Positions 1-50,864 of a DNA stretch of 50,864 nt are shown here, piece after piece. The stretch is from a virus: IMG/VR virus record IMGVR_UViG_3300021062_000004, positions 1 through 50,864 of that record; one strand, 5' to 3'. The notes under the pieces were generated by a model, which did not search any database, was not told where the DNA came from, and saw only the letters and a program-made list of their open reading frames with translations. Positions within the stretch are counted from its first letter, which is position 1. The number at the start of each line of letters is the position of its first letter. The position numbers were made by a program, and so were the translations under genes.

Positions 1-127
1 ATGGCATTCAACCGCAAGAAACGAAGAGGACTTCCCGCCCCGCGTTCCCGCAACGCCGGAATGCCTTCCGAGCAGGACCAGGAAGCGATGCTCAAGGGGC
101 TTTCGGACCGCGATGTAGAACGCATCA
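1..127. repeat. 127-bp repeat shared by both ends of the contig
   Basis: Bases 1-127 are identical to 50738-50864. The second copy restores the true upstream context of the first gene, whose start lies 3 bases after the stop of the gene ending at 50734. The sequence therefore closes into a circle of 50,737 bp. The length equals a common assembler k-mer, so it is more likely the overlap of a closed assembly graph than a packaged terminal redundancy. A 127-bp direct terminal repeat cannot be excluded from sequence alone. Confidence 0.95.
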
Positions 128-519
128 TGCGGGGCGGAGAGCCGAGACGAGGACTGCTTGGCCGCATCGGGGACTGGCTCCGTGGATCGGGGGGCGGGGG
201 CGGGGCGGATGAGGGGTTCATCGACACCGGCCCGCGATCCGTGGCGGCGGAGGAGCCGGACGACGCTCCCGGACAACTGTTCACTGAGGATGTCGGCAAC
301 GCCCCCAATTTCTTCGATGCGATGGCGGCTGGTCAAGTGCAGCCGCAAGTGCAAGTAGGGCGACGCCAGCGGCCGCAGCAGCCGGAAATCATGGTGAACG
401 ACTTCACGCAAGGAGGCTCCGGCGGCGGAGGCGACATGACGCAGGCTGATTTCCAGCGGCAAGTCCTGGAAAAGATGGACGAGATTCCGCAACGGATCGC
501 CGAAGCCCTTGGAGTGTAA
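1..519 (+). CDS. Late-block protein of unknown function, glycine-rich centre
   Basis: 172 residues, not recognised. The N-terminus is strongly basic (starts MAFNRKKRRG), then comes a stretch with a GGGGG run near residue 65, a Gln/Pro segment around 115-130, a second glycine run and an amphipathic C-terminal helix (residues about 145-170). The start is fixed by the copy at 50738, 3 bases after the upstream stop. Its place between a beta-helix protein and further structural genes suggests a minor virion or assembly protein. The gene is cut by the contig ends, so the copy starting at 50738 is only a 5' fragment. Confidence 0.75.
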   Translation: MAFNRKKRRGLPAPRSRNAGMPSEQDQEAMLKGLSDRDVERIMRGGEPRRGLLGRIGDWLRGSGGGGGADEGFIDTGPRSVAAEEPDDAPGQLFTEDVGNAPNFFDAMAAGQVQPQVQVGRRQRPQQPEIMVNDFTQGGSGGGGDMTQADFQRQVLEKMDEIPQRIAEALGV

Positions 520-525
520 GAGCCA

Positions 526-1323
526 TTGCCCATCACCTTCTCCAACGATCGGTACGGAAGTTTTCTCACGCGGGGCGTGGGGGACATCCTGTACGAGCGT
601 GCCCGCCGGGTGAAGCTGGTGCGTGGGCTGACCAACGGCAACTTCACGCTCAATGACGCGGCCCAGGAATTCATCAACGTCAATGGGCTGTTTCACCACG
701 TCCGCACGACGCTCCCGCTCCAGCGGGTAACGGTGAACCGGTTCGGGCCGGAGAAGGTGTATCTCCAGGCCGACTATCACCGGCGGCGGATTTACGGGAC
801 GTTCACCACGCCGTCGTTCGCGTTGGCGAGATTTCGCGGCTCAATGCGGTCGGTGTCATGGATTCGCGACACCGAGACGTTCAGCGACGGGCTGCCGTCC
901 GGCGACATTCATTTTCACTTCCAAAGCTCGGCGACCGAGAATCCCATCAGCGACCCGCAGGCGGTTCCCCGCGAATGGGTATGGAATCAACCGGCGGCGG
1001 TCATCATCGTTGAAACCCTGCTCAACTCGTCGCCGCTGGCGACCATCGCCGGCCGGCTTGGGAAAGTCAACTCGAACGCGGTGGTGGCCGGAGGCTTCAG
1101 CTTCCCGCCGCTGTCCGTGCTGTTCAAGGATTACCAAATCGACCCCATTGAGCAAGCGGACGGCTCGTTCAAGTGGTTCGTGCGGTACATCTTCGTTGTG
1201 GTCAACGGCGGGTACTACCGGCAGCATCCGGTGTTCAACATCAACGCTGGCCCGCCCGCGTGGGAGACGGCGAACACGGTCGAGTACGAGACCAGCAGCT
1301 TCGCCGGAGGGTTCCCGGTGTGA
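526..1323 (+). CDS. Late-block protein, putative virion component
   Basis: 265 residues, family not recognised. It begins with TTG six bases after the preceding stop. The next in-frame ATG is more than 100 codons in and would remove well-formed sequence, so TTG is preferred. The protein is rich in beta-prone and aromatic residues, without membrane segments or coiled coil. It overlaps the next gene by four bases (GTGA) and sits in a run of co-directional structural genes, so a tail or surface role is likely but is inferred from position only. Confidence 0.75.
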   Translation: MPITFSNDRYGSFLTRGVGDILYERARRVKLVRGLTNGNFTLNDAAQEFINVNGLFHHVRTTLPLQRVTVNRFGPEKVYLQADYHRRRIYGTFTTPSFALARFRGSMRSVSWIRDTETFSDGLPSGDIHFHFQSSATENPISDPQAVPREWVWNQPAAVIIVETLLNSSPLATIAGRLGKVNSNAVVAGGFSFPPLSVLFKDYQIDPIEQADGSFKWFVRYIFVVVNGGYYRQHPVFNINAGPPAWETANTVEYETSSFAGGFPV

Positions 1324-2090
1324 CGACGCTGCCGACCATCATCCCGGACGGAAGCTCGTTCAACGTCTTCACATTCGAGAATCGTGCCCTCATCGCACAG
1401 GCCATCGAGGCGGCGGCCGATTACATGAGCCGCCGCGATGATTTCATCCGCCGCCTCGCCATGATGCCGCCCATGCCCCCGACGCCCGGAGGCGGCAAGG
1501 GCGAGGTCCGCATCGGCATCGTGGAGTCCTACAGCGGCAACGGCGTCAATGGCGATCGTCTCTACAACATTCTCGACAAGGCGACGGGAGCACCGGTCGG
1601 CACCGGCATCCTGCCGTACCAAATCGACCATCCGGCGGTCAATGTCATCCCGGCCCCTCCAGGAACGGACGTGCTGTATTGGCTGGCACCGGAGGACCCG
1701 TTCAGCAACACGGTCCACATGATTGCCCTGAAGGAGAACTACAGCTCGGCGGCGTGCATCCAGGAGGAGCCGCTGCCGATATTCCAGCCTGCACAGGCTC
1801 CATCGGCTCCACAGACTTCCACGCCGCCAGCCCCGTCCATTCCGCAGGACATGCTCGACTGGCTCATCGCCAACGCCGCGAAGCTGCGGGGCGTGGCGAC
1901 GATGACCGCCGGGGCGGTGACTGTGAGCACCACCGCCGTCACCGCCAATTCGCAGATTCACTTGACGCCGCAGAACACGTCGGGCACGGCCGGAAGCGTC
2001 TACGTCTCCGCCCGCGTGGCGGGCACCTCGTTCACCATCACCAGCACGTCCGGCACCGACACCCGCGACGTGGCGTGGCTGCTCATTTAG
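1320..2090 (+). CDS. Late-block protein with Pro-rich linker and Ser/Thr-rich tail
   Basis: 256 residues. The GTG start overlaps the preceding TGA, with GGAGG a few bases upstream. Residues 1-145 look globular. A Pro/Ala linker (about 155-175) separates them from a C-terminal domain of alternating beta-prone Ser/Thr/Val residues (about 195-256), the composition of a small immunoglobulin-like or fibre-tip domain. The function is not recognised. Neighbouring genes with similar low-complexity beta composition suggest a virion surface protein. Confidence 0.72.
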   Translation: MTTLPTIIPDGSSFNVFTFENRALIAQAIEAAADYMSRRDDFIRRLAMMPPMPPTPGGGKGEVRIGIVESYSGNGVNGDRLYNILDKATGAPVGTGILPYQIDHPAVNVIPAPPGTDVLYWLAPEDPFSNTVHMIALKENYSSAACIQEEPLPIFQPAQAPSAPQTSTPPAPSIPQDMLDWLIANAAKLRGVATMTAGAVTVSTTAVTANSQIHLTPQNTSGTAGSVYVSARVAGTSFTITSTSGTDTRDVAWLLI

Positions 2091-2100
2091 GGAGGTCACT

Positions 2101-2511
2101 TTGGCGGCTAATCCTCGATTCATCGTCTCAGGGTTCGGAGAGCCGGCCGTCGTGGACGCCGTGGACGCCGACCGCTCCGGCGGCGGAACTTATGACACCG
2201 TTTGCACGGCCAGCACGGCGGCCGGCGGCATCTTTCACGGTGCGGTGGTGTGCATCGTCAATTCATCCCCGTCTTTCACCACCACCGACACGCTCATCAA
2301 TTTCTTCCACGACAGCGGGGCGAACACACGCTATATCGGCCACGCCGTCATTCCCCGCAACGACACGGCGAGCAACACCGATCCGCCGTTTGAAGTTCCG
2401 TTCACGCCGCTGGGCGGGCCTGTCGAGCTTGACCAGAACGACCAGATTCAAGCGGCGTTCATGTCCGGCTCCATGACCGCCCACGTGCGGGCGTTGGGGG
2501 GGAACTTCTGA
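2101..2511 (+). CDS. Small late-block protein, putative virion component
   Basis: 136 residues with a TTG start; GGAGG lies five bases upstream (2091-2095), which decides the start. Composition is beta-rich with Thr, Asp and Phe and a pattern like small jelly-roll or fibre-associated proteins. Its 3' end abuts the TTG start of the cysteine-rich protein. Function is unassigned. The position in the late operon suggests a structural role. Confidence 0.75.
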   Translation: MAANPRFIVSGFGEPAVVDAVDADRSGGGTYDTVCTASTAAGGIFHGAVVCIVNSSPSFTTTDTLINFFHDSGANTRYIGHAVIPRNDTASNTDPPFEVPFTPLGGPVELDQNDQIQAAFMSGSMTAHVRALGGNF

Positions 2512-3636
2512 TTGCCGGACTTTGTGCGAAGACTGACGCCTTCGGGCAGTTACCTCGCCTTGGCTCCGCAGAACCAGGGTGCTTTGCTCACCAACGAGAA
2601 CGGCATCGACTGCTGCTGCCCCACGCCGCCCGAATGCTTTCTCAAGATGGAGCCGTGCTCGTGCGGCCAGGATGACAACCGCTACACCTCCTGCTCGCAT
2701 TTCGAGGCGGCGGCGAAGGGCCAGTCCTGCATCGTCGTCAACATCGCCACCTCCGGCGACCCCGACTGCTACACCGTCTGCAACGCACCAGTCTTCACTG
2801 AGCTTCCGCCGGGAGCGTTGTTCACCACCATCTCCGCGACGAACGTAAGGCCCAACTGTGCGGAGTGCTGCGACCCGAGATGCTGGCATCCTTTGGAGGC
2901 TTGCCACATCACCGGATGCTCGAACGGGGCCACGTCCCTGTGCTCATCGGTTCCATCAGGCCAGTTCTTCGTCGCGTGCGAGGACGTTCCGCCCGAGTTT
3001 TGCCCGGACGGCATCATGAAGGCCAATGGGACGTGCTGGCGTGTGAACTGCGACGTGTCCACGGCGACGCTGCCCAACAACGCGATTGCCCTGGTTCCAA
3101 CCGCATGGTATGAAACATGCCAGGAGTGCTGCTGCCCGGAGCACTGCAACAACAACCACCACACGTTCTGCCTGCAAAGCTGCAACGCAACGCTCAACGT
3201 GCAGGTGGTGGGCATGAACACGACCGCCACCGAATGCACGAGCGGGCAGAACGGGGCCTTTTTCAATCCGACCACGGCGTCGGGCATCTTTCAGCGGGCG
3301 ACGACCGGATGCCTGTGGGTGGGAAACGTCGGCGTCAATTGCAGCGGTTTCACTCCCTGCCCTCCTTACGCTTGCATTCCGCCGCCGACGGAGCTTTTGT
3401 CCAAGATTCAGTGCGGGAGCCATCCGGTCACGTTTCAGCCGGGCTGGGTCGCGAACGTCTGGGTTCGCATGAGAACGGTCGAAAACAGCAACTGCTTCAC
3501 ATGCTGCACCAGGGAATTTGTCTTCTTCAACAGCGGCAACATTGGCGGATGTCCGCCTCCGGGCGGCTGGCAAAGCATTGGCGGCGGGCCGGTGGAACAG
3601 GCGTGCGGCGGAACTCCGATGCTTGTCGTTGGATAG
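2512..3636 (+). CDS. Cysteine-rich repeat protein of the late block
   Basis: 374 residues with about 39 cysteines (roughly 10 percent), many as CC or CCC followed by P-x-x-C, for example around residues 34-42, 118-123 and 204-211. The cysteine blocks recur at intervals of about 85-90 residues, and each unit carries a later C-x-V or CW-x-x-x-C element, so the protein looks like three to four degenerate tandem repeats. There is no signal peptide. The TTG start directly follows the preceding stop. Paired cysteines of this type can bind zinc or form disulfides after lysis. A virion location is inferred from gene order. I do not recognise a named family. Confidence 0.8.
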   Translation: MPDFVRRLTPSGSYLALAPQNQGALLTNENGIDCCCPTPPECFLKMEPCSCGQDDNRYTSCSHFEAAAKGQSCIVVNIATSGDPDCYTVCNAPVFTELPPGALFTTISATNVRPNCAECCDPRCWHPLEACHITGCSNGATSLCSSVPSGQFFVACEDVPPEFCPDGIMKANGTCWRVNCDVSTATLPNNAIALVPTAWYETCQECCCPEHCNNNHHTFCLQSCNATLNVQVVGMNTTATECTSGQNGAFFNPTTASGIFQRATTGCLWVGNVGVNCSGFTPCPPYACIPPPTELLSKIQCGSHPVTFQPGWVANVWVRMRTVENSNCFTCCTREFVFFNSGNIGGCPPPGGWQSIGGGPVEQACGGTPMLVVG

Positions 3637-3637
3637 G

Positions 3638-4039
3638 ATGCAAATAATGTTGATACACCACGCCTACAACGACACGCAAGGACGAGGTGGATTCTGGGTG
3701 CTTTATGCTGAAGTGGACGGGCCTTCGGCGTCTCTCAAAGGCACCAAGCATTACAAGACGACCGATGAGTTCCAGCAGGATTTGGCCAGGCTGTTCCCGC
3801 CGGCACCAACGGAAAGCGGAGATCAGTACGCATGGCCATGCACGCTGCGGGGCAATCCCAATCTTGCGACATGCCGGCAGTGCGAGCATCTGAAACCGAC
3901 TCCGAATTGCCCCGGATGTCCGCATTGCGAAAAACTGCCTGGGGAACCTAACAAGATGAGGCTGTATGATGTCATCATCCGTGGGGCGTGCCCGCTGGGC
4001 AAGCACAGCAAGGAGGCTGTCCATGCCAAGAATATATGA
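3638..4039 (+). CDS. Small zinc-binding protein with CxxC pairs
   Basis: 133 residues. A knuckle near residues 78-96 reads CRQCEHL, then C-P-G-C-P-H-C, giving at least five closely spaced cysteines plus histidines, as in small zinc ribbons. The CxxCxH element resembles the CKHW proteins at 4979-5206 and 15080-15406. ATG 3638 is used here; ATG 3647 is an alternative. The 3' end overlaps the next gene by 17 bases. The biochemical role is unknown. Confidence 0.7.
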   Translation: MQIMLIHHAYNDTQGRGGFWVLYAEVDGPSASLKGTKHYKTTDEFQQDLARLFPPAPTESGDQYAWPCTLRGNPNLATCRQCEHLKPTPNCPGCPHCEKLPGEPNKMRLYDVIIRGACPLGKHSKEAVHAKNI

Positions 4040-4982
4040 CGCCGCCGCCGACCTTCGGGAACGAATGGAGCAACTGGCAGGCCGTACTTACGTTGAACCC
4101 GCCGCCGCCGGCCGCACGCTCGCGGAGCGGCAAAACTACCTGATCGGGCAACGCAACCAGCTTCCGACACTGCCGCCGGCCGGGAATGTCGCGTTGGCCC
4201 AGCGGCAGTTGCAAGGCTCTCGCCGGGCGGGCGAACCGGACGACGTGTATGGCGGGCGGCTCGCGGCTCGTGGATTCCAGCCGGATGAAGTCAGCGACTT
4301 CATGTCCAACCAACCGTTCCGGCCCGTGCCGGTGAAACAGTCTGCCGTTGCGTCCGCACCCCAGCCGCAACGTCAATCACAATTCTCCCGTGGCGTGTAC
4401 CAGCGTCCGCAACCGCAGGCAGGCCCCATCACGCCCGGCTCCGCGAGGGCGTTGGGGATTCAGACGCCGAAGGATCAGGAAGCCATCGGTCGGCAGTTCG
4501 CGGCAACTCGGGCGGCCGCACGCGACCGGGAAGGCTCATTGGCGATGCTGGATGCTTTTCACGGCGTCCGCAAGTTCGAGAAGCAGCACTATGACCGGTT
4601 CGCCAAGCTGGCGGACCATGTGAATCCAAACGAAATGCGGCTGCTGCTCGACCAATTTGACGAAGGCGGGAAAAAGGGTCCGTCCCTCTCGGACATCGAG
4701 CGGTTCGTGGTGTGGCCGAAGAACGAGGCGGGCGAGCCGATGTACCCGGAGGACCCCAAGGAACTGACGCGGCTGTACGAGGATGCCCGGCAGCGGCTTG
4801 AGGACTTCCAGCGGCGTGGCGGAACAGGGTCGACCGCACAGGCCGCACCCCAGCAGTCATGGACGCAGCAGGACATTGAATCATTGGCGGCCCAAATCGC
4901 CGGCGAGATTCGGGCGAGCGGCAGGCAGCCGACTCCGAAGGACATCCGCGACGAACTGGCGAGACGAGGAGTGCGACGATGA
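4023..4982 (+). CDS. Late-block protein of unknown function
   Basis: 319 residues, beginning at an ATG preceded by AGGAGG at 4011-4016. The first half is Arg/Gln/Pro-rich and probably disordered. Residues 150-260 are helical and charged, followed by a Gln/Ala linker and a short C-terminal helix-turn region containing TPKDIRDELARRG. It lies directly before the large internal-virion-like genes and overlaps the CKHW protein by ATGA. A role in assembly or as a minor head protein is possible. No family recognised. Confidence 0.72.
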   Translation: MPRIYDAAADLRERMEQLAGRTYVEPAAAGRTLAERQNYLIGQRNQLPTLPPAGNVALAQRQLQGSRRAGEPDDVYGGRLAARGFQPDEVSDFMSNQPFRPVPVKQSAVASAPQPQRQSQFSRGVYQRPQPQAGPITPGSARALGIQTPKDQEAIGRQFAATRAAARDREGSLAMLDAFHGVRKFEKQHYDRFAKLADHVNPNEMRLLLDQFDEGGKKGPSLSDIERFVVWPKNEAGEPMYPEDPKELTRLYEDARQRLEDFQRRGGTGSTAQAAPQQSWTQQDIESLAAQIAGEIRASGRQPTPKDIRDELARRGVRR

Positions 4983-5206
4983 ACACCTGCAAGACGTGCA
5001 AGCATTGGGAGCACCCACGAAGGCGGGAGCATCGGCCTGAAGCACAATGGGGAGCATGTAATTGCAGAGCCGCGACTGACGATATCGCAATGGAGTGGCC
5101 AGGGGACGGAGAGTTGCACACCGTCAGCATCTTCGGCTGCATCCACCATGAACCCAAGAGTGGGCCGCATGGCGATAACTGCCAATGCGTGCTCTGTCTT
5201 CACTGA
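4979..5206 (+). CDS. CKHW-type zinc-binding small protein
   Basis: 75 residues with the pattern C-x-x-CKHW near the start, then G-x-C-x-C, then FGCIHHEP. Four to five cysteines and several histidines make a metal-binding mini-domain likely. The same order (CRTCKHW, GQC, FGCTHWEP) occurs in the protein at 15080-15406. Short proteins with this signature are widespread in phages, but their role is not established. It overlaps the upstream gene by ATGA. Confidence 0.75.
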   Translation: MNTCKTCKHWEHPRRREHRPEAQWGACNCRAATDDIAMEWPGDGELHTVSIFGCIHHEPKSGPHGDNCQCVLCLH

Positions 5207-5208
5207 CC

Positions 5209-7671
5209 ATGAGCACCCTCGACATCGACAGTGCGATTGAGAAGGCCCTGAAGCCGCCGGACGACGGTGGGCTGGACATCGATGGGGCCATTGAGCGAGC
5301 GTTGTCGCCGGCCCCGCAGGGACTCTACGGGTCCGCCCAAGTCTCTCTCGGCGGCGTCCAAGCCCCTCCCACGCCCGCCGGATATGAGCCTGCCGTCCAA
5401 TCCTACGTCCGCGACAACACCGCCGACGTGCCGCAGTGGGTGAAGGACATCGAGGCATCGGTCGGCATCATCGCGGAATCATTCCCCCGCCAGCGGCCGC
5501 AGCCTGACCGCTCCATCCCCGGCGAGATGGCCAGCCAGTTCACCGCAGGCCTCATGGGCGACCTGCCGCGTGGCATCGGCGGCGTGGCCCAGATGGCCGG
5601 CGACATGTTCCCGGAGTCGGAGATTGCCCAGACGGTGGGACGGCTTGGCGGGGCTTACGCTTCGGCAGGGGAAAGCGTGGGCCGTGCATTGCCGCCATCA
5701 GACCCCGGTGAACTGACCGGCCGCAGCATCGCCGGTGGCGTCTCCCGAGCCACCCCACAAATTGTCGGACAGGCTGGCTTGGCCTGGGCCACCGGCGGCG
5801 GCAGCGTGCCTGCACAACTTGCCATCTTCGGAGGCACGGCGGCGGCACCCGTCGTCGGCCAGCAATACCGCGACGCACTGGCGTACTACGAAGTGAATCA
5901 TCCGGACATGGACCCGCAGGAGATGCAGGAGCGGGCCAGGACGGAGGCGGGTGCGGCGGGACTCATCACCGCCGGCACATCGATTCTGCCGGGCCTGGCG
6001 ATGCTCCAGCGTGTGCCCGGTGCGTCCACGGTCCTGAGCAACGCCGCGTCGCGGGTCATCCAGTCCGCCGCCGGGGAAGGCATCCAGGAGATGTCCGAGC
6101 AGGTGCTGACGGACACCGTGGCGTCCATCGTCCGCGAGGACCCCCAGCTCTGGCAGCAGATCAGGAGCCTTAACCCGGAGTATTGGGATGGGGTGCTTCA
6201 CGCGGGCCTGATTGGGGCATTGACGGGCGGGGCGGTGAGGGGTGGGGTGGAGGCTCTGGGTCGCCAAGCTCAAGAGCAAGCCGACACAAAGCCGCATTTG
6301 ACCTCCGAACCTGTGCCTTTATCCACTCTGGATAGTGAAAGTGAACCTCTTGAAGGTAGATTTTCTGTTCCATCGTCTACTCCGGGTGCGGGGGTTCGGG
6401 AACAATCCGCCCTTGAGCGTCAAAAAGAACCCCCGACCTCTTCAAGTCGTCAAGGAGCCATCGTCGAAACCGAATCCGGTCAAGTCGCCTCATCGCAGGA
6501 GAGTTCAGACGCTTCTCCAATCGACATACAAACGCCCACACCGAAGCGTAAACCGCAATCGCAATCAGGCTCCACATCCCCCAATCCTATCACCCGCTCC
6601 GCCGACGAGCCATCGCCGCAAGGACCACGCACGACCAAGGCGGAATTGTTGGCTTCAAAGGCCGAGGTTGAAAAGTCGCAGGGCAAGCGATACGCCGACA
6701 AAATGGCGAATCAGCGGTTTCGTCTGCTATCGAAGAACCCTGATGAGATTCACGAGTATCGCGTTGCCGGTTATGTCACACGTTCGATGAAAGGCGACAA
6801 GTACACCCTGCATCTGGTTTCGGACACAGACAGCAAGGATTGGCGGATCGCTGACACCATCGACGTAACAGACCAGTATGTGAAGGCTCCCTCTACTGAT
6901 ATATCTACGCAAACACCTTCAAAACCGGCTCCAGAAAATCCAAAATCCATCGAGCGTGCCAAGGACGAGCCATCGCCGGAGGGCATGACCTCCGCCCGCA
7001 AGGTGGACATCAACCGGGACCGAGAGGCGTTGGGCCTCAACTCTCTCGATTCTCCCGAACGCCGCACATGGAAATCGGTGCTGGAGACGGCACAGAATGA
7101 GTACGACAAAGAGAAGGTGGACGACTTCGCCGCCGAGCTTGTCAGGAAACCACAGGCTATCGACGACAAGCAGACTGCACCGCTGGTCATCCGTTCGGCG
7201 GAACTGAAGAACGAGTACCGCGAACTCAAGGCGAAGATGGCCGCGACCACCGACCCAGCGGAAATCGCCGTGTTGTCCGCCGAGATGAACCGCAAACAGG
7301 ACAAGTACGATGTCGTGTCGCAGGCCATGCGTCAATCCCGCTCTGCCATCGCTCGCGGACTGACATTCAGCAAGGCCACCATTGACGAGGATTTTGACCT
7401 CATCTCCGTCAAGTCCCGTGCCAAGGCAGCTAAGGGGAAGGCGTTGACGCCGGCCGAGTCCAAGCGGTTCGAGGAGCTGACCAGCCAGCTTGAGGCCAAG
7501 ACGCGGCAGGTGGCGGCGTTGGAGAAGCGGGTGAACGAGCAGACGGCGATGCGGGCAGTGAAGCAGAGGAACCGCTTCAGCAAGATGAGCAAGGCCGAGC
7601 GGGACGTGGAGTTGGAGGGGTTGAAGGCGAAGGCGTTGGAATTGTTGAGGGCGGGATGTGGAGTGAACTGA
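5209..7671 (+). CDS. Large internal-virion / DNA-ejection-like protein
   Basis: 820 residues. ATG 5209 is preferred over ATG 5185 because it lies at the upstream stop. The N-terminus contains two copies of a short LDIDxAIExAL element (about residues 4-14 and 23-33). Residues 110-370 are Gly/Ala-rich with several amphipathic or membrane-tropic helices, residues 375-600 are Ser/Pro-rich and probably disordered, and residues 620-810 are charged coiled-coil-like helix. This architecture fits the large polyvalent or internal virion proteins that podovirus-like phages eject with DNA. It overlaps the next gene by ATGA. No catalytic motif seen. Confidence 0.7.
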   Translation: MSTLDIDSAIEKALKPPDDGGLDIDGAIERALSPAPQGLYGSAQVSLGGVQAPPTPAGYEPAVQSYVRDNTADVPQWVKDIEASVGIIAESFPRQRPQPDRSIPGEMASQFTAGLMGDLPRGIGGVAQMAGDMFPESEIAQTVGRLGGAYASAGESVGRALPPSDPGELTGRSIAGGVSRATPQIVGQAGLAWATGGGSVPAQLAIFGGTAAAPVVGQQYRDALAYYEVNHPDMDPQEMQERARTEAGAAGLITAGTSILPGLAMLQRVPGASTVLSNAASRVIQSAAGEGIQEMSEQVLTDTVASIVREDPQLWQQIRSLNPEYWDGVLHAGLIGALTGGAVRGGVEALGRQAQEQADTKPHLTSEPVPLSTLDSESEPLEGRFSVPSSTPGAGVREQSALERQKEPPTSSSRQGAIVETESGQVASSQESSDASPIDIQTPTPKRKPQSQSGSTSPNPITRSADEPSPQGPRTTKAELLASKAEVEKSQGKRYADKMANQRFRLLSKNPDEIHEYRVAGYVTRSMKGDKYTLHLVSDTDSKDWRIADTIDVTDQYVKAPSTDISTQTPSKPAPENPKSIERAKDEPSPEGMTSARKVDINRDREALGLNSLDSPERRTWKSVLETAQNEYDKEKVDDFAAELVRKPQAIDDKQTAPLVIRSAELKNEYRELKAKMAATTDPAEIAVLSAEMNRKQDKYDVVSQAMRQSRSAIARGLTFSKATIDEDFDLISVKSRAKAAKGKALTPAESKRFEELTSQLEAKTRQVAALEKRVNEQTAMRAVKQRNRFSKMSKAERDVELEGLKAKALELLRAGCGVN

Positions 7672-7844
7672 TGGGACATCATCCAGTACAAATCTCAAAA
7701 CATGGCCCAAAACTGGGCAGGAAGGCACGGAAAACCTACAAAGCCAGAGCGAAGCGATGGATGCGTAGGCTTGCAAACATTCTGCTAGAGGACGGGCCGA
7801 ACCGCTATCAGTATTCACGCACAACATGGTGGGACTGGAGTTGA
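7671..7844 (+). CDS. Small basic protein
   Basis: 57 residues, rich in Lys, Arg and Trp, starting at an ATG that overlaps the stop of the large upstream gene (ATGA). A central basic helix (GRKARKTYKARAKRWMRR) could bind nucleic acid. It ends three bases before the next large gene. Function unknown. Retained because of the coupled start and tight spacing. Confidence 0.5.
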   Translation: MGHHPVQISKHGPKLGRKARKTYKARAKRWMRRLANILLEDGPNRYQYSRTTWWDWS

Positions 7845-7847
7845 TGA

Positions 7848-9536
7848 ATGGCCAAACGCATCGACTGCTCCGAACTCTCCCGTACCCTCCACGACCTCGC
7901 CCTCAACGTCGGCTCACGCGAGCACGTCAGCACGTTCGCGGACCTGACGCGGGAGATGCAGGCCGTGCTCGGCGAGGACATGATCGACGCCGACCGGCTC
8001 GCGGCGTCCATCGTCGAGGCCACGACCGGGGCCGCACAGGAGCAGTCCGAGCTTCAGTCGAAGCTGAACCGGCTCAAACGTGAGGCACGGCAATTCCACA
8101 ACCGCACCGAGCCGCAACTGCGGGAGAAGTTCGCCAGGCAGATCGACGAGTTGAAGGGCAAGCTCCGCAGTCCGGCCGTGGCACCCGTGCGGCGTGAGAG
8201 CGTGACGCTGAGCAAGGCCCTGGAGCGGCAGGCGTTCGAGCGGGACCTGCTCCGACGCAAGATTCATCAGCGTATCCAGGACCTCAAGCCGCTCACCATC
8301 ATGCAGAAGGTGATGGAGCCGATTCACTTCCAGCGTGCGGCGTTCTTCGGCATGGACTTCGGGCAGGTTCTCCAGCACGGGAAGATGGTCCTGGTCAGCC
8401 ATCCGCTGCTGTCCATCAAGAATCTGCCGCAGATGTTCAAGTCGTTCGCCAGCGAGGGGGCGGCACACAAAGCGGACAAGGCCATCGAAGACCATCCGCT
8501 GGCCCCGCTGGCCTACCGAGCCAAGCTCAGCCTGTCCACGGACTACGGCAGCAACGTGTCCAAGGAGGAGTATTTCCAAGGGCACTTCGCCCATCGGATG
8601 CCCGGCATCAAGCACTTCGCCAGGGCCTTCCGCGTGTTCCTCAACGCCGTGAGATTCCAGTCCTTTGTCACGGCGGTCAACTCGTGGACCATCGGCGGGG
8701 AAGCCACGGACGCGGAAGCAAGGATCATCGCCAACTTCATCAACGTGACGACCGGACGCGGAGCCATCCCGGACAAGATTGTCTCCGCCGTGAACGCTTC
8801 GAGCGTCCTGGTCAACGCCGCACGCTACCAAACCTCGCGTGCCCAGTTCATCATCGGGCAGCCGCTCTGGGGCGTCTTCGGCTCCCATCGCGGCAGTGCG
8901 AAGGCCAGGGCATGGGTCGCCAAGGAGTACGCACGCACCATCATCGGGTGGGCCTTGTACCAGGGCATGCTCTATTCGGCGTTTTACCTGTGGTGGGAGC
9001 AGTCCGGCGAAGACGAGGAAAAGAAGCCGAAAATCGAAGCCAACCCCCTATCGTCGGACTTCGGAAAGATTCGCATCGGCAACACTCGCATCGACACCAC
9101 GGCGGGCATCGGGCCGTGGATCACGTTCATGTCCCGCTCCGTTCGCGGCATGACCAAGCAGCGGGACGGAGACATTGTTCCCATTCGGGGCAAGGACGTG
9201 CCGTACGGCGGACATGCCTGGGACTACTTCGCGTTCAACTTCGCCCGCAACCGTATGGCCCCGGCTCCAGGGGCCATCGTGGACGGCCTACGCGGCACCA
9301 CGCCGGACGGGCAAGAGGCCACGCTCATGCGGCTGCTGCAACAGAACTTCGTCCCGCTTGGTCCACGCAGCGTCTATGACGCCATGCGGGAGGAAGGCTT
9401 GGACAAGGGAAGCGTGCTGGGTGCCATGGCCATGTTCGGCGAGGGCGTCAGCGTGTGGGAGGATCGGGAGCAGCAGGGCAAGCCACGTCGGAAGCCGGCG
9501 AGGCCGAAGCGGCCGGAGCGGCCAAGCCCTGGTTGA
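7848..9536 (+). CDS. Large polyvalent-protein-like virion protein
   Basis: 562 residues. Residues 60-130 are a charged coiled coil. Residues 150-370 contain FINVTTGRG followed by ARYQTSRAQFIIG, a combination I associate with C-terminal modules of phage large polyvalent proteins. One hydrophobic helix with several Trp/Tyr lies near residues 365-385. The C-terminus is Pro/Lys/Arg-rich. With the 820-residue neighbour it probably forms a set of internal virion or ejection proteins. The match is from memory of sequence style, not from an alignment. It converges on the minus-strand gene ending at 9541. Confidence 0.7.
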   Translation: MAKRIDCSELSRTLHDLALNVGSREHVSTFADLTREMQAVLGEDMIDADRLAASIVEATTGAAQEQSELQSKLNRLKREARQFHNRTEPQLREKFARQIDELKGKLRSPAVAPVRRESVTLSKALERQAFERDLLRRKIHQRIQDLKPLTIMQKVMEPIHFQRAAFFGMDFGQVLQHGKMVLVSHPLLSIKNLPQMFKSFASEGAAHKADKAIEDHPLAPLAYRAKLSLSTDYGSNVSKEEYFQGHFAHRMPGIKHFARAFRVFLNAVRFQSFVTAVNSWTIGGEATDAEARIIANFINVTTGRGAIPDKIVSAVNASSVLVNAARYQTSRAQFIIGQPLWGVFGSHRGSAKARAWVAKEYARTIIGWALYQGMLYSAFYLWWEQSGEDEEKKPKIEANPLSSDFGKIRIGNTRIDTTAGIGPWITFMSRSVRGMTKQRDGDIVPIRGKDVPYGGHAWDYFAFNFARNRMAPAPGAIVDGLRGTTPDGQEATLMRLLQQNFVPLGPRSVYDAMREEGLDKGSVLGAMAMFGEGVSVWEDREQQGKPRRKPARPKRPERPSPG

Positions 9537-9540
9537 TGAT

Positions 9541-9729
9541 TCAATTGGGCAACTCCCGTCGGCATGTCACGCAGTACACCTTCCGCATCCGCTTCGCCTC
9601 CAGCTCGGCGAGCTGGCGTTGCACCAGTTGCTCATGGCACCGGTCCCACGCCTCATTGTCACGCCGCATCTGCTCGGGCGAACGCGGGGCGTAGGCGTTG
9701 AGGAAGTCCATGAATAGGGAGGCGGTCAA
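9541..9729 (-). CDS. Small protein downstream of the DUF5681 gene
   Basis: 62 residues, minus strand. The TTG start overlaps the TGA of the upstream gene (TTGA), so the two are translationally coupled. An internal ATG at residue 7 is an alternative start. The protein is a charged helix followed by a C-terminal CVTC pair. The plus-strand late block ends only four bases away, so the 3' ends converge with no visible spacer terminator. Function unknown. Confidence 0.6.
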   Translation of the reverse strand: MTASLFMDFLNAYAPRSPEQMRRDNEAWDRCHEQLVQRQLAELEAKRMRKVYCVTCRRELPN

Positions 9730-10055
9730 GATGCCTGATCCCCCTCCCGCTTGAAGCTCCGCTCGCCCCGCTGCACGCGGACGACGTGAACTTCCGCCTG
9801 GACGTTGGCGTTGACGGTCTGGGCAGGCGTACCCTCCAGCCGGTCAAACAGGTACTTCCAGAATTGGAAGTCGCCCGCTTCCGCAGCCGCAATGCCCGCT
9901 TCCACGATGGCTTGGGCACGGCCGGGGTTCTCGTTGAGAACTTTTCTGATACGGTCAGACAGCCCAAACGTCCCAGGCGGTTTGCCGGCAGGATTGCCGG
10001 AAACCCCTGGTGGGAAAGGCTTTAGGTTCGCAAGGCTCTTGGGATTGACGGCCAT
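9726..10055 (-). CDS. DUF5681-type protein, small-terminase-like
   Basis: 109 residues, minus strand. The N-terminus carries the signature PFPPGVSGNPAGKPPG (about residues 13-28), typical of DUF5681 proteins, which often sit next to terminase genes and are thought to bind DNA. The middle (residues 30-75) is helical and contains a GDFQFWKYLFDRLEG segment also usual in this family. Here it lies far from TerL (37789) and on the opposite strand. A role in packaging initiation is therefore an inference. Confidence 0.75.
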   Translation of the reverse strand: MAVNPKSLANLKPFPPGVSGNPAGKPPGTFGLSDRIRKVLNENPGRAQAIVEAGIAAAEAGDFQFWKYLFDRLEGTPAQTVNANVQAEVHVVRVQRGERSFKREGDQAS

Positions 10056-10405
10056 CTCTGCTAATCGTTGAAAGAATCTTCAGAAAATCTTACCACAACC
10101 TATTGACAAGTCCAGTGGTGGTGGCACAAGATGTTGAAGGTGAACCACAAACCGCACATTTCCGCCGCCAGCCCGTCACGCCTGGTTCACCAACCAGACG
10201 GGGGCGGTGTTTTTGCCTTCAGCATAAGGAGGCAATTGTCCGACACGTATTCAAATAACATGGGTTCCCCCGCACCGTTGAAGCGGGACAATCAAACTTA
10301 CGAGGGACAGCGATGGAGTAAGCGCGCTGTGCTCTTTCCCGCCCGCCCTCTTCACTGAGCTTGAACAGAATCACGGCGGCAATCTCCGTGTGAAAAGTGA
10401 AAAGG

Positions 10406-10440
10406 CCCCTACGGGACCCGTTCCATGAGTCCCATAGGGG
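10406..10440. other. 12-bp inverted repeat (hairpin)
   Basis: CCCCTACGGGAC (10406-10417) pairs with GTCCCATAGGGG (10429-10440) with one mismatch across an 11-base loop. On the minus strand the stem is followed by CCTTTTCACTTTT, so a minus-strand terminator is possible, although no minus-strand gene lies upstream. On the plus strand no T-tract follows. Confidence 0.7.
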
Positions 10441-10465
10441 GTTGCCCATCAGCGAAGGCTGAGGT

Positions 10466-10482
10466 CATGCTGTCTCAGCATG
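10466..10482. other. Perfect 7-bp hairpin with competing fold
   Basis: CATGCTG (10466-10472), triloop TCT, CAGCATG (10476-10482). An alternative stem GCTGAG (10458-10463) with CTCAGC (10474-10479) uses overlapping bases, so the two folds exclude each other. Confidence 0.65.
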
Positions 10483-10981
10483 GCCCGAAGCCAACGCCAA
10501 AGGGCGTAAAGGGCAGAAAGGCGGGTACGCACGTGGTACCTCCTCTCTCAAAGTGGCCCCGGCCAGCCGCCGGGTTCTACTCATGCCCGCCCCTCTTCAC
10601 TGAGCGGTGGGCGTTTTCCCCGCCGATCCCGGTGACCCCGGCCTGAGGCGGCACAACTTGACAGCCAGGTCCACGGATGGACTGCTCCTCAGGGAGCCGT
10701 GGAGGCAATAAGGCGTGGCCTCGCAGAACTTACGCCAGAGCATGTTCAAGACGTGTGGAACTAGACCCTACCGCACGCCAGTCTCAAGACTGCACTATTC
10801 GTGTGTATCGGTGAGCCGCATTGCTCCGGCTGAAATGGTGAAAACACACGCAACCGACCGTACCGACCGACTGACGGCATGGCGGACTCCTGTCAAGCAC
10901 AGGGTCTGCTCTCCCTTCTCTCTCTCCCTCTGGCATGTGCGGCATTCGCCGCAAGTGCAGCAACACCAACAGGTTATGACG

Positions 10982-11389
10982 ATGGCCAAATATCCGCGAC
11001 AATACAAATGCTTGAAGTGTCTCCGCATCATCACGTTGCAAAGGTGGTTCGCGAAGTATGAGACGATTCTGTGTCCGGAGTGTGGCGGCAAGAACAGTCT
11101 GAGCCGGGAATATTTGCACAAGGAGGTCCCGGCTCATGCTTTGATGGGTGACAGGCCTCAAGCTCCGAAGTCTGCTTCGCTTTCCCGCGAATCCCTGGAT
11201 TCCCGCTGGTCCGCGTTGTTCCCGGAGTTGGACGGGATCGGGAAGAAAGAGCATGAATCCGCTCCCGTCGTCACGGACGCGACGCGTCAAGCTCAATTCG
11301 ACCCGTTGGCGGACCCGCCATTTGTTCCGACACATCGCGAGGCGTGGAACACGCACCCGCGTTGGTCGCACTTGCCGGCGTCAGGGTGA
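10982..11389 (+). CDS. Zinc-ribbon protein
   Basis: 135 residues. Two CxxC pairs (CLKC near residue 10 and CPEC near 32) spaced about 20 residues apart form a classic zinc ribbon, followed by a Ser/Pro/Asp-rich, probably disordered C-terminal two thirds. ATG 10982 is chosen; ATG 10976 two codons earlier is equally possible, and AGG at 10971-10973 supports either. The 3' end overlaps the tail of the convergent minus-strand gene by nine bases. The role is unknown; a transcription- or DNA-associated function is a guess from the fold. Confidence 0.65.
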   Translation: MAKYPRQYKCLKCLRIITLQRWFAKYETILCPECGGKNSLSREYLHKEVPAHALMGDRPQAPKSASLSRESLDSRWSALFPELDGIGKKEHESAPVVTDATRQAQFDPLADPPFVPTHREAWNTHPRWSHLPASG

Positions 11390-11698
11390 CTCTATGTGAA
11401 CCTCGTCGATTGGCGGCTCCGGCCCGGCATTCTTGATCCAGAATGTGCAAAGGCCGTCTCGCTCCAGCTCGGCCAGATGATGCGTCTCCGGCTCGCTCTT
11501 GGGTTCGTGATGAACCTCCTTGAGACCTGGCGGCTTGATGATGAAACGATTGCAGTAGACCGGGCCGACTTCAATCCACGCGACTTCGCCGTCTCGGCGG
11601 ATGACCAAAGCGACCGGCTTGTCGCCTTTGAACCCGACGCCGCAGCAGATGGCCTCTTCCTCCATGAATCGGCAGGGACATGGGAAGATGTGTTTCAT
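11381..11698 (-). CDS. Protein of unknown function with N-terminal cysteines
   Basis: 105 residues, minus strand. The start overlaps the stop of the HTH gene (ATGA). The N-terminus holds CPC and CC pairs near residues 6-19, and the rest is a compact beta-alpha sequence with alternating charged residues. It forms a two-gene operon with the HTH protein upstream, so it may act with it in lysogeny control or excision. Family not recognised. Confidence 0.65.
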   Translation of the reverse strand: MKHIFPCPCRFMEEEAICCGVGFKGDKPVALVIRRDGEVAWIEVGPVYCNRFIIKPPGLKEVHHEPKSEPETHHLAELERDGLCTFWIKNAGPEPPIDEVHIESP

Positions 11699-11919
11699 CT
11701 TGAAGCCTCCATGGCCGGTCGCCCTGCCTTCGGCCGCTTGAGCTTCTTCAACGCATTCCGCTTGATGAGCACGCGGGACTCTCCCGCCGTCCACCACACC
11801 TCGACCACGCCCGACTCGATGTACCTCCACATCGTCGGCACGCTCACCCCCGCAATCTTTGCGGCCTCCTGCGGCGTGAAATAATCTGAGATATTTTTCT
11901 TGATTTGCTCTTGACTCAT
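11695..11919 (-). CDS. MerR/excisionase-type helix-turn-helix protein
   Basis: 74 residues. Residues 13-36 (YFTPQEAAKIAGVSVPTMWR, then YIESG) match the HTH of the excisionase/MerR (HTH_17) group, where the helix pair is followed by a wing (VVEVWWTAGESRVL). The C-terminus is basic. Proteins of this size act as excisionases or small repressors. It is transcribed from a promoter at 11929-11956 and is the first gene of a two-gene operon. No Shine-Dalgarno is visible, and the predicted transcript start lies within about three bases of the ATG. Confidence 0.8.
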   Translation of the reverse strand: MSQEQIKKNISDYFTPQEAAKIAGVSVPTMWRYIESGVVEVWWTAGESRVLIKRNALKKLKRPKAGRPAMEASR

Positions 11920-11928
11920 GTCGAGAAG

Positions 11929-11956
11929 ACTGTATCATGTTTTCAGTCAGAGTCAA
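11929..11956 (-). promoter_or_regulatory. Sigma-70-like promoter for the HTH gene
   Basis: On the minus strand TTGACT (11956-11951) and TACAGT (11934-11929) are separated by 16 bases. Transcription would begin near 11922, only a few bases before the ATG at 11919, which implies a leaderless or nearly leaderless message. Confidence 0.55.
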
Positions 11957-11971
11957 CAAGGAGAAACGGAC

Positions 11972-12157
11972 ATGTACGCGATTCAAGTGACAGACCAGAT
12001 GCCAGGATGGGCTTGGCGAATCCGTGGTTGCTATCCAAAGGAACGCACCACGATTGTCAAGGCTCGCGACCGTGAGCAGCTTCGGCGGCGTGTCCACCGC
12101 CTGAAAGAGACCTGGCGGATTGACCGCGTGTGGCACGTGAAGGGTACGGATTATTGA
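11972..12157 (+). CDS. Small protein, first gene of the early series
   Basis: 61 residues, starting at an ATG preceded by AAGGAG (11958-11963). An upstream ATG at 11918 is in frame but lies over the HTH gene start and lacks a ribosome binding site. The sequence is Trp- and Arg-rich with a basic central helix (about residues 26-45). Function not recognised. It diverges from the HTH gene, so the shared 52-base gap may hold control sites for both. Confidence 0.65.
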   Translation: MYAIQVTDQMPGWAWRIRGCYPKERTTIVKARDREQLRRRVHRLKETWRIDRVWHVKGTDY

Positions 12158-12212
12158 CACCCACCAATCCCCCGCCCCGACGTGAGGTCGGAGACACGAG
12201 GAGAACAGGAAA

Positions 12213-12356
12213 ATGCGAACCCAATTCATCAACTGCAAGACCATGAGAGACGCAAAGCGTCAGGCTCCGTGGGCCGCGAAGATTGTCAAGGTCGAAGGCG
12301 GCTACAAGGCCTTCGAGTCCATCGCCGACTACGAAACCTGGAAACGGCAGAAGTGA
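12213..12356 (+). CDS. Small protein
   Basis: 47 residues starting at ATG 12213 with GAGGAGAACAGG just upstream. The product is a short basic-amphipathic protein ending in YETWKRQK. No family. It is kept because of the ribosome binding site, the tight fit between neighbours and composition like other products in this series. Confidence 0.55.
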   Translation: MRTQFINCKTMRDAKRQAPWAAKIVKVEGGYKAFESIADYETWKRQK

Positions 12357-12396
12357 CTGATTGACCCTCGCCCGAGCAAACACGAGGAGACATGAC

Positions 12397-12576
12397 ATGA
12401 AAACCGAGCATTCCAAGTTCACGATTCAAGCTGACCGATGGGTGACAAGCGAGGGTGAGTGGCAGGTGTTCCGCATTGTGAACAAGGTAGGAGCCACCAT
12501 CGCTCAGACCAGCGACGCATTTTGGGCCGATTTCATCATGAAGGCGGCCAATGACCTTGCGAAAGTGACTGATTGA
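12397..12576 (+). CDS. Small protein
   Basis: 59 residues from ATG 12397, with GAGGAG at 12383-12388. The sequence has alternating beta strands and a final helix ending AANDLAKVTD. The end of this gene and the next intergenic bases (GTGACTGATTGACC) repeat those at the end of the preceding gene. Function unknown. Confidence 0.6.
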   Translation: MKTEHSKFTIQADRWVTSEGEWQVFRIVNKVGATIAQTSDAFWADFIMKAANDLAKVTD

Positions 12577-12612
12577 CCATCGCCCGCCCCCACCCCTTCA
12601 CGCGGTGGGCCA

Positions 12613-13083
12613 GGGCATCGGCCAATAGGGGACGATGAGACAAAGGGACAGAACATGCCTGATTACCTCGTATCGAAGCTTGCCGCAATTCTTCAACGTG
12701 CCCATGCCGCTGCGGTTGCCGCTGATCCTGGCGAGGGCAACGACGGCGGAACCTGCAACATGGACACTCCTGCGTTCCGCATCGACCGGGTAAAAGAGAC
12801 GACGATTCAGAAAGCCGCGAATCTGGCTGGCGTCGAGGTCATGCGATTTGGTTGGCTTGGCCGGGATTCGTGGTACTGGCTTCGCGTTCCCCTGCTCGGC
12901 CAAGGCAACCGGCGGTCGACGATGATGAAGGCGGCACAGAAGGTTCTCAATGATTCCGCTCCGCAAATCCCCGGCTTCCACGCCTGCGGCTACTACCAGA
13001 TGGATTGACCCTCGCCCCATTCCCCCACGGGGGAAGCGGGCATCGGCCAATGGTGGCGGATGAGACGAAAGGGATAAGACGTG
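12613..13083. repeat. 45-base direct repeat flanking one gene
   Basis: The leader 12613-12657 (GGGCATCGGCCAAT, then GATGAGAC, then AAAGGGA before the start codon) recurs at 13038-13083 with few changes and one inserted base. The two copies precede consecutive genes and therefore bracket the gene at 12655-13008. Confidence 0.8.
12655..13008 (+). CDS. Protein of unknown function
   Basis: 117 residues. ATG 12655 ends a repeated leader whose AAAGGGA is the likely ribosome binding site. An Ala-rich N-terminal helix is followed by a mixed segment with several Trp and a helix of Met/Ala/Lys. The gene is bracketed by direct repeats and could be a recombination cassette. Function not recognised. Confidence 0.65.
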   Translation: MPDYLVSKLAAILQRAHAAAVAADPGEGNDGGTCNMDTPAFRIDRVKETTIQKAANLAGVEVMRFGWLGRDSWYWLRVPLLGQGNRRSTMMKAAQKVLNDSAPQIPGFHACGYYQMD

Positions 13084-13383
13084 AGCAAACCTCGAAAGAT
13101 TGAAGTGCTTGAGGAGTTGGCCCGTACCCTCGTGGGCGATGCCAAGGGACCCAATATCTACTTTGTCACGGACCAGGGCGTCGTCGTGACCATTACTCGG
13201 TCGTTTGAACTTGCATACACCGAGTGGCGTCAACTGTCCCGACGTACGCCGCGTGTTGAATCGGCATTGGAGGACCGCAAGTTTGGAGTCATTGCCTCAG
13301 TTGCACCGGAGAGCGATGGGCCGGACGCCAAACTGCGAGTCTCTGACGATTCAGCGATGGCTGGATATCAAATCCACGTCTGA
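13081..13383 (+). CDS. Protein of unknown function
   Basis: 100 residues from GTG 13081, placed by the repeated AAAGGGA leader. Basic N-terminal helix, then a beta segment (NIYFVTDQGVVVTI) and a helix with TEWRQLSRR. No family assigned. A strong hairpin follows the gene at once. Confidence 0.65.
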   Translation: MSKPRKIEVLEELARTLVGDAKGPNIYFVTDQGVVVTITRSFELAYTEWRQLSRRTPRVESALEDRKFGVIASVAPESDGPDAKLRVSDDSAMAGYQIHV

Positions 13384-13392
13384 CTATCCCTT

Positions 13393-13429
13393 GGCCCAGG
13401 CCCCCGGCCTCACCCGCCGGGCCTGGGCC
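13393..13429 (+). terminator. Strong 11-bp hairpin, probable terminator
   Basis: GGCCCAGGCCC (13393-13403) pairs perfectly with GGGCCTGGGCC (13419-13429), and the stem can extend inward by CCGG pairing with a bulge. TGTCTTG follows, a weak T-tract. It lies between two genes, 10 bases after a stop. Termination or RNA 3'-end protection is likely; the T-tract is poor for a classical intrinsic terminator. Confidence 0.6.
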
Positions 13430-13449
13430 TGTCTTGAAAGGAGAATGTG

Positions 13450-13674
13450 ATGGCAAACGCACTCAAGCAGGAATTGATTGGCAAGCTGGTTCGTGTCGGC
13501 TCGTGGCCGCAACCGGTCCGTGTCATCAATGGGTCTGGGGCGTACACGTTCACCACCGGGCAGGCACTCATATGCCGCGATGAGCGGACTGGCGAGCAAC
13601 GCCGTTTCGAGGGATGGGACGTTGAGTCAATCGTGGACGAGCCGCTGACCGCCCCCACGGCGACGGAGGACTGA
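13450..13674 (+). CDS. Small beta-rich protein
   Basis: 74 residues from ATG 13450, with AAAGGAG at 13436-13442 (GTG 13447 is an alternative). The sequence suggests a small beta-barrel: repeated V-x-V strands, Gly turns and an acidic tail. No recognised family. It lies after the hairpin at 13393 and may start a new transcription unit. Confidence 0.6.
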   Translation: MANALKQELIGKLVRVGSWPQPVRVINGSGAYTFTTGQALICRDERTGEQRRFEGWDVESIVDEPLTAPTATED

Positions 13675-13716
13675 GGACTGACCCGCCTCCCGCCCGGAGG
13701 CAGAAAGGTGTGACGA

Positions 13717-13896
13717 ATGGAAAAGACTCAATGGCTTGTGCCGATGCGATTGACAATCTACACGCAAGTTCGGGTTGAGGCTGCGTCGTCCGAAGAGGCA
13801 AGGTCGCTCGCAAAGAGTTTCGTGACGATTGACGATGGACGACAAGTCGCCGAGTGTGTCTATCCTGAGGTGATCGGCGAAGCTGTCGAAGTCTGA
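13717..13896 (+). CDS. Small protein
   Basis: 59 residues from ATG 13717 with AAAGGTG upstream. The pattern is a beta strand (MRLTIYTQVRVEAAS), helix (SEEARSLAKSFV), then beta strand, a ferredoxin-like arrangement seen in many short phage proteins. Function unknown. Confidence 0.6.
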   Translation: MEKTQWLVPMRLTIYTQVRVEAASSEEARSLAKSFVTIDDGRQVAECVYPEVIGEAVEV

Positions 13897-13928
13897 CCCC
13901 ACCCCACCCCCGGCGGAGGAGTGAAGCG

Positions 13929-14204
13929 ATGAGCAATGCGAATCCAAGTCCGCAGCAGCGTATGTTTCCAATCGGAAGCTTCATTCGTCCGAATGATGAG
14001 GCGATGCGACGCGGATTGTTTCCGTTGCGTGGACGGGTTAAATTGGGATTTGTTTCAAGATACTGTGCCGACCCTTGGTGCGTGTATTACAAGAAGAATC
14101 CATGGACCAAAGGGAACGGCCATGTGATTTGCGTCAAATTCATAGAATTGGACTCACAAGATGCTGCTACCCAAAATATCGGAAGCACTGAACCAGTGCA
14201 TTGA
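13929..14204 (+). CDS. Protein of unknown function
   Basis: 91 residues, start within an 18-base repeated initiation region (GGAGTGAAGCG before ATG). Residues 35-70 have the look of a beta-rich fold with C-x(4)-C. Overlaps the next gene by 44 bases in another frame. Not recognised. Confidence 0.55.
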   Translation: MSNANPSPQQRMFPIGSFIRPNDEAMRRGLFPLRGRVKLGFVSRYCADPWCVYYKKNPWTKGNGHVICVKFIELDSQDAATQNIGSTEPVH

Positions 14205-14418
14205 CGCTTCGGAGTGCTACAAGAATGAGCCTCCGTCATTCGAGCAGGTCGCGATTGCTCGCCGCATGGCGGATGTGCTGCCAAAGGCGTTCATTTTGTT
14301 GGAGGTCATTCGCGACAATCCCCATGCGGACCGGGACGATTGCAAATCATTCGCCAAGCTTGCGATGAACATAATCATGGACACCGCTGACCCGCCCGCC
14401 CCAGGAGTGAAGCGATGA
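14161..14418 (+). CDS. Helical protein, paralogue of the product of 14811-15080
   Basis: 85 residues. The order LPKISEALNQC, then ARRMADVLPKAF, then a charged helix parallels SPRIVEALNDV, ARRVVEALPKVN in the protein at 14811. The two therefore look like diverged copies about 650 bases apart. No catalytic motif. The start lies within the preceding gene and lacks a clear ribosome binding site, so translation may depend on coupling. Confidence 0.6.
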   Translation: MLLPKISEALNQCIDASECYKNEPPSFEQVAIARRMADVLPKAFILLEVIRDNPHADRDDCKSFAKLAMNIIMDTADPPAPGVKR

Positions 14419-14633
14419 GCAGGCGGTACATAACCTTCGAGCAGATTGAGCAGCACGCCGCCGGAATCGACAGGCAAATCGCTTACCACGAGCAGAAGGT
14501 ACGCGAACTAAATCATATGAAGAAATATCTTGCCGACTTGGTGGCGAAACACCTCGTTCTTATGAACGAAGATGAACCCATTGCCGCCGAATGTGAAACC
14601 TCTGACCCGCCCGCCCACAGGAGCAGGACATGA
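14415..14633 (+). CDS. Small coiled-coil protein
   Basis: 72 residues; start overlaps the previous stop (ATGA) and lies in the repeated GGAGTGAAGCGATGAGCA segment. Residues 5-45 form a heptad-like charged helix, consistent with a short coiled coil. Function unknown. Confidence 0.6.
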   Translation: MSRRYITFEQIEQHAAGIDRQIAYHEQKVRELNHMKKYLADLVAKHLVLMNEDEPIAAECETSDPPAHRSRT

Positions 14634-14809
14634 GCGACAAACTGATTCACCGCGTCGAGATGCTCATCGACGATGAATGGGTTCCCGTGTTCAAAGGAGA
14701 TCATGCGGACCGCGAGGCTGCGGAGAATTGGAAGAAAATCCGCGAGGACATGCACCCGAATCACCCGCACCGCATCATCTCGTTCGACCCATCGACAGCA
14801 AGGATTTGA
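14630..14809 (+). CDS. Small protein
   Basis: 59 residues, ATGA overlap with the preceding gene, AGGAGCAGG just upstream. It begins with a beta strand (KLIHRVEMLIDDEWVPVF) followed by an acidic/aromatic helix and a His/Pro segment. No family recognised. Confidence 0.6.
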   Translation: MSDKLIHRVEMLIDDEWVPVFKGDHADREAAENWKKIREDMHPNHPHRIISFDPSTARI

Positions 14810-14810
14810 C

Positions 14811-15080
14811 ATGCCCCTCTCACCCCGAATCGTGGAAGCGTTGAATGACGTACTTGGTAAAGCGGAGTACTCAATATCACACGCCAATTCCGACTGGCAG
14901 TATAACAAAGACATGCCAAAACTTCGCCTCGCCCGTCGCGTCGTGGAGGCGTTGCCGAAGGTGAATGAGACGCTCGTCGACCTCAGAGAGTATCTCAGAA
15001 GTTACGGACATTCTGATGTGATTGAGTGGGTGGACGAAGCCCTCTCCGCACTCCGCGAGGCGGGGGAGGTGAAGGCGTGA
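14811..15080 (+). CDS. Helical protein, paralogue of the product of 14161-14418
   Basis: 89 residues, ATG one base after the previous stop. It is helical throughout and aligns by eye with the protein at 14161 (EALN near residue 9, then ARRVVEALPK near 45). Overlaps the CKHW gene by one base of its stop. Function unknown. Confidence 0.6.
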   Translation: MPLSPRIVEALNDVLGKAEYSISHANSDWQYNKDMPKLRLARRVVEALPKVNETLVDLREYLRSYGHSDVIEWVDEALSALREAGEVKA

Positions 15081-15406
15081 TGTTGACAGTAAAGATTGGA
15101 CTCGGCCGGAGGACTCAATTCTTCGTCGACGACCGTGAAGTGGATGAGCAAACGTGGCTCAAGGTCCATGATGAGCTTGGCATTCCGCGTCCGGTCGAGG
15201 AGGTTCCGAAGCGGTGCAGGACGTGCAAGCATTGGCACAGGAGCGACCATCAAATCGCGTTCGTCGATGTCGGGCAATGCAATCTCTTGGTGAACGACGA
15301 GATGCACAACTACGTATGTGTGCCGACGTGGAAGGCTCAGGAAGAATTGCCGCATCCACTCACCGACGCCAGTTTCGGATGCACCCACTGGGAACCCAAA
15401 CCTTGA
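15080..15406 (+). CDS. CKHW-type zinc-binding protein
   Basis: 108 residues. The N-terminal 40 residues form a separate beta segment. The rest has CRTCKHW, then GQC about 27 residues on, and ends FGCTHWEPKP. This is the same order of metal-ligand motifs as in the late gene at 4979-5206, here with an added N-terminal part. Metal binding is likely; function unknown. Confidence 0.75.
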   Translation: MLTVKIGLGRRTQFFVDDREVDEQTWLKVHDELGIPRPVEEVPKRCRTCKHWHRSDHQIAFVDVGQCNLLVNDEMHNYVCVPTWKAQEELPHPLTDASFGCTHWEPKP

Positions 15407-15413
15407 CCCTCCC

Positions 15414-15793
15414 CCAGCCCGACTACACCAATGAGCACTGAAATAACCGTTCCTATAGGAATCGAGAAGCTGTCCAACATGATGTGTGGCTGCGGCTGCA
15501 ACGAACTTGCTTGGAGAGCCATTCTTGCCGCACTGGAACGGGCAGCCAGCGACGGCAAGCGGTCGCCGCTACCGGACGACGGCCATGTGTGGATGCTGCA
15601 CTACGTGCTTGATTACGCGAAGCTGACTGAGCACGGCAGCAACATTCAATGGGCATGGATTACCGATGAGGGGAGAGGCGTGTTGGATTTTCTCCGACAG
15701 TACGGAGAGGATTGGAAGGACTCCAAGGAAATCGAGTTTTTAGCGAGCGACGGATGCGTGCTCAGCAACATTTGACCCAGCCCGACTACACCA
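15414..15793. repeat. 17-base direct repeat flanking one gene
   Basis: CCAGCCCGACTACACCA occurs at 15414-15430 just before one gene and again at 15777-15793 at the 5' end of the next coding region. The copies precisely bracket the gene at 15431-15775, as expected if that gene was added by duplication or recombination between short homologies. Confidence 0.8.
15431..15775 (+). CDS. Protein of unknown function, possible inserted cassette
   Basis: 114 residues. A CGCGC cluster lies near residue 19-23, followed by helices rich in Ala, Asp and Trp. The gene is bracketed by a 17-base direct repeat. The start directly follows the first copy and has no strong ribosome binding site. Not recognised. 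Confidence 0.6.
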   Translation: MSTEITVPIGIEKLSNMMCGCGCNELAWRAILAALERAASDGKRSPLPDDGHVWMLHYVLDYAKLTEHGSNIQWAWITDEGRGVLDFLRQYGEDWKDSKEIEFLASDGCVLSNI

Positions 15794-16146
15794 CGGCGGA
15801 GATGGCGAAGCTGGCGGGCGTCAGCATGACCATCATCCAACGCCGCTGCGGCGAGCTTCGCCAGAAATACGGCTCCTTCGGCCGCATGCGGGCCGGGTTC
15901 TGGCTGTTCACCCGCGAGGAGGCCCAGCAGGTGCTTGCGATGGGGCCGGGCAAGCGAGGCCCGCGTCCGCCCGCCGACGCCAAGGAGTCCTATTCCGTCC
16001 GCGACCTGGCGGGCATCATCGGCATCCCCGAGTGGAAAGTCCGCGATCGGGCCGAGCGGCTTGGGCACGGGACCGTCCGCGACGGCCGGCTCGCCTTCAC
16101 CTACCACGAGATGAAGATGATGGTTCGCCGCGAGCGAAAGCGGTGA
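15772..16146 (+). CDS. Helix-turn-helix DNA-binding protein
   Basis: About 124 residues using a TTG that overlaps the previous stop (TTGA); ATG 15754 is an alternative giving 130 residues. Two HTH-like segments are visible: TTAEMAKLAGVSMTIIQRR near the N-terminus and YSVRDLAGIIGIPEWKVRD near residue 85, both with the MerR/HTH_17 pattern. A basic end (MVRRERKR) follows. A duplicated HTH in one short protein suggests a regulator or DNA-organising protein. Confidence 0.7.
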   Translation: MTQPDYTTAEMAKLAGVSMTIIQRRCGELRQKYGSFGRMRAGFWLFTREEAQQVLAMGPGKRGPRPPADAKESYSVRDLAGIIGIPEWKVRDRAERLGHGTVRDGRLAFTYHEMKMMVRRERKR

Positions 16147-16149
16147 CGC

Positions 16150-16665
16150 TCACGGCGGGTTCTGCATGTTGAAAAGCTCGCGGTCAATTTCAATGACCTG
16201 CTCGTCAATCGAGCGAACCTCCATGTCCAGCCGTTCGATGTTCAGGGTGAGTCGCTGTCGCGTATCCGGGTCGCCGTTGCTCATCTCGCTTTGGAGTTGA
16301 TAGCGGGCGTTCACGATTTGAATCCGTTTGGAGTTCAGTGCGTTCTTCTTGGCAATCAGGGCGTTCTTTCGATTTGTCGCCTTGATGGTTTGGGCGACCG
16401 AACCCGGTGATGGCTGCGTCGCGGCCGAGTCCGGGTTCGCAATCTGCTCCAGGAGTTCATTCAGCTTTTTGACGGCCAGAGTGTCTTCCAGCCTGGAAGA
16501 CTCAAGGGCGGCAACTCGCTCTTGCAGCAGGCGGACTTCAATTTCAAGATCGCCAATTCTCTTGACGGGGGATTTTGTCCTCTCCTGGGGCTTGTTGTCC
16601 CAAGAGGAAAGGCCAGCCAATGCCCCAATCGCGACCACCATCGCAATCCACTTCAACGGCTTCAT
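16150..16665 (-). CDS. Signal-peptide coiled-coil protein
   Basis: 171 residues, minus strand, with AAAGGGG before the ATG. The N-terminus is a signal peptide or membrane anchor (basic residues, then hydrophobic residues 7-19). Residues 38-75 and 95-165 are long charged helices with heptads. An exported, inner-membrane-anchored coiled coil expressed from the repressor strand could be a lysogenic conversion or superinfection-exclusion protein. That is inference from topology and position. Confidence 0.7.
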   Translation of the reverse strand: MKPLKWIAMVVAIGALAGLSSWDNKPQERTKSPVKRIGDLEIEVRLLQERVAALESSRLEDTLAVKKLNELLEQIANPDSAATQPSPGSVAQTIKATNRKNALIAKKNALNSKRIQIVNARYQLQSEMSNGDPDTRQRLTLNIERLDMEVRSIDEQVIEIDRELFNMQNPP

Positions 16666-16689
16666 GTTTTGCCCCTTTCATTTTGAACA

Positions 16690-16724
16690 ACCCGGCGGGT
16701 CCAAAGGCGGGTTACCCGCCGGGT
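16690..16724. promoter_or_regulatory. Mutually exclusive hairpins ahead of the coiled-coil gene
   Basis: ACCCGGCGGGT (16690-16700) pairs perfectly with ACCCGCCGGGT (16714-16724). A second perfect stem GGCGGG (16706-16711) / CCCGCC (16715-16720) uses the same right arm. On the minus strand the element lies in the leader about 25-60 bases before the start at 16665. No T-tract follows. It could act as an attenuator-like or RNA-stability element. Confidence 0.55.
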
Positions 16725-16737
16725 CACATGGAGGAGG

Positions 16738-16866
16738 TCATGCCGACTCCTCCTGGCACTTCCGCCTCAGCTCCTCTTCGTCCGATAACCACTTTGCAAT
16801 TGCTGTCATGCCCTCCGTGTCGATCCTGGCAATGGGTCCTTCCTCTTCGCCCCGGCCATCCCACAC
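16738..16866 (-). CDS. Small acidic protein (tentative)
   Basis: About 42 residues from a GTG three bases after the upstream stop on the minus strand. The product contains ARIDTEGMTAIAKWLSDEEE and reads like a real helix-rich protein. The start is uncertain and no strong ribosome binding site is visible, so translation may be coupled to the gene ending at 16869. Confidence 0.4.
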   Translation of the reverse strand: MWDGRGEEEGPIARIDTEGMTAIAKWLSDEEELRRKCQEESA

Positions 16867-16868
16867 AT

Positions 16869-17234
16869 TTACCCCGTCTTGCGACCACGTTGTCGCTTCT
16901 CCGGCATGGCCTTGGCCGGAGCGGGTTTGGTTTTTCCCAGCAGTTCCGGCGGGGCGTGAACCCATTCGCTCAGTGGCGGACAACCAGATTCAATCCATCG
17001 ATTGAGGTCTTTCTTGGCGGCGATCCTCACGGGTTCGGGCTGCTGCATGAACCACCACAACGCACGGCTCACAATCTTCCGCTGGTGGGTGTCTTCGGAA
17101 TTCCTGAACCGCTTGAACTCCTCCATGAGCCGGGGGTGAAGCTCGTTGTAAAAGCTCTTTCGGTCTTCTTTCCCATCGCCATCGTCATCTTCGCTCTGTG
17201 ACATCGTGCGTAAATTACTTGCCCGCAAGGGCAT
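16869..17234 (-). CDS. Putative ribbon-helix-helix regulator
   Basis: 121 residues from ATG 17234 (ATG 17204 gives 111). An acidic N-terminus precedes SFYNELHPRLMEEFKRF (a strand plus helix) and QRKIVSRALWWFMQQP (second helix), the layout of a ribbon-helix-helix DNA-binding domain. The C-terminus is Lys/Pro/Arg-rich. It is transcribed away from the gene at 17302 over a 67-base region with two sets of 10-bp-phased repeats. A repressor of the lysogenic state is a reasonable hypothesis. The fold call is from the residue pattern only. Confidence 0.55.
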   Translation of the reverse strand: MPLRASNLRTMSQSEDDDGDGKEDRKSFYNELHPRLMEEFKRFRNSEDTHQRKIVSRALWWFMQQPEPVRIAAKKDLNRWIESGCPPLSEWVHAPPELLGKTKPAPAKAMPEKRQRGRKTG

Positions 17235-17301
17235 ATGCAAATCTTTGTAAAAATTTGTAATTCCTGTTGACACATATGCCGACATATGACACCATATCCG
17301 T
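17235..17301. promoter_or_regulatory. Divergent control region with 10-bp-phased repeats
   Basis: CATATG at 17273 and 17283 and CATATC at 17293 are spaced exactly 10 bp. TTTGTAA at 17244 and 17254 forms a second pair with the same spacing. TTGACA at 17267-17272 could be a plus-strand -35 element, although a good -10 is not obvious at 17 bases. GCATATGC (17231-17238) covers the minus-strand start. The layout fits cooperative binding of a small repressor to one face of the DNA between two divergent genes. Confidence 0.6.
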
Positions 17302-17775
17302 ATGCCGATTTGTGTCCGAAACCGAGAATTGGACGACCGCGTGCAGCGTCTTGCTGACCTCCAGCCGTGCCGCGTGAGCAAGCACGCCTTGGCGGAGGCG
17401 GCACTGAATGCCGTCGTCAGCGAGTGCGAGCGTACGTCAAATCCTGAAGCCTGGAAACGAATCGGCTCTGCTGCGTCCTCTCGGCCCACCGATGCGGACG
17501 CGGTGACTCCCTCCAGCGAGTCGTCAATCCGTAACTCACTGCCTAATTCCCCGTCATCCGTGACGGCTTCTCCTGCGTCTCAATCGGTTGCCGCCGACGA
17601 GTCGCGTTGTGCTCCTCCAGCTTCGCCTCAGTCCCACTGTGGCGGAGCCTTTCTGCCCCCACACGGCGACGTGGACGAGAAATCCGCGTCGTCGTTTCAC
17701 CCGCCGGTTGGACGCTCTCTCAAGGTTTCCCCCGGCACTCCCGGCCAAGCCGCCGGAACCCATCCCACGGCCTGA
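17302..17775 (+). CDS. Putative DNA-binding protein with disordered tail
   Basis: 157 residues. Residues 1-45 (ending VSKHALAEAALNAVVSECE) have the strand-helix-helix pattern of CopG/Arc-type proteins. The remainder is Ser/Pro/Ala-rich and predicted disordered. It is divergent from the RHH-like gene at 17234, and the start lies immediately after the phased repeats with almost no leader. It may be the opposing regulator of the switch. Confidence 0.5.
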   Translation: MPICVRNRELDDRVQRLADLQPCRVSKHALAEAALNAVVSECERTSNPEAWKRIGSAASSRPTDADAVTPSSESSIRNSLPNSPSSVTASPASQSVAADESRCAPPASPQSHCGGAFLPPHGDVDEKSASSFHPPVGRSLKVSPGTPGQAAGTHPTA

Positions 17776-17854
17776 TCCGCTGTGGGGTGGATTTGGCCGC
17801 GTGGTTGGACACGCGACCGTTGCCAGCAGTTACGTGAAAGGAGCACTGCCGACG

Positions 17855-18181
17855 ATGCCAACGGTAGCACGAAAATCCAAGAAGGCAAGAAAACGCCGGA
17901 AATTCCCGACGCTTGGCCAGATGCAGTTGGGGCCAATGACGCCAGGCAATGGCAAGTACGGCTGTCTGATTCAGCATGCAACAATGCTCGGATTGGAACG
18001 GCTCCTTGACGACGACAAGGAATACGTAGACAACGAATCCTGCCTGTTCATGACCAGTGAGCCGGACGTGAACACGCCGGAGAATCGCCGGTTTGCCATG
18101 ACGATTCTCCGGAGGGTGGCAAAGCGTGCCGGATACTCGATTGGTCGCGACCGGATTATGCGGAAGGCGGTGCGTCCATGA
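17855..18181 (+). CDS. Basic protein of unknown function
   Basis: 108 residues from ATG 17855; GAAAGGAG at 17836-17843 is somewhat far upstream, and a GTG at 17834 is an alternative. A very basic N-terminus (ARKSKKARKRRKFP) is followed by a helical domain with an acidic patch and a basic C-terminus. Nucleic-acid binding is plausible. No family recognised. The 3' end overlaps the next gene by ATGA. Confidence 0.55.
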   Translation: MPTVARKSKKARKRRKFPTLGQMQLGPMTPGNGKYGCLIQHATMLGLERLLDDDKEYVDNESCLFMTSEPDVNTPENRRFAMTILRRVAKRAGYSIGRDRIMRKAVRP

Positions 18182-18513
18182 CCCGCCCCACCCCCGACAT
18201 CGCGGAAGGCGGGCACACGCCGTTGCCGTGGAGACGCGATGGCTCAAGCATTGGGCCTGACCGTTGCACCGTTTACATCGTTGGTGGACCAGCCGGAAAA
18301 TACCCAACCATCTTTGTCGAATCGCTCGGCGAGTATCCCGAACGGCTCGATGCCAATGCCGACCTCATCATTCGTTCCGTGAACTCTCACGACGACCTGC
18401 TGGCGGCGTGCAAGCAACTCACCGCCGCGATGCGTCAGCTGGGCAAGGGTCATCATCGGGAGGTGGTGTTTGCCGAATCCGCCATCGCCTCCGCCACAGG
18501 AGGTGTTCAATGA
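18178..18513 (+). CDS. Common phage early protein (HTPLPW / NSHDDLLAA type)
   Basis: 111 residues. It has the two marks of a family seen in many phages: HTPLPWR near residue 13 and NADLIIRSVNSHDDLLAAC near residue 60, joined by a beta-rich segment. The molecular function of this family is not established. ATGA overlap upstream. The gene downstream begins at AGGAGGTG. Confidence 0.75.
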   Translation: MTRPTPDIAEGGHTPLPWRRDGSSIGPDRCTVYIVGGPAGKYPTIFVESLGEYPERLDANADLIIRSVNSHDDLLAACKQLTAAMRQLGKGHHREVVFAESAIASATGGVQ

Positions 18514-18845
18514 AAATCATCGCTCTCGAATCCAGAGATTACGGCTCGAAGGTCATCGTTGAATTCAACCAGGAAGAGATGGGGAAGGCGGGAATCTTCA
18601 TTGGTCGTGGATACTCCGGACGTGATCCGAAAGAGCAAGAGATCATTGCGGGCCTGACGGCACTGTTGAACAACAGCTCAGATGCTCGTGCAATCGCTAT
18701 GAATGAGGCAAGCATCGCCGGTCTTGCTGGAAGATTCCTGAAAGAGTTCGAGGGCCTCGTGAGCAGGCATTCAAAGGTGCTGGCTCATGGCGATGTACCG
18801 TCTGCTGACGCCATGCCCGCCCTCGCCACAGGAGGCAAGCCATGA
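18510..18845 (+). CDS. Protein of unknown function
   Basis: 111 residues with a perfect AGGAGGTG six bases before the ATG. Beta strand at the start (MKIIALESRDYGSKVIVEF), then a helical region with a Ser/Asn stretch. Not recognised. Overlaps the next gene by ATGA. Confidence 0.7.
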   Translation: MKIIALESRDYGSKVIVEFNQEEMGKAGIFIGRGYSGRDPKEQEIIAGLTALLNNSSDARAIAMNEASIAGLAGRFLKEFEGLVSRHSKVLAHGDVPSADAMPALATGGKP

Positions 18846-19654
18846 CGAAGCAGACGGCGGGGCCGAAGCAACGAAAGCCCGACAATGCCTTGCGTTTGTT
18901 GCTGGCATACGCCCAGTGCGAAGAGGCTATCAGTGACGTTGCCGACTACCCATCGGAAACATACCTCGCGACTCTGAGGAAGCACGGATACAAGGCCAAT
19001 GGCCTCAAGACTCCTGCGGAGTTTCTTGATTCACTTCGCAAGCGTGCTTTGTCCGCCGCCCGCTCCGCCCTCTCCCTCATCCCCAAGGAGGCGACGAAAT
19101 GCCCCGCGAACGATGGGAAGGTGGTGGAGGCGTGGACGTGCTTTCACTGTCATGAAACCTTCACGTCCGAAGAAGCTGCTGCCAACCACTTCGGCAAGCG
19201 TGACGGTGATACACCTGCTTGTCGAATCGATGAGGCCGAGCTGAAGCGGCTCCGAGCATTGGAAGATGAGAATCGCAAACTATGGAGCGACATTCATAAC
19301 GAGGACACGCTCTACAAGACTCACAATTCAATGGTCGAGTCAGAGTTGAAGGGCTACAAGCCGTTCCGAAATTGCCGAACGATCAACGACGTATTCAACC
19401 TGTACGACAGCCTTGAGGGCGAGAAGCTCGCACTGGAAGAAAGGCTTGCTCAAGCCCTCGCCCGCCCCTCCGACGCGGGGGTGGTGGAGACATTGAAGGC
19501 GGCGTGCGAACTTGCCAGAGAGTTCATCGCGTCAGAATACACGGCGGACAACGATGAAGGCGTCCTGATACCGGACGCCAATGCTCGCAGGGTGCATGAC
19601 AAGCTGTGTGATGCCCTCGCCGCCAACGCGGAGGAAGGGAGGGGCGATGCCTGA
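18842..19654 (+). CDS. Zinc-finger phage protein (CFHC type)
   Basis: 270 residues. The central motif WTCFHCHETFTSEEAAANHF followed by TPAC (about residues 98-128) is a known phage zinc finger (two Cys, His and Cys). A coiled-coil helix runs from about 130 to 215 and an Ala-rich helix ends the protein. Such proteins are frequent in phage early regions, without assigned function. The upstream gene ends with AGGAGGCAAGCC before this ATG. Confidence 0.75.
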   Translation: MTKQTAGPKQRKPDNALRLLLAYAQCEEAISDVADYPSETYLATLRKHGYKANGLKTPAEFLDSLRKRALSAARSALSLIPKEATKCPANDGKVVEAWTCFHCHETFTSEEAAANHFGKRDGDTPACRIDEAELKRLRALEDENRKLWSDIHNEDTLYKTHNSMVESELKGYKPFRNCRTINDVFNLYDSLEGEKLALEERLAQALARPSDAGVVETLKAACELAREFIASEYTADNDEGVLIPDANARRVHDKLCDALAANAEEGRGDA

Positions 19655-19853
19655 CACGTCGAAGGAGTACCCGAACCACATTCGGTTGGCGTTGGATATT
19701 CTCGACCGATTCTCGTCAGAGAGTTACGAGTCATATGACGCCAATGCGTTCAAGTGCGTCGTTGCTGCCGACCTTGTTTTAGAGCAGTTCATCCTCAATG
19801 GAGCGGCCTCCGGAGAAAAGCCCCAATGCCCAGTGACTTCGACAACCTCTTGA
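19647..19853 (+). CDS. Small helical protein
   Basis: 68 residues, ATG eight bases before the previous stop, with GGGAGGGG upstream. One long amphipathic helix pair (RLALDILDRF; VVAADLVLEQFI). Overlaps the next gene by 28 bases. Function unknown. Confidence 0.6.
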   Translation: MPDTSKEYPNHIRLALDILDRFSSESYESYDANAFKCVVAADLVLEQFILNGAASGEKPQCPVTSTTS

Positions 19854-20245
19854 AGCGTCATCCGACGCCGTGGCGAGTCATCAGGGATGAACTTGGTTCA
19901 AGCGTCATCGTTGACGCGAAAGGCGAGATGGTTCCGTGCGAGCCGGAGACGGACGAGGTTATCTGTGCCTCTGTCAACGTCGCGAGCCGTCTGCTTCGCA
20001 CCCGAGACGGGATGCTGATTGGACATGATGACCAAGTGTTCGACGACCACGGAAAGTCGTGGACGACCAAGACTGTTCTGTACGACCCAATGAGTCGTGG
20101 CGGCGACACCGATGAAGTCGGCTATGCGTGGAAGTCGCCGGAATTCTGCTGGTCATTCAAGCTCGCCATCGACCTCCCCGCCGCAGCCCGGCTCCTGCGG
20201 AAGTGCATGGAAGAAGAGAAGCCGGTTTCGGAGGACACGCAATGA
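19826..20245 (+). CDS. Protein of unknown function (TPWRV type)
   Basis: 139 residues. Opens with HPTPWRVIRDELGSSVIVDA, a motif also seen in a looser form in the protein at 18178 (LPWR then a strand), and ends in a helix with LPAAARLLRKCMEEE. The shared theme suggests distant relation. No enzymatic motif is visible. Start supported by GGAGAAAAG upstream. Confidence 0.65.
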   Translation: MPSDFDNLLKRHPTPWRVIRDELGSSVIVDAKGEMVPCEPETDEVICASVNVASRLLRTRDGMLIGHDDQVFDDHGKSWTTKTVLYDPMSRGGDTDEVGYAWKSPEFCWSFKLAIDLPAAARLLRKCMEEEKPVSEDTQ

Positions 20246-20652
20246 ACAAAGGCCCTAACTACCAGGAACTCGTCACGCACATCCGCCCGACGTGGAAGCA
20301 GAAATCCGTTGCGGCGGAGCAGCCGTGCGAGGACGTGGCACTCGGCCGACTCGCCAATGACATCGCCGAGCATGACGGCAACCTGTCCATGCCGTTCGAG
20401 GCCGTCAGTGTTCACAACCAGGACTGGGTGGAGAACGCCGTGGAGCGGGCGGTGCGGCGGGTGATGCTGTACCAGCACGGCGACCTTCCCAAGCAGGTGC
20501 TCATCCAGCTCAAGCCCAGGAACGATGAGATCGTGTACGAGAACGTCGTCTCCGTCACGAACAACCTGGAGGTGCGGTTCACGATGGCGTGCAGGCCGTT
20601 CGTGAAGGGCGGGTTCACGTTCGTGGTGTATGACGTGGAGGAGGTGAAGTGA
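20242..20652 (+). CDS. Protein of unknown function
   Basis: 136 residues, GGAGG 11 bases before the ATG. N-terminal helices, then two antiparallel strand-rich segments (VLIQLKPRNDEIVYENVVSV and FTFVVYDVEEVK). Compact alpha/beta sequence. No family recognised. Confidence 0.7.
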   Translation: MNKGPNYQELVTHIRPTWKQKSVAAEQPCEDVALGRLANDIAEHDGNLSMPFEAVSVHNQDWVENAVERAVRRVMLYQHGDLPKQVLIQLKPRNDEIVYENVVSVTNNLEVRFTMACRPFVKGGFTFVVYDVEEVK

Positions 20653-20855
20653 TGGACCAAGCTCCTGGAGTCATCATTGGTGCGGTTTCCGGTTCTCTCG
20701 CCACACTTTTTCTGTTGTTGATTGTTGGAGCGGATTATGAAGGCGGCTACCGGGACGGGCAAATCGACGCCATCAACGACAAGGTGAAGTACCACCTTGT
20801 TGACCAGCCCGACAAGACGCGGAAGTGGGAGTTGATTGAGGAGGCTTCCAAGTGA
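20652..20855 (+). CDS. Small single-pass membrane protein
   Basis: 67 residues. Hydrophobic residues 8-28 (GAVSGSLATLFLLLIVGAD) form one membrane helix, followed by a charged cytoplasmic or periplasmic tail. ATG 20652 overlaps the previous stop. Role unknown; location among early genes argues against a lysis holin. Confidence 0.65.
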   Translation: MDQAPGVIIGAVSGSLATLFLLLIVGADYEGGYRDGQIDAINDKVKYHLVDQPDKTRKWELIEEASK

Positions 20856-21148
20856 ACACCCTCGAAGTGCCGGCGGACATCTATGACGAGGCCCTTGCGT
20901 TCTGCAACGAACGGCTGCGTGAGCAGGGCAAGCCGGAGATTACGGAGTTGCCGGCGGGGTGGAGTGGCCAACCACGGTCTTGTCCATGCGGTAGGGCCTG
21001 CAATGTATGGGTTGGTTTAACGTCTTGGTCACCAAATGAATACAGATGGGAAAAAAGTGAAGGACACCCAACCCGTTTTGTGGATTATTTCGACGGACAC
21101 GTTCCGAAAGGTATCGAAACCCTCCCCATCCGCAAGGAGGCCCCATGA
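20852..21148 (+). CDS. Small protein with CPCGRAC motif
   Basis: 98 residues, GTG start with GAGGAGG upstream and GTGA overlap. N-terminal helix (DEALAFCNERLREQG), then CPCGRAC near residue 44-50, a possible partial metal site. Function unknown. Confidence 0.65.
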   Translation: MNTLEVPADIYDEALAFCNERLREQGKPEITELPAGWSGQPRSCPCGRACNVWVGLTSWSPNEYRWEKSEGHPTRFVDYFDGHVPKGIETLPIRKEAP

Positions 21149-21327
21149 CCACCCACGAACTCCAACAACTCCGTCCAGGCGACCGGGTGAGATGGCTTGA
21201 CGGTAATGACCCGGACACCGGGGCCGTGACGGCCATCAGCACGACGCACGTCAGCGTGCTGTGGGACTCGGGCGAAACTACGAACTTCGCGACCGTGAAT
21301 GGCGTGCCTTTGATGGGGAGGGAGTGA
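21145..21327 (+). CDS. Small beta-barrel-like protein
   Basis: 60 residues, ATGA overlap, AAGGAGG just upstream. The pattern LRPGDRVRWLDGNDPDTGAV then TTHVSVLWDSGE is that of a small SH3/KOW-like barrel. Such short barrels bind nucleic acid or protein. No more specific call. Confidence 0.65.
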   Translation: MTTHELQQLRPGDRVRWLDGNDPDTGAVTAISTTHVSVLWDSGETTNFATVNGVPLMGRE

Positions 21328-21566
21328 TGCTCGACCCAAAGGATTATGAATACGACCTTCCCAATAAACTCTTCGTCATCCAGAACGAAGTGGACACGTA
21401 CACACACGTAGGCAGTGCAAAAGCCCACGACATCTGCGGAACCGCCGTAAGTAAACAACACTGCGTAGGCGTGTACAAGCTCGTCGCCATTCAAGTTATG
21501 GAATACCGGTCGTCATCAAGAACAATCGGGACGATTTGGAAAGACGGCAAGGAAGTGAAGAAATGA
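21327..21566 (+). CDS. Small protein of unknown function
   Basis: 79 residues; ATG overlaps the upstream TGA by one base and GGGAGGGAG precedes it. Beta-rich start (NKLFVIQNEVDTYTHVG), then a helix with conserved-looking C-G-T and H-C. Not recognised. Confidence 0.6.
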   Translation: MLDPKDYEYDLPNKLFVIQNEVDTYTHVGSAKAHDICGTAVSKQHCVGVYKLVAIQVMEYRSSSRTIGTIWKDGKEVKK

Positions 21567-22459
21567 TTAGGAGCAACCCAACATGCGAGGCCACCCCGCT
21601 TTCGACGACGACGCTTGCGATCCCGTGTGGCGAGTCAACCACGGCGTCAGAGGAAATCACTACGCAAATCGTCTTGCAGCTTCCGTTCGCCCAGTACCTC
21701 GCCCGGAAGGAGCTGAGTCAGTCCGTGCTCAAGGTGGGCCGCAAGTCCATGAAGCACCTCAAGGCGGCGTGGGACGAGGAAATCCAGACCGTCCCGACCG
21801 ACGACATGATTCTCGGCTCCGCCCTGCACACGGCGTTCCTGGAGCCGGAGCAGATGCCCAACCGCGTCGTGAAGTGGACGGGCGGGGCACGTCGCGGCAA
21901 GGAGTGGGAGCAGTTCAAGGCGTACAACGCTGACAAGTACATCCTCACCGAGAACATGCACGAGCAGCTTGTGGGCATGTGCAAGTCGCTGCGGCAGCAC
22001 CGTGAGGTGAGAGCATGGCTGTCGCACATCGAGGACGTGGAGGTGAGCGGCTTCGGCATGGTGAACGGCGTGAGGATGAAGGGCCGCATCGACGCCCTTA
22101 CGTCCGACCCGCTGATTGACTTGAAGAAGGTCGCGGACGGCGACAAGGGATTGTTCCGCAAGAACGCCCTCTGGCTCGGCTACCACATCCAGGCGGCGGT
22201 GTATTGCGAGTTGTTCCAGCGTGACCGGTTCATCCTGATGACGGTGGAAAGCGACCCGCCCTACGACGTGGTTCCCTGGCAGATTTCCGACGACCTGATG
22301 AAGCGTGGCCGGCAGGAGATGCACCAACTGCTCGACCGCGTGGCCGACTGCATCGAGAAGAACAGGTGGCCCGGACGGGCCGAGACGATTGAAGTGCTGG
22401 ATGACCCAATGGGGGTGAGTGACCAGCCACATTACGGACTCAAAATCAAAGGAGCGTGA
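21563..22459 (+). CDS. RecE/Cas4-like PD-(D/E)XK exonuclease
   Basis: 298 residues, matching the phage exonuclease VIII-like group (DUF3799/RecE C-terminal fold). The nuclease core is visible: D177 in GRID, D186 and K188 in LIDLKK (the D-x-K pair), then Y207 and Q210 in GYHIQAAVY, the usual QxxxY-type helix. Upstream, DMILGSALHTAFLEPE matches the usual G-x-x-x-H metal-binding helix. The enzyme would resect double-stranded ends for recombination. Its partner is probably the next gene, with the SSB-type tail. The start overlaps the previous stop. Confidence 0.85.
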   Translation: MIRSNPTCEATPLSTTTLAIPCGESTTASEEITTQIVLQLPFAQYLARKELSQSVLKVGRKSMKHLKAAWDEEIQTVPTDDMILGSALHTAFLEPEQMPNRVVKWTGGARRGKEWEQFKAYNADKYILTENMHEQLVGMCKSLRQHREVRAWLSHIEDVEVSGFGMVNGVRMKGRIDALTSDPLIDLKKVADGDKGLFRKNALWLGYHIQAAVYCELFQRDRFILMTVESDPPYDVVPWQISDDLMKRGRQEMHQLLDRVADCIEKNRWPGRAETIEVLDDPMGVSDQPHYGLKIKGA

Positions 22460-22461
22460 CA

Positions 22462-22863
22462 GTGAACATCAAGACGGCATTCCCTAGCAACTACATCAAG
22501 GCCGCAGACCTGCAAGGCCGCGATATCAACGTGACCATCCGGGACGTGAAGATTGCCGATGTCGGCACGGCACAGGAACCGGACGAGAAGCCGGTGGTGT
22601 ACTTCGAAGGTAAAGAGAAGGGTCTGGTGCTGAACAAGACCAACGCCAACACCATTGCGGGCATCTACGGCGACGACACTGACCTGTGGCGTGGCAAGTC
22701 CATCACGCTGTTCGAGAGTCAGACGGAGTTTCAGGGCCGTCCCACAGCGTGTGTGCGTGTGCGGCTTCGTCCGCCGCAATTGAATGGGCAGGCGAAGTCG
22801 CCGCCGCCAGCTATGGCACCTTCAGGAGGTATGTCAATCACCGAAGACGACATTCCCTTCTGA
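22462..22863 (+). CDS. Single-strand-binding-like protein with DDIPF tail
   Basis: 133 residues. The family is common next to phage exonucleases (opening with FPSNYIKAADLQGRDINVTI, then LNKTNANTI and a strand with FQGRPTACVRV). The protein is beta-rich like an OB fold and ends exactly in DDIPF, the tail with which bacterial SSB recruits partner enzymes. A Pro/Ala/Gly linker precedes it. GTG 22462 is preferred because AAAGGAG ends at 22454; GTG 22456 is too close. Function is inferred from tail and context. Confidence 0.75.
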   Translation: MNIKTAFPSNYIKAADLQGRDINVTIRDVKIADVGTAQEPDEKPVVYFEGKEKGLVLNKTNANTIAGIYGDDTDLWRGKSITLFESQTEFQGRPTACVRVRLRPPQLNGQAKSPPPAMAPSGGMSITEDDIPF

Positions 22864-22938
22864 CCCCACCTCCCGCCCCGCCGACGCGGAGCGGGGGAGT
22901 TTGAACGATGACGCGGCGTGGCCGCAGAAAGTAAAGAC

Positions 22939-23586
22939 ATGACCAATCCAAACAAGTCGCATATTACGTTGATTCTCGACCGTTCGGGGTCGATGAATTC
23001 AATCGCATCGGATGTCATCGGTGCAGTGAATGGCTTTGTAGCCGAGCAGCAGGCTGTGCCTGGCGAGTGTTCGTTCACTCTAGTTCAGTTCGATGACCAA
23101 GACCCCTATGAGACCGTTTACGACGGGCCTCTTGCAAACGCGAAGAAGCTGGACAGCAAGACCTACGTGCCTCGCGGCAGCACGCCATTGCTTGACGCCA
23201 TTGGCCGGGGCATATCTGACCTTGGAGCCAAGCTATCAGCCATGCCTCAGCACGACCGACCGGGCAAAGTGATTTTCGTGGTGCAGACGGACGGCTTGGA
23301 GAACGCCAGCCGTGAGTACGACAAGCCGCGAATCAAGGAAATGATTGAGCGGCAGACCAAGGACTACAACTGGCAGTTCGTGTTCCTTGGTGCCAATCAG
23401 GACGCCATTGCGGAGGGTGCCGCCATTGGAACAGTTCAGGCATCCTCGATGAGCTATGCCGCCACGGGCCAGGGAGTGCGGGCATCTTACGCATCGACGG
23501 CGAATGCTGTGCGTTCGTTCCGTTCAGGAACGGCTGCATCCGTGGCCTTCTCCGACGACGACCGCGTTGAAGCAATGAGCAAGTAA
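22939..23586 (+). CDS. von Willebrand factor A domain protein
   Basis: 215 residues forming one VWA domain with a complete MIDAS: DRSGSM (about residues 13-18), the Thr of RGSTPLLDAI (about 83) and the Asp of QTDGLEN (about 118). The tail after residue 160 is Ala/Ser-rich. VWA domains bind partner proteins through a metal ion and in bacteria often work with AAA+ ATPases or in phage-defence and surface systems. No AAA+ partner is seen here. The gene follows the SSB-like gene after a 75-base gap with a GC hairpin. Confidence 0.85.
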   Translation: MTNPNKSHITLILDRSGSMNSIASDVIGAVNGFVAEQQAVPGECSFTLVQFDDQDPYETVYDGPLANAKKLDSKTYVPRGSTPLLDAIGRGISDLGAKLSAMPQHDRPGKVIFVVQTDGLENASREYDKPRIKEMIERQTKDYNWQFVFLGANQDAIAEGAAIGTVQASSMSYAATGQGVRASYASTANAVRSFRSGTAASVAFSDDDRVEAMSK

Positions 23587-23631
23587 CCCCTCGCGGCGTC
23601 CGGGCTAACCCCCGCCCGCCGCATTGACCGC

Positions 23632-23648
23632 CCCCGCATGAGGCGGGG
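23632..23648 (+). promoter_or_regulatory. GC hairpin before the gene at 23665
   Basis: CCCCGC (23632-23637), loop ATGAG, GCGGGG (23643-23648), followed by the ribosome binding site GGAGG. The fold could limit access to the start or mark a processing site. Confidence 0.45.
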
Positions 23649-23664
23649 TGAGATGGAGGTTGTG

Positions 23665-24498
23665 ATGGCACAGTTGGCGACCGTCATTGCTCCGGCACGC
23701 GAGTTCACGTCAGCCTATTTGTACGGACAGATTCAGGCGAGCGATAGCCAGCAAAAGGCTGAATGTCGCGACCGTATCCTGAAGTTCTTTGCCGACACTC
23801 ACGATCAATCAGTCTGTCCTCGACTGCTTTCGTTCCCGTCGGCAAATTGGTACTTCGAGAAGCAGTGCATCGACTTGTGGCCGTGGATGGAGTGTGTCGC
23901 GGTTGAACGCGACAGTCGCGTATATCGAGTCGCTGTGCAGCGAATGCCGGGGCCACGCACCACCATTGGTCAGCTTGATTTGGGATACGGACTCGTTCCG
24001 TGTGCTGAGAGCGGGCCACACCGAATTGCCTTATGCCACCTCTCCGCATTATTGCAATCAACCCGAATGGGAAAGAGCAAAAACAAGCAACGACAATTCG
24101 TCAACCAGTGGAAGCGATGGACGATGATTTGGCTCGACATCAATTCGCAGATTTGCGAGGAGGTCGAGAAGTGCGTAATCCGACTCTCAGCGTTCTGTGA
24201 TTACAGGATTCCGTGTGTGCCTGTGGCGGTAACGTTCTTTGGCGAACGTGGAACGTCGGATATCAAGAACAAGTTGTATCTGCTTCAGTCTGACCGTGTG
24301 GATTACATGGTTCGCCTGTTAGAAACGAACCGTCATCGTGCATGGGTGACGGATGATGTATTCGCCTATGAGACGCCGGGCGGAACAACACTTACCACGG
24401 TTGTGGGTCGCTTGTTATTGAGAAATCCCCGCTCATGCTCACCCGCCTCCTCAACCCCTCGCCGCACTGGAGCGACGCCATGCTGGAGCCGGCCCTGA
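23665..24498 (+). CDS. Protein of unknown function paired with the VWA gene
   Basis: 277 residues from ATG 23665 with GGAGG at 23655-23659. It is a mixed alpha/beta globular protein with many Cys, Trp and Tyr, including FPSANWYFEKQC near residue 55 and WTMIWLDINSQ near 155. The last 30 residues are basic and Ser/Arg-rich. I do not recognise a family; a methyltransferase-like fold was considered because of the strand-rich layout, but no SAM motif is visible. Tandem position with the VWA gene suggests a shared process. Confidence 0.65.
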   Translation: MAQLATVIAPAREFTSAYLYGQIQASDSQQKAECRDRILKFFADTHDQSVCPRLLSFPSANWYFEKQCIDLWPWMECVAVERDSRVYRVAVQRMPGPRTTIGQLDLGYGLVPCAESGPHRIALCHLSALLQSTRMGKSKNKQRQFVNQWKRWTMIWLDINSQICEEVEKCVIRLSAFCDYRIPCVPVAVTFFGERGTSDIKNKLYLLQSDRVDYMVRLLETNRHRAWVTDDVFAYETPGGTTLTTVVGRLLLRNPRSCSPASSTPRRTGATPCWSRP

Positions 24499-24752
24499 CC
24501 ATCGGAGGGACCCTGATGGTGCTGCTGGTCGCGGCGAGAGTCATCAAGCCGAAAGGATTCGAGATGCCACGATGCCCGAAGTGTGGAAGCGAAGTAAAGA
24601 GCAAGCCGGGAACCCCAATCGTCGAGCACACGCCGCACACCATCTCCTCGACCGGGAGAGTGTTCCCGCCGGTGGACGTGCCGGACCCGTGGGATGGCGG
24701 GTGCCCGGCGGATACGGAGATGGAGTGGACGGGGAGGGAACTTTCGGAATGA
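24480..24752 (+). CDS. Membrane-anchored zinc-knuckle protein
   Basis: 90 residues from ATG 24480 (GGAG at 24470-24473 decides it over ATG 24435). A membrane helix (residues about 3-22) is followed by CPKCGSE and an extended Pro/Thr/Asp-rich segment. A second Cys near the C-terminus could complete the site. Function unknown. Confidence 0.6.
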   Translation: MLEPALTIGGTLMVLLVAARVIKPKGFEMPRCPKCGSEVKSKPGTPIVEHTPHTISSTGRVFPPVDVPDPWDGGCPADTEMEWTGRELSE

Positions 24753-24831
24753 AGATTCAAACGAAAAACCCGTCTCCCGCTGGCTGCAAGGTGTTGGTGA
24801 CATCCGGCCAGCGGGTAGACGGGCCATTCAA

Positions 24832-24873
24832 AGCGGGTGATCGGGGTCGAACCGACGACATTCACGTTGGCAA
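24832..24873 (-). other. attP: attP core: 3' half of a tRNA-Gly(GCC) gene
   Basis: Read on the minus strand, these 42 bases have exactly the layout of tRNA positions 32-73: anticodon loop TTGCCAA (anticodon GCC), 3' anticodon strand CGTGA, five-base variable loop, T stem GTCGG/CCGAT with loop TTCGACC, acceptor CACCCGC and discriminator T, as usual for tRNA-Gly. The 5' half needed for an intact tRNA (D arm, GCGGGTG acceptor strand) is missing. A tRNA 3' half 135 bases from an integrase gene is the usual form of a phage attachment site. Confidence 0.8.
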
Positions 24874-25007
24874 GGGGAACTGTCTCAAGACTGGTTCACT
24901 CGTGCCGCGTGACGCTCTCCAGCCCGGCGGCTTGGATGTCACCAATTCCGTCGCCGTGGCTGGCGAGCATCTTGACGACACCTCAAAAACAGGTACGTTG
25001 ACCTACG

Positions 25008-25973
25008 GTGACATCCGAAGGTTCTCGACCGCAGGACAATGCGGCCCTGCGTGCCTCATACGAGGCACGGGTGCGTGGCGACATTCCCTCGCCGACCACC
25101 GTGGGCCAGTTGGTGACGGCGTGGCTCTCCCACTGCCGCAGCAATTATCCTGCCCGCCCCGGCAAACGCTCGTCCACGTTCACCAACGCCAGGGATGCGA
25201 CGCGGCCGCTTCTGGACTTGTACTCGGCACATCCGATTGCGGCACTGGGGCCGGTGGAGCTTCAAGCGGTCCGGCTCTACATGATAGATTCACGGCTGGC
25301 CCGCAAGACCATCAACGACCGCATCGCCCGCATCCGTCGCATGTACCGGTGGGCAGTGGACCGGGGCTGGATTCAGTCCAATTTAGTCGAAGGGCTAAAT
25401 ATCGACGGCCTGCGACGGAACCGATCGGCTGCGGTCGAGACGGAGCCGCATCAGGCGGTCCCAATCGATTCCATCATGCGGACGCTCCGGGACCGCAGGC
25501 TGTCACCGGTGGTCAAGGACATGGTGAGGTTCCAGCTTCGCACCGGAGCCAGGCCTGCCGAGGTCTGCGAGCTTTGCGGACGGGACATCGACACGTCAGC
25601 TTCGCCGTGGGTGTGGAAGCCGCCCCACAAAATGTCATGGCTGGAGCGGTCGCGGGTTATTCTCATCGGGGAACGGGCACAACTTGTCCTGCTCCCCCAC
25701 TTGCAGGACGGCCCCTGCTTTCTTTCGCGGCGGAACAAGCCATACCGCATCGACAGCTACCGGCAGGAGATTGTCCGGGCGGCGGAACGCCAAGGCGTCG
25801 AGCGGTGGACACCGCAGCAGGTTCGAATGCGAACGGCGACCGAAGCCGCGACGGACAGCGAGATAGCCGCCAGGGACGTGCTCGGGCACGCCGACGTAAG
25901 GACCACGCGGAAGCACTACATCGACACGCGGCACTCGCCGGAGGCGATGAGGTTCGTGCGGCGGTTCGGGTAA
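25008..25973 (+). CDS. int: Tyrosine recombinase integrase
   Basis: 321 residues. Core-binding helices lie at about 35-130 (ending TINDRIARIRRMYRWAVDRG), the catalytic domain at 155-321. Visible catalytic set: R182 in TGARPAEVC, K208 region, R273, H294 in LGHADVRTT and nucleophile Y304 in RKHY. The first position of the HxxR box is Gln270 (WTPQQVR) instead of His. The order of motifs resembles, from memory, planctomycete integrases. The GTG start lacks a ribosome binding site, and the N-terminal arm seems about 30-40 residues shorter than usual; a stop at 24999 prevents extension. It acts on the adjacent attP. Confidence 0.9.
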   Translation: MTSEGSRPQDNAALRASYEARVRGDIPSPTTVGQLVTAWLSHCRSNYPARPGKRSSTFTNARDATRPLLDLYSAHPIAALGPVELQAVRLYMIDSRLARKTINDRIARIRRMYRWAVDRGWIQSNLVEGLNIDGLRRNRSAAVETEPHQAVPIDSIMRTLRDRRLSPVVKDMVRFQLRTGARPAEVCELCGRDIDTSASPWVWKPPHKMSWLERSRVILIGERAQLVLLPHLQDGPCFLSRRNKPYRIDSYRQEIVRAAERQGVERWTPQQVRMRTATEAATDSEIAARDVLGHADVRTTRKHYIDTRHSPEAMRFVRRFG

Positions 25974-26019
25974 CGCTACAGCCTCTCATCATCGCATTCG
26001 CACAAGGAGGTGCCCATTG

Positions 26020-26724
26020 GTGAACAGCCAGGATGGTGCTTGTTTTCGCTTGTTTGAAGCCGAAGAAGATGTTGATTGGGTGCCGCCAAATCCGAAATTC
26101 AAAGCGGCACTCCGAACCATCGCCAAGAACACGGTCAACTACTTTTACTGCAATGCGGACGGCCGTTACGCATCGGACAAGTGGATGAAGCGTCAGGTCT
26201 ATTTCCGGCATAAGAGCGAGCTTTGGAGGAAGGCGAACGAGGTGTGCCTCAAGATGTATGGAACCACGCTCCAATCCATGTTCCCTCGCATGAGCATCAT
26301 CGCCCTGTCGGATTATTACGAGGCAATCCGGAAGTCGTATTACAAGCATTTCAGGGACAAGCAGAGTGTTTGCGACGCTCCGCTGTTCGGCGACAAGGCG
26401 TCCCTGTCAGTCATCTACGCATATGCGGCCACGCATGAGGACTGCCCGTCCCGCGTGCTGAAAATCGGCTTCACCACCAAGCCTGTGGATGATTACATCG
26501 AGAAGCAGAACAAGCACCGCAAGCCCGTCAAGCTCGGCTCCATGATCGGAACGAAGGAAGATGAGGCGGCGTTGAAAGCCCGATTCGGCAAATACGTGGC
26601 GGCGGGCGACGAGTTCTTTTGGCCCAACAGCGAGATTATCGAGTGGATTCGCGACGCCATGAAGGACGACCTCGCCGCCGGATTCGACAACATCATCAAG
26701 ATTGAGTTTGGCTACAAGGGATGA
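26020..26724 (+). CDS. GIY-YIG-like (T5orf172 type) protein
   Basis: 234 residues from GTG 26020; AAGGAGG at 26004-26010 also allows TTG 26017. The C-terminal half has the order of a T5orf172/GIY-YIG domain: VIYAYA strand, VLKIGFTTK, a Glu/Lys helix, then DEAALKARFGKY and DEFFWPNSEIIEWI. The usual catalytic Arg after KIGxT is replaced by Asp, so nuclease activity is uncertain. The N-terminal 130 residues are aromatic and basic, not recognised. Located between integrase and a winged-helix gene. Confidence 0.65.
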   Translation: MNSQDGACFRLFEAEEDVDWVPPNPKFKAALRTIAKNTVNYFYCNADGRYASDKWMKRQVYFRHKSELWRKANEVCLKMYGTTLQSMFPRMSIIALSDYYEAIRKSYYKHFRDKQSVCDAPLFGDKASLSVIYAYAATHEDCPSRVLKIGFTTKPVDDYIEKQNKHRKPVKLGSMIGTKEDEAALKARFGKYVAAGDEFFWPNSEIIEWIRDAMKDDLAAGFDNIIKIEFGYKG

Positions 26725-27044
26725 ACATGACAGCAGCAACATTTCCCCTCTTCGCCCCCCTCTCCCGCCGCACCGACCCCATCACCTCCCACATGGCGGA
26801 GCGGAAGCTTCGCCGCAGCGGCACGCTCGGCAAGCGGGCGGCGTTCGCCCTGGCGTGCGTGAGGGAATCACCGGACCGGACCGCCGCCGAGCTGGAGAAG
26901 AAGTACGGCGTCCGCGACGGTGTGATACGCAAGCGGCTGGCGGGTTTGGCGAAGGCCGGCCTCATCCGTCGCGGCCCCATCGCAAAGTGCTCGGTGACGC
27001 TGAGCATGTGCGTGACGTGGTATGTGCCGGAGGTGAGCACATGA
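26721..27044 (+). CDS. Winged-helix DNA-binding protein
   Basis: 107 residues. Residues 18-30 (TDPITSHMAERK) and the winged helix at about 38-85 (RTAAELEKKYGVRDGVIRKR, then LAGLAKAGLIRRG) match a MarR-like phage family. It ends in a beta hairpin wing. ATGA overlaps on both sides couple it to the GIY-YIG-like and methyltransferase genes. Likely regulates or recruits replication/modification functions. Confidence 0.75.
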   Translation: MNMTAATFPLFAPLSRRTDPITSHMAERKLRRSGTLGKRAAFALACVRESPDRTAAELEKKYGVRDGVIRKRLAGLAKAGLIRRGPIAKCSVTLSMCVTWYVPEVST

Positions 27045-27682
27045 AGCCCTATTACCACGACGAGGCGAGCGGCATCACCATCTACCACGGCGATTGCCGG
27101 GAGGTGGTTCCGACGCTGAGCGGCATTGATGCTGTCGTGACAGACCCGCCGTATGGCATTGCCGGCAAGTGGAAAGGCGGTTTTTCGACAGCTCATGGAT
27201 GGGGTCGTGCAGGCCAGATGGCGAACAAGCGGAATGAGTGGGACACAGAACCGCCGTCGAAAGAAACCATCGACCTCATGCTCTCAACTGGAAGTCAGCA
27301 CATTATTTGGGGCGGAAATTATTTCCAACTTCCTGTTTCGAGGTGCTGGCTGGTTTGGAATAAGCCCGAACGTGGATTCTCTCTTGCTGAGTGCGAACTG
27401 GCTTGGACTGACTTTGACAACGTGGCCCGTGTTTATGACTGCTGCCGAAGCGAACCAGACCGCGTTCATCCGACACAAAAGCCGCTTGCTTTGATGTCGT
27501 GGTGTATCAACAAAACTGATGGTTCAATCCTCGACCCCTTCATGGGCAGCGGCACCACGCTCGTCGCCGCCAAGCTCCAGGGCCGCCGTGCCATCGGCAT
27601 CGAAATCGAGGAACGCTATTGCGAGATAGCCGCCAAGCGGCTGGCTCAAAACTCATTGTTTAGCATGGGAGGTGTCGCATGA
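27041..27682 (+). CDS. Beta-class N4-cytosine/N6-adenine DNA methyltransferase
   Basis: 213 residues. The catalytic motif DPPY is at residues 35-38 (TDPPYG) and the SAM-binding FMGSGTT at about 167. This order (catalytic first, SAM motif last) defines the beta class. The target recognition part between them is short. The Gly-Ile-Glu-Ile-Glu-Glu-Arg-Tyr strand after FMGSGTT is also typical. No restriction enzyme gene lies nearby, so the enzyme is an orphan that probably protects phage DNA or alters its expression. Confidence 0.9.
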   Translation: MKPYYHDEASGITIYHGDCREVVPTLSGIDAVVTDPPYGIAGKWKGGFSTAHGWGRAGQMANKRNEWDTEPPSKETIDLMLSTGSQHIIWGGNYFQLPVSRCWLVWNKPERGFSLAECELAWTDFDNVARVYDCCRSEPDRVHPTQKPLALMSWCINKTDGSILDPFMGSGTTLVAAKLQGRRAIGIEIEERYCEIAAKRLAQNSLFSMGGVA

Positions 27683-27754
27683 CATGAGAGTCAATTCGGC
27701 TGTGGGGATTCTGTGCAACGGAAGGCACCATGAAACAGGGAACAGGAGGTAAGC

Positions 27755-28141
27755 GTGTCCAAGGCGGAACGCGACGATAGTTTTGATGAGGATTTCGAGG
27801 AACTGGCCCAGAAGCCGCCTCCACTCACGCCCCAGCAACGGAAGGCGTTCATTGTCGTGATTCGCGACATCTGGTTCGGCGGCACCATCGCCGACGATGA
27901 GCGTCCGCGAATCTTGCTGCTGGTGAAGCGGTTCAGTCAGAAGAATCCTGACCCCAACGAAATTAAGCGACGCTTCAGCGTCTACCGGGAGAAGTACCCA
28001 GATTGGGCCGACACGCCCGAGTCCCTGTGCAAGCATTGGGGCCGGTGCGGCTCGAATCCAACGGCGAAGAAGACCGTTGAGCAGGTGCAACAGGAGCAGT
28101 ACGAACGTCAATGGCGTATTGGTGACAGACACACCGCTTGA
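27755..28141 (+). CDS. Replisome-organizer-like protein
   Basis: 128 residues, GTG start with AGGAGGT six bases upstream. The C-terminal half (ILLLVKRFSQ, then IKRRFSVYREKYPDWADTPE, then LCKHWGRC) resembles the helical end of phage replication or helicase-loader proteins, which close with a conserved L-x-KHW. The N-terminus is acidic. Directly upstream of the DnaN gene. The assignment rests on that motif order and on context. Confidence 0.6.
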   Translation: MSKAERDDSFDEDFEELAQKPPPLTPQQRKAFIVVIRDIWFGGTIADDERPRILLLVKRFSQKNPDPNEIKRRFSVYREKYPDWADTPESLCKHWGRCGSNPTAKKTVEQVQQEQYERQWRIGDRHTA

Positions 28142-28159
28142 AGAATGGAGTGTGGTGCG

Positions 28160-28366
28160 ATGGACAAGGCGAACGTGAATGGAGGCGTGTTGAAGGGTTC
28201 TTACATCAACGAAGCGATGGGCGAGAAGACGTGCTACGTCATTCGGGTCATCGACGAGTTCTATCCACAGAACAGCGATGGTCGAGGTCGCGGCGGAGCT
28301 GGACGCCGCACCCAAAGTGAGTACCGCTACAACCCGGTCAAGAAGACATGGGAGGTTCAGCCATGA
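28160..28366 (+). CDS. Small protein between replication genes
   Basis: 68 residues from ATG 28160 (GGAG at 28147-28150); ATG 28145 is also in frame. Strand-rich with a Gly/Arg loop (GRGRGGAGRRTQ) and a C-terminal strand with YNPVKKTWEV. It overlaps the DnaN start by four bases. Function unknown. Confidence 0.6.
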   Translation: MDKANVNGGVLKGSYINEAMGEKTCYVIRVIDEFYPQNSDGRGRGGAGRRTQSEYRYNPVKKTWEVQP

Positions 28367-29457
28367 AACTGAAGATCACCCGCGAGCCGTTCGAGTCGGC
28401 CCTGGCGTTCTGCGGACGAGTCATCCCCGCCCGCACGCCGCAGGAATCGCTCCGCAACGTGCGGCTGGACGTGGACGAACGTGAGCTGAAGGCGTCCGCG
28501 ACGAATCTCAGCAGCCTCGTCAGCAAGTCCGTGGACAACGTGGACATCGCCTGCGGCGGCTCATGCCTCGTGAGCCACGAACTCCTGCACGGCATCGTCA
28601 AGTCGTCCGGCGACGAGGCGGTGTCGCTGGAACTTCACGGCGGCACGCTCGTCATCCGCACCGGCAGCGGCACATTCAAGCTGCCCACCGCCGGCCTCAG
28701 CACGTGGCCGGAGATGGACGCGGAGCTGGACACGCCGGATTCGTCCGTCATCACCACCGCCAACCACCTGCGGACGGCGTTGAAGTTCGTGAACGACGCC
28801 CAGGAAGAGTTTGAGGTGCAAGGCTATGCCACGACCTCCGTGCTGCTGGAGTCCACGGGCAAGAAGGCGTCGATGGTGGCCGTCAACGGCAACTGCATGT
28901 TCATCACGTCCTTCCCGTGCAGCGGAAGCGTGGTGGAGTCGATGCTGCTTCCGCCGTCACTCCGCACCTATCTCCTGTCGGAGCTGAAGGACGACGAGGA
29001 CGAGTGCTCCATCGAGAGGCACGGCAACCGGTTCGCCATCCGTGTCGGCGAATCCGTGCTGTTTGTGTCAACGCTCTTTGAAGGCCAGTTCCCGCCATAC
29101 AAGGACATGGTGGCGAAGAAGTGGGACGGCAACTTCACCGCCGGCGTCAAGACGCTCGACGACGCCGCCCGCACCATGCTCCTGCTGACGGACGAGGTGT
29201 CGCGGGCCGTCAACGTGGACTTCAACGGCAGCACCATCCGGTTCGCGGCGGCGACGGCCTCCATCGGAGAAGGCGACATCAGCGTCGGCGTGGAGTCCCT
29301 GGACGGGTGCAAGCCCATCGCCGCGAACGTGAAGCTGCTGCACGACATGTTGCGGCGGTTCGACGCGAAGCAGCAGGTCAAGGTGAAACTGGCGAAGACG
29401 ATGGCCCGGTTCGAGCAGGGCGACAACGTGGCCGTGCTGGCATTGGTGAACAGATGA
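28363..29457 (+). CDS. dnaN: DNA polymerase III beta subunit (sliding clamp)
   Basis: 364 residues, full bacterial length (about 366). The three-fold clamp layout is clear: N-terminal MKLKITREPFESALAFCGRV, middle domain around residues 130-245 with FINxF-like AVNGNCMF and SGSVVESMLLPP, and a third domain from about 250 with FEGQFPPYKDMV. It ends VAVLALVNR; bacterial clamps usually end in a Pro-Met-Arg type tail, so the last residues are altered. It would tether a polymerase to DNA, presumably the host's, because no phage polymerase is present. GGAGG precedes the ATG. Confidence 0.9.
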   Translation: MKLKITREPFESALAFCGRVIPARTPQESLRNVRLDVDERELKASATNLSSLVSKSVDNVDIACGGSCLVSHELLHGIVKSSGDEAVSLELHGGTLVIRTGSGTFKLPTAGLSTWPEMDAELDTPDSSVITTANHLRTALKFVNDAQEEFEVQGYATTSVLLESTGKKASMVAVNGNCMFITSFPCSGSVVESMLLPPSLRTYLLSELKDDEDECSIERHGNRFAIRVGESVLFVSTLFEGQFPPYKDMVAKKWDGNFTAGVKTLDDAARTMLLLTDEVSRAVNVDFNGSTIRFAAATASIGEGDISVGVESLDGCKPIAANVKLLHDMLRRFDAKQQVKVKLAKTMARFEQGDNVAVLALVNR

Positions 29458-29750
29458 GACGCAAACCCAGCTTCAACATGCAGGATGTCCGCGACATTCT
29501 CATTCGGTTCGGCATCTCCTTGCCCGACCCATGGGAGGTCCTGAACCAAGTCCTTTCCGCACACGGCGTCGAGTATGCGGAACTCGTGAGCCGCCACCGG
29601 AACGAGCGTCTGTTCCGATGCCGACAGGAGGCCGCGAAGCAATTGCGTGAGAAGTGCGTCCTCAGTTGGCCGGAGATCGCGGCCATGTTCGGACGGAAGC
29701 ACCACTCCGGCATTCATTCCGCCGTGAAGAGGATGAAGGAGGTCGCATGA
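29454..29750 (+). CDS. DnaA domain IV-like protein
   Basis: 98 residues. Residues 60-95 (RQEAAKQLREKCVLSWPEIA, then AMFGRKHHSGIHSAVKRM) match the C-terminal DNA-binding domain of the initiator DnaA, including the GxxxH(H/T)-type signature that reads the DnaA box. There is no AAA+ domain. It overlaps the DnaN gene by ATGA. It could bind host or phage DnaA boxes to recruit or block initiation. The order clamp then DnaA-IV echoes the bacterial dnaA-dnaN pair. Confidence 0.8.
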   Translation: MRRKPSFNMQDVRDILIRFGISLPDPWEVLNQVLSAHGVEYAELVSRHRNERLFRCRQEAAKQLREKCVLSWPEIAAMFGRKHHSGIHSAVKRMKEVA

Positions 29751-30037
29751 TGCCAGAGCTGACGCCGGAGATGGAAGTAATCATTGCCAACATTGTCAAC
29801 AATGCGATGAAGCGGGATGAGTTGGTTATCGACATCGACATTGAGGATGCCATTCTCGAATGCTGGCCCCTCATCGCGGCCCAGGAACGCGAGGCTTGTG
29901 CGAAGGTGGCGGACGAGCATGGCCGCAAGAGCAGGCTGGAAATACTCGACCCCGTGTACAACGACGGGTATGGAGATGGCTCTGAGATGGCGGGCATGGC
30001 CATCGCCGCCGCCATTCGCCGGAGGGGAGAGGCGTGA
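29747..30037 (+). CDS. Protein of unknown function (REACAKVADEHG type)
   Basis: 96 residues from ATG 29747 (ATG 29750 alternative). The central AAQEREACAKVADEHG and C-terminal AIAAAIRRRGEA are frequent in small phage proteins near replication genes. Helical throughout. Role unknown. Confidence 0.7.
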   Translation: MMPELTPEMEVIIANIVNNAMKRDELVIDIDIEDAILECWPLIAAQEREACAKVADEHGRKSRLEILDPVYNDGYGDGSEMAGMAIAAAIRRRGEA

Positions 30038-30378
30038 AATTCATCATCCCCGTCAAGGTCATTTCGGAGGCGAACCAGCGGGAACATCCGATGGCACGTC
30101 ATCGCCGGAAGCGAAAGCAGCAGGACGCCGCCGCACTCGTGTGTCGCCAGCACGACATCATCGAGCACTATCAACGCGACATGACCGTGCGTCTCACCCG
30201 CCTGGTGCCGAAGCGGTATCCGCGATTGATGGACTCAGACAATCTTGCCGGCTCGTTCAAGCACGTCCAGGACGCCATCGCGGACGAGATTCGCGTGAAC
30301 GACCGTGACGTGAAGTGGGAGTACGCCCAGCGTGTCGGCGATGACTACGGCGTGGAAGTGGAACTTATTCAGGCGTAA
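30034..30378 (+). CDS. RusA-like Holliday-junction resolvase
   Basis: 114 residues. The motif DSDN (67-70), Asp80 in KHVQDAI and Asp90/Asp92 in VNDRDVKW reproduce the acidic ladder of RusA-type resolvases (DxDN, D, DD). The N-terminal strand and basic helix also fit. RusA dimers cut four-way junctions made in recombination or replication-fork reversal. The length is close to that of RusA (about 120). Overlaps the preceding gene by ATGA. Confidence 0.75.
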   Translation: MKFIIPVKVISEANQREHPMARHRRKRKQQDAAALVCRQHDIIEHYQRDMTVRLTRLVPKRYPRLMDSDNLAGSFKHVQDAIADEIRVNDRDVKWEYAQRVGDDYGVEVELIQA

Positions 30379-30389
30379 GGAGCCAGCAC

Positions 30390-30656
30390 ATGAACTCGTA
30401 CCTCATCGTTTGTGGAGCATTTGTCTTCACTGTTCTTATCATCTCGATTACTTGCGTGATCGACAGCGTAATCACAAAACGCCATGAGTACCGGATGAAA
30501 TGTCCTCCGAAGGAATCCAGGGTCGCCAAGATTCCGTCTGTGAAGGCTGATCCGATGACTTTCACCACGAATGAATGGCATTGCGAAGTTACAAGCAAAC
30601 CCCGACACAAACCCCGTCGCAAGCCCCGCACCACCAACCGAAAGGCCAAGAAGTGA
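30390..30656 (+). CDS. Small membrane protein with basic tail
   Basis: 88 residues. One membrane helix at about residues 4-26, then a charged stretch and a very basic, Pro-rich end (KPRHKPRRKPRTTNRKAKK). Function unknown. GTGA overlap with the next gene. Confidence 0.65.
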   Translation: MNSYLIVCGAFVFTVLIISITCVIDSVITKRHEYRMKCPPKESRVAKIPSVKADPMTFTTNEWHCEVTSKPRHKPRRKPRTTNRKAKK

Positions 30657-31162
30657 ACGAAAACTTGATTGAATCGGGTGCACTTCTGTCTCAGTGTCGT
30701 ACATACCGGTACACCCTCTGGCGTATCTGGAGCGAAATTGAGCCATGCGTCGCATTCATCGGCCTGAACCCGTCCACTGCCGACGAGAAGAAAGACGACC
30801 CCACCATTCGTCGCTGCATTGGGTTTGCCAAGTCTTGGGGATACGGCGGAATCGTTATGTTGAACTTGTTTGCGTACCGCTCCACCGACCCCAGGAGGTT
30901 GCCTGCCGCCGATGACCCGGTTGGGCCAGACAACGATGGTCATTTGTGCAGCCAGCATTCCGCGTGCGTGATGACCGTTGCCGCATGGGGCGTTCATGGA
31001 GCGTTGCGGGACAGAGGCCGGGATGTTCATGCAATGCTTGGGAAATTGCATCATCTAGGCCTTACGAAAGACGGCCATCCCAAGCATCCGTTGTATTTGC
31101 CCGGCTCAACCCAGCCCATCGAATGGAACACCCCAACACTTTGCACGGAGGCTCACGCATGA
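30653..31162 (+). CDS. DUF1643 protein
   Basis: 169 residues, GTG start. The DUF1643 hallmark is present: VAFIGLNPSTADEKKDDPTI, then RRCIGFAKSWGYGGIVMLN and the LFAYRSTDP segment, followed by a Rossmann-like strand-helix with VMTVAAWGVHGAL and a final histidine/proline loop. The family is common in phages and bacteria but has no established biochemical activity. It lies between replication and receptor-binding genes. Confidence 0.88.
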   Translation: MNENLIESGALLSQCRTYRYTLWRIWSEIEPCVAFIGLNPSTADEKKDDPTIRRCIGFAKSWGYGGIVMLNLFAYRSTDPRRLPAADDPVGPDNDGHLCSQHSACVMTVAAWGVHGALRDRGRDVHAMLGKLHHLGLTKDGHPKHPLYLPGSTQPIEWNTPTLCTEAHA

Positions 31163-32760
31163 CCATCAAAACCAAGCCAGACGAGTCGGACGAGAAGCGG
31201 ATTGTCCGCGAGGTCGAGAAGGCCCTGGACGAACTCAAGGCCACTGTGGAGCAGGCCAGGCGTGACGACGAGGCCCGGTTCGCGAAATATGACGAGCGGA
31301 TGATGCTGCTGGAGCAGCGGATGGAAGGCTTGGAGCCGTCCGCTCCGCCGCTCCCCATGCTCTCCATCTCGTCCGCCTGCGAGGTGGATGTGCCCGGCGT
31401 CCCCATGCTGCCCGTCATCAGCGTCACGCCGGAGCGGACGAACGAGTACGTGGAGTACGAGTGCAAGCGGCTGCTGGGTGCGGACTACGCCAGCTTCAAA
31501 GGCTGGGTGGTCATCAACACGCGGGAGACGAACTTCACCGATGCAGTGAACGACATGGCTCGTGCCACGAACCATCTTCCGAATGCGTTGTTGATTGCGT
31601 ATTCGGCACAGGGGAGTTGGCCTGCGGGGTATGAAGGCATCGCTCTGTCCGCTCCAGTTCACCACGACACACTGTTCAACATTGACGATGCAATCACGTA
31701 CTCAGCCGGAATGGCCGCATGTCCCGTCATCGCTTTCATCTACGACCGTGGCCACGACGCGATGGAGAACGCCTTCTCGCTCGTGCCAGACGCCGACCTG
31801 TACCAGCTTGCGGCGTCGCTGAAGGCCGCAGGCGTCGCCGTGTGCCTCTGGAGCACGGGCCAGTACCTGCTGCGGCAGCCGGATTGCCCGCAGGCCATCC
31901 GCGACGAGTGCGAGGCACAAGGCGAGCCGCACGAGGTCTACATGGCCCGCCGCATCAAGCACTCGATGGCGGTGGTGAAGGCGGGCTACAACGGCACGCC
32001 GGCCCCCGAGCCGTTCGTGGTGGTGCCGAAGGTGGTGACGCCGCCCAACTTGACTCTTGTGCCCATTCCTGCGTCCGGCCCGATTGTTTTGGACAACATG
32101 AAGGACATGCTCGTCACCGGCACAATGACCGGACGGGCCGACGCCATTCTCGTGAACAATGGGAAGCTCGCCGAGAACATCGTGGTGCAGAACTTCGGTG
32201 CGTATGACCTCACGCACTCCGGCATCTACATCGGCAAGGGAAAGAATTGGACCCTGCATCAGGTCACTCTTCACGACAATCCGAACGGAAGCGAGGATGA
32301 GCGAGCACTTCGAGTCGCCGAGTGCGATGGGCTGAACATTACGGAGTTGAGCATCAGATGGCCCGGCAAGTCGCCCATCTGGCTTCTGAAGGTGAAGAAC
32401 GTCGCGATGGATGGTGTCGTGACCACGGGCGGAGCATGGCGGCTGGGCATCAGGTTTTCTGACGACCATCTTGGCGTCGGCTTGTGCGAGCACTTCATCT
32501 CCAGAAACTTTGTCATCAACAAGCAGTCCGGCGGCGACGCCAACGCGATTGAGGCATGGGCCGGTTGCCATGACGTTCAATTCATTGGCGGAAACATCAA
32601 CGGCGGCTCACATTGGCTGAGCATCGACAACAACAACACGGGCAACATTCGCTGGTCGAATGTCCACTGGAACGGGAACCTCATCACCGGATGGGAAGGC
32701 GTGCGGCTTGGCAGCATGACGCAGGCCGAAGCCATTGCTCGTGGGATTGGACCGTTATGA
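31159..32760 (+). CDS. Tailspike-like beta-helix protein
   Basis: 533 residues. Residues 1-55 are a charged coiled coil, 60-280 an alpha/beta region with regular strands (GWVVINTRET, VIAFIYDRGHD), and 300-530 a repeat series of short strands with N-x-x-V patterns (for example ENIVVQNFGAYDL, DGLNITELSIRW), typical of a right-handed parallel beta-helix. Phage beta-helices usually bind or cleave host polysaccharides. The alpha/beta N-terminal domain could be a hydrolase, but no catalytic pair is evident. ATGA overlap upstream. Confidence 0.65.
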   Translation: MTIKTKPDESDEKRIVREVEKALDELKATVEQARRDDEARFAKYDERMMLLEQRMEGLEPSAPPLPMLSISSACEVDVPGVPMLPVISVTPERTNEYVEYECKRLLGADYASFKGWVVINTRETNFTDAVNDMARATNHLPNALLIAYSAQGSWPAGYEGIALSAPVHHDTLFNIDDAITYSAGMAACPVIAFIYDRGHDAMENAFSLVPDADLYQLAASLKAAGVAVCLWSTGQYLLRQPDCPQAIRDECEAQGEPHEVYMARRIKHSMAVVKAGYNGTPAPEPFVVVPKVVTPPNLTLVPIPASGPIVLDNMKDMLVTGTMTGRADAILVNNGKLAENIVVQNFGAYDLTHSGIYIGKGKNWTLHQVTLHDNPNGSEDERALRVAECDGLNITELSIRWPGKSPIWLLKVKNVAMDGVVTTGGAWRLGIRFSDDHLGVGLCEHFISRNFVINKQSGGDANAIEAWAGCHDVQFIGGNINGGSHWLSIDNNNTGNIRWSNVHWNGNLITGWEGVRLGSMTQAEAIARGIGPL

Positions 32761-32870
32761 AGCACCGGCTCAAGCCCATCAACTCCGCAGATCGCCTGTA
32801 CCTGAGTGCAGTGATCGCGGGCCTCGTCTTTCTGGTCTTCGCCTTCGGGCGGCAGAAAGGGTGGTGGTGA
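32757..32870 (+). CDS. Tiny membrane protein
   Basis: 37 residues, ATGA overlap with the beta-helix gene. Basic start, one membrane helix (LYLSAVIAGLVFLVFAFG), short basic/Trp tail. The size and topology would suit a small holin or a membrane-targeting peptide, but this is a guess. Confidence 0.6.
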   Translation: MKHRLKPINSADRLYLSAVIAGLVFLVFAFGRQKGWW

Positions 32871-32933
32871 GGCGTCGGCTTGACAATCCTGGAGGCGAGA
32901 CAACGCCGCACACGCGGCAGAATCGAGGACAGC

Positions 32934-33530
32934 ATGACGAACGCATTGCTGGTCGCACTGTTCCTGCTCGCAACCAATGCGAAAGGAGGTGAAGGGCACA
33001 TGCCCGAAATCCAGGTGTCCTTCTCGCCCGCGTTCGCCGTCCAAGGCAAGGGACACGTCGTCACGTTGTCCGACGACCAGTTCCTTGTCGCCACGGCGAA
33101 CGACATCGCGATGGGCAGCGTGTCCAACCATCGCCAGCGGGTCGTCATCGAATCGCTCGTGGACCCGGAGATGTCCCTGTCGGTCGGCAACGTGAATGAG
33201 CAGGTGGCCCGTGCCACGGCGACCATGCTCTGGACGGGCGAGCAGCCCATGAAGTCAGAGGGCGGAGGGTCGCTGGGCTCCGCGTGTGCGGAGCGATTTT
33301 ACGACCAGGGGATTGAGGACTTCGACACGTACATCTACGGCGGGTTCGCAACCTGCGGGCAGTTCCTCGAACTTGAGGACCAGGCCAAGTGCATGGCGGC
33401 TTACCTGGCAAGGTACTGGGACCAATGCTGCGAGGCGTGCGAGACCTACCGCCGGTGCTGCGAGGAGTTGGACGAGCCGCTGAACAGGATGATCCTGACC
33501 TGGTGTGCGGAAGTGCCGCCGTGCGATTGA
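32934..33530 (+). CDS. Secreted or nested-start Cys-rich protein
   Basis: 198 residues from ATG 32934, opening with a short hydrophobic leader (TNALLVALFLLATNA) that could be a signal peptide. A second in-frame ATG at 33000 is preceded by a near-perfect AAGGAGGTGA (32983-32992) and would give 176 residues without the leader. The middle is beta-rich. The C-terminal 60 residues hold eight to ten cysteines (CCEACETYRRCC) in a helical setting. Two products from one gene are possible. Confidence 0.65.
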   Translation: MTNALLVALFLLATNAKGGEGHMPEIQVSFSPAFAVQGKGHVVTLSDDQFLVATANDIAMGSVSNHRQRVVIESLVDPEMSLSVGNVNEQVARATATMLWTGEQPMKSEGGGSLGSACAERFYDQGIEDFDTYIYGGFATCGQFLELEDQAKCMAAYLARYWDQCCEACETYRRCCEELDEPLNRMILTWCAEVPPCD

Positions 33531-33585
33531 CGACACACCCCTCCCCGGACGGAAGTTCGGGGGCGGGAATTGAAAGGATGTGAAC

Positions 33586-33957
33586 ATGCCATGTCAAATG
33601 TGTGAAAAACGCGGAAAGAACTGGGAAGGCGGCGACCCTACATGTGCCTTCACGGACACGCTGTTCTCTCCGGACAACTGGAATTGTGCCACCGTGAACG
33701 CGATTCGCGACATCGTGTACGAAGGTCAGGAGTTGCAAGAAGGCGTCGCGTATCAATATTGCGACGACATGAAGTACGCCACCATCGATGTCAGCGACAT
33801 TGAAGGTGTCATGGGTTATTGCCTGTGGGTGTGCTGGTACAAGAACCGTGGCGGAACCGACGCACTCTGGCTCCTCGACAGCAGGGACAGGCCGCGTCCT
33901 CCAACTGAGGGCGAATGCCGAAGAATCATCGAACATTACGAGGGCAAATCCGCATGA
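33586..33957 (+). CDS. Conserved phage protein with CxxC start
   Basis: 123 residues from ATG 33586 (AAAGGA at 33573-33578). The start MPCQMCEKRGKNWEGGDPTC and the following NWNCATVNAIRDI form a signature I know from uncharacterised phage and bacterial proteins. Two or more cysteine pairs suggest a metal site. The rest is a Trp/Tyr-rich alpha/beta fold. Function unknown. Confidence 0.75.
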   Translation: MPCQMCEKRGKNWEGGDPTCAFTDTLFSPDNWNCATVNAIRDIVYEGQELQEGVAYQYCDDMKYATIDVSDIEGVMGYCLWVCWYKNRGGTDALWLLDSRDRPRPPTEGECRRIIEHYEGKSA

Positions 33958-34085
33958 CCTCCCCCTACTTCAACCCGTCATTGCACTCGTCCGGCAAGTC
34001 GCTCTTTGAGCGGAGGCCGGAGTGGAGGCCGCGTCGCGACGAATCACCTTTGGCCGCCCTCGCGGCGGGGAAGGAGCGGGGATGA
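33954..34085 (+). CDS. Small basic protein
   Basis: 43 residues with ATGA overlaps at both ends (33954 and 34082), which is the main support. Composition is Arg/Pro/Ser-rich. Function unknown. Confidence 0.5.
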   Translation: MTSPYFNPSLHSSGKSLFERRPEWRPRRDESPLAALAAGKERG

Positions 34086-34573
34086 GCGAACCCAGAGACG
34101 CAATGAAGGACGTGCATATGCCGAAGGTGCCTGCTCAGGTTCACGCAAGTCGGCTCGAATCCATCGGCCAGAGCATCGCGGTAGGTCACAACGCCATCGA
34201 CCAACTGGCTCAATATCGGACGGGAATTGAGAACGCCATCCGGATGATGAGCGGCGACCCTGATGGCAAAATCCCGTGGGAGGATTGGTCGAAAGTCGAT
34301 GAAATTCTCCAGTCCTATGCGGTTCAGTTTGACGCCAGCGTGGATGCGACTGCGGAACTCTCCCGCATCCGAGAGCTCCTAGGCCTGCCGGAGAACGGGG
34401 ATGTGGTGGCTGAGATCGAGCGTATCGGTTCGCTGAAGGAGTGGATGCAGAAGTTCTCCCCCGACCAAGACACCGCAGGGGGATTGCTCAAGCTGTCGGA
34501 TGAACTGCTCGGACTCCGCAAGCGAAACGCCGAGTTGGAGGCGGAGCTTGCGAAGTATCGTGGGACAACATGA
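34082..34573 (+). CDS. Helical protein of unknown function
   Basis: 163 residues, predominantly helical, ending in a coiled coil (LLGLRKRNAELEAELAKY). The middle has DWSKVDEILQSYAVQF. No recognised domain. ATGA overlaps connect it to the neighbours on both sides. Confidence 0.65.
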   Translation: MSEPRDAMKDVHMPKVPAQVHASRLESIGQSIAVGHNAIDQLAQYRTGIENAIRMMSGDPDGKIPWEDWSKVDEILQSYAVQFDASVDATAELSRIRELLGLPENGDVVAEIERIGSLKEWMQKFSPDQDTAGGLLKLSDELLGLRKRNAELEAELAKYRGTT

Positions 34574-34785
34574 CCCACCCCCTCACACCACGGCAGAGGC
34601 AGGTCGCGGAACTTATCGCGGAAGGCCTTCGCTCCCGCGAGATTGGCGAGCGGCTGTTCATCAGCAGCCAGACCGTGGACCGTCACGTTGAGGACATCGC
34701 CCACAAGCTCGGCATCGTCGGGAACGTAAGGTTGAAGATAGCTGCCTACATTCTCGTGGGGACGATGCCCCAATTATCCGAGTAG
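34570..34785 (+). CDS. LuxR/GerE-type HTH protein
   Basis: 71 residues consisting of one GerE helix-turn-helix: LTPRQRQVAELIAEGLRSRE, then IGERLFISSQTVDRHVEDIA and HKLGI. All structural residues of the LuxR-type DNA-binding domain are present, but there is no receiver or ligand domain. Position at the end of the early series, just before the membrane/lysis and late genes, would suit a late-gene activator. ATGA overlap upstream. Confidence 0.85.
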   Translation: MTHPLTPRQRQVAELIAEGLRSREIGERLFISSQTVDRHVEDIAHKLGIVGNVRLKIAAYILVGTMPQLSE

Positions 34786-34835
34786 GGGTTATTTCGGCGG
34801 CGAACCGCTTGTAATATCCATGCAGGAGTGCATGG

Positions 34836-35126
34836 ATGCCAAGCTCAACACAATCACTCGGTGTTGGTCAAGAGGGGTTCCTTGCCGGGATACTTGGCAA
34901 GCAGTCGGGGCAAATCCTTCTGGGGTTCGCGATATTCATGTCTCTTTGGTTTTGGGTGGTCAAGCCTGAAATCAACCGCAGTCACGAGTTCGCCAAGACG
35001 ATCGCTGACATCTCCGCCTCCAACGCAGACACGGCACGCACGCTCTTGAAGGCGAGCGAAGCCCTTGAATCCACCGCCAAATCGCTCTCGATGGCGACCA
35101 TGGAACTCAACAAGGAACGTCCATGA
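34836..35126 (+). CDS. Membrane protein with coiled-coil tail, lysis candidate
   Basis: 96 residues. A membrane helix at about residues 24-42 (GQILLGFAIFMSLWFWVV) is followed by a heptad-like helix to the end. Such a topology occurs in spanin-like and holin-like proteins. It opens the small membrane-gene cluster before the late operon. AGGAG lies upstream. Confidence 0.6.
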   Translation: MPSSTQSLGVGQEGFLAGILGKQSGQILLGFAIFMSLWFWVVKPEINRSHEFAKTIADISASNADTARTLLKASEALESTAKSLSMATMELNKERP

Positions 35127-35302
35127 GCATGACACAAATCATGTCGAATCTTGCGGCCCAGGCGGCGGCACTGAGAGCCAAGAAGCAGATTCAGGACCTC
35201 CAGGAGCTTGCCGACCAGCTTGAGCAGGAGGCCCAGCGGATTGAGCAGGCCATCGATGCACTGAACCGGATTTTCCAAAACCCCGAGTACATCGACGAAT
35301 GA
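35123..35302 (+). CDS. Small coiled-coil protein
   Basis: 59 residues, ATGA overlap with the previous gene. One continuous Gln/Glu/Leu-rich helix (IQDLQELADQLEQEAQRIEQ) followed by a short acidic end. It could pair with the preceding membrane protein through the coiled coil. Confidence 0.6.
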   Translation: MSMTQIMSNLAAQAAALRAKKQIQDLQELADQLEQEAQRIEQAIDALNRIFQNPEYIDE

Positions 35303-35324
35303 CCTTTCTTCTTTCTCCCCGCCG

Positions 35325-35345
35325 TCCGTGGTCGCAAGCCACGGA
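35325..35345 (+). other. 7-bp hairpin
   Basis: TCCGTGG (35325-35331), loop TCGCAAG, CCACGGA (35339-35345), preceded by a pyrimidine tract. It lies in the 55-base gap between two small genes. No T-tract follows. Confidence 0.5.
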
Positions 35346-35357
35346 TGGCTTTGACAG

Positions 35358-35549
35358 ATGTTCCACGACGACCCCAACCCACGCGGACATTACACCGACC
35401 CGCTCCATCGGCTGCGACGGGCGGAAGCGAAGGTTCGCAAGCAACAGCACGACGAGCCTCCATCGCCGTGGCTGCTGGTGTTCGGCATCGTCGCGTCCCT
35501 GGCCGTGATTGGCATGCTGATTTGGCTGGCGGGAGGGATGCCACTATGA
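35358..35549 (+). CDS. Small membrane protein, holin candidate
   Basis: 63 residues. Charged His/Arg/Lys-rich N-terminal half, then one membrane helix (WLLVFGIVASLAVIGMLIWL) and a four-residue end. Size, topology and position just before a lipoprotein would fit a holin or inner spanin, but the family is not recognised. The start has no strong ribosome binding site. Confidence 0.6.
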   Translation: MFHDDPNPRGHYTDPLHRLRRAEAKVRKQQHDEPPSPWLLVFGIVASLAVIGMLIWLAGGMPL

Positions 35550-35566
35550 ACCCAAAGGAAAACACC

Positions 35567-35944
35567 ATGAGATTCATTGCCCTGTTCGCGGCCTTGATGC
35601 TGGCGGGATGCCAGTCGGGCCAGCCCGTCGATTGGCCCACCGTCTGCAACACACTCACCGAAGGCAAGGCCACCGCTGAGGACTTCCTGCCCCTGCTGGA
35701 GCCGGAGCAGCAGGTGAAGCTCACCCAGGTCATCGCGTTGGTGGAGCCGGCCCGTGCGGCCGCGTGTGCCAAGGCGGAAGACCCGGACGCACCGGTTGAC
35801 CCCGCCGCCCTCATCGATATGGCGTTGGAGGCCGCAATGGCCTATGTGCTGTCGCTGGAGGACCCGGCGAAGCAGCAGCGGGCATTGCTCGTCATCCTTG
35901 GCATCAAGACCGCGTTGCGGATCGCGGGGGCGGTGAAGGGATGA
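35567..35944 (+). CDS. Phage lipoprotein
   Basis: 125 residues from ATG 35567 (AAAGGA at 35554-35559); ATG 35546 is also in frame. The signal FIALFAALMLAGC is a lipoprotein signal with lipobox LAGC (Cys at residue 15). The mature part is acidic and helical. In the lysis cluster it could be an outer-membrane spanin partner or, alternatively, a lysogenic surface protein. Present evidence does not decide. Confidence 0.75.
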   Translation: MRFIALFAALMLAGCQSGQPVDWPTVCNTLTEGKATAEDFLPLLEPEQQVKLTQVIALVEPARAAACAKAEDPDAPVDPAALIDMALEAAMAYVLSLEDPAKQQRALLVILGIKTALRIAGAVKG

Positions 35945-36120
35945 GCATGACCGAAAACACCCCCGACCAGATTCTCCACAAGGCCCTCGCCGCCGACGAG
36001 GCGTTGTCCGCAGGCGACCTCCGGGCCGGACAGCTTTACGTCCGCGACATCATCGTGGTGCTGCGGAACGCGGGCGTGGAGTTGGAGGCGGGGAAGATTG
36101 CTGGAAAGGACTTGAAGTAA
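35941..36120 (+). CDS. Small helical protein
   Basis: 59 residues, ATGA overlap with the lipoprotein gene. Acidic N-terminus and helix-strand-helix with LYVRDIIVVLRNAGVELEAG. Function unknown. Confidence 0.6.
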   Translation: MSMTENTPDQILHKALAADEALSAGDLRAGQLYVRDIIVVLRNAGVELEAGKIAGKDLK

Positions 36121-36230
36121 TGCTCTCAATCGCGGGATGGACGCCTATCAACGATGCCGCGTCTTCAGCGTGGTTTGATGCGGATACGCAAAAGAGTCTG
36201 AAGCTCGACCCCCATCCTGCTCCTGTTTGA
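36120..36230 (+). CDS. Very short protein
   Basis: 36 residues whose ATG overlaps the upstream stop (TAATG). Trp-containing, ends in a Pro/His segment. Kept because of the coupled start. Function unknown, and it may not be translated in quantity. Confidence 0.4.
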   Translation: MLSIAGWTPINDAASSAWFDADTQKSLKLDPHPAPV

Positions 36231-36264
36231 AGCCACCAACGGACTGAAAGGGAATGGGCCACGG

Positions 36265-37464
36265 ATGGCCTTGCTTTCAACAACCTACTACCAGCACACG
36301 GGCATCGAAATCGGCTCCACCTCCGGCTCCGGCACGGTGTCGTTCATCCCGTCGCCGTTCGAAGTGGGAGACCGGTACGCTGAGCGGCTGGTGACGACCT
36401 CATCCGCACTGGCCCGCATCCGTTTCGGGGCAAGGTCGGCGGACGGGGCACGGGCGGCGTTCTCGTCCAGCCCCACCTACGCCGAAGGGCCAATCACGTT
36501 CACGGAGGCTCCCGCCGCAAACAACGAAGAGTTCGCGGCGTGGACGACGCTCTCCGGGGCCACGCGGTTCGTGCAGTACCGATTGAACTCTGCCCGCAAG
36601 GTCGAGTTCTACGACGGTGACGCTTTGGGCGGCAATACGCCAACCTCCGTCACCACCGCCGCCCTGACGCTGAACACGCCCTACTGGTTCCAGTTGAAGA
36701 TGACGCCTGGCGGAGCGGCCACGGCGTCCGAGCTTCACATCCGCACGATGAACAACACGCTGGTCGAAACACTCGACTGCACCGGCCACTGGAGCGACCT
36801 GTCCACCGCCGGCTTGGTGATCGGCCGGTTCTTCGACCAGAACGGGCAGAACCTTTCCATGAACGTCGGCGGGTGGTTTGCGTTCGACGATAGCTGGAAG
36901 GGTCCGCTCAAGTGCCGCACCGCCTACCGTCGCGTGAGCGGTCCGGGCTTCTACCAGGCATCGACCGCCGTGGGCAATGTCGCCACCGACTCCGAGCGTT
37001 GGCGGAATCTCCGCGACCTGATGAGCGAGAGCGAGTACCTGACGTTCACCTCCGCCACGGCGGGCGACGCCTTCACCTGCACCGTCGAGCCGTTCAGTGG
37101 CACCGCCCCGGACATCTATGGCGTCATCCCCATCTGCCTCACCAAGGACCATACCGGCGGGGCGGACGCGGTGCAGCAGACGCGGCTCCGCTCCGGCTCG
37201 ACCGACAGCGACACCACCGACCGCACCATCGGCATCGCGTCCACGGAGCTTTACGGCGTCTACCGAACGACCGACCCTTCCACCAGTGCCGCATGGACGC
37301 TGGCGGGCGTGAACGCGGCCCAGGTCGGCGTGGAGTTCCGCAGCACGGCGGACTTCCGGTTCTACTCGGCGGGGATGTTGATGGCGTATGACGGGAGCAC
37401 GGGGCAGATTTCCGGCACAAGCATTCCACTCGCGTACAAGCACTTAATTTTGGGAGCCGCGTGA
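36265..37464 (+). CDS. Jelly-roll-like virion surface protein
   Basis: 399 residues, first large gene of the late block, with AAAGGGA upstream. Strand-rich throughout, with segments such as FQLKMTPGG, SELHIRTMNN and LVIGRFFDQNG spaced like a concanavalin A-type beta sandwich, followed by a second beta domain after about residue 220. The lack of helices and the Ser/Thr/Gly content fit a decoration or fibre protein. Two other genes (45574, 47415) look alike in style. Confidence 0.65.
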   Translation: MALLSTTYYQHTGIEIGSTSGSGTVSFIPSPFEVGDRYAERLVTTSSALARIRFGARSADGARAAFSSSPTYAEGPITFTEAPAANNEEFAAWTTLSGATRFVQYRLNSARKVEFYDGDALGGNTPTSVTTAALTLNTPYWFQLKMTPGGAATASELHIRTMNNTLVETLDCTGHWSDLSTAGLVIGRFFDQNGQNLSMNVGGWFAFDDSWKGPLKCRTAYRRVSGPGFYQASTAVGNVATDSERWRNLRDLMSESEYLTFTSATAGDAFTCTVEPFSGTAPDIYGVIPICLTKDHTGGADAVQQTRLRSGSTDSDTTDRTIGIASTELYGVYRTTDPSTSAAWTLAGVNAAQVGVEFRSTADFRFYSAGMLMAYDGSTGQISGTSIPLAYKHLILGAA

Positions 37465-37465
37465 A

Positions 37466-37789
37466 ATGGGACTCCGTTATCTCACCGTCACAACGTCCGG
37501 CAACACCGCCGCAAACATGGCTGACGCTTCCGGCAAAGAAGCGGGGGCTGTCGGAGTCATCACTGATGTCGAACTGAGCGGCGGCACGGACACCAGTGCC
37601 GACATCACCATCGCCGACCCGGTTGGAACGGTGTTCAGCGTGACCAGCGTGGACCTCACCACCACGCTTCGTTACAAGGTCGATGACGCCGCCATCAAGA
37701 GAAACGCAGTCGCCGGCAAGCTCACGGTGACTCCGGCCAACACGACCGGGGCGGCTGTCGTGCGGGTGTGGGTCTCAGAAAACAGGTAA
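37466..37789 (+). CDS. Small beta-rich virion protein
   Basis: 107 residues, starting two bases after the previous stop. Alternating Thr/Val/Ala strands (GVITDVELSGGTDTSADITI) resemble small capsid decoration or fibre-base proteins. The stop overlaps the TerL start (TAATG), so it is coupled to terminase expression. Confidence 0.65.
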   Translation: MGLRYLTVTTSGNTAANMADASGKEAGAVGVITDVELSGGTDTSADITIADPVGTVFSVTSVDLTTTLRYKVDDAAIKRNAVAGKLTVTPANTTGAAVVRVWVSENR

Positions 37790-39261
37790 TGGTCGCCATC
37801 GCCAACATCAAGGTCGAGCGTGACTACACGCTGTACGGCGGCCTGGCGGATGTCAGGGACGACATCCTGTCGGGCCGCATGCCGCCGGAGACGCTGGTGG
37901 AAGGTCCGTCGCGAACCGGCAAGAGCCTTGGCATCGGCCTGGCCCTCGCGGGTCTCATGGAGGAGCAGCCGGGGACCAAGGTGCTCATCGTCCGCAAGAC
38001 CCTGAAGTCGATGCGGGAGACCGTCCTGGCCACCTGGGAGGACGAGGTTCTTCCGTCCGGCCACGAGGCGTTGCGGGCCAACAACCGCCACTCGCAGAAC
38101 CCCCGGTACCAGTTCAACAACGGCTCGCTGGCCGTCGCCACCGGATGCAACGGCCCCGACGACATCGAACGCATCAAGTCGTCGGAGTGGGACATCATCT
38201 GGTTCAACGAAGCCACGGACGGCACGTTGAACGATTGGGAGACGCTGCTGACCCGCCTCTCCGGCAAGGCCCCCATCGGCCGCTTCGCCATCGCGGACTG
38301 CAACCCCGTGGCCAAGACGCACTGGCTCAACCGCCGGGCCTCGACGCCGAAGATGCGGCGGGTCAAGACCACACTGGACGACAACCCGCGATTCGTGGAC
38401 CAGCGGACCGGCGAGTACACCGAAGACGGGATGCGATATCTTCGCGTGCTCGACAATCTCACCGGCGTCCGCAAGCTGCGGCTTCGCCACGGACTTTGGG
38501 CAGTCGCCGAGGGGGCGATCTGGGGGAACTTCAACGAAGACGTCCACATCATTGACGCCGCCATCAAGCCCAACGTGCAGAGTGGCTTCTATGAGCTTCG
38601 GTTCAATGATGGCCGCGTCGTCCCCTTGACATGGTTCTTCGCGGGCGTGGACTGGGGCTGGCGTGCTCCGGGATGTCTCCTGGTGTTCGGAATCGACAAG
38701 GACCGCAACGCCTACTGCATCCATGAGATTTACATGACCCAGAAGGACAAGATTTGGTGGGCGGAGAAGGCCGAGAAGCTGCGTCGCAAGTACGACATCC
38801 AGCGGTTCGTGTGCGACAGTGCCGAGCCGGACTCCATCGACCTGTTCAACAAGCGGATGGGCAAGGTCGGCGGCCACTGGATTGCCCAACCGGTGAAGAA
38901 GCACGCCCTGGGCTTTGAGGCTTCGGCGTCCATCGTGCGTGAGCGGCTGGACCGTGGCGGGCTGTTCTTCCTTCGCGACTGCCTGGATGAAATCGACCCG
39001 TTGCTGGTCGAGGAACGCAAGCCCGTAAGCGTGCTGGAGGAGATTCCGGCCTACGAGTACCACGAGGTCAAGGACGGGCAGCCCATCAAAGAGGAACCCA
39101 GGAAGGATGGCGACGACCACGGCTGCGACGCCGTGAGGTATGGCATGTCCTTCCTCGACGACAACAACTGGCAACCCGTGCCGGAAGAGAGCAAGTTCAA
39201 GCCCGGCAGCTTCGGAAGGCTGCTCGGGCACGACACCATGAAATTCAGGAGATCAGCATGA
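37789..39261 (+). CDS. terL: Terminase large subunit
   Basis: 490 residues. ATPase: Walker A GPSRTGKS (Lys45), Walker B WDIIWFNEA (D135 and catalytic E141). Nuclease of the RNase H fold: D288 in GVDWGW, D343 in VCDSAEPD and D447 in HGCDAVRYG, giving the acidic triad. The length is usual. The enzyme pumps DNA into proheads and cuts it. The start is the ATG overlapping the upstream stop. The DUF5681 protein at 9726 is the only visible small-subunit candidate. Confidence 0.95.
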   Translation: MVAIANIKVERDYTLYGGLADVRDDILSGRMPPETLVEGPSRTGKSLGIGLALAGLMEEQPGTKVLIVRKTLKSMRETVLATWEDEVLPSGHEALRANNRHSQNPRYQFNNGSLAVATGCNGPDDIERIKSSEWDIIWFNEATDGTLNDWETLLTRLSGKAPIGRFAIADCNPVAKTHWLNRRASTPKMRRVKTTLDDNPRFVDQRTGEYTEDGMRYLRVLDNLTGVRKLRLRHGLWAVAEGAIWGNFNEDVHIIDAAIKPNVQSGFYELRFNDGRVVPLTWFFAGVDWGWRAPGCLLVFGIDKDRNAYCIHEIYMTQKDKIWWAEKAEKLRRKYDIQRFVCDSAEPDSIDLFNKRMGKVGGHWIAQPVKKHALGFEASASIVRERLDRGGLFFLRDCLDEIDPLLVEERKPVSVLEEIPAYEYHEVKDGQPIKEEPRKDGDDHGCDAVRYGMSFLDDNNWQPVPEESKFKPGSFGRLLGHDTMKFRRSA

Positions 39262-39884
39262 CCGTGACCGAACCGTCTGTTCAATTTCCAAAGAAGCGAA
39301 TGGGGCGTCCAAAGGGGAGCAAGAACAAGCCGAAGGATTGGCGTGATTCTCCTGCAATCATGTCTGCTCCTCCAGAAATCGAAGCACTGGCCAACAAGAC
39401 GGCTGCGGACATCGAAAGAATTGCGAAGCAATTGCAGCCTGTACATGAAACCCCCGATCAGAAGCGTGCCCGCCTCTTGGCGGAGCTTGCGGAACTTGCC
39501 CCGCAGTCATCTGCCCCAGTGGGTCCCAACTACTGGACGATGACCCACAACACCCTCAAGGCCCTGTGCGTGAGCAAGAGCATCATCGACCGCACCGGCA
39601 CGAAAGAGGGCATGGTGGGAGCGTTGCAGGCCGAGGACATGAAGGCTGGGCTTCAGCCGCACCCGCGTGAGAACGAGCAGGCGTTGAGCGGCTTGCGGCC
39701 GAGCAACACGCCCGTCCATGCCGAGCCTCAGAACCGCGACTCCATGCGAATCATCGACGCGGACGGCAACCAGTACGCGATGGTGTACCGCATCGGCCGC
39801 AACGTGAACGGCACGCCGGTCATCATGGACATGGAAGGCAACGCGAGGAAGATCGTCGCGGCGTTGAACGAGGGGAGAATCTGA
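39258..39884 (+). CDS. Protein with AT-hook-like motif
   Basis: 208 residues. Near residues 15-26 the sequence RMGRPKGSKNKP resembles an AT-hook that binds the DNA minor groove. A helical centre follows, then a disordered Asn/Pro part, and the last 50 residues form strands (GNQYAMVYRIG, TPVIMDMEG). ATGA overlap with TerL places it in the packaging cluster. A DNA-binding accessory of packaging is possible. Confidence 0.65.
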   Translation: MTVTEPSVQFPKKRMGRPKGSKNKPKDWRDSPAIMSAPPEIEALANKTAADIERIAKQLQPVHETPDQKRARLLAELAELAPQSSAPVGPNYWTMTHNTLKALCVSKSIIDRTGTKEGMVGALQAEDMKAGLQPHPRENEQALSGLRPSNTPVHAEPQNRDSMRIIDADGNQYAMVYRIGRNVNGTPVIMDMEGNARKIVAALNEGRI

Positions 39885-40279
39885 TGAAAATCAAACCATT
39901 CGAGGACTTCATCGTCGTCCGGCCGCTGGAGGTCAAGGAAGGCCCCCGGCCGACGAAGATTCACCTCAGCCAGAAGGCCCGCGAGCAGGCCGGAATGTTC
40001 GACATCGTGGTCGCCGAGGTGGTCGCAGTCGGCGAAGGCCGGCTCCTGGAGTGCGGCATCCGCCGGGACATGGGCGTCAAGGAGAAGGACCGCATCATCT
40101 TCCCGATGCGTGGCATCCCGCAGTTCCCGCTCGCCGAGACGGCGATATGGCAAGCCAACGGACGCCAGCTCCCTCCGCTCATCGTCATCAACGTCGGCCA
40201 CATCCTCGGAGTTCTGGAGGAGGTCGGCAACATCGAGTTCCAATACGCGGAGAAGACTCCGACGATTTCGGAGGACTGA
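39884..40279 (+). CDS. GroES-like co-chaperonin
   Basis: 131 residues, against about 95 for host GroES. The Cpn10 barrel is recognisable: KIKPFEDFIVVRPLEV at the start, VVAEVVAVGEGRLLECG (the GEVxAVGxGR strand), VKEKDRIIFP, and the final VINVGHILGVLEE. The mobile-loop region (about 25-45) has GPRPTKIHLSQ instead of the usual GGI-V motif. Located between terminase and portal, it probably adapts the host GroEL for capsid folding, as gp31 does in T4. An added C-terminal 15 residues follow. Confidence 0.85.
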   Translation: MKIKPFEDFIVVRPLEVKEGPRPTKIHLSQKAREQAGMFDIVVAEVVAVGEGRLLECGIRRDMGVKEKDRIIFPMRGIPQFPLAETAIWQANGRQLPPLIVINVGHILGVLEEVGNIEFQYAEKTPTISED

Positions 40280-40281
40280 CG

Positions 40282-40560
40282 ATGGAGTTTCCTCGGAACG
40301 GAAGCATTGTCTTCATCCGCGTGTACCCCATGTACGAGGGAATCACCCCCTTCGCCATATGGCATAGGTTGGATGACGCCGACACCATCACATTCTGGTG
40401 CGACTGGGTGCGTGAAGACGAAGACGCTCGGAAACGCATCGCGGAAAATGTCCGGCGATTCGAGGACAACGGCGTAAGCGTGAATCAGGAGTGGCTTCGT
40501 TCGGGAATGTTCGCACTGAGCTGGAACTTCATCAAAAAGGAGTCAATGCAATGCGTATGA
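40282..40560 (+). CDS. Protein of unknown function
   Basis: 92 residues with GGAGG 6 bases before the ATG. A strand-rich start (GSIVFIRVYPMYEGITPFAI), a Trp-containing middle, then a charged helix. Not recognised. Its last bases contain the ribosome binding site of the next small gene. Confidence 0.7.
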   Translation: MEFPRNGSIVFIRVYPMYEGITPFAIWHRLDDADTITFWCDWVREDEDARKRIAENVRRFEDNGVSVNQEWLRSGMFALSWNFIKKESMQCV

Positions 40561-40640
40561 ACAAGACCGGCAAGGGCACGGGCTGCACCTCGCAGGGAAG
40601 CAAGAAGAATGGCGGCAAGAAGCGTCCCAAGGGCTACTGA
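40551..40640 (+). CDS. 29-residue basic peptide
   Basis: Starts at ATG 40551, with AAAAAGGAG at 40534-40542. The product is extremely Gly/Lys-rich (TGKGTGCTSQGSKKNGGKKR). Stop and next start overlap by one base (TGATG). Such peptides may bind DNA or condense on the virion genome. Function unknown. Confidence 0.5.
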   Translation: MRMNKTGKGTGCTSQGSKKNGGKKRPKGY

Positions 40641-40837
40641 TGGTCATCCACACCGACTTCAATCAAGGCATCCAAATCTTCGTCGGCAGCCAGCGAATCA
40701 CCGTGCAGGCCACGGTCGAGAAGGGCATGATGCGGTATTGGGTCGGAAAGCCCCAAGACGTGTCCGTGGAGATGGTGCAATGCCGGACATCGACAAAATC
40801 CCCCTTGGGGGCCAGGTATCCCAAGGTGAATATGTAG
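40640..40837 (+). CDS. Small beta-rich protein
   Basis: 65 residues with a coupled start (TGATG). Two strand pairs (IQIFVGSQRITVQATV; MRYWVGKPQDVSVEMV), then a basic end. It overlaps the following zinc-ribbon gene by 58 bases in another frame. Function unknown. Confidence 0.55.
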   Translation: MVIHTDFNQGIQIFVGSQRITVQATVEKGMMRYWVGKPQDVSVEMVQCRTSTKSPLGARYPKVNM

Positions 40838-41016
40838 GACAAGCCTGCATGTGCCCGCTCTGCGGTTTCGTGACGTTCACGAACGATCAGGAGTACGTGT
40901 GCATGTGCGGACGTAAGATGACGCGAACGCAACAGAGGGCCGTCTGCCCGAATCCCGGAATCATGGGAATAGGCGGACGGCCCGATGCTCGACGTATCAG
41001 CGAAGAACTTGTATGA
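40780..41016 (+). CDS. Zinc-ribbon protein before the portal gene
   Basis: 78 residues. CMCPLCG (residues about 23-29) and CMCGRK (about 43-48) are two close cysteine groups of a zinc ribbon, followed by a basic loop and another Cys. It overlaps both neighbours (portal start 40985). Role unknown. Confidence 0.65.
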   Translation: MPDIDKIPLGGQVSQGEYVGQACMCPLCGFVTFTNDQEYVCMCGRKMTRTQQRAVCPNPGIMGIGGRPDARRISEELV

Positions 41017-42835
41017 AGAGGTCTGCTCCGCCGAGCGGTTCCGCGACGCCCACCTCTCGCGTGTTCCGTCGATGGTCGAGAACTACGTCGGGGACAGCTA
41101 CCGCACCGACCTCAACGGCCAATGGTCGGAAAACAACTATTACGAGTTCATCCGCCTCACCACCGGCAAAATCATCTTCGACAACCCCAAGACGCGGGTG
41201 AAGACCCGGCGGCCCGCCACGCAGCGGCTCGTCGCCCAGGCGATGCAGTACGGACTCAACCGCTGGGTCCGCGATGTCAAGCTCCGCCGTCTCCTGAAGC
41301 GGGTGTACGCCGCCCAGTGCTTCTGCTACTCCGTCGTGCAGACCGTCATCGAGCCGCAGCCGTGGATGGACCCCCGCAAGGCGTCCATGCCGCACTGGCC
41401 GCAGTGCTACGTCATCGAGTCCGACCGGTTCGGCTTCGACCCGCTCTGCACCTGGTTCGGGGCGGCCCGCTACTCGTTCCACAAGTTCGTCCGCGACAAG
41501 GAGGACCTGCTGGACGAGGCCGAGATGCACCCGGAGATGGGATGGAACACCGACGCCATCAACGCCATCGGTGCGGACTCCGGCATTGAAAACCTCAAGC
41601 GTGGCGGCTCGTCCGACCGCCAATCGCTCACCCGCAAGGAGATCGTGCTGTACGACGTGTGGGTGCCGGAGATGGAGACGGGCGACCCGCAGATGGGCTT
41701 CCACGGCACCATCTACACCATTGCGGCGTCGCCATCCAGCGACCGCAACGGCGGAGACTACGGCTACATCCGCGAGCCGCGTCCGTACTACGGGCCGCGA
41801 TGGGGTCCGTACACGCTCTTTGGCGTCTATCCCGTGCCGGGCGACCCGTATCCGCTGGCTCCCTTCGTCGCGACGAGGCCGCAGAGCCAGGACATGAACG
41901 ACGTGGCCCGCTCCACGAACAAGGCCATCAACGAGTACAAGCGTCTGGTGCTCTGCTCCGCCGAGAACCCCGACCTGGCGATGAAGCTGAAGAAGCCCGA
42001 CAACCTGGTGCTGACGGTCAAGGGTTTCAACAAGGACCAGGTGGAGGTGATTGAAATCGGCGGCGTCACCGAGCAGCACCTCAAGCAGCTCGAAATCATG
42101 CTGGCCCGCGGCGACCGGAACATCGGCATCAGCCAAACCCAGCAAGGCAAAGTGACCGGGGCCACCGCGACCGAAATCGCCGAAGTTGGGGCCGCCGCCA
42201 GCGACTCGCTTTCCTACATCAAGCAGGAGTTCACCGACGCCGTGGTGCAGGTGCTCGACAGTGCCGGATGGGCCTTGTACCACGACGACCGCATCGAGTT
42301 CCCCTTGGGCGAGGACGCCGCCGCCGCGTTGGTGGACCCGATGACCGGCCAATCGATGGTCGAGCCGTGGTTCGCGGGCGGTTCGCACCTGGACGACTCC
42401 GGGGCCAAATACGACGACCTGGAGCTTGAGATTGAGCCGTACAGCATGGAGCGGATGAACGAGGCTCTGATGCGTGCCCAGTACGCCGAGATGATGGAAC
42501 TGGCCATCGCGTCCGCCGCCGTCATCCCGACCGCCCCGTTCTTCGATTGGAAGAAGCTGTTCGACAAGGGCGGCGAAGTGATGAACGACCCGACGTTCGG
42601 CGAGTTCTACAACGCCGAAACCGCCAACGTGATGCAGATGATGACCGCCCAGCAGCAGGTCATGGAGCAAAAGGAGACAGGGACGAGCATTCAGGTCAAT
42701 CAGGCTGCGGCCGCGGGCCAAATGGTGTCCGCCGCTGTTGATGCTCAGAAACCGGGTCTGGAGCGGGAGAAAATCGCCACGCAGCGGGCGGGGTTGGCCC
42801 AGAAGAACGCCCAGAAAGGCAAGCCGAAGAAATAA
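40985..42835 (+). CDS. Portal protein
   Basis: 616 residues, the size of large portal proteins. Position between terminase and scaffold/capsid genes is diagnostic. In the sequence, the N-terminal helix-rich wing, DMNDVARSTNKAINEYKRLV (about residues 303-322) and the central segment GVTEQHLKQLEIMLARGDRN, then TATEIAEVGAAASDSLSYIK, correspond to the stem and clip helices of this class. The C-terminus is Gln/Ala/Lys-rich coiled coil. It forms the dodecameric ring through which DNA passes. Confidence 0.85.
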   Translation: MLDVSAKNLYEEVCSAERFRDAHLSRVPSMVENYVGDSYRTDLNGQWSENNYYEFIRLTTGKIIFDNPKTRVKTRRPATQRLVAQAMQYGLNRWVRDVKLRRLLKRVYAAQCFCYSVVQTVIEPQPWMDPRKASMPHWPQCYVIESDRFGFDPLCTWFGAARYSFHKFVRDKEDLLDEAEMHPEMGWNTDAINAIGADSGIENLKRGGSSDRQSLTRKEIVLYDVWVPEMETGDPQMGFHGTIYTIAASPSSDRNGGDYGYIREPRPYYGPRWGPYTLFGVYPVPGDPYPLAPFVATRPQSQDMNDVARSTNKAINEYKRLVLCSAENPDLAMKLKKPDNLVLTVKGFNKDQVEVIEIGGVTEQHLKQLEIMLARGDRNIGISQTQQGKVTGATATEIAEVGAAASDSLSYIKQEFTDAVVQVLDSAGWALYHDDRIEFPLGEDAAAALVDPMTGQSMVEPWFAGGSHLDDSGAKYDDLELEIEPYSMERMNEALMRAQYAEMMELAIASAAVIPTAPFFDWKKLFDKGGEVMNDPTFGEFYNAETANVMQMMTAQQQVMEQKETGTSIQVNQAAAAGQMVSAAVDAQKPGLEREKIATQRAGLAQKNAQKGKPKK

Positions 42836-43164
42836 TGCCGACTTACATTTACGAGCGAATCGACACCGGCGAGCACATTGAAATCGTCCAGTCCATGAAA
42901 GACGACCCTTTGGCGGAAATTGATGGCAAGCCTGTCCGCCGCATCATTACTTCGCCCCAGCTCTGCGGCGTGGAACGCAAGACATGGGGATACCCGCGGG
43001 TTTCCAACCAGCTCGACGAGCATGTCAAGGGATGCAAGATGGTGCGGACCAAGCTCCCAAACGGGAAGCTCTCCCGGCCCAAGCCGCTGATTGAATCGCT
43101 CCGGCACGAAAAAGAAGTCGCCAAGCGGAACAATCTGGTGGAAGCCGACTTGTCAGACAGTTGA
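42835..43164 (+). CDS. FmdB-like protein without zinc ligands
   Basis: 109 residues, TAATG overlap with portal. The N-terminus MPTYIYERIDTGEHIEIVQS, then M-x-D-x-P, aligns with the FmdB family (MPTYEYRCxxCG), but the zinc-binding Cys pairs are replaced (ERIDTG for RCxxCG). One Cys remains at about residue 43. It may keep a structural fold without metal. Position suggests a head-assembly accessory. Confidence 0.65.
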   Translation: MPTYIYERIDTGEHIEIVQSMKDDPLAEIDGKPVRRIITSPQLCGVERKTWGYPRVSNQLDEHVKGCKMVRTKLPNGKLSRPKPLIESLRHEKEVAKRNNLVEADLSDS

Positions 43165-43229
43165 AATGTGCGATATTGTGATAGCAACGAGTTCGGGCCG
43201 TCTGCCCATCACCCCGTCAGGGCAGACAC

Positions 43230-44261
43230 ATGGCCGACACCGACAACACCGCAACCGAAACCACCAACGCCATCGCCCAGGCCGACGCCGCCGCTGAAGC
43301 GGAGCAGGATGCCGTGCTGGCGAAAATCCTCAGTGGCGACAACGCGGAGCCATCCAATGAACCCCCCGGCGACCGTGCCCGAGACGAGCATGGCCGCTTT
43401 TCATCGTCGAAGGAAAAGGCTGAGAAGCCCGAAGCGAAGACCGCCGAAACCCCGGAATCCAAGGCTCTGCCGGAAGGGGTCAAGGCGGAAGACTATCGCA
43501 AGGCTTTGAAGGCTCTCCAGTTCGACACCACGCCGCAGAAGGTCATTGACTCGCTCGACCCGTCCGAGGTCATCGAATGGGGATTGAAGCGGTCCAAGAA
43601 CCATGCGGACGTTGAACGGCTCAAGGCGGACCTGATCAAAGCGAAGGCGTTGCAGACCAAGGCCACGGCGGAAGCCACGAGCGAATCCTCCGAACCGGAC
43701 TGGTCGAAGCTCATCGAGCCGGTCGCCAAGAAGTTCTCCGACGACTTCAGCGTCGACATGTCCGAGCCGTTGAAGGCTTTCGCCAAGCAGCTTGCGGAGA
43801 CCGTCTCCGCGTCCAACCAGGCCAAGTTGCAGGAGCAGCAGGCCGTCATCGACGCGATTCAAGGCCAGTTCCGCAGCCAGCAGCAGGAAGCCGCACGAGC
43901 CAAGTTGTCCGAAAAGTACGACTTGGACAAGGACGAGCGGTGGCAGCGGGTGCTCGAACATCGCCAGGCGGACAAGAACGAGTACGCCAGCGAGCACGAC
44001 GCCATCCAAGCCGCCTGCCGTCACGAGTTCGCCGAGGAAATCATCGCCAATTACGAGGCCAAGCTGAAGGAGCAGCACAAGCTCCGCTCCAACGGCCAGC
44101 CCACCGCCGAGCACAAGAAGACGCCGCCCAAAGCCATGTCGCAGGAGGACGTCGAGAACCAGATTCTCGGCCACATCCTCGACGGCAACCACGAGGCGGC
44201 AGCACGGCTCGGCCGCCGGTCGCAGATGAGTGCGTCCGAAATGATGGCGATGCAAGCCTGA
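43230..44261 (+). CDS. Scaffolding protein
   Basis: 343 residues between portal and major capsid. Highly charged, helical and low in aromatic residues: disordered acidic N-terminus with Ala/Thr/Glu, a DEHGRFSSSKEKAEKPE linker, then long Gln/Ala/Lys helices and a short C-terminal helix. These are the usual properties of a procapsid scaffold, which is lost before DNA packaging. No sequence motif proves it; context and composition do. Confidence 0.75.
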   Translation: MADTDNTATETTNAIAQADAAAEAEQDAVLAKILSGDNAEPSNEPPGDRARDEHGRFSSSKEKAEKPEAKTAETPESKALPEGVKAEDYRKALKALQFDTTPQKVIDSLDPSEVIEWGLKRSKNHADVERLKADLIKAKALQTKATAEATSESSEPDWSKLIEPVAKKFSDDFSVDMSEPLKAFAKQLAETVSASNQAKLQEQQAVIDAIQGQFRSQQQEAARAKLSEKYDLDKDERWQRVLEHRQADKNEYASEHDAIQAACRHEFAEEIIANYEAKLKEQHKLRSNGQPTAEHKKTPPKAMSQEDVENQILGHILDGNHEAAARLGRRSQMSASEMMAMQA

Positions 44262-44312
44262 GGCGAGTAACAAACGCACCCCTCCCCGTCTGGGATTCAA
44301 GGATGAAACCAG

Positions 44313-45467
44313 ATGCCAGGCACCGCACTCAGCAACTTCACCGACTTCGTGAAGTTCACCGGCCCCGCGTACTTCACCAGCTCTGACAAGTTCCTCAACG
44401 AAGCCGCCAAAACCACTTACTCCCTCCCGATGTTCCTCAAGGGCAAGGGGATGGACAAGGTGATTCAGTCGGGCGAGAACATCAAGGACGACGTGATGTT
44501 CGACGAGGCCCGCACGTTCCAGAACTACCAGCCCAACGCCGAATTTACCTGGACGCAACCGCAGGTCGCGACCGAGCAGTCCATCGAGTGGCGGTTCTCC
44601 ATCGACCACATGTCATGGACCGACCACGAAATCACGCTGAACATGAACAGCGGATTCTCGCGTGAGTACGCGATGGTCCAGTACAAGAAGCTCCGCAAGA
44701 AGCTGGAGCAGCGGATGTGGACCTCCATCACCAACGGCATGGAGGAGAAGCTGTGGGCCGGCTCGCCGACTCACGCGGACATGGAGGCCGCCAACGGGTC
44801 CGAGCAGTACTCCCTCCTCGCCCTCATCACCGAGGACGTCACCAACTATCACTGTGCCTCCGGCTCATGGGTGACCATCGAGGGCATCGACCCCGCCACC
44901 GAAACCAAGTGGCGGAACCAGGTCTCCACGTACGACTACGACGACCCGGACGACACGGACGGCGACCGCGACGGCCTCATCGACAAGTTCGACGAGATGC
45001 TGACCAACGTCGGCTTCGAGGCTCCGGCGTTCCACCGCGAGCACTTTGAGGATTCCTCGTCCAGCAACACCAAGTACATCTTCTGCTCCAACGGCGGGTT
45101 GAACCTGTACAAGGCGATGCTGCGGGCGAGCAACGACACGCTGGTCCGCAAGACCGACGCCTCGTACTCCGGCGTCACCTTCGACAGCATCCCGCTCAAG
45201 CGGGTCGCCCAGCTCGGCACCGTCAGCCACGTCTGGAACACCAACACCACCGCCGGCACGGAGACGGGGTACGCCACGGACGGGTACCGGTACTTCTGGA
45301 TCGACACGAACTACATCACGCCGATTTACCACAGCGAGCGGTACTTCTTCAAGAAAGACCCGTTCTTCCTGGAGAAGCAGCCGTACACCTGGGTCTGCCC
45401 GGTCGACATCTGGTGGAACGTGTTCTGTCACAGCCGCCAGCGTCTGGGCATTGTTGCACCTCAGTGA
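44313..45467 (+). CDS. Major capsid protein
   Basis: 384 residues, directly after the scaffold. N-terminal TALSNFTDFVKFTGPAYFTS, then an extended segment with ENIKDDVMFDEARTFQNYQP (like an E-loop), a long helix (REYAMVQYKKLRKKLEQRMW) like the spine helix and a strand-rich A-domain with SNGGLNLYKAML. The layout fits an HK97-fold shell protein. The gene has its own spacing of 51 bases upstream and is the most likely highly expressed gene. Confidence 0.8.
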   Translation: MPGTALSNFTDFVKFTGPAYFTSSDKFLNEAAKTTYSLPMFLKGKGMDKVIQSGENIKDDVMFDEARTFQNYQPNAEFTWTQPQVATEQSIEWRFSIDHMSWTDHEITLNMNSGFSREYAMVQYKKLRKKLEQRMWTSITNGMEEKLWAGSPTHADMEAANGSEQYSLLALITEDVTNYHCASGSWVTIEGIDPATETKWRNQVSTYDYDDPDDTDGDRDGLIDKFDEMLTNVGFEAPAFHREHFEDSSSSNTKYIFCSNGGLNLYKAMLRASNDTLVRKTDASYSGVTFDSIPLKRVAQLGTVSHVWNTNTTAGTETGYATDGYRYFWIDTNYITPIYHSERYFFKKDPFFLEKQPYTWVCPVDIWWNVFCHSRQRLGIVAPQ

Positions 45468-45573
45468 TGAGCTGCGATGAGTGAGCCACGCCCGTCCGGC
45501 GTGCTCATCAACAAATCCAAGGCCGTCTGCCACAACCTCCTCGACCCACATGGGCCGGGAAAGGAGCTCGCAG

Positions 45574-46341
45574 ATGGCATTTCCCAACACTCGACTCATC
45601 GGTTCTGGATTCGCACCTGGCCAGGCGGTCCAGCAGGACTACGAGTTCTTCGACGACTTCCTTGCCGGAGGCTACGGCACGTCCAGCGGACATAAGTTCG
45701 CCTCGACCGCCGACGTGTCGGAGTGGCTGTACACCGCCCTGACCGGCACTCCGACGTTCATCATCAAGGACGCCGCACGCGGAGGCATTCTCGCCGCCGC
45801 CACCGGGGCCGCGACCGACAACCACGGCTTTGAGTGCCAGTTGAACGGCGAGTGCTTCGCAATCACCGCCGACAAGGACATCTACTTCGAGATGCGGTGG
45901 GCTTCGCGGAACTCCGTCACCGCCATCGACTGGGTGTGCGGACTGGGCACGACCGAAACGTCGTTCATGGCGAACCTGTCGGCGAACTTCATCGGCTTCA
46001 CGTCCGGCTCGTCGGCGTCCGCCGCCGTGCTTGACGGCGGTGCGGCGAACATCATCGCCCGCTGCATGGAGGACCAGTCGGCATGGACCGGGACCGGCAG
46101 CAACCTCGACACCGGCTCGGACCTGGTGGCCGGCACGATGGTGACGATGGCGTTCTGGGTGCAGATGAACGGCTCCAACGCCCGCGTGCGGTTCTACGTG
46201 GACGGCAATCAGAAGCACGAGACGACCACGAACGTCCCGGACGCCGGCGACGCCCTGACGCTGATGTTCGGTGCCCAGAACAACGGCACCACGCAGGCCA
46301 TCATGGACATCGACTACATCTACGCCGCCCAGAAGCGTTGA
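45574..46341 (+). CDS. Jelly-roll-like virion protein
   Basis: 255 residues from ATG 45574 with AAAGGAG seven bases upstream (earlier in-frame starts at 45481 are ignored). Aromatic start (QQDYEFFDDFLAGGYG), then strands with IYFEMRWASRN, VTMAFWVQMNG, ARVRFYVDGNQKHE and a final MDIDYIYA. This order is typical for concanavalin A-like lectin/glucanase sandwiches. A decoration or carbohydrate-binding role on the capsid or tail is likely. Confidence 0.7.
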   Translation: MAFPNTRLIGSGFAPGQAVQQDYEFFDDFLAGGYGTSSGHKFASTADVSEWLYTALTGTPTFIIKDAARGGILAAATGAATDNHGFECQLNGECFAITADKDIYFEMRWASRNSVTAIDWVCGLGTTETSFMANLSANFIGFTSGSSASAAVLDGGAANIIARCMEDQSAWTGTGSNLDTGSDLVAGTMVTMAFWVQMNGSNARVRFYVDGNQKHETTTNVPDAGDALTLMFGAQNNGTTQAIMDIDYIYAAQKR

Positions 46342-46395
46342 GCGTAACCAAGACGTTGCATCAAACCGCCGGGGAAACCTGGCGGGATGATTTGA

Positions 46396-47400
46396 ATGGC
46401 CCTTACGTTGGCAAATCTTAAGTTGCACGCCCAGCACGCGGCGACGCTGGACAGCACCACGCTGCCGCCCGGCACCACGTCCGACGCGGCGGCTGGCCAG
46501 ATTGTCAATCAGGCTGGCCGCTATTTGTTCAAGCACCTGTGGAATTTCCGCATCGCTCCGCCGGCGATTGTCGGGTTCACGGCTCCCATCAGCGTGACCA
46601 GTGCGACATATGGATTGACGAACAAGTCCATCACGAAGACCAGTGGATTCAGCAGCTATACATTCGCCAAGGGCGACATCTTTGAAGTGACGGCGGGGAC
46701 CGGAGCGACGACCGGCCTGTACACCATCACGTCAAAGGAAAGCAACAACGAGATTCGCCTGGCGACCGCCATCGGTGCGGCGGACGGAATCACCAACGTC
46801 AGCGGAACCATCGAGTTCCCCTACGTCAACCTACCGAGCGACTTTGGAGACCTCATCGCCCTTGAAATGAACTCCACGTATGCGTGCGTGTTCCTGACCT
46901 CGCTGGAGGAAGTCATCTCCATGCGGCTTCGCAACGTCGCTGTCAACGCGAACCACTATCGAGCGGCGGTGGTTCAACCGGGGCAGACGGCGGCAACCAG
47001 TGTTTTGCCGGTGGCGAGGCTTGAGCTTGACCACGCACCGACCGCGGCCGACCCGGACGTGATGTTCGTCATGTACCGGAGGTCGTGGACGACGCTCTCC
47101 ACCGACACGCATTACGCGGAAGTTCCCGAATGGGCGGAGGACCTGCTCGTCGAGTACATCCGTGCGTTCGCCGAAGGCTACATGAACCGGCACGGCGACA
47201 GCCAGGGGATTCTCCCGGTCGTCACCACCAGCGACCGCCTGGCGGACATTGACACTGGCCCGCTGTTCAAGATGACTAAGGAATACGACGGCCTCATCCA
47301 ATCGGATTACGGCCCCACAGGGGATGGCCCGGCGGGTCATCCATATCACGCAACAACGTGGCGTTCGCGAACGTCTGGTGCGGTCGCCGACCCTGCTTGA
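46396..47400 (+). CDS. Head-tail adaptor candidate
   Basis: 334 residues. N-terminal helices (LANLKLHAQHAATLD; AAAGQIVNQAGRYLFKHLWN), then an inserted beta domain and YVNLPSDFGDLIALEMN, a phrase resembling tail tubular/adaptor proteins of podoviruses, followed by helices with EWAEDLLVEYIRAFAEG. Position after capsid genes fits a connector. The assignment is by motif memory and gene order. Confidence 0.55.
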   Translation: MALTLANLKLHAQHAATLDSTTLPPGTTSDAAAGQIVNQAGRYLFKHLWNFRIAPPAIVGFTAPISVTSATYGLTNKSITKTSGFSSYTFAKGDIFEVTAGTGATTGLYTITSKESNNEIRLATAIGAADGITNVSGTIEFPYVNLPSDFGDLIALEMNSTYACVFLTSLEEVISMRLRNVAVNANHYRAAVVQPGQTAATSVLPVARLELDHAPTAADPDVMFVMYRRSWTTLSTDTHYAEVPEWAEDLLVEYIRAFAEGYMNRHGDSQGILPVVTTSDRLADIDTGPLFKMTKEYDGLIQSDYGPTGDGPAGHPYHATTWRSRTSGAVADPA

Positions 47401-47414
47401 GTTAGGACATCAAC

Positions 47415-48299
47415 ATGCCCGCAAATGAAACGACACGAGTTGGCCGTGCCATCTATGACGAGCGGTCGCGGACGGCGACGCTCACCAACAAGACGCTCAC
47501 GTCTCCGACCATCACCGCTCCGACGATTTCGGGGGCCGTCACGAACAGCGGAACCCAGACGCTCAGCGGCTCCACGACCATCACCCGTGCGGGCGAGATC
47601 GTGGAGGCCGACTATGACCCCGGCTCCCGCGTGTACTTCCGCTCCTCGTTCGAGGGCCGGGCGTACAGTGCCACGGTCATCTCCGACTGGTCGAACTTCA
47701 AGTCCGTCGCTTCGGCGAACCTCGACTGGGTGTTCAGCCGCTCGGCGACCAACGCCATCGCACGCGGAAGCTCGGACGGGGCGATGGTGCTCTCGGACTC
47801 CAACTCCAGTGCGATGTGCTTCATCCGGCCTCGCACCGGCTCGCGTCTGAACAAAATCAAGTGGAACACCTCCCGCTCACCGCGATTCCGCTGCGTCTTC
47901 AAGACCGGGGCGAGCATCGCCGACGAGCGATGGCTGTTCGGCCTGGAGTCCGTCGCCCGGCCGAAGTACCTCCGCAACTCCGCCGGCGACTCGAATCGCG
48001 TGGAGATTTACTTCCACCAGAACGCCGACAGCCGCATCCATGCCCGCAAGGCGGCCGGCGGCTCGTCGTCCTCGGCCACGCTGACCGGGGTTGTCGCCGC
48101 CGACACGGTGTATGACCTGGACATCCGGGTCGATTCGTCCCGCGTCGTGACGGTCTACGTGAATGGAACGCTGCTGAAGACGTTCACGACCGCCCTGGCC
48201 GCGAGCAAGGCCCTCATCCCCATCATCGGGCACCAGTCCGAGGGCGGGAAGCGTGCCATCGCCCTCTACTACATGGAGATGAGCCAGGACTTCGGTTGA
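47415..48299 (+). CDS. Tail/surface protein with jelly-roll domain
   Basis: 294 residues. A repeat-like start with stacked TLTNKTLTSPTITAPTISGA, as in trimeric fibre shafts, then a concanavalin A-like sandwich from about 75 with YFRSSFEGR, VYDLDIRVDSSRVVTVYVNG and LYYMEMSQDFG. Fits a short fibre or spike. ATG overlaps the next gene closely. Confidence 0.7.
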   Translation: MPANETTRVGRAIYDERSRTATLTNKTLTSPTITAPTISGAVTNSGTQTLSGSTTITRAGEIVEADYDPGSRVYFRSSFEGRAYSATVISDWSNFKSVASANLDWVFSRSATNAIARGSSDGAMVLSDSNSSAMCFIRPRTGSRLNKIKWNTSRSPRFRCVFKTGASIADERWLFGLESVARPKYLRNSAGDSNRVEIYFHQNADSRIHARKAAGGSSSSATLTGVVAADTVYDLDIRVDSSRVVTVYVNGTLLKTFTTALAASKALIPIIGHQSEGGKRAIALYYMEMSQDFG

Positions 48300-49096
48300 T
48301 GACCAAGACCATCCACATCCTTGACTTCGACCGCATGGCGAACGCCGGCGGCAGCGAAGTGGTTGGCACGGCCAAGGATTTGATTCGGGACGCACACGAC
48401 AACCCGATTCAATGGCTGCACAACGCCCATGCCCATCCAGACGACCGCCAGCGGGCATTTCTGGTCGGACGGGGATGGTCGGCCACCAAGAAGCGACGCC
48501 GACACATCGCGGAGGCCGGCATCCCCGTCATGGCCATCAACGACTATCCGAAGGACGCCCCCAAACCGAGATACTGGGTGGCCGGCGACCCCGCCGGTTA
48601 CTACAGCAACCGGATTTGGGGCGACCCGGACGTGATGAAGTTCTCTCCCATCGGGAGCTGCAAGTCCATGCGTCCACGCGAGGACGCCTACGCCCCGGCA
48701 TTGACGCCCAAGGACGCACCCAACACGCACTTCTATCACCAGGTCAACAACGACGTTGACGTGGAGAGCTGGCTGCACAAGCCCTGGATCAACTGGGGCA
48801 TGACCATCTTCGGCGAGCATGTGCCCAGCACGTACTTTGAAAGCGGGGCGGCCCGCTCGTCGATGCTCTGCGGGCTGCGTCTGCTGTGGCACCTGGGGTA
48901 TCGGGAGGTGTACCTGCTCGGCTGCGACTGCACGCCGGGCCATCATCCGGCCCCAATGTACTGGGCTTCGGTGCTCGATTACGTGCAGAAGCTCAGCCCG
49001 ACGTTCAAAAGGTTTGGTTATTCGGTCCGTCAGACCAATCCCGACTCTCATCTCCGCACGTTCGAGTTCGCGGACTTCGAGAGTGCCATCGCTTGA
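48299..49096 (+). CDS. MptE/DUF115-like Rossmann protein
   Basis: 265 residues. ATG 48299 overlaps the previous TGA. The C-terminal GAARSSMLCGLRLLWHLGYR followed by EVYLLGCDCTPG matches the DUF115/MptE-like motif (S-x-x-x-A-x-x-L-G-x-x-x-I-x-L-x-G-x-D), a Rossmann-like fold used by sugar- or pterin-related transferases. The N-terminus begins with strand-Asp (HILDFDRMANAGG). A glycan-modifying enzyme among virion genes would alter virion proteins or host surface sugars. Confidence 0.6.
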   Translation: MTKTIHILDFDRMANAGGSEVVGTAKDLIRDAHDNPIQWLHNAHAHPDDRQRAFLVGRGWSATKKRRRHIAEAGIPVMAINDYPKDAPKPRYWVAGDPAGYYSNRIWGDPDVMKFSPIGSCKSMRPREDAYAPALTPKDAPNTHFYHQVNNDVDVESWLHKPWINWGMTIFGEHVPSTYFESGAARSSMLCGLRLLWHLGYREVYLLGCDCTPGHHPAPMYWASVLDYVQKLSPTFKRFGYSVRQTNPDSHLRTFEFADFESAIA

Positions 49097-49118
49097 CGCG
49101 ATGTAAGGACGGTCGCGG

Positions 49119-49565
49119 ATGGCAACCAGAAAACCGGACTCAATCGGTTCAACGACGAACCCGCCGGCAGGCTCGACGCTCATCAAGCAGTCGGGCGGCA
49201 CCTTCGTCCTGAAGATGCACGAGTTCGATTTCGAGCACTTCCTGCACCATTACGAGGAGGCCACCGGAGACGGCGACGCCGACCCGGTGTACGAGCACAA
49301 CGGGATGCAGCGGGGGCGTTACACGATTCGCGGCGTCGCGGTCACCGCCGCCGCCATTGGTTTGGCGAACCTGAGTTCCGCGAGCAATCCGGGCACCGTC
49401 AAGCTCAAGCTGGACTCCACGGCCGACGCCGGCTCCTTCCACAACTTCACTGCCCTGGTGCTTCGGGTGAGCGGCCGGTGGAAACGCGGCCGAACGCTCA
49501 TGCCGCTGGCCATCGACTGCATCATCACCACCACCGCCGAATCGAGCCTGGAGGCTTCGACCTAA
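49119..49565 (+). CDS. Putative tail protein
   Basis: 148 residues. Disordered Ser/Thr/Pro start, then strands with GTFVLKMHEFDFEHF, RYTIRGVAVTAAAIG and VKLKLDSTAD, giving a compact beta fold. Its stop overlaps the next start (TAATG). Structural role inferred from position. Confidence 0.65.
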   Translation: MATRKPDSIGSTTNPPAGSTLIKQSGGTFVLKMHEFDFEHFLHHYEEATGDGDADPVYEHNGMQRGRYTIRGVAVTAAAIGLANLSSASNPGTVKLKLDSTADAGSFHNFTALVLRVSGRWKRGRTLMPLAIDCIITTTAESSLEAST

Positions 49566-50734
49566 TGGCCATCAAGACCTGGAAGGGTGGTGCGACTCGC
49601 GTAAGCCAAGTCGCCACCTGGACCATCAGCAGCAACACCAACGGGCACACGTTCATCCTGAGCGTCACGCATCCCTCCGGCGTCCCGACAGACACCGTGG
49701 AAATCGTGAACGAGACTGCCGACGGCGTTTTGACGACCACTCAAATCGCGAGCAACATCGCAACCGAATGGAACGCCAGCAATCACGACTTCGCCGCCGC
49801 CGTCACCGCACAAGCAAGCTCCAATGTCGTGACGTTCACGGCTGATGTCGCAGGCGTCCCTTTCATCATTTCCAAGTCCGGCACCGGCACCTCCACGCTG
49901 ACGACCACCACGGCCAACAGCGGTCCGAACGACTACGGAGTTCCAAGCAACTGGGCGGAGGGTGCAATTCCCATTGCAACGAACGACGTGCGAATCACCG
50001 GGAACGTGGACATTCTCTATGGCCTGAACCAATCGTCGGTCGCATTGGATGACGTCATCATCGAAGGCTTCACCGGCCGCATCGGCGAACAGTCACACTT
50101 GCTTGCGTTCGACCCGGCGACACTGACGATTGATTGCACCGGCAACGTCCACCTTTTGCTCGGCTCAGTGACGACCGTTCGGGTGCTCAACACCGGCAGC
50201 GGACACAACAGTTCCGGATTTGGATGCTTCCTTGTTGGGGCTGGAACGACGACGACGCTGGAGCTGATTGGCGGAAGCACGAACGTCAGCCAGTTTCATG
50301 ACGCCAACATGACAATTGGCACTTGCCACATCGAAGGCGGTCGCAATTACATCGGCCCGAACATCACGTTGACGACGTTCCGGCAGACCGGCGGCGACAA
50401 CACGCTGGAAGGAATCTCCGGGGCCACCGTGACGACCATCACTGTCGATGGCGGCGACCTTTTCGCACATGGGGCCTTCGCCACCACCACCGGAACACAG
50501 AACGGCGGCAACGTCACATGGGAGGTGACGGGAGCCTGCACGACTTACAACGCCCGTGGCGGACTCCTTGACCTCTTGTTCTCCAAGAAGACCAAGGAGA
50601 TCACGACCATCGTCCAGAACAACTGCACCATCCGATACGACAAGTCTTTCCTCACCAACACCACATGGACGGAGAACGTCCCGATGGAGAAGAAGCCCGC
50701 CCTTTCCTCAGCAGGAAAGAGCGTGTTCCGATGA
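49565..50734 (+). CDS. Beta-helix-like virion protein
   Basis: 389 residues. ATG 49565 is chosen because of the TAATG overlap; an in-frame upstream GTG/ATG would add a His-rich stretch that reads through the previous gene. After an N-terminal domain containing the strand TVEIVNETADGV, the sequence NWAEGAIPIATNDVRITGNV introduces a repeating series of Thr/Gly/Val strands (about residues 140-345), like a beta-helix. The final 40 residues are charged. A fibre or baseplate role is likely. Confidence 0.7.
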   Translation: MAIKTWKGGATRVSQVATWTISSNTNGHTFILSVTHPSGVPTDTVEIVNETADGVLTTTQIASNIATEWNASNHDFAAAVTAQASSNVVTFTADVAGVPFIISKSGTGTSTLTTTTANSGPNDYGVPSNWAEGAIPIATNDVRITGNVDILYGLNQSSVALDDVIIEGFTGRIGEQSHLLAFDPATLTIDCTGNVHLLLGSVTTVRVLNTGSGHNSSGFGCFLVGAGTTTTLELIGGSTNVSQFHDANMTIGTCHIEGGRNYIGPNITLTTFRQTGGDNTLEGISGATVTTITVDGGDLFAHGAFATTTGTQNGGNVTWEVTGACTTYNARGGLLDLLFSKKTKEITTIVQNNCTIRYDKSFLTNTTWTENVPMEKKPALSSAGKSVFR

Positions 50735-50864
50735 CCTATGGCATTCAACCGCAAGAAACGAAGAGGACTTCCCGCCCCGCGTTCCCGCAACGCCGGAATG
50801 CCTTCCGAGCAGGACCAGGAAGCGATGCTCAAGGGGCTTTCGGACCGCGATGTAGAACGCATCA

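What the first reader, a model, noticed from the sequence alone, without database searches (positions are those of the whole stretch)
24832..24873. attP is the 3' half of tRNA-Gly(GCC), so the integration site in the host can be named
Read on the minus strand, the 42 bases fit tRNA positions 32-73 without a gap: anticodon loop TTGCCAA, variable loop of five, T arm, CACCCGC acceptor strand and discriminator T. The 5' half is replaced by unrelated sequence. The element is 135 bases from the integrase start. Established knowledge: tRNA-integrating phages carry the tRNA 3' end in attP so that the gene is rebuilt on integration.
Basis: partly seen in the sequence, partly recalled or inferred. Interest (0 to 1): 0.8.

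Follow-up and report, generated by a model that had tools for sequence, protein, structure and literature searches.

The report
Phage attachment site from tRNA-Gly gene
This complete phage genome carries, next to its integrase gene, the last 42 bases of a bacterial glycine tRNA gene, almost certainly the site by which it inserts into a tRNA-Gly(GCC) gene of its host and rebuilds it; this is a common phage strategy, and the host itself could not be identified.

Summary
On the minus strand, 24873-24832 is a gapless tRNA-Gly(GCC) 3' half (positions 32-73). It matches complete phage-borne tRNA-Gly(GCC) genes at 41/42 (chance: 22-27/42) and the Rfam tRNA model 31-71. It lies 135 bases before the start codon of a tyrosine integrase (25008-25973; Pfam PF00589). 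Joined to the 5' half of a complete tRNA-Gly gene, it folds as tRNA-Gly(gcc).

New here: (1) A perfect 12-base inverted repeat, TTGGTGACATCC (24794-24805/24934-24945), is centred within half a base of the anticodon-loop centre, with a third copy over the integrase start; these are candidate integrase or accessory sites. (2) Nine bases past the discriminator, on the tRNA-sense strand, lies the strongest terminator-like hairpin of the genome (24764-24823), so the phage side appears to terminate the rebuilt gene. (3) An unrelated phage contig (L049) has a tRNA-Gly(GCC) half 59 bases from an integrase; a third half site ends contig L023.

"attP" is supported. "The host site can be named" is half true: the target is tRNA-Gly(GCC), but no GTDB r220 genome holds the 42-mer, exactly or with one base free. 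No attL/attR was seen.

An ordinary member of a known class.

The parts
24832..24873 (-). attP common core: 3' half of tRNA-Gly(GCC), tRNA positions 32-73
   Evidence: 41/42 to complete tRNA-Gly(GCC) genes in other phage contigs (L021, L031, L005 and others); Rfam tRNA model 31-71; with an L031 5' half ARAGORN calls tRNA-Gly(gcc)
24867..24873 (-). predicted 7-base overlap (strand-exchange) region = anticodon loop TTGCCAA
   Evidence: inference: the identity to tRNA begins here; an anticodon loop as 7-bp overlap region is described in PMC8371274
24769..24823 (-). terminator-like hairpin directly downstream of the tRNA half, on the tRNA-sense strand
   Evidence: hairpin about -34 kcal/mol (hairpin plus T tail -36.7), strongest T-run hairpin in the genome, next -25.9; as DNA z = -5.9
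24764..24768 (-). TTTTT run that follows the hairpin
24794..24805 (+). repeat copy 1, TTGGTGACATCC (candidate arm-type or accessory site); lies in the loop region of the hairpin
24934..24945 (-). repeat copy 2, TTGGTGACATCC, inverted; the dyad with copy 1 is centred at 24869.5, the anticodon-loop centre being 24870
25005..25016 (+). repeat copy 3, ACGGTGACATCC (10 of 12), overlapping the integrase GTG start
25008..25973 (+). tyrosine integrase, 321 aa
   Evidence: PF00589 6.9e-12; phrog_1 7e-28

Best explanation
The 42 bases are the common core of attP of a temperate phage. Its tyrosine integrase exchanges strands at the anticodon loop between attP and the tRNA-Gly(GCC) gene of an unidentified bacterial host. 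Integration joins the host's 5' half to the phage's 3' half, which restores a complete tRNA-Gly gene at one prophage end, and pushes the old 3' half to the other end. The phage side also carries a strong terminator nine bases past the tRNA 3' end, so the rebuilt gene would be transcribed from the host promoter and stopped by phage DNA before it runs antisense into phage genes. The repeats TTGGTGACATCC on both sides of the core and over the integrase start are probably binding sites for the integrase or for a directionality factor. Shown by sequence: the tRNA half, the integrase, the repeats, the hairpin. Inferred: crossover position, integration, tRNA restoration in vivo, and what binds the repeats.
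For: tRNA half. Integrase 135 bases away. Restoration in silico: the chimera gives tRNA-Gly(gcc), attP alone gives nothing. No phage tRNA gene that would make restoration unnecessary. Repeats: the only 10-mer present three times within 250 bp in the whole 50.9 kb, and no such triple in 60 dinucleotide shuffles; the 12-base dyad is centred at 24869.5 against the anticodon-loop centre 24870. Terminator on the tRNA-sense strand. Independent example: L049 has a tRNA-Gly(GCC) half 59 bases from the end of a tyrosine integrase gene (7924-9000 -) that shares only weak similarity with the one here. Published parallels: 30-45 bp cores holding the 3' tRNA half (PMC10865867); 44-bp tRNA-Leu core with 10-bp arm-type repeats on both sides and more over the integrase start codon (PMC3706429); 2083 islands with anticodon-centred sites (PMC4383910).
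Against: No bacterial genome with the matching attB was found, and no attL/attR. The integrase has only about 30 residues before its core-binding-like region, so an arm-binding domain for the repeats is not evident, and its structure prediction was unusable (pLDDT 35). Perfect 12-base inverted repeats within 400 bases occur about 2.5 times per shuffled genome, so the weight rests on the third copy and on the centring, which was noticed after the fact.
Confidence: 0.93

Rival explanations
1. The segment is the remains of a phage-borne tRNA-Gly(GCC) gene whose 5' half decayed; it has nothing to do with integration.
For: The closest matches found are phage-borne tRNA-Gly(GCC) genes.
Against: The 3' half is preserved to the discriminator base while the 5' half is wholly gone, the break is exactly at the anticodon loop, an integrase gene starts 135 bases away, and no other tRNA is in the genome. 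Unlike most of those phage genes it encodes no CCA. L049 repeats the arrangement beside another integrase.
Confidence: 0.04
2. A former attP that is no longer used: the present integrase acts at another site in the host genome.
For: No attB-bearing genome was found; the integrase has no close relatives in the collections searched, so its site preference is not known.
Against: The half is intact, still gives a foldable tRNA, lies directly upstream of the integrase and is flanked by repeats centred on it.
Confidence: 0.03
3. The TTGGTGACATCC repeats are operators for a regulator of the integrase promoter, not recombination sites; the attP reading of the 42 bases is unaffected (so this rival concerns one part only and its confidence is not exclusive of the best explanation).
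For: One copy overlaps the integrase start codon; the integrase N-terminus looks too short for a lambda-type arm domain.
Against: Two copies are symmetric about the predicted crossover at about 70 bases on each side, which an operator would not need.
Confidence: 0.35

Closest known systems
attP of Cluster J mycobacteriophages such as Omega (tRNA-Leu; PMC3706429)
   Same: Common core of 44 bases from the anticodon loop to the tRNA 3' end; 10-base repeats on both sides; similar repeats over the integrase start codon; tRNA rebuilt on integration.
   Different: There attP is downstream of the integrase gene and the target is tRNA-Leu; here attP is upstream and the target tRNA-Gly(GCC). The repeat sequence differs, and no phage record matched the integrase.
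Boilgate attP (tRNA-Lys-TTT; PMC10865867)
   Same: 43-base core covering the tRNA 3' half, putative arm-type sites, tRNA rebuilt.
   Different: Five mismatches to attB are known there; here attB is unknown.
Anticodon-centred (class A) genomic islands of the Islander database (PMC4383910)
   Same: 3' tDNA fragment, tyrosine integrase, anticodon-loop crossover.
   Different: Islander cases are seen integrated; this one is seen only in the free (circular) form.
L049, IMGVR_UViG_3300031576_000227
   Same: tRNA-Gly(GCC) half beside a tyrosine integrase.
   Different: Half is 35/42 identical, downstream of the integrase and on its strand; integrase similarity is weak.

Membership tests
tyrosine-integrase attP in a tRNA gene, anticodon-loop class | tyrosine integrase gene adjacent | tested here: met
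   PF00589 6.9e-12, start 135 bases from the core
tyrosine-integrase attP in a tRNA gene, anticodon-loop class | tRNA 3' fragment of about 30-45 bases starting in the anticodon loop and reaching the 3' end | tested here: met
   42 bases, positions 32-73
tyrosine-integrase attP in a tRNA gene, anticodon-loop class | recombination restores a complete tRNA gene | tested here: met
   in silico only, with a 5' half borrowed from L031 because the host is unknown
tyrosine-integrase attP in a tRNA gene, anticodon-loop class | matching attB in a host genome | tested here: inconclusive
   0 genomes with the 42-mer, exact or with position 13 free; the host species may not be in the collection
tyrosine-integrase attP in a tRNA gene, anticodon-loop class | flanking arm-type sites bound by the integrase | tested here: inconclusive
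   candidate repeats found; binding unknown and no clear arm-binding domain
tyrosine-integrase attP in a tRNA gene, anticodon-loop class | attL/attR junctions or recombination seen | not testable with these tools
   no lysogen or reads available
tRNA-dependent lysogeny (Fionnbharth type) | short core of about 8-10 bases that does not rebuild the tRNA | tested here: not met
   core is 42 bases and rebuilds a tRNA in silico
tRNA-dependent lysogeny (Fionnbharth type) | phage carries a complete tRNA of the same isotype | tested here: not met
   no tRNA gene in the window
SSV/Mx8-type attP inside the integrase gene | attP lies within the integrase coding sequence | tested here: not met
   core ends 135 bases before the integrase start, with an in-frame stop at 24999-25001

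The most novel reading that the evidence does not exclude
An attP that brings a complete 3' unit for the rebuilt tRNA gene, its 3' half plus a dedicated terminator, and whose accessory sites form a near-symmetric dyad about the crossover at roughly 70 bases on each side, unlike the asymmetric lambda attP, used by an integrase with hardly any N-terminal domain.
Probability: 0.25. Interest if true: 0.4.

Novelty: new member of a known kind. Interest (0 to 1): 0.27.

Why it matters
It shows that this complete but nearly relative-less phage is very probably temperate and tells where to look for its prophage: at tRNA-Gly(GCC) genes whose last 42 bases read as given, probably without an encoded CCA. 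That gives a concrete handle for linking an uncultivated phage to its host, although the held genomes did not contain that host. The terminator carried next to the tRNA half, if general, would add a detail to how phages keep a disrupted tRNA gene working.

Tried and rejected
Host search by exact 42-mer and with position 13 free in GTDB r220: nothing; the second pattern was probably still too strict, and the scans were then spent. The genome search could not be centred on a bacterial genome from a virus record or a taxon name. Integrase relatives: none in IMG/VR, the phage records or PLSDB. The 36% match to that recalled sequence is not used as evidence and no host phylum is claimed. Other genes as probes: terminase gave two contigs at 33% identity; phrog_7371 and DnaN-like probes gave none. 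Plasmid-record tRNA matches (Methylobacterium, Sinorhizobium) turned out to be tRNA-Gly(CCC), not the target. One pattern meant to exclude intact tRNAs had its excluding base misplaced, so it also returned intact ones; it was filtered by script. Structure prediction of the integrase from one sequence was useless. Text search for the loop sequence in papers found only unrelated hits. The standard terminator scan missed the hairpin because it allows loops of 3-8 only.

Full report
OBSERVATION. The minus strand of 24873-24832 reads TTGCCAACGTGAATGTCGTCGGTTCGACCCCGATCACCCGCT and fits tRNA positions 32-73 without a gap. Against the 3' half of a complete tRNA-Gly(GCC) gene it scores 41/42; the next best place in the window scores 25/42 and 20 shuffles at most 27/42. 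The Rfam tRNA model aligns the same 42 bases to positions 31-71, up to its 3' end, as a 5'-truncated match (18.1 bits, E 0.087 against all families). Nothing like a tRNA 5' half precedes it (best 16/31), and the window has no complete tRNA gene.

RELATED SEQUENCES. Scans of IMG/VR with the T-arm/acceptor 25-mer and with looser 42-mers returned mostly complete tRNA-Gly genes; the best tRNA-Gly(GCC) ones differ from the window at a single base. Two other contigs carry a half rather than a whole gene. L049 (32 kb contig) has a tRNA-Gly(GCC) half at 7821-7865 on the minus strand, and a tyrosine integrase (7924-9000, minus strand; PF00589 1.1e-20) whose gene ends 59 bases from it. L023 has a half (40/42) seven bases from the end of a 22.6 kb phage contig, beside a small helix-turn-helix-like protein gene and another small gene; no tyrosine integrase was found in that contig. 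The window and L049 integrases share only weak similarity over 72 residues, so the two cases are essentially independent. In all three the discriminator T is not followed by CCA.

SURROUNDINGS. The integrase at 25008-25973 is a tyrosine recombinase. Around the core a perfect 12-base inverted repeat TTGGTGACATCC lies at 24794-24805 and 24934-24945; its centre is 24869.5, while the anticodon loop 24867-24873 has its centre at 24870. A third copy of its 10-base core is at 25007-25016, across the integrase start codon. This is the only 10-mer occurring three times within 250 bases anywhere in the window, and 60 dinucleotide shuffles gave none. The inverted repeat alone is not rare (2.5 per shuffled genome), so the strength lies in the third copy and the centring, which I noticed after the fact. 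These are candidate arm-type or accessory sites. The integrase start is limited by a stop at 24999-25001 and leaves only about 30 residues before the core-binding-like region (my reading of the sequence), so what binds them is open.

TERMINATOR. Read on the tRNA-sense strand, nine bases after the discriminator ends and the hairpin CCCGTCTACCCGCTGGC...GCCAGCGGGAGACGGG begins, followed by TTTTT (24823-24764). Among all T-runs with a hairpin on either strand it is by far the strongest (-34.3; next -25.9 and -18.4 kcal/mol); as DNA it folds at z = -5.9. The genes identified around it are on the plus strand, so a minus-strand terminator makes most sense for a tRNA gene rebuilt by integration. Whether it was captured from a host together with the tRNA end cannot be told without the host sequence.

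MECHANISM. Best reading: attP core of a temperate phage that integrates at the anticodon loop of tRNA-Gly(GCC). Joining the attP half to the 5' half of a complete gene (L031) gives a tRNA-Gly(gcc) that ARAGORN recognises, while attP alone gives none. The published parallels fit closely: common cores of 30-45 bases containing the 3' tRNA half (PMC10865867); a 44-base tRNA-Leu core with 10-base repeats on both sides and over the integrase start codon in Cluster J mycobacteriophages (PMC3706429); the anticodon loop as the 7-base overlap region (PMC8371274); 2083 islands with anticodon-centred sites (PMC4383910). It is not tRNA-dependent lysogeny: the core is long and the phage has no tRNA of its own.

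WHAT IS NOT SHOWN. No host. The 42-mer, exact or with one base free, is in none of the held GTDB r220 genomes, and the tools gave no other way to bacterial genomes from a virus record. The integrase has no relatives in the phage, plasmid or viral collections at the sensitivity used. So the target gene type can be named, not the host, and integration itself is inferred.

VERDICT. A real and well-supported attP, ordinary in kind; the symmetric repeats and the adjoining terminator are the only details beyond the textbook picture.

Noticed in passing
window 1-127 and 50738-50864: Exact direct terminal repeat of 127 bases: the record is probably a complete, circularly closed phage genome of about 50.7 kb.
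   Followed up: partly
window 24764-24823 (-): Strongest terminator-like hairpin of the genome, nine bases past the tRNA 3' end on the tRNA-sense strand; one copy of TTGGTGACATCC lies in its loop region.
   Followed up: yes
window 24749-25007 (+): An open frame with ATG overlapping the stop of the previous frame runs through the attP core and on in another frame over the integrase start (part of a 483-aa open frame, 24572-26023); no family match. Probably not a gene, but not excluded.
   Followed up: partly
window 28348-29457 and 26702-27682: The phage encodes a DNA polymerase sliding clamp (DnaN-like, TIGR00663 1.1e-28, below the curated cut-off) and a DNA methyltransferase (phrog_67 8e-45).
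   Followed up: no
window 21536-22459 and 22918-23586: RecE-like exonuclease VIII (phrog_412) and a phrog_7371 protein whose relatives are mainly in actinobacterial phages (42-44% identity for the best).
   Followed up: no
window 37768-39261: Terminase large subunit, nearest named relatives Streptomyces phage Dagobah and Thermobifida phage P1312 at 33%; no close relative of this phage was found with the genes tried.
   Followed up: no
L023 11347-11399: Another phage contig ends seven bases after a tRNA-Gly(GCC) half; the bases before the half (GACGACATTC) are an inverted copy of part of it.
   Followed up: partly
L025 7247-7678 and L054 346-766: Phage contigs carrying predicted tmRNA genes, marked as permuted in L025, with tags ANANTFKYMQVDVALNDDAFALAA and ANNNYYFEESRLAA.
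   Followed up: no
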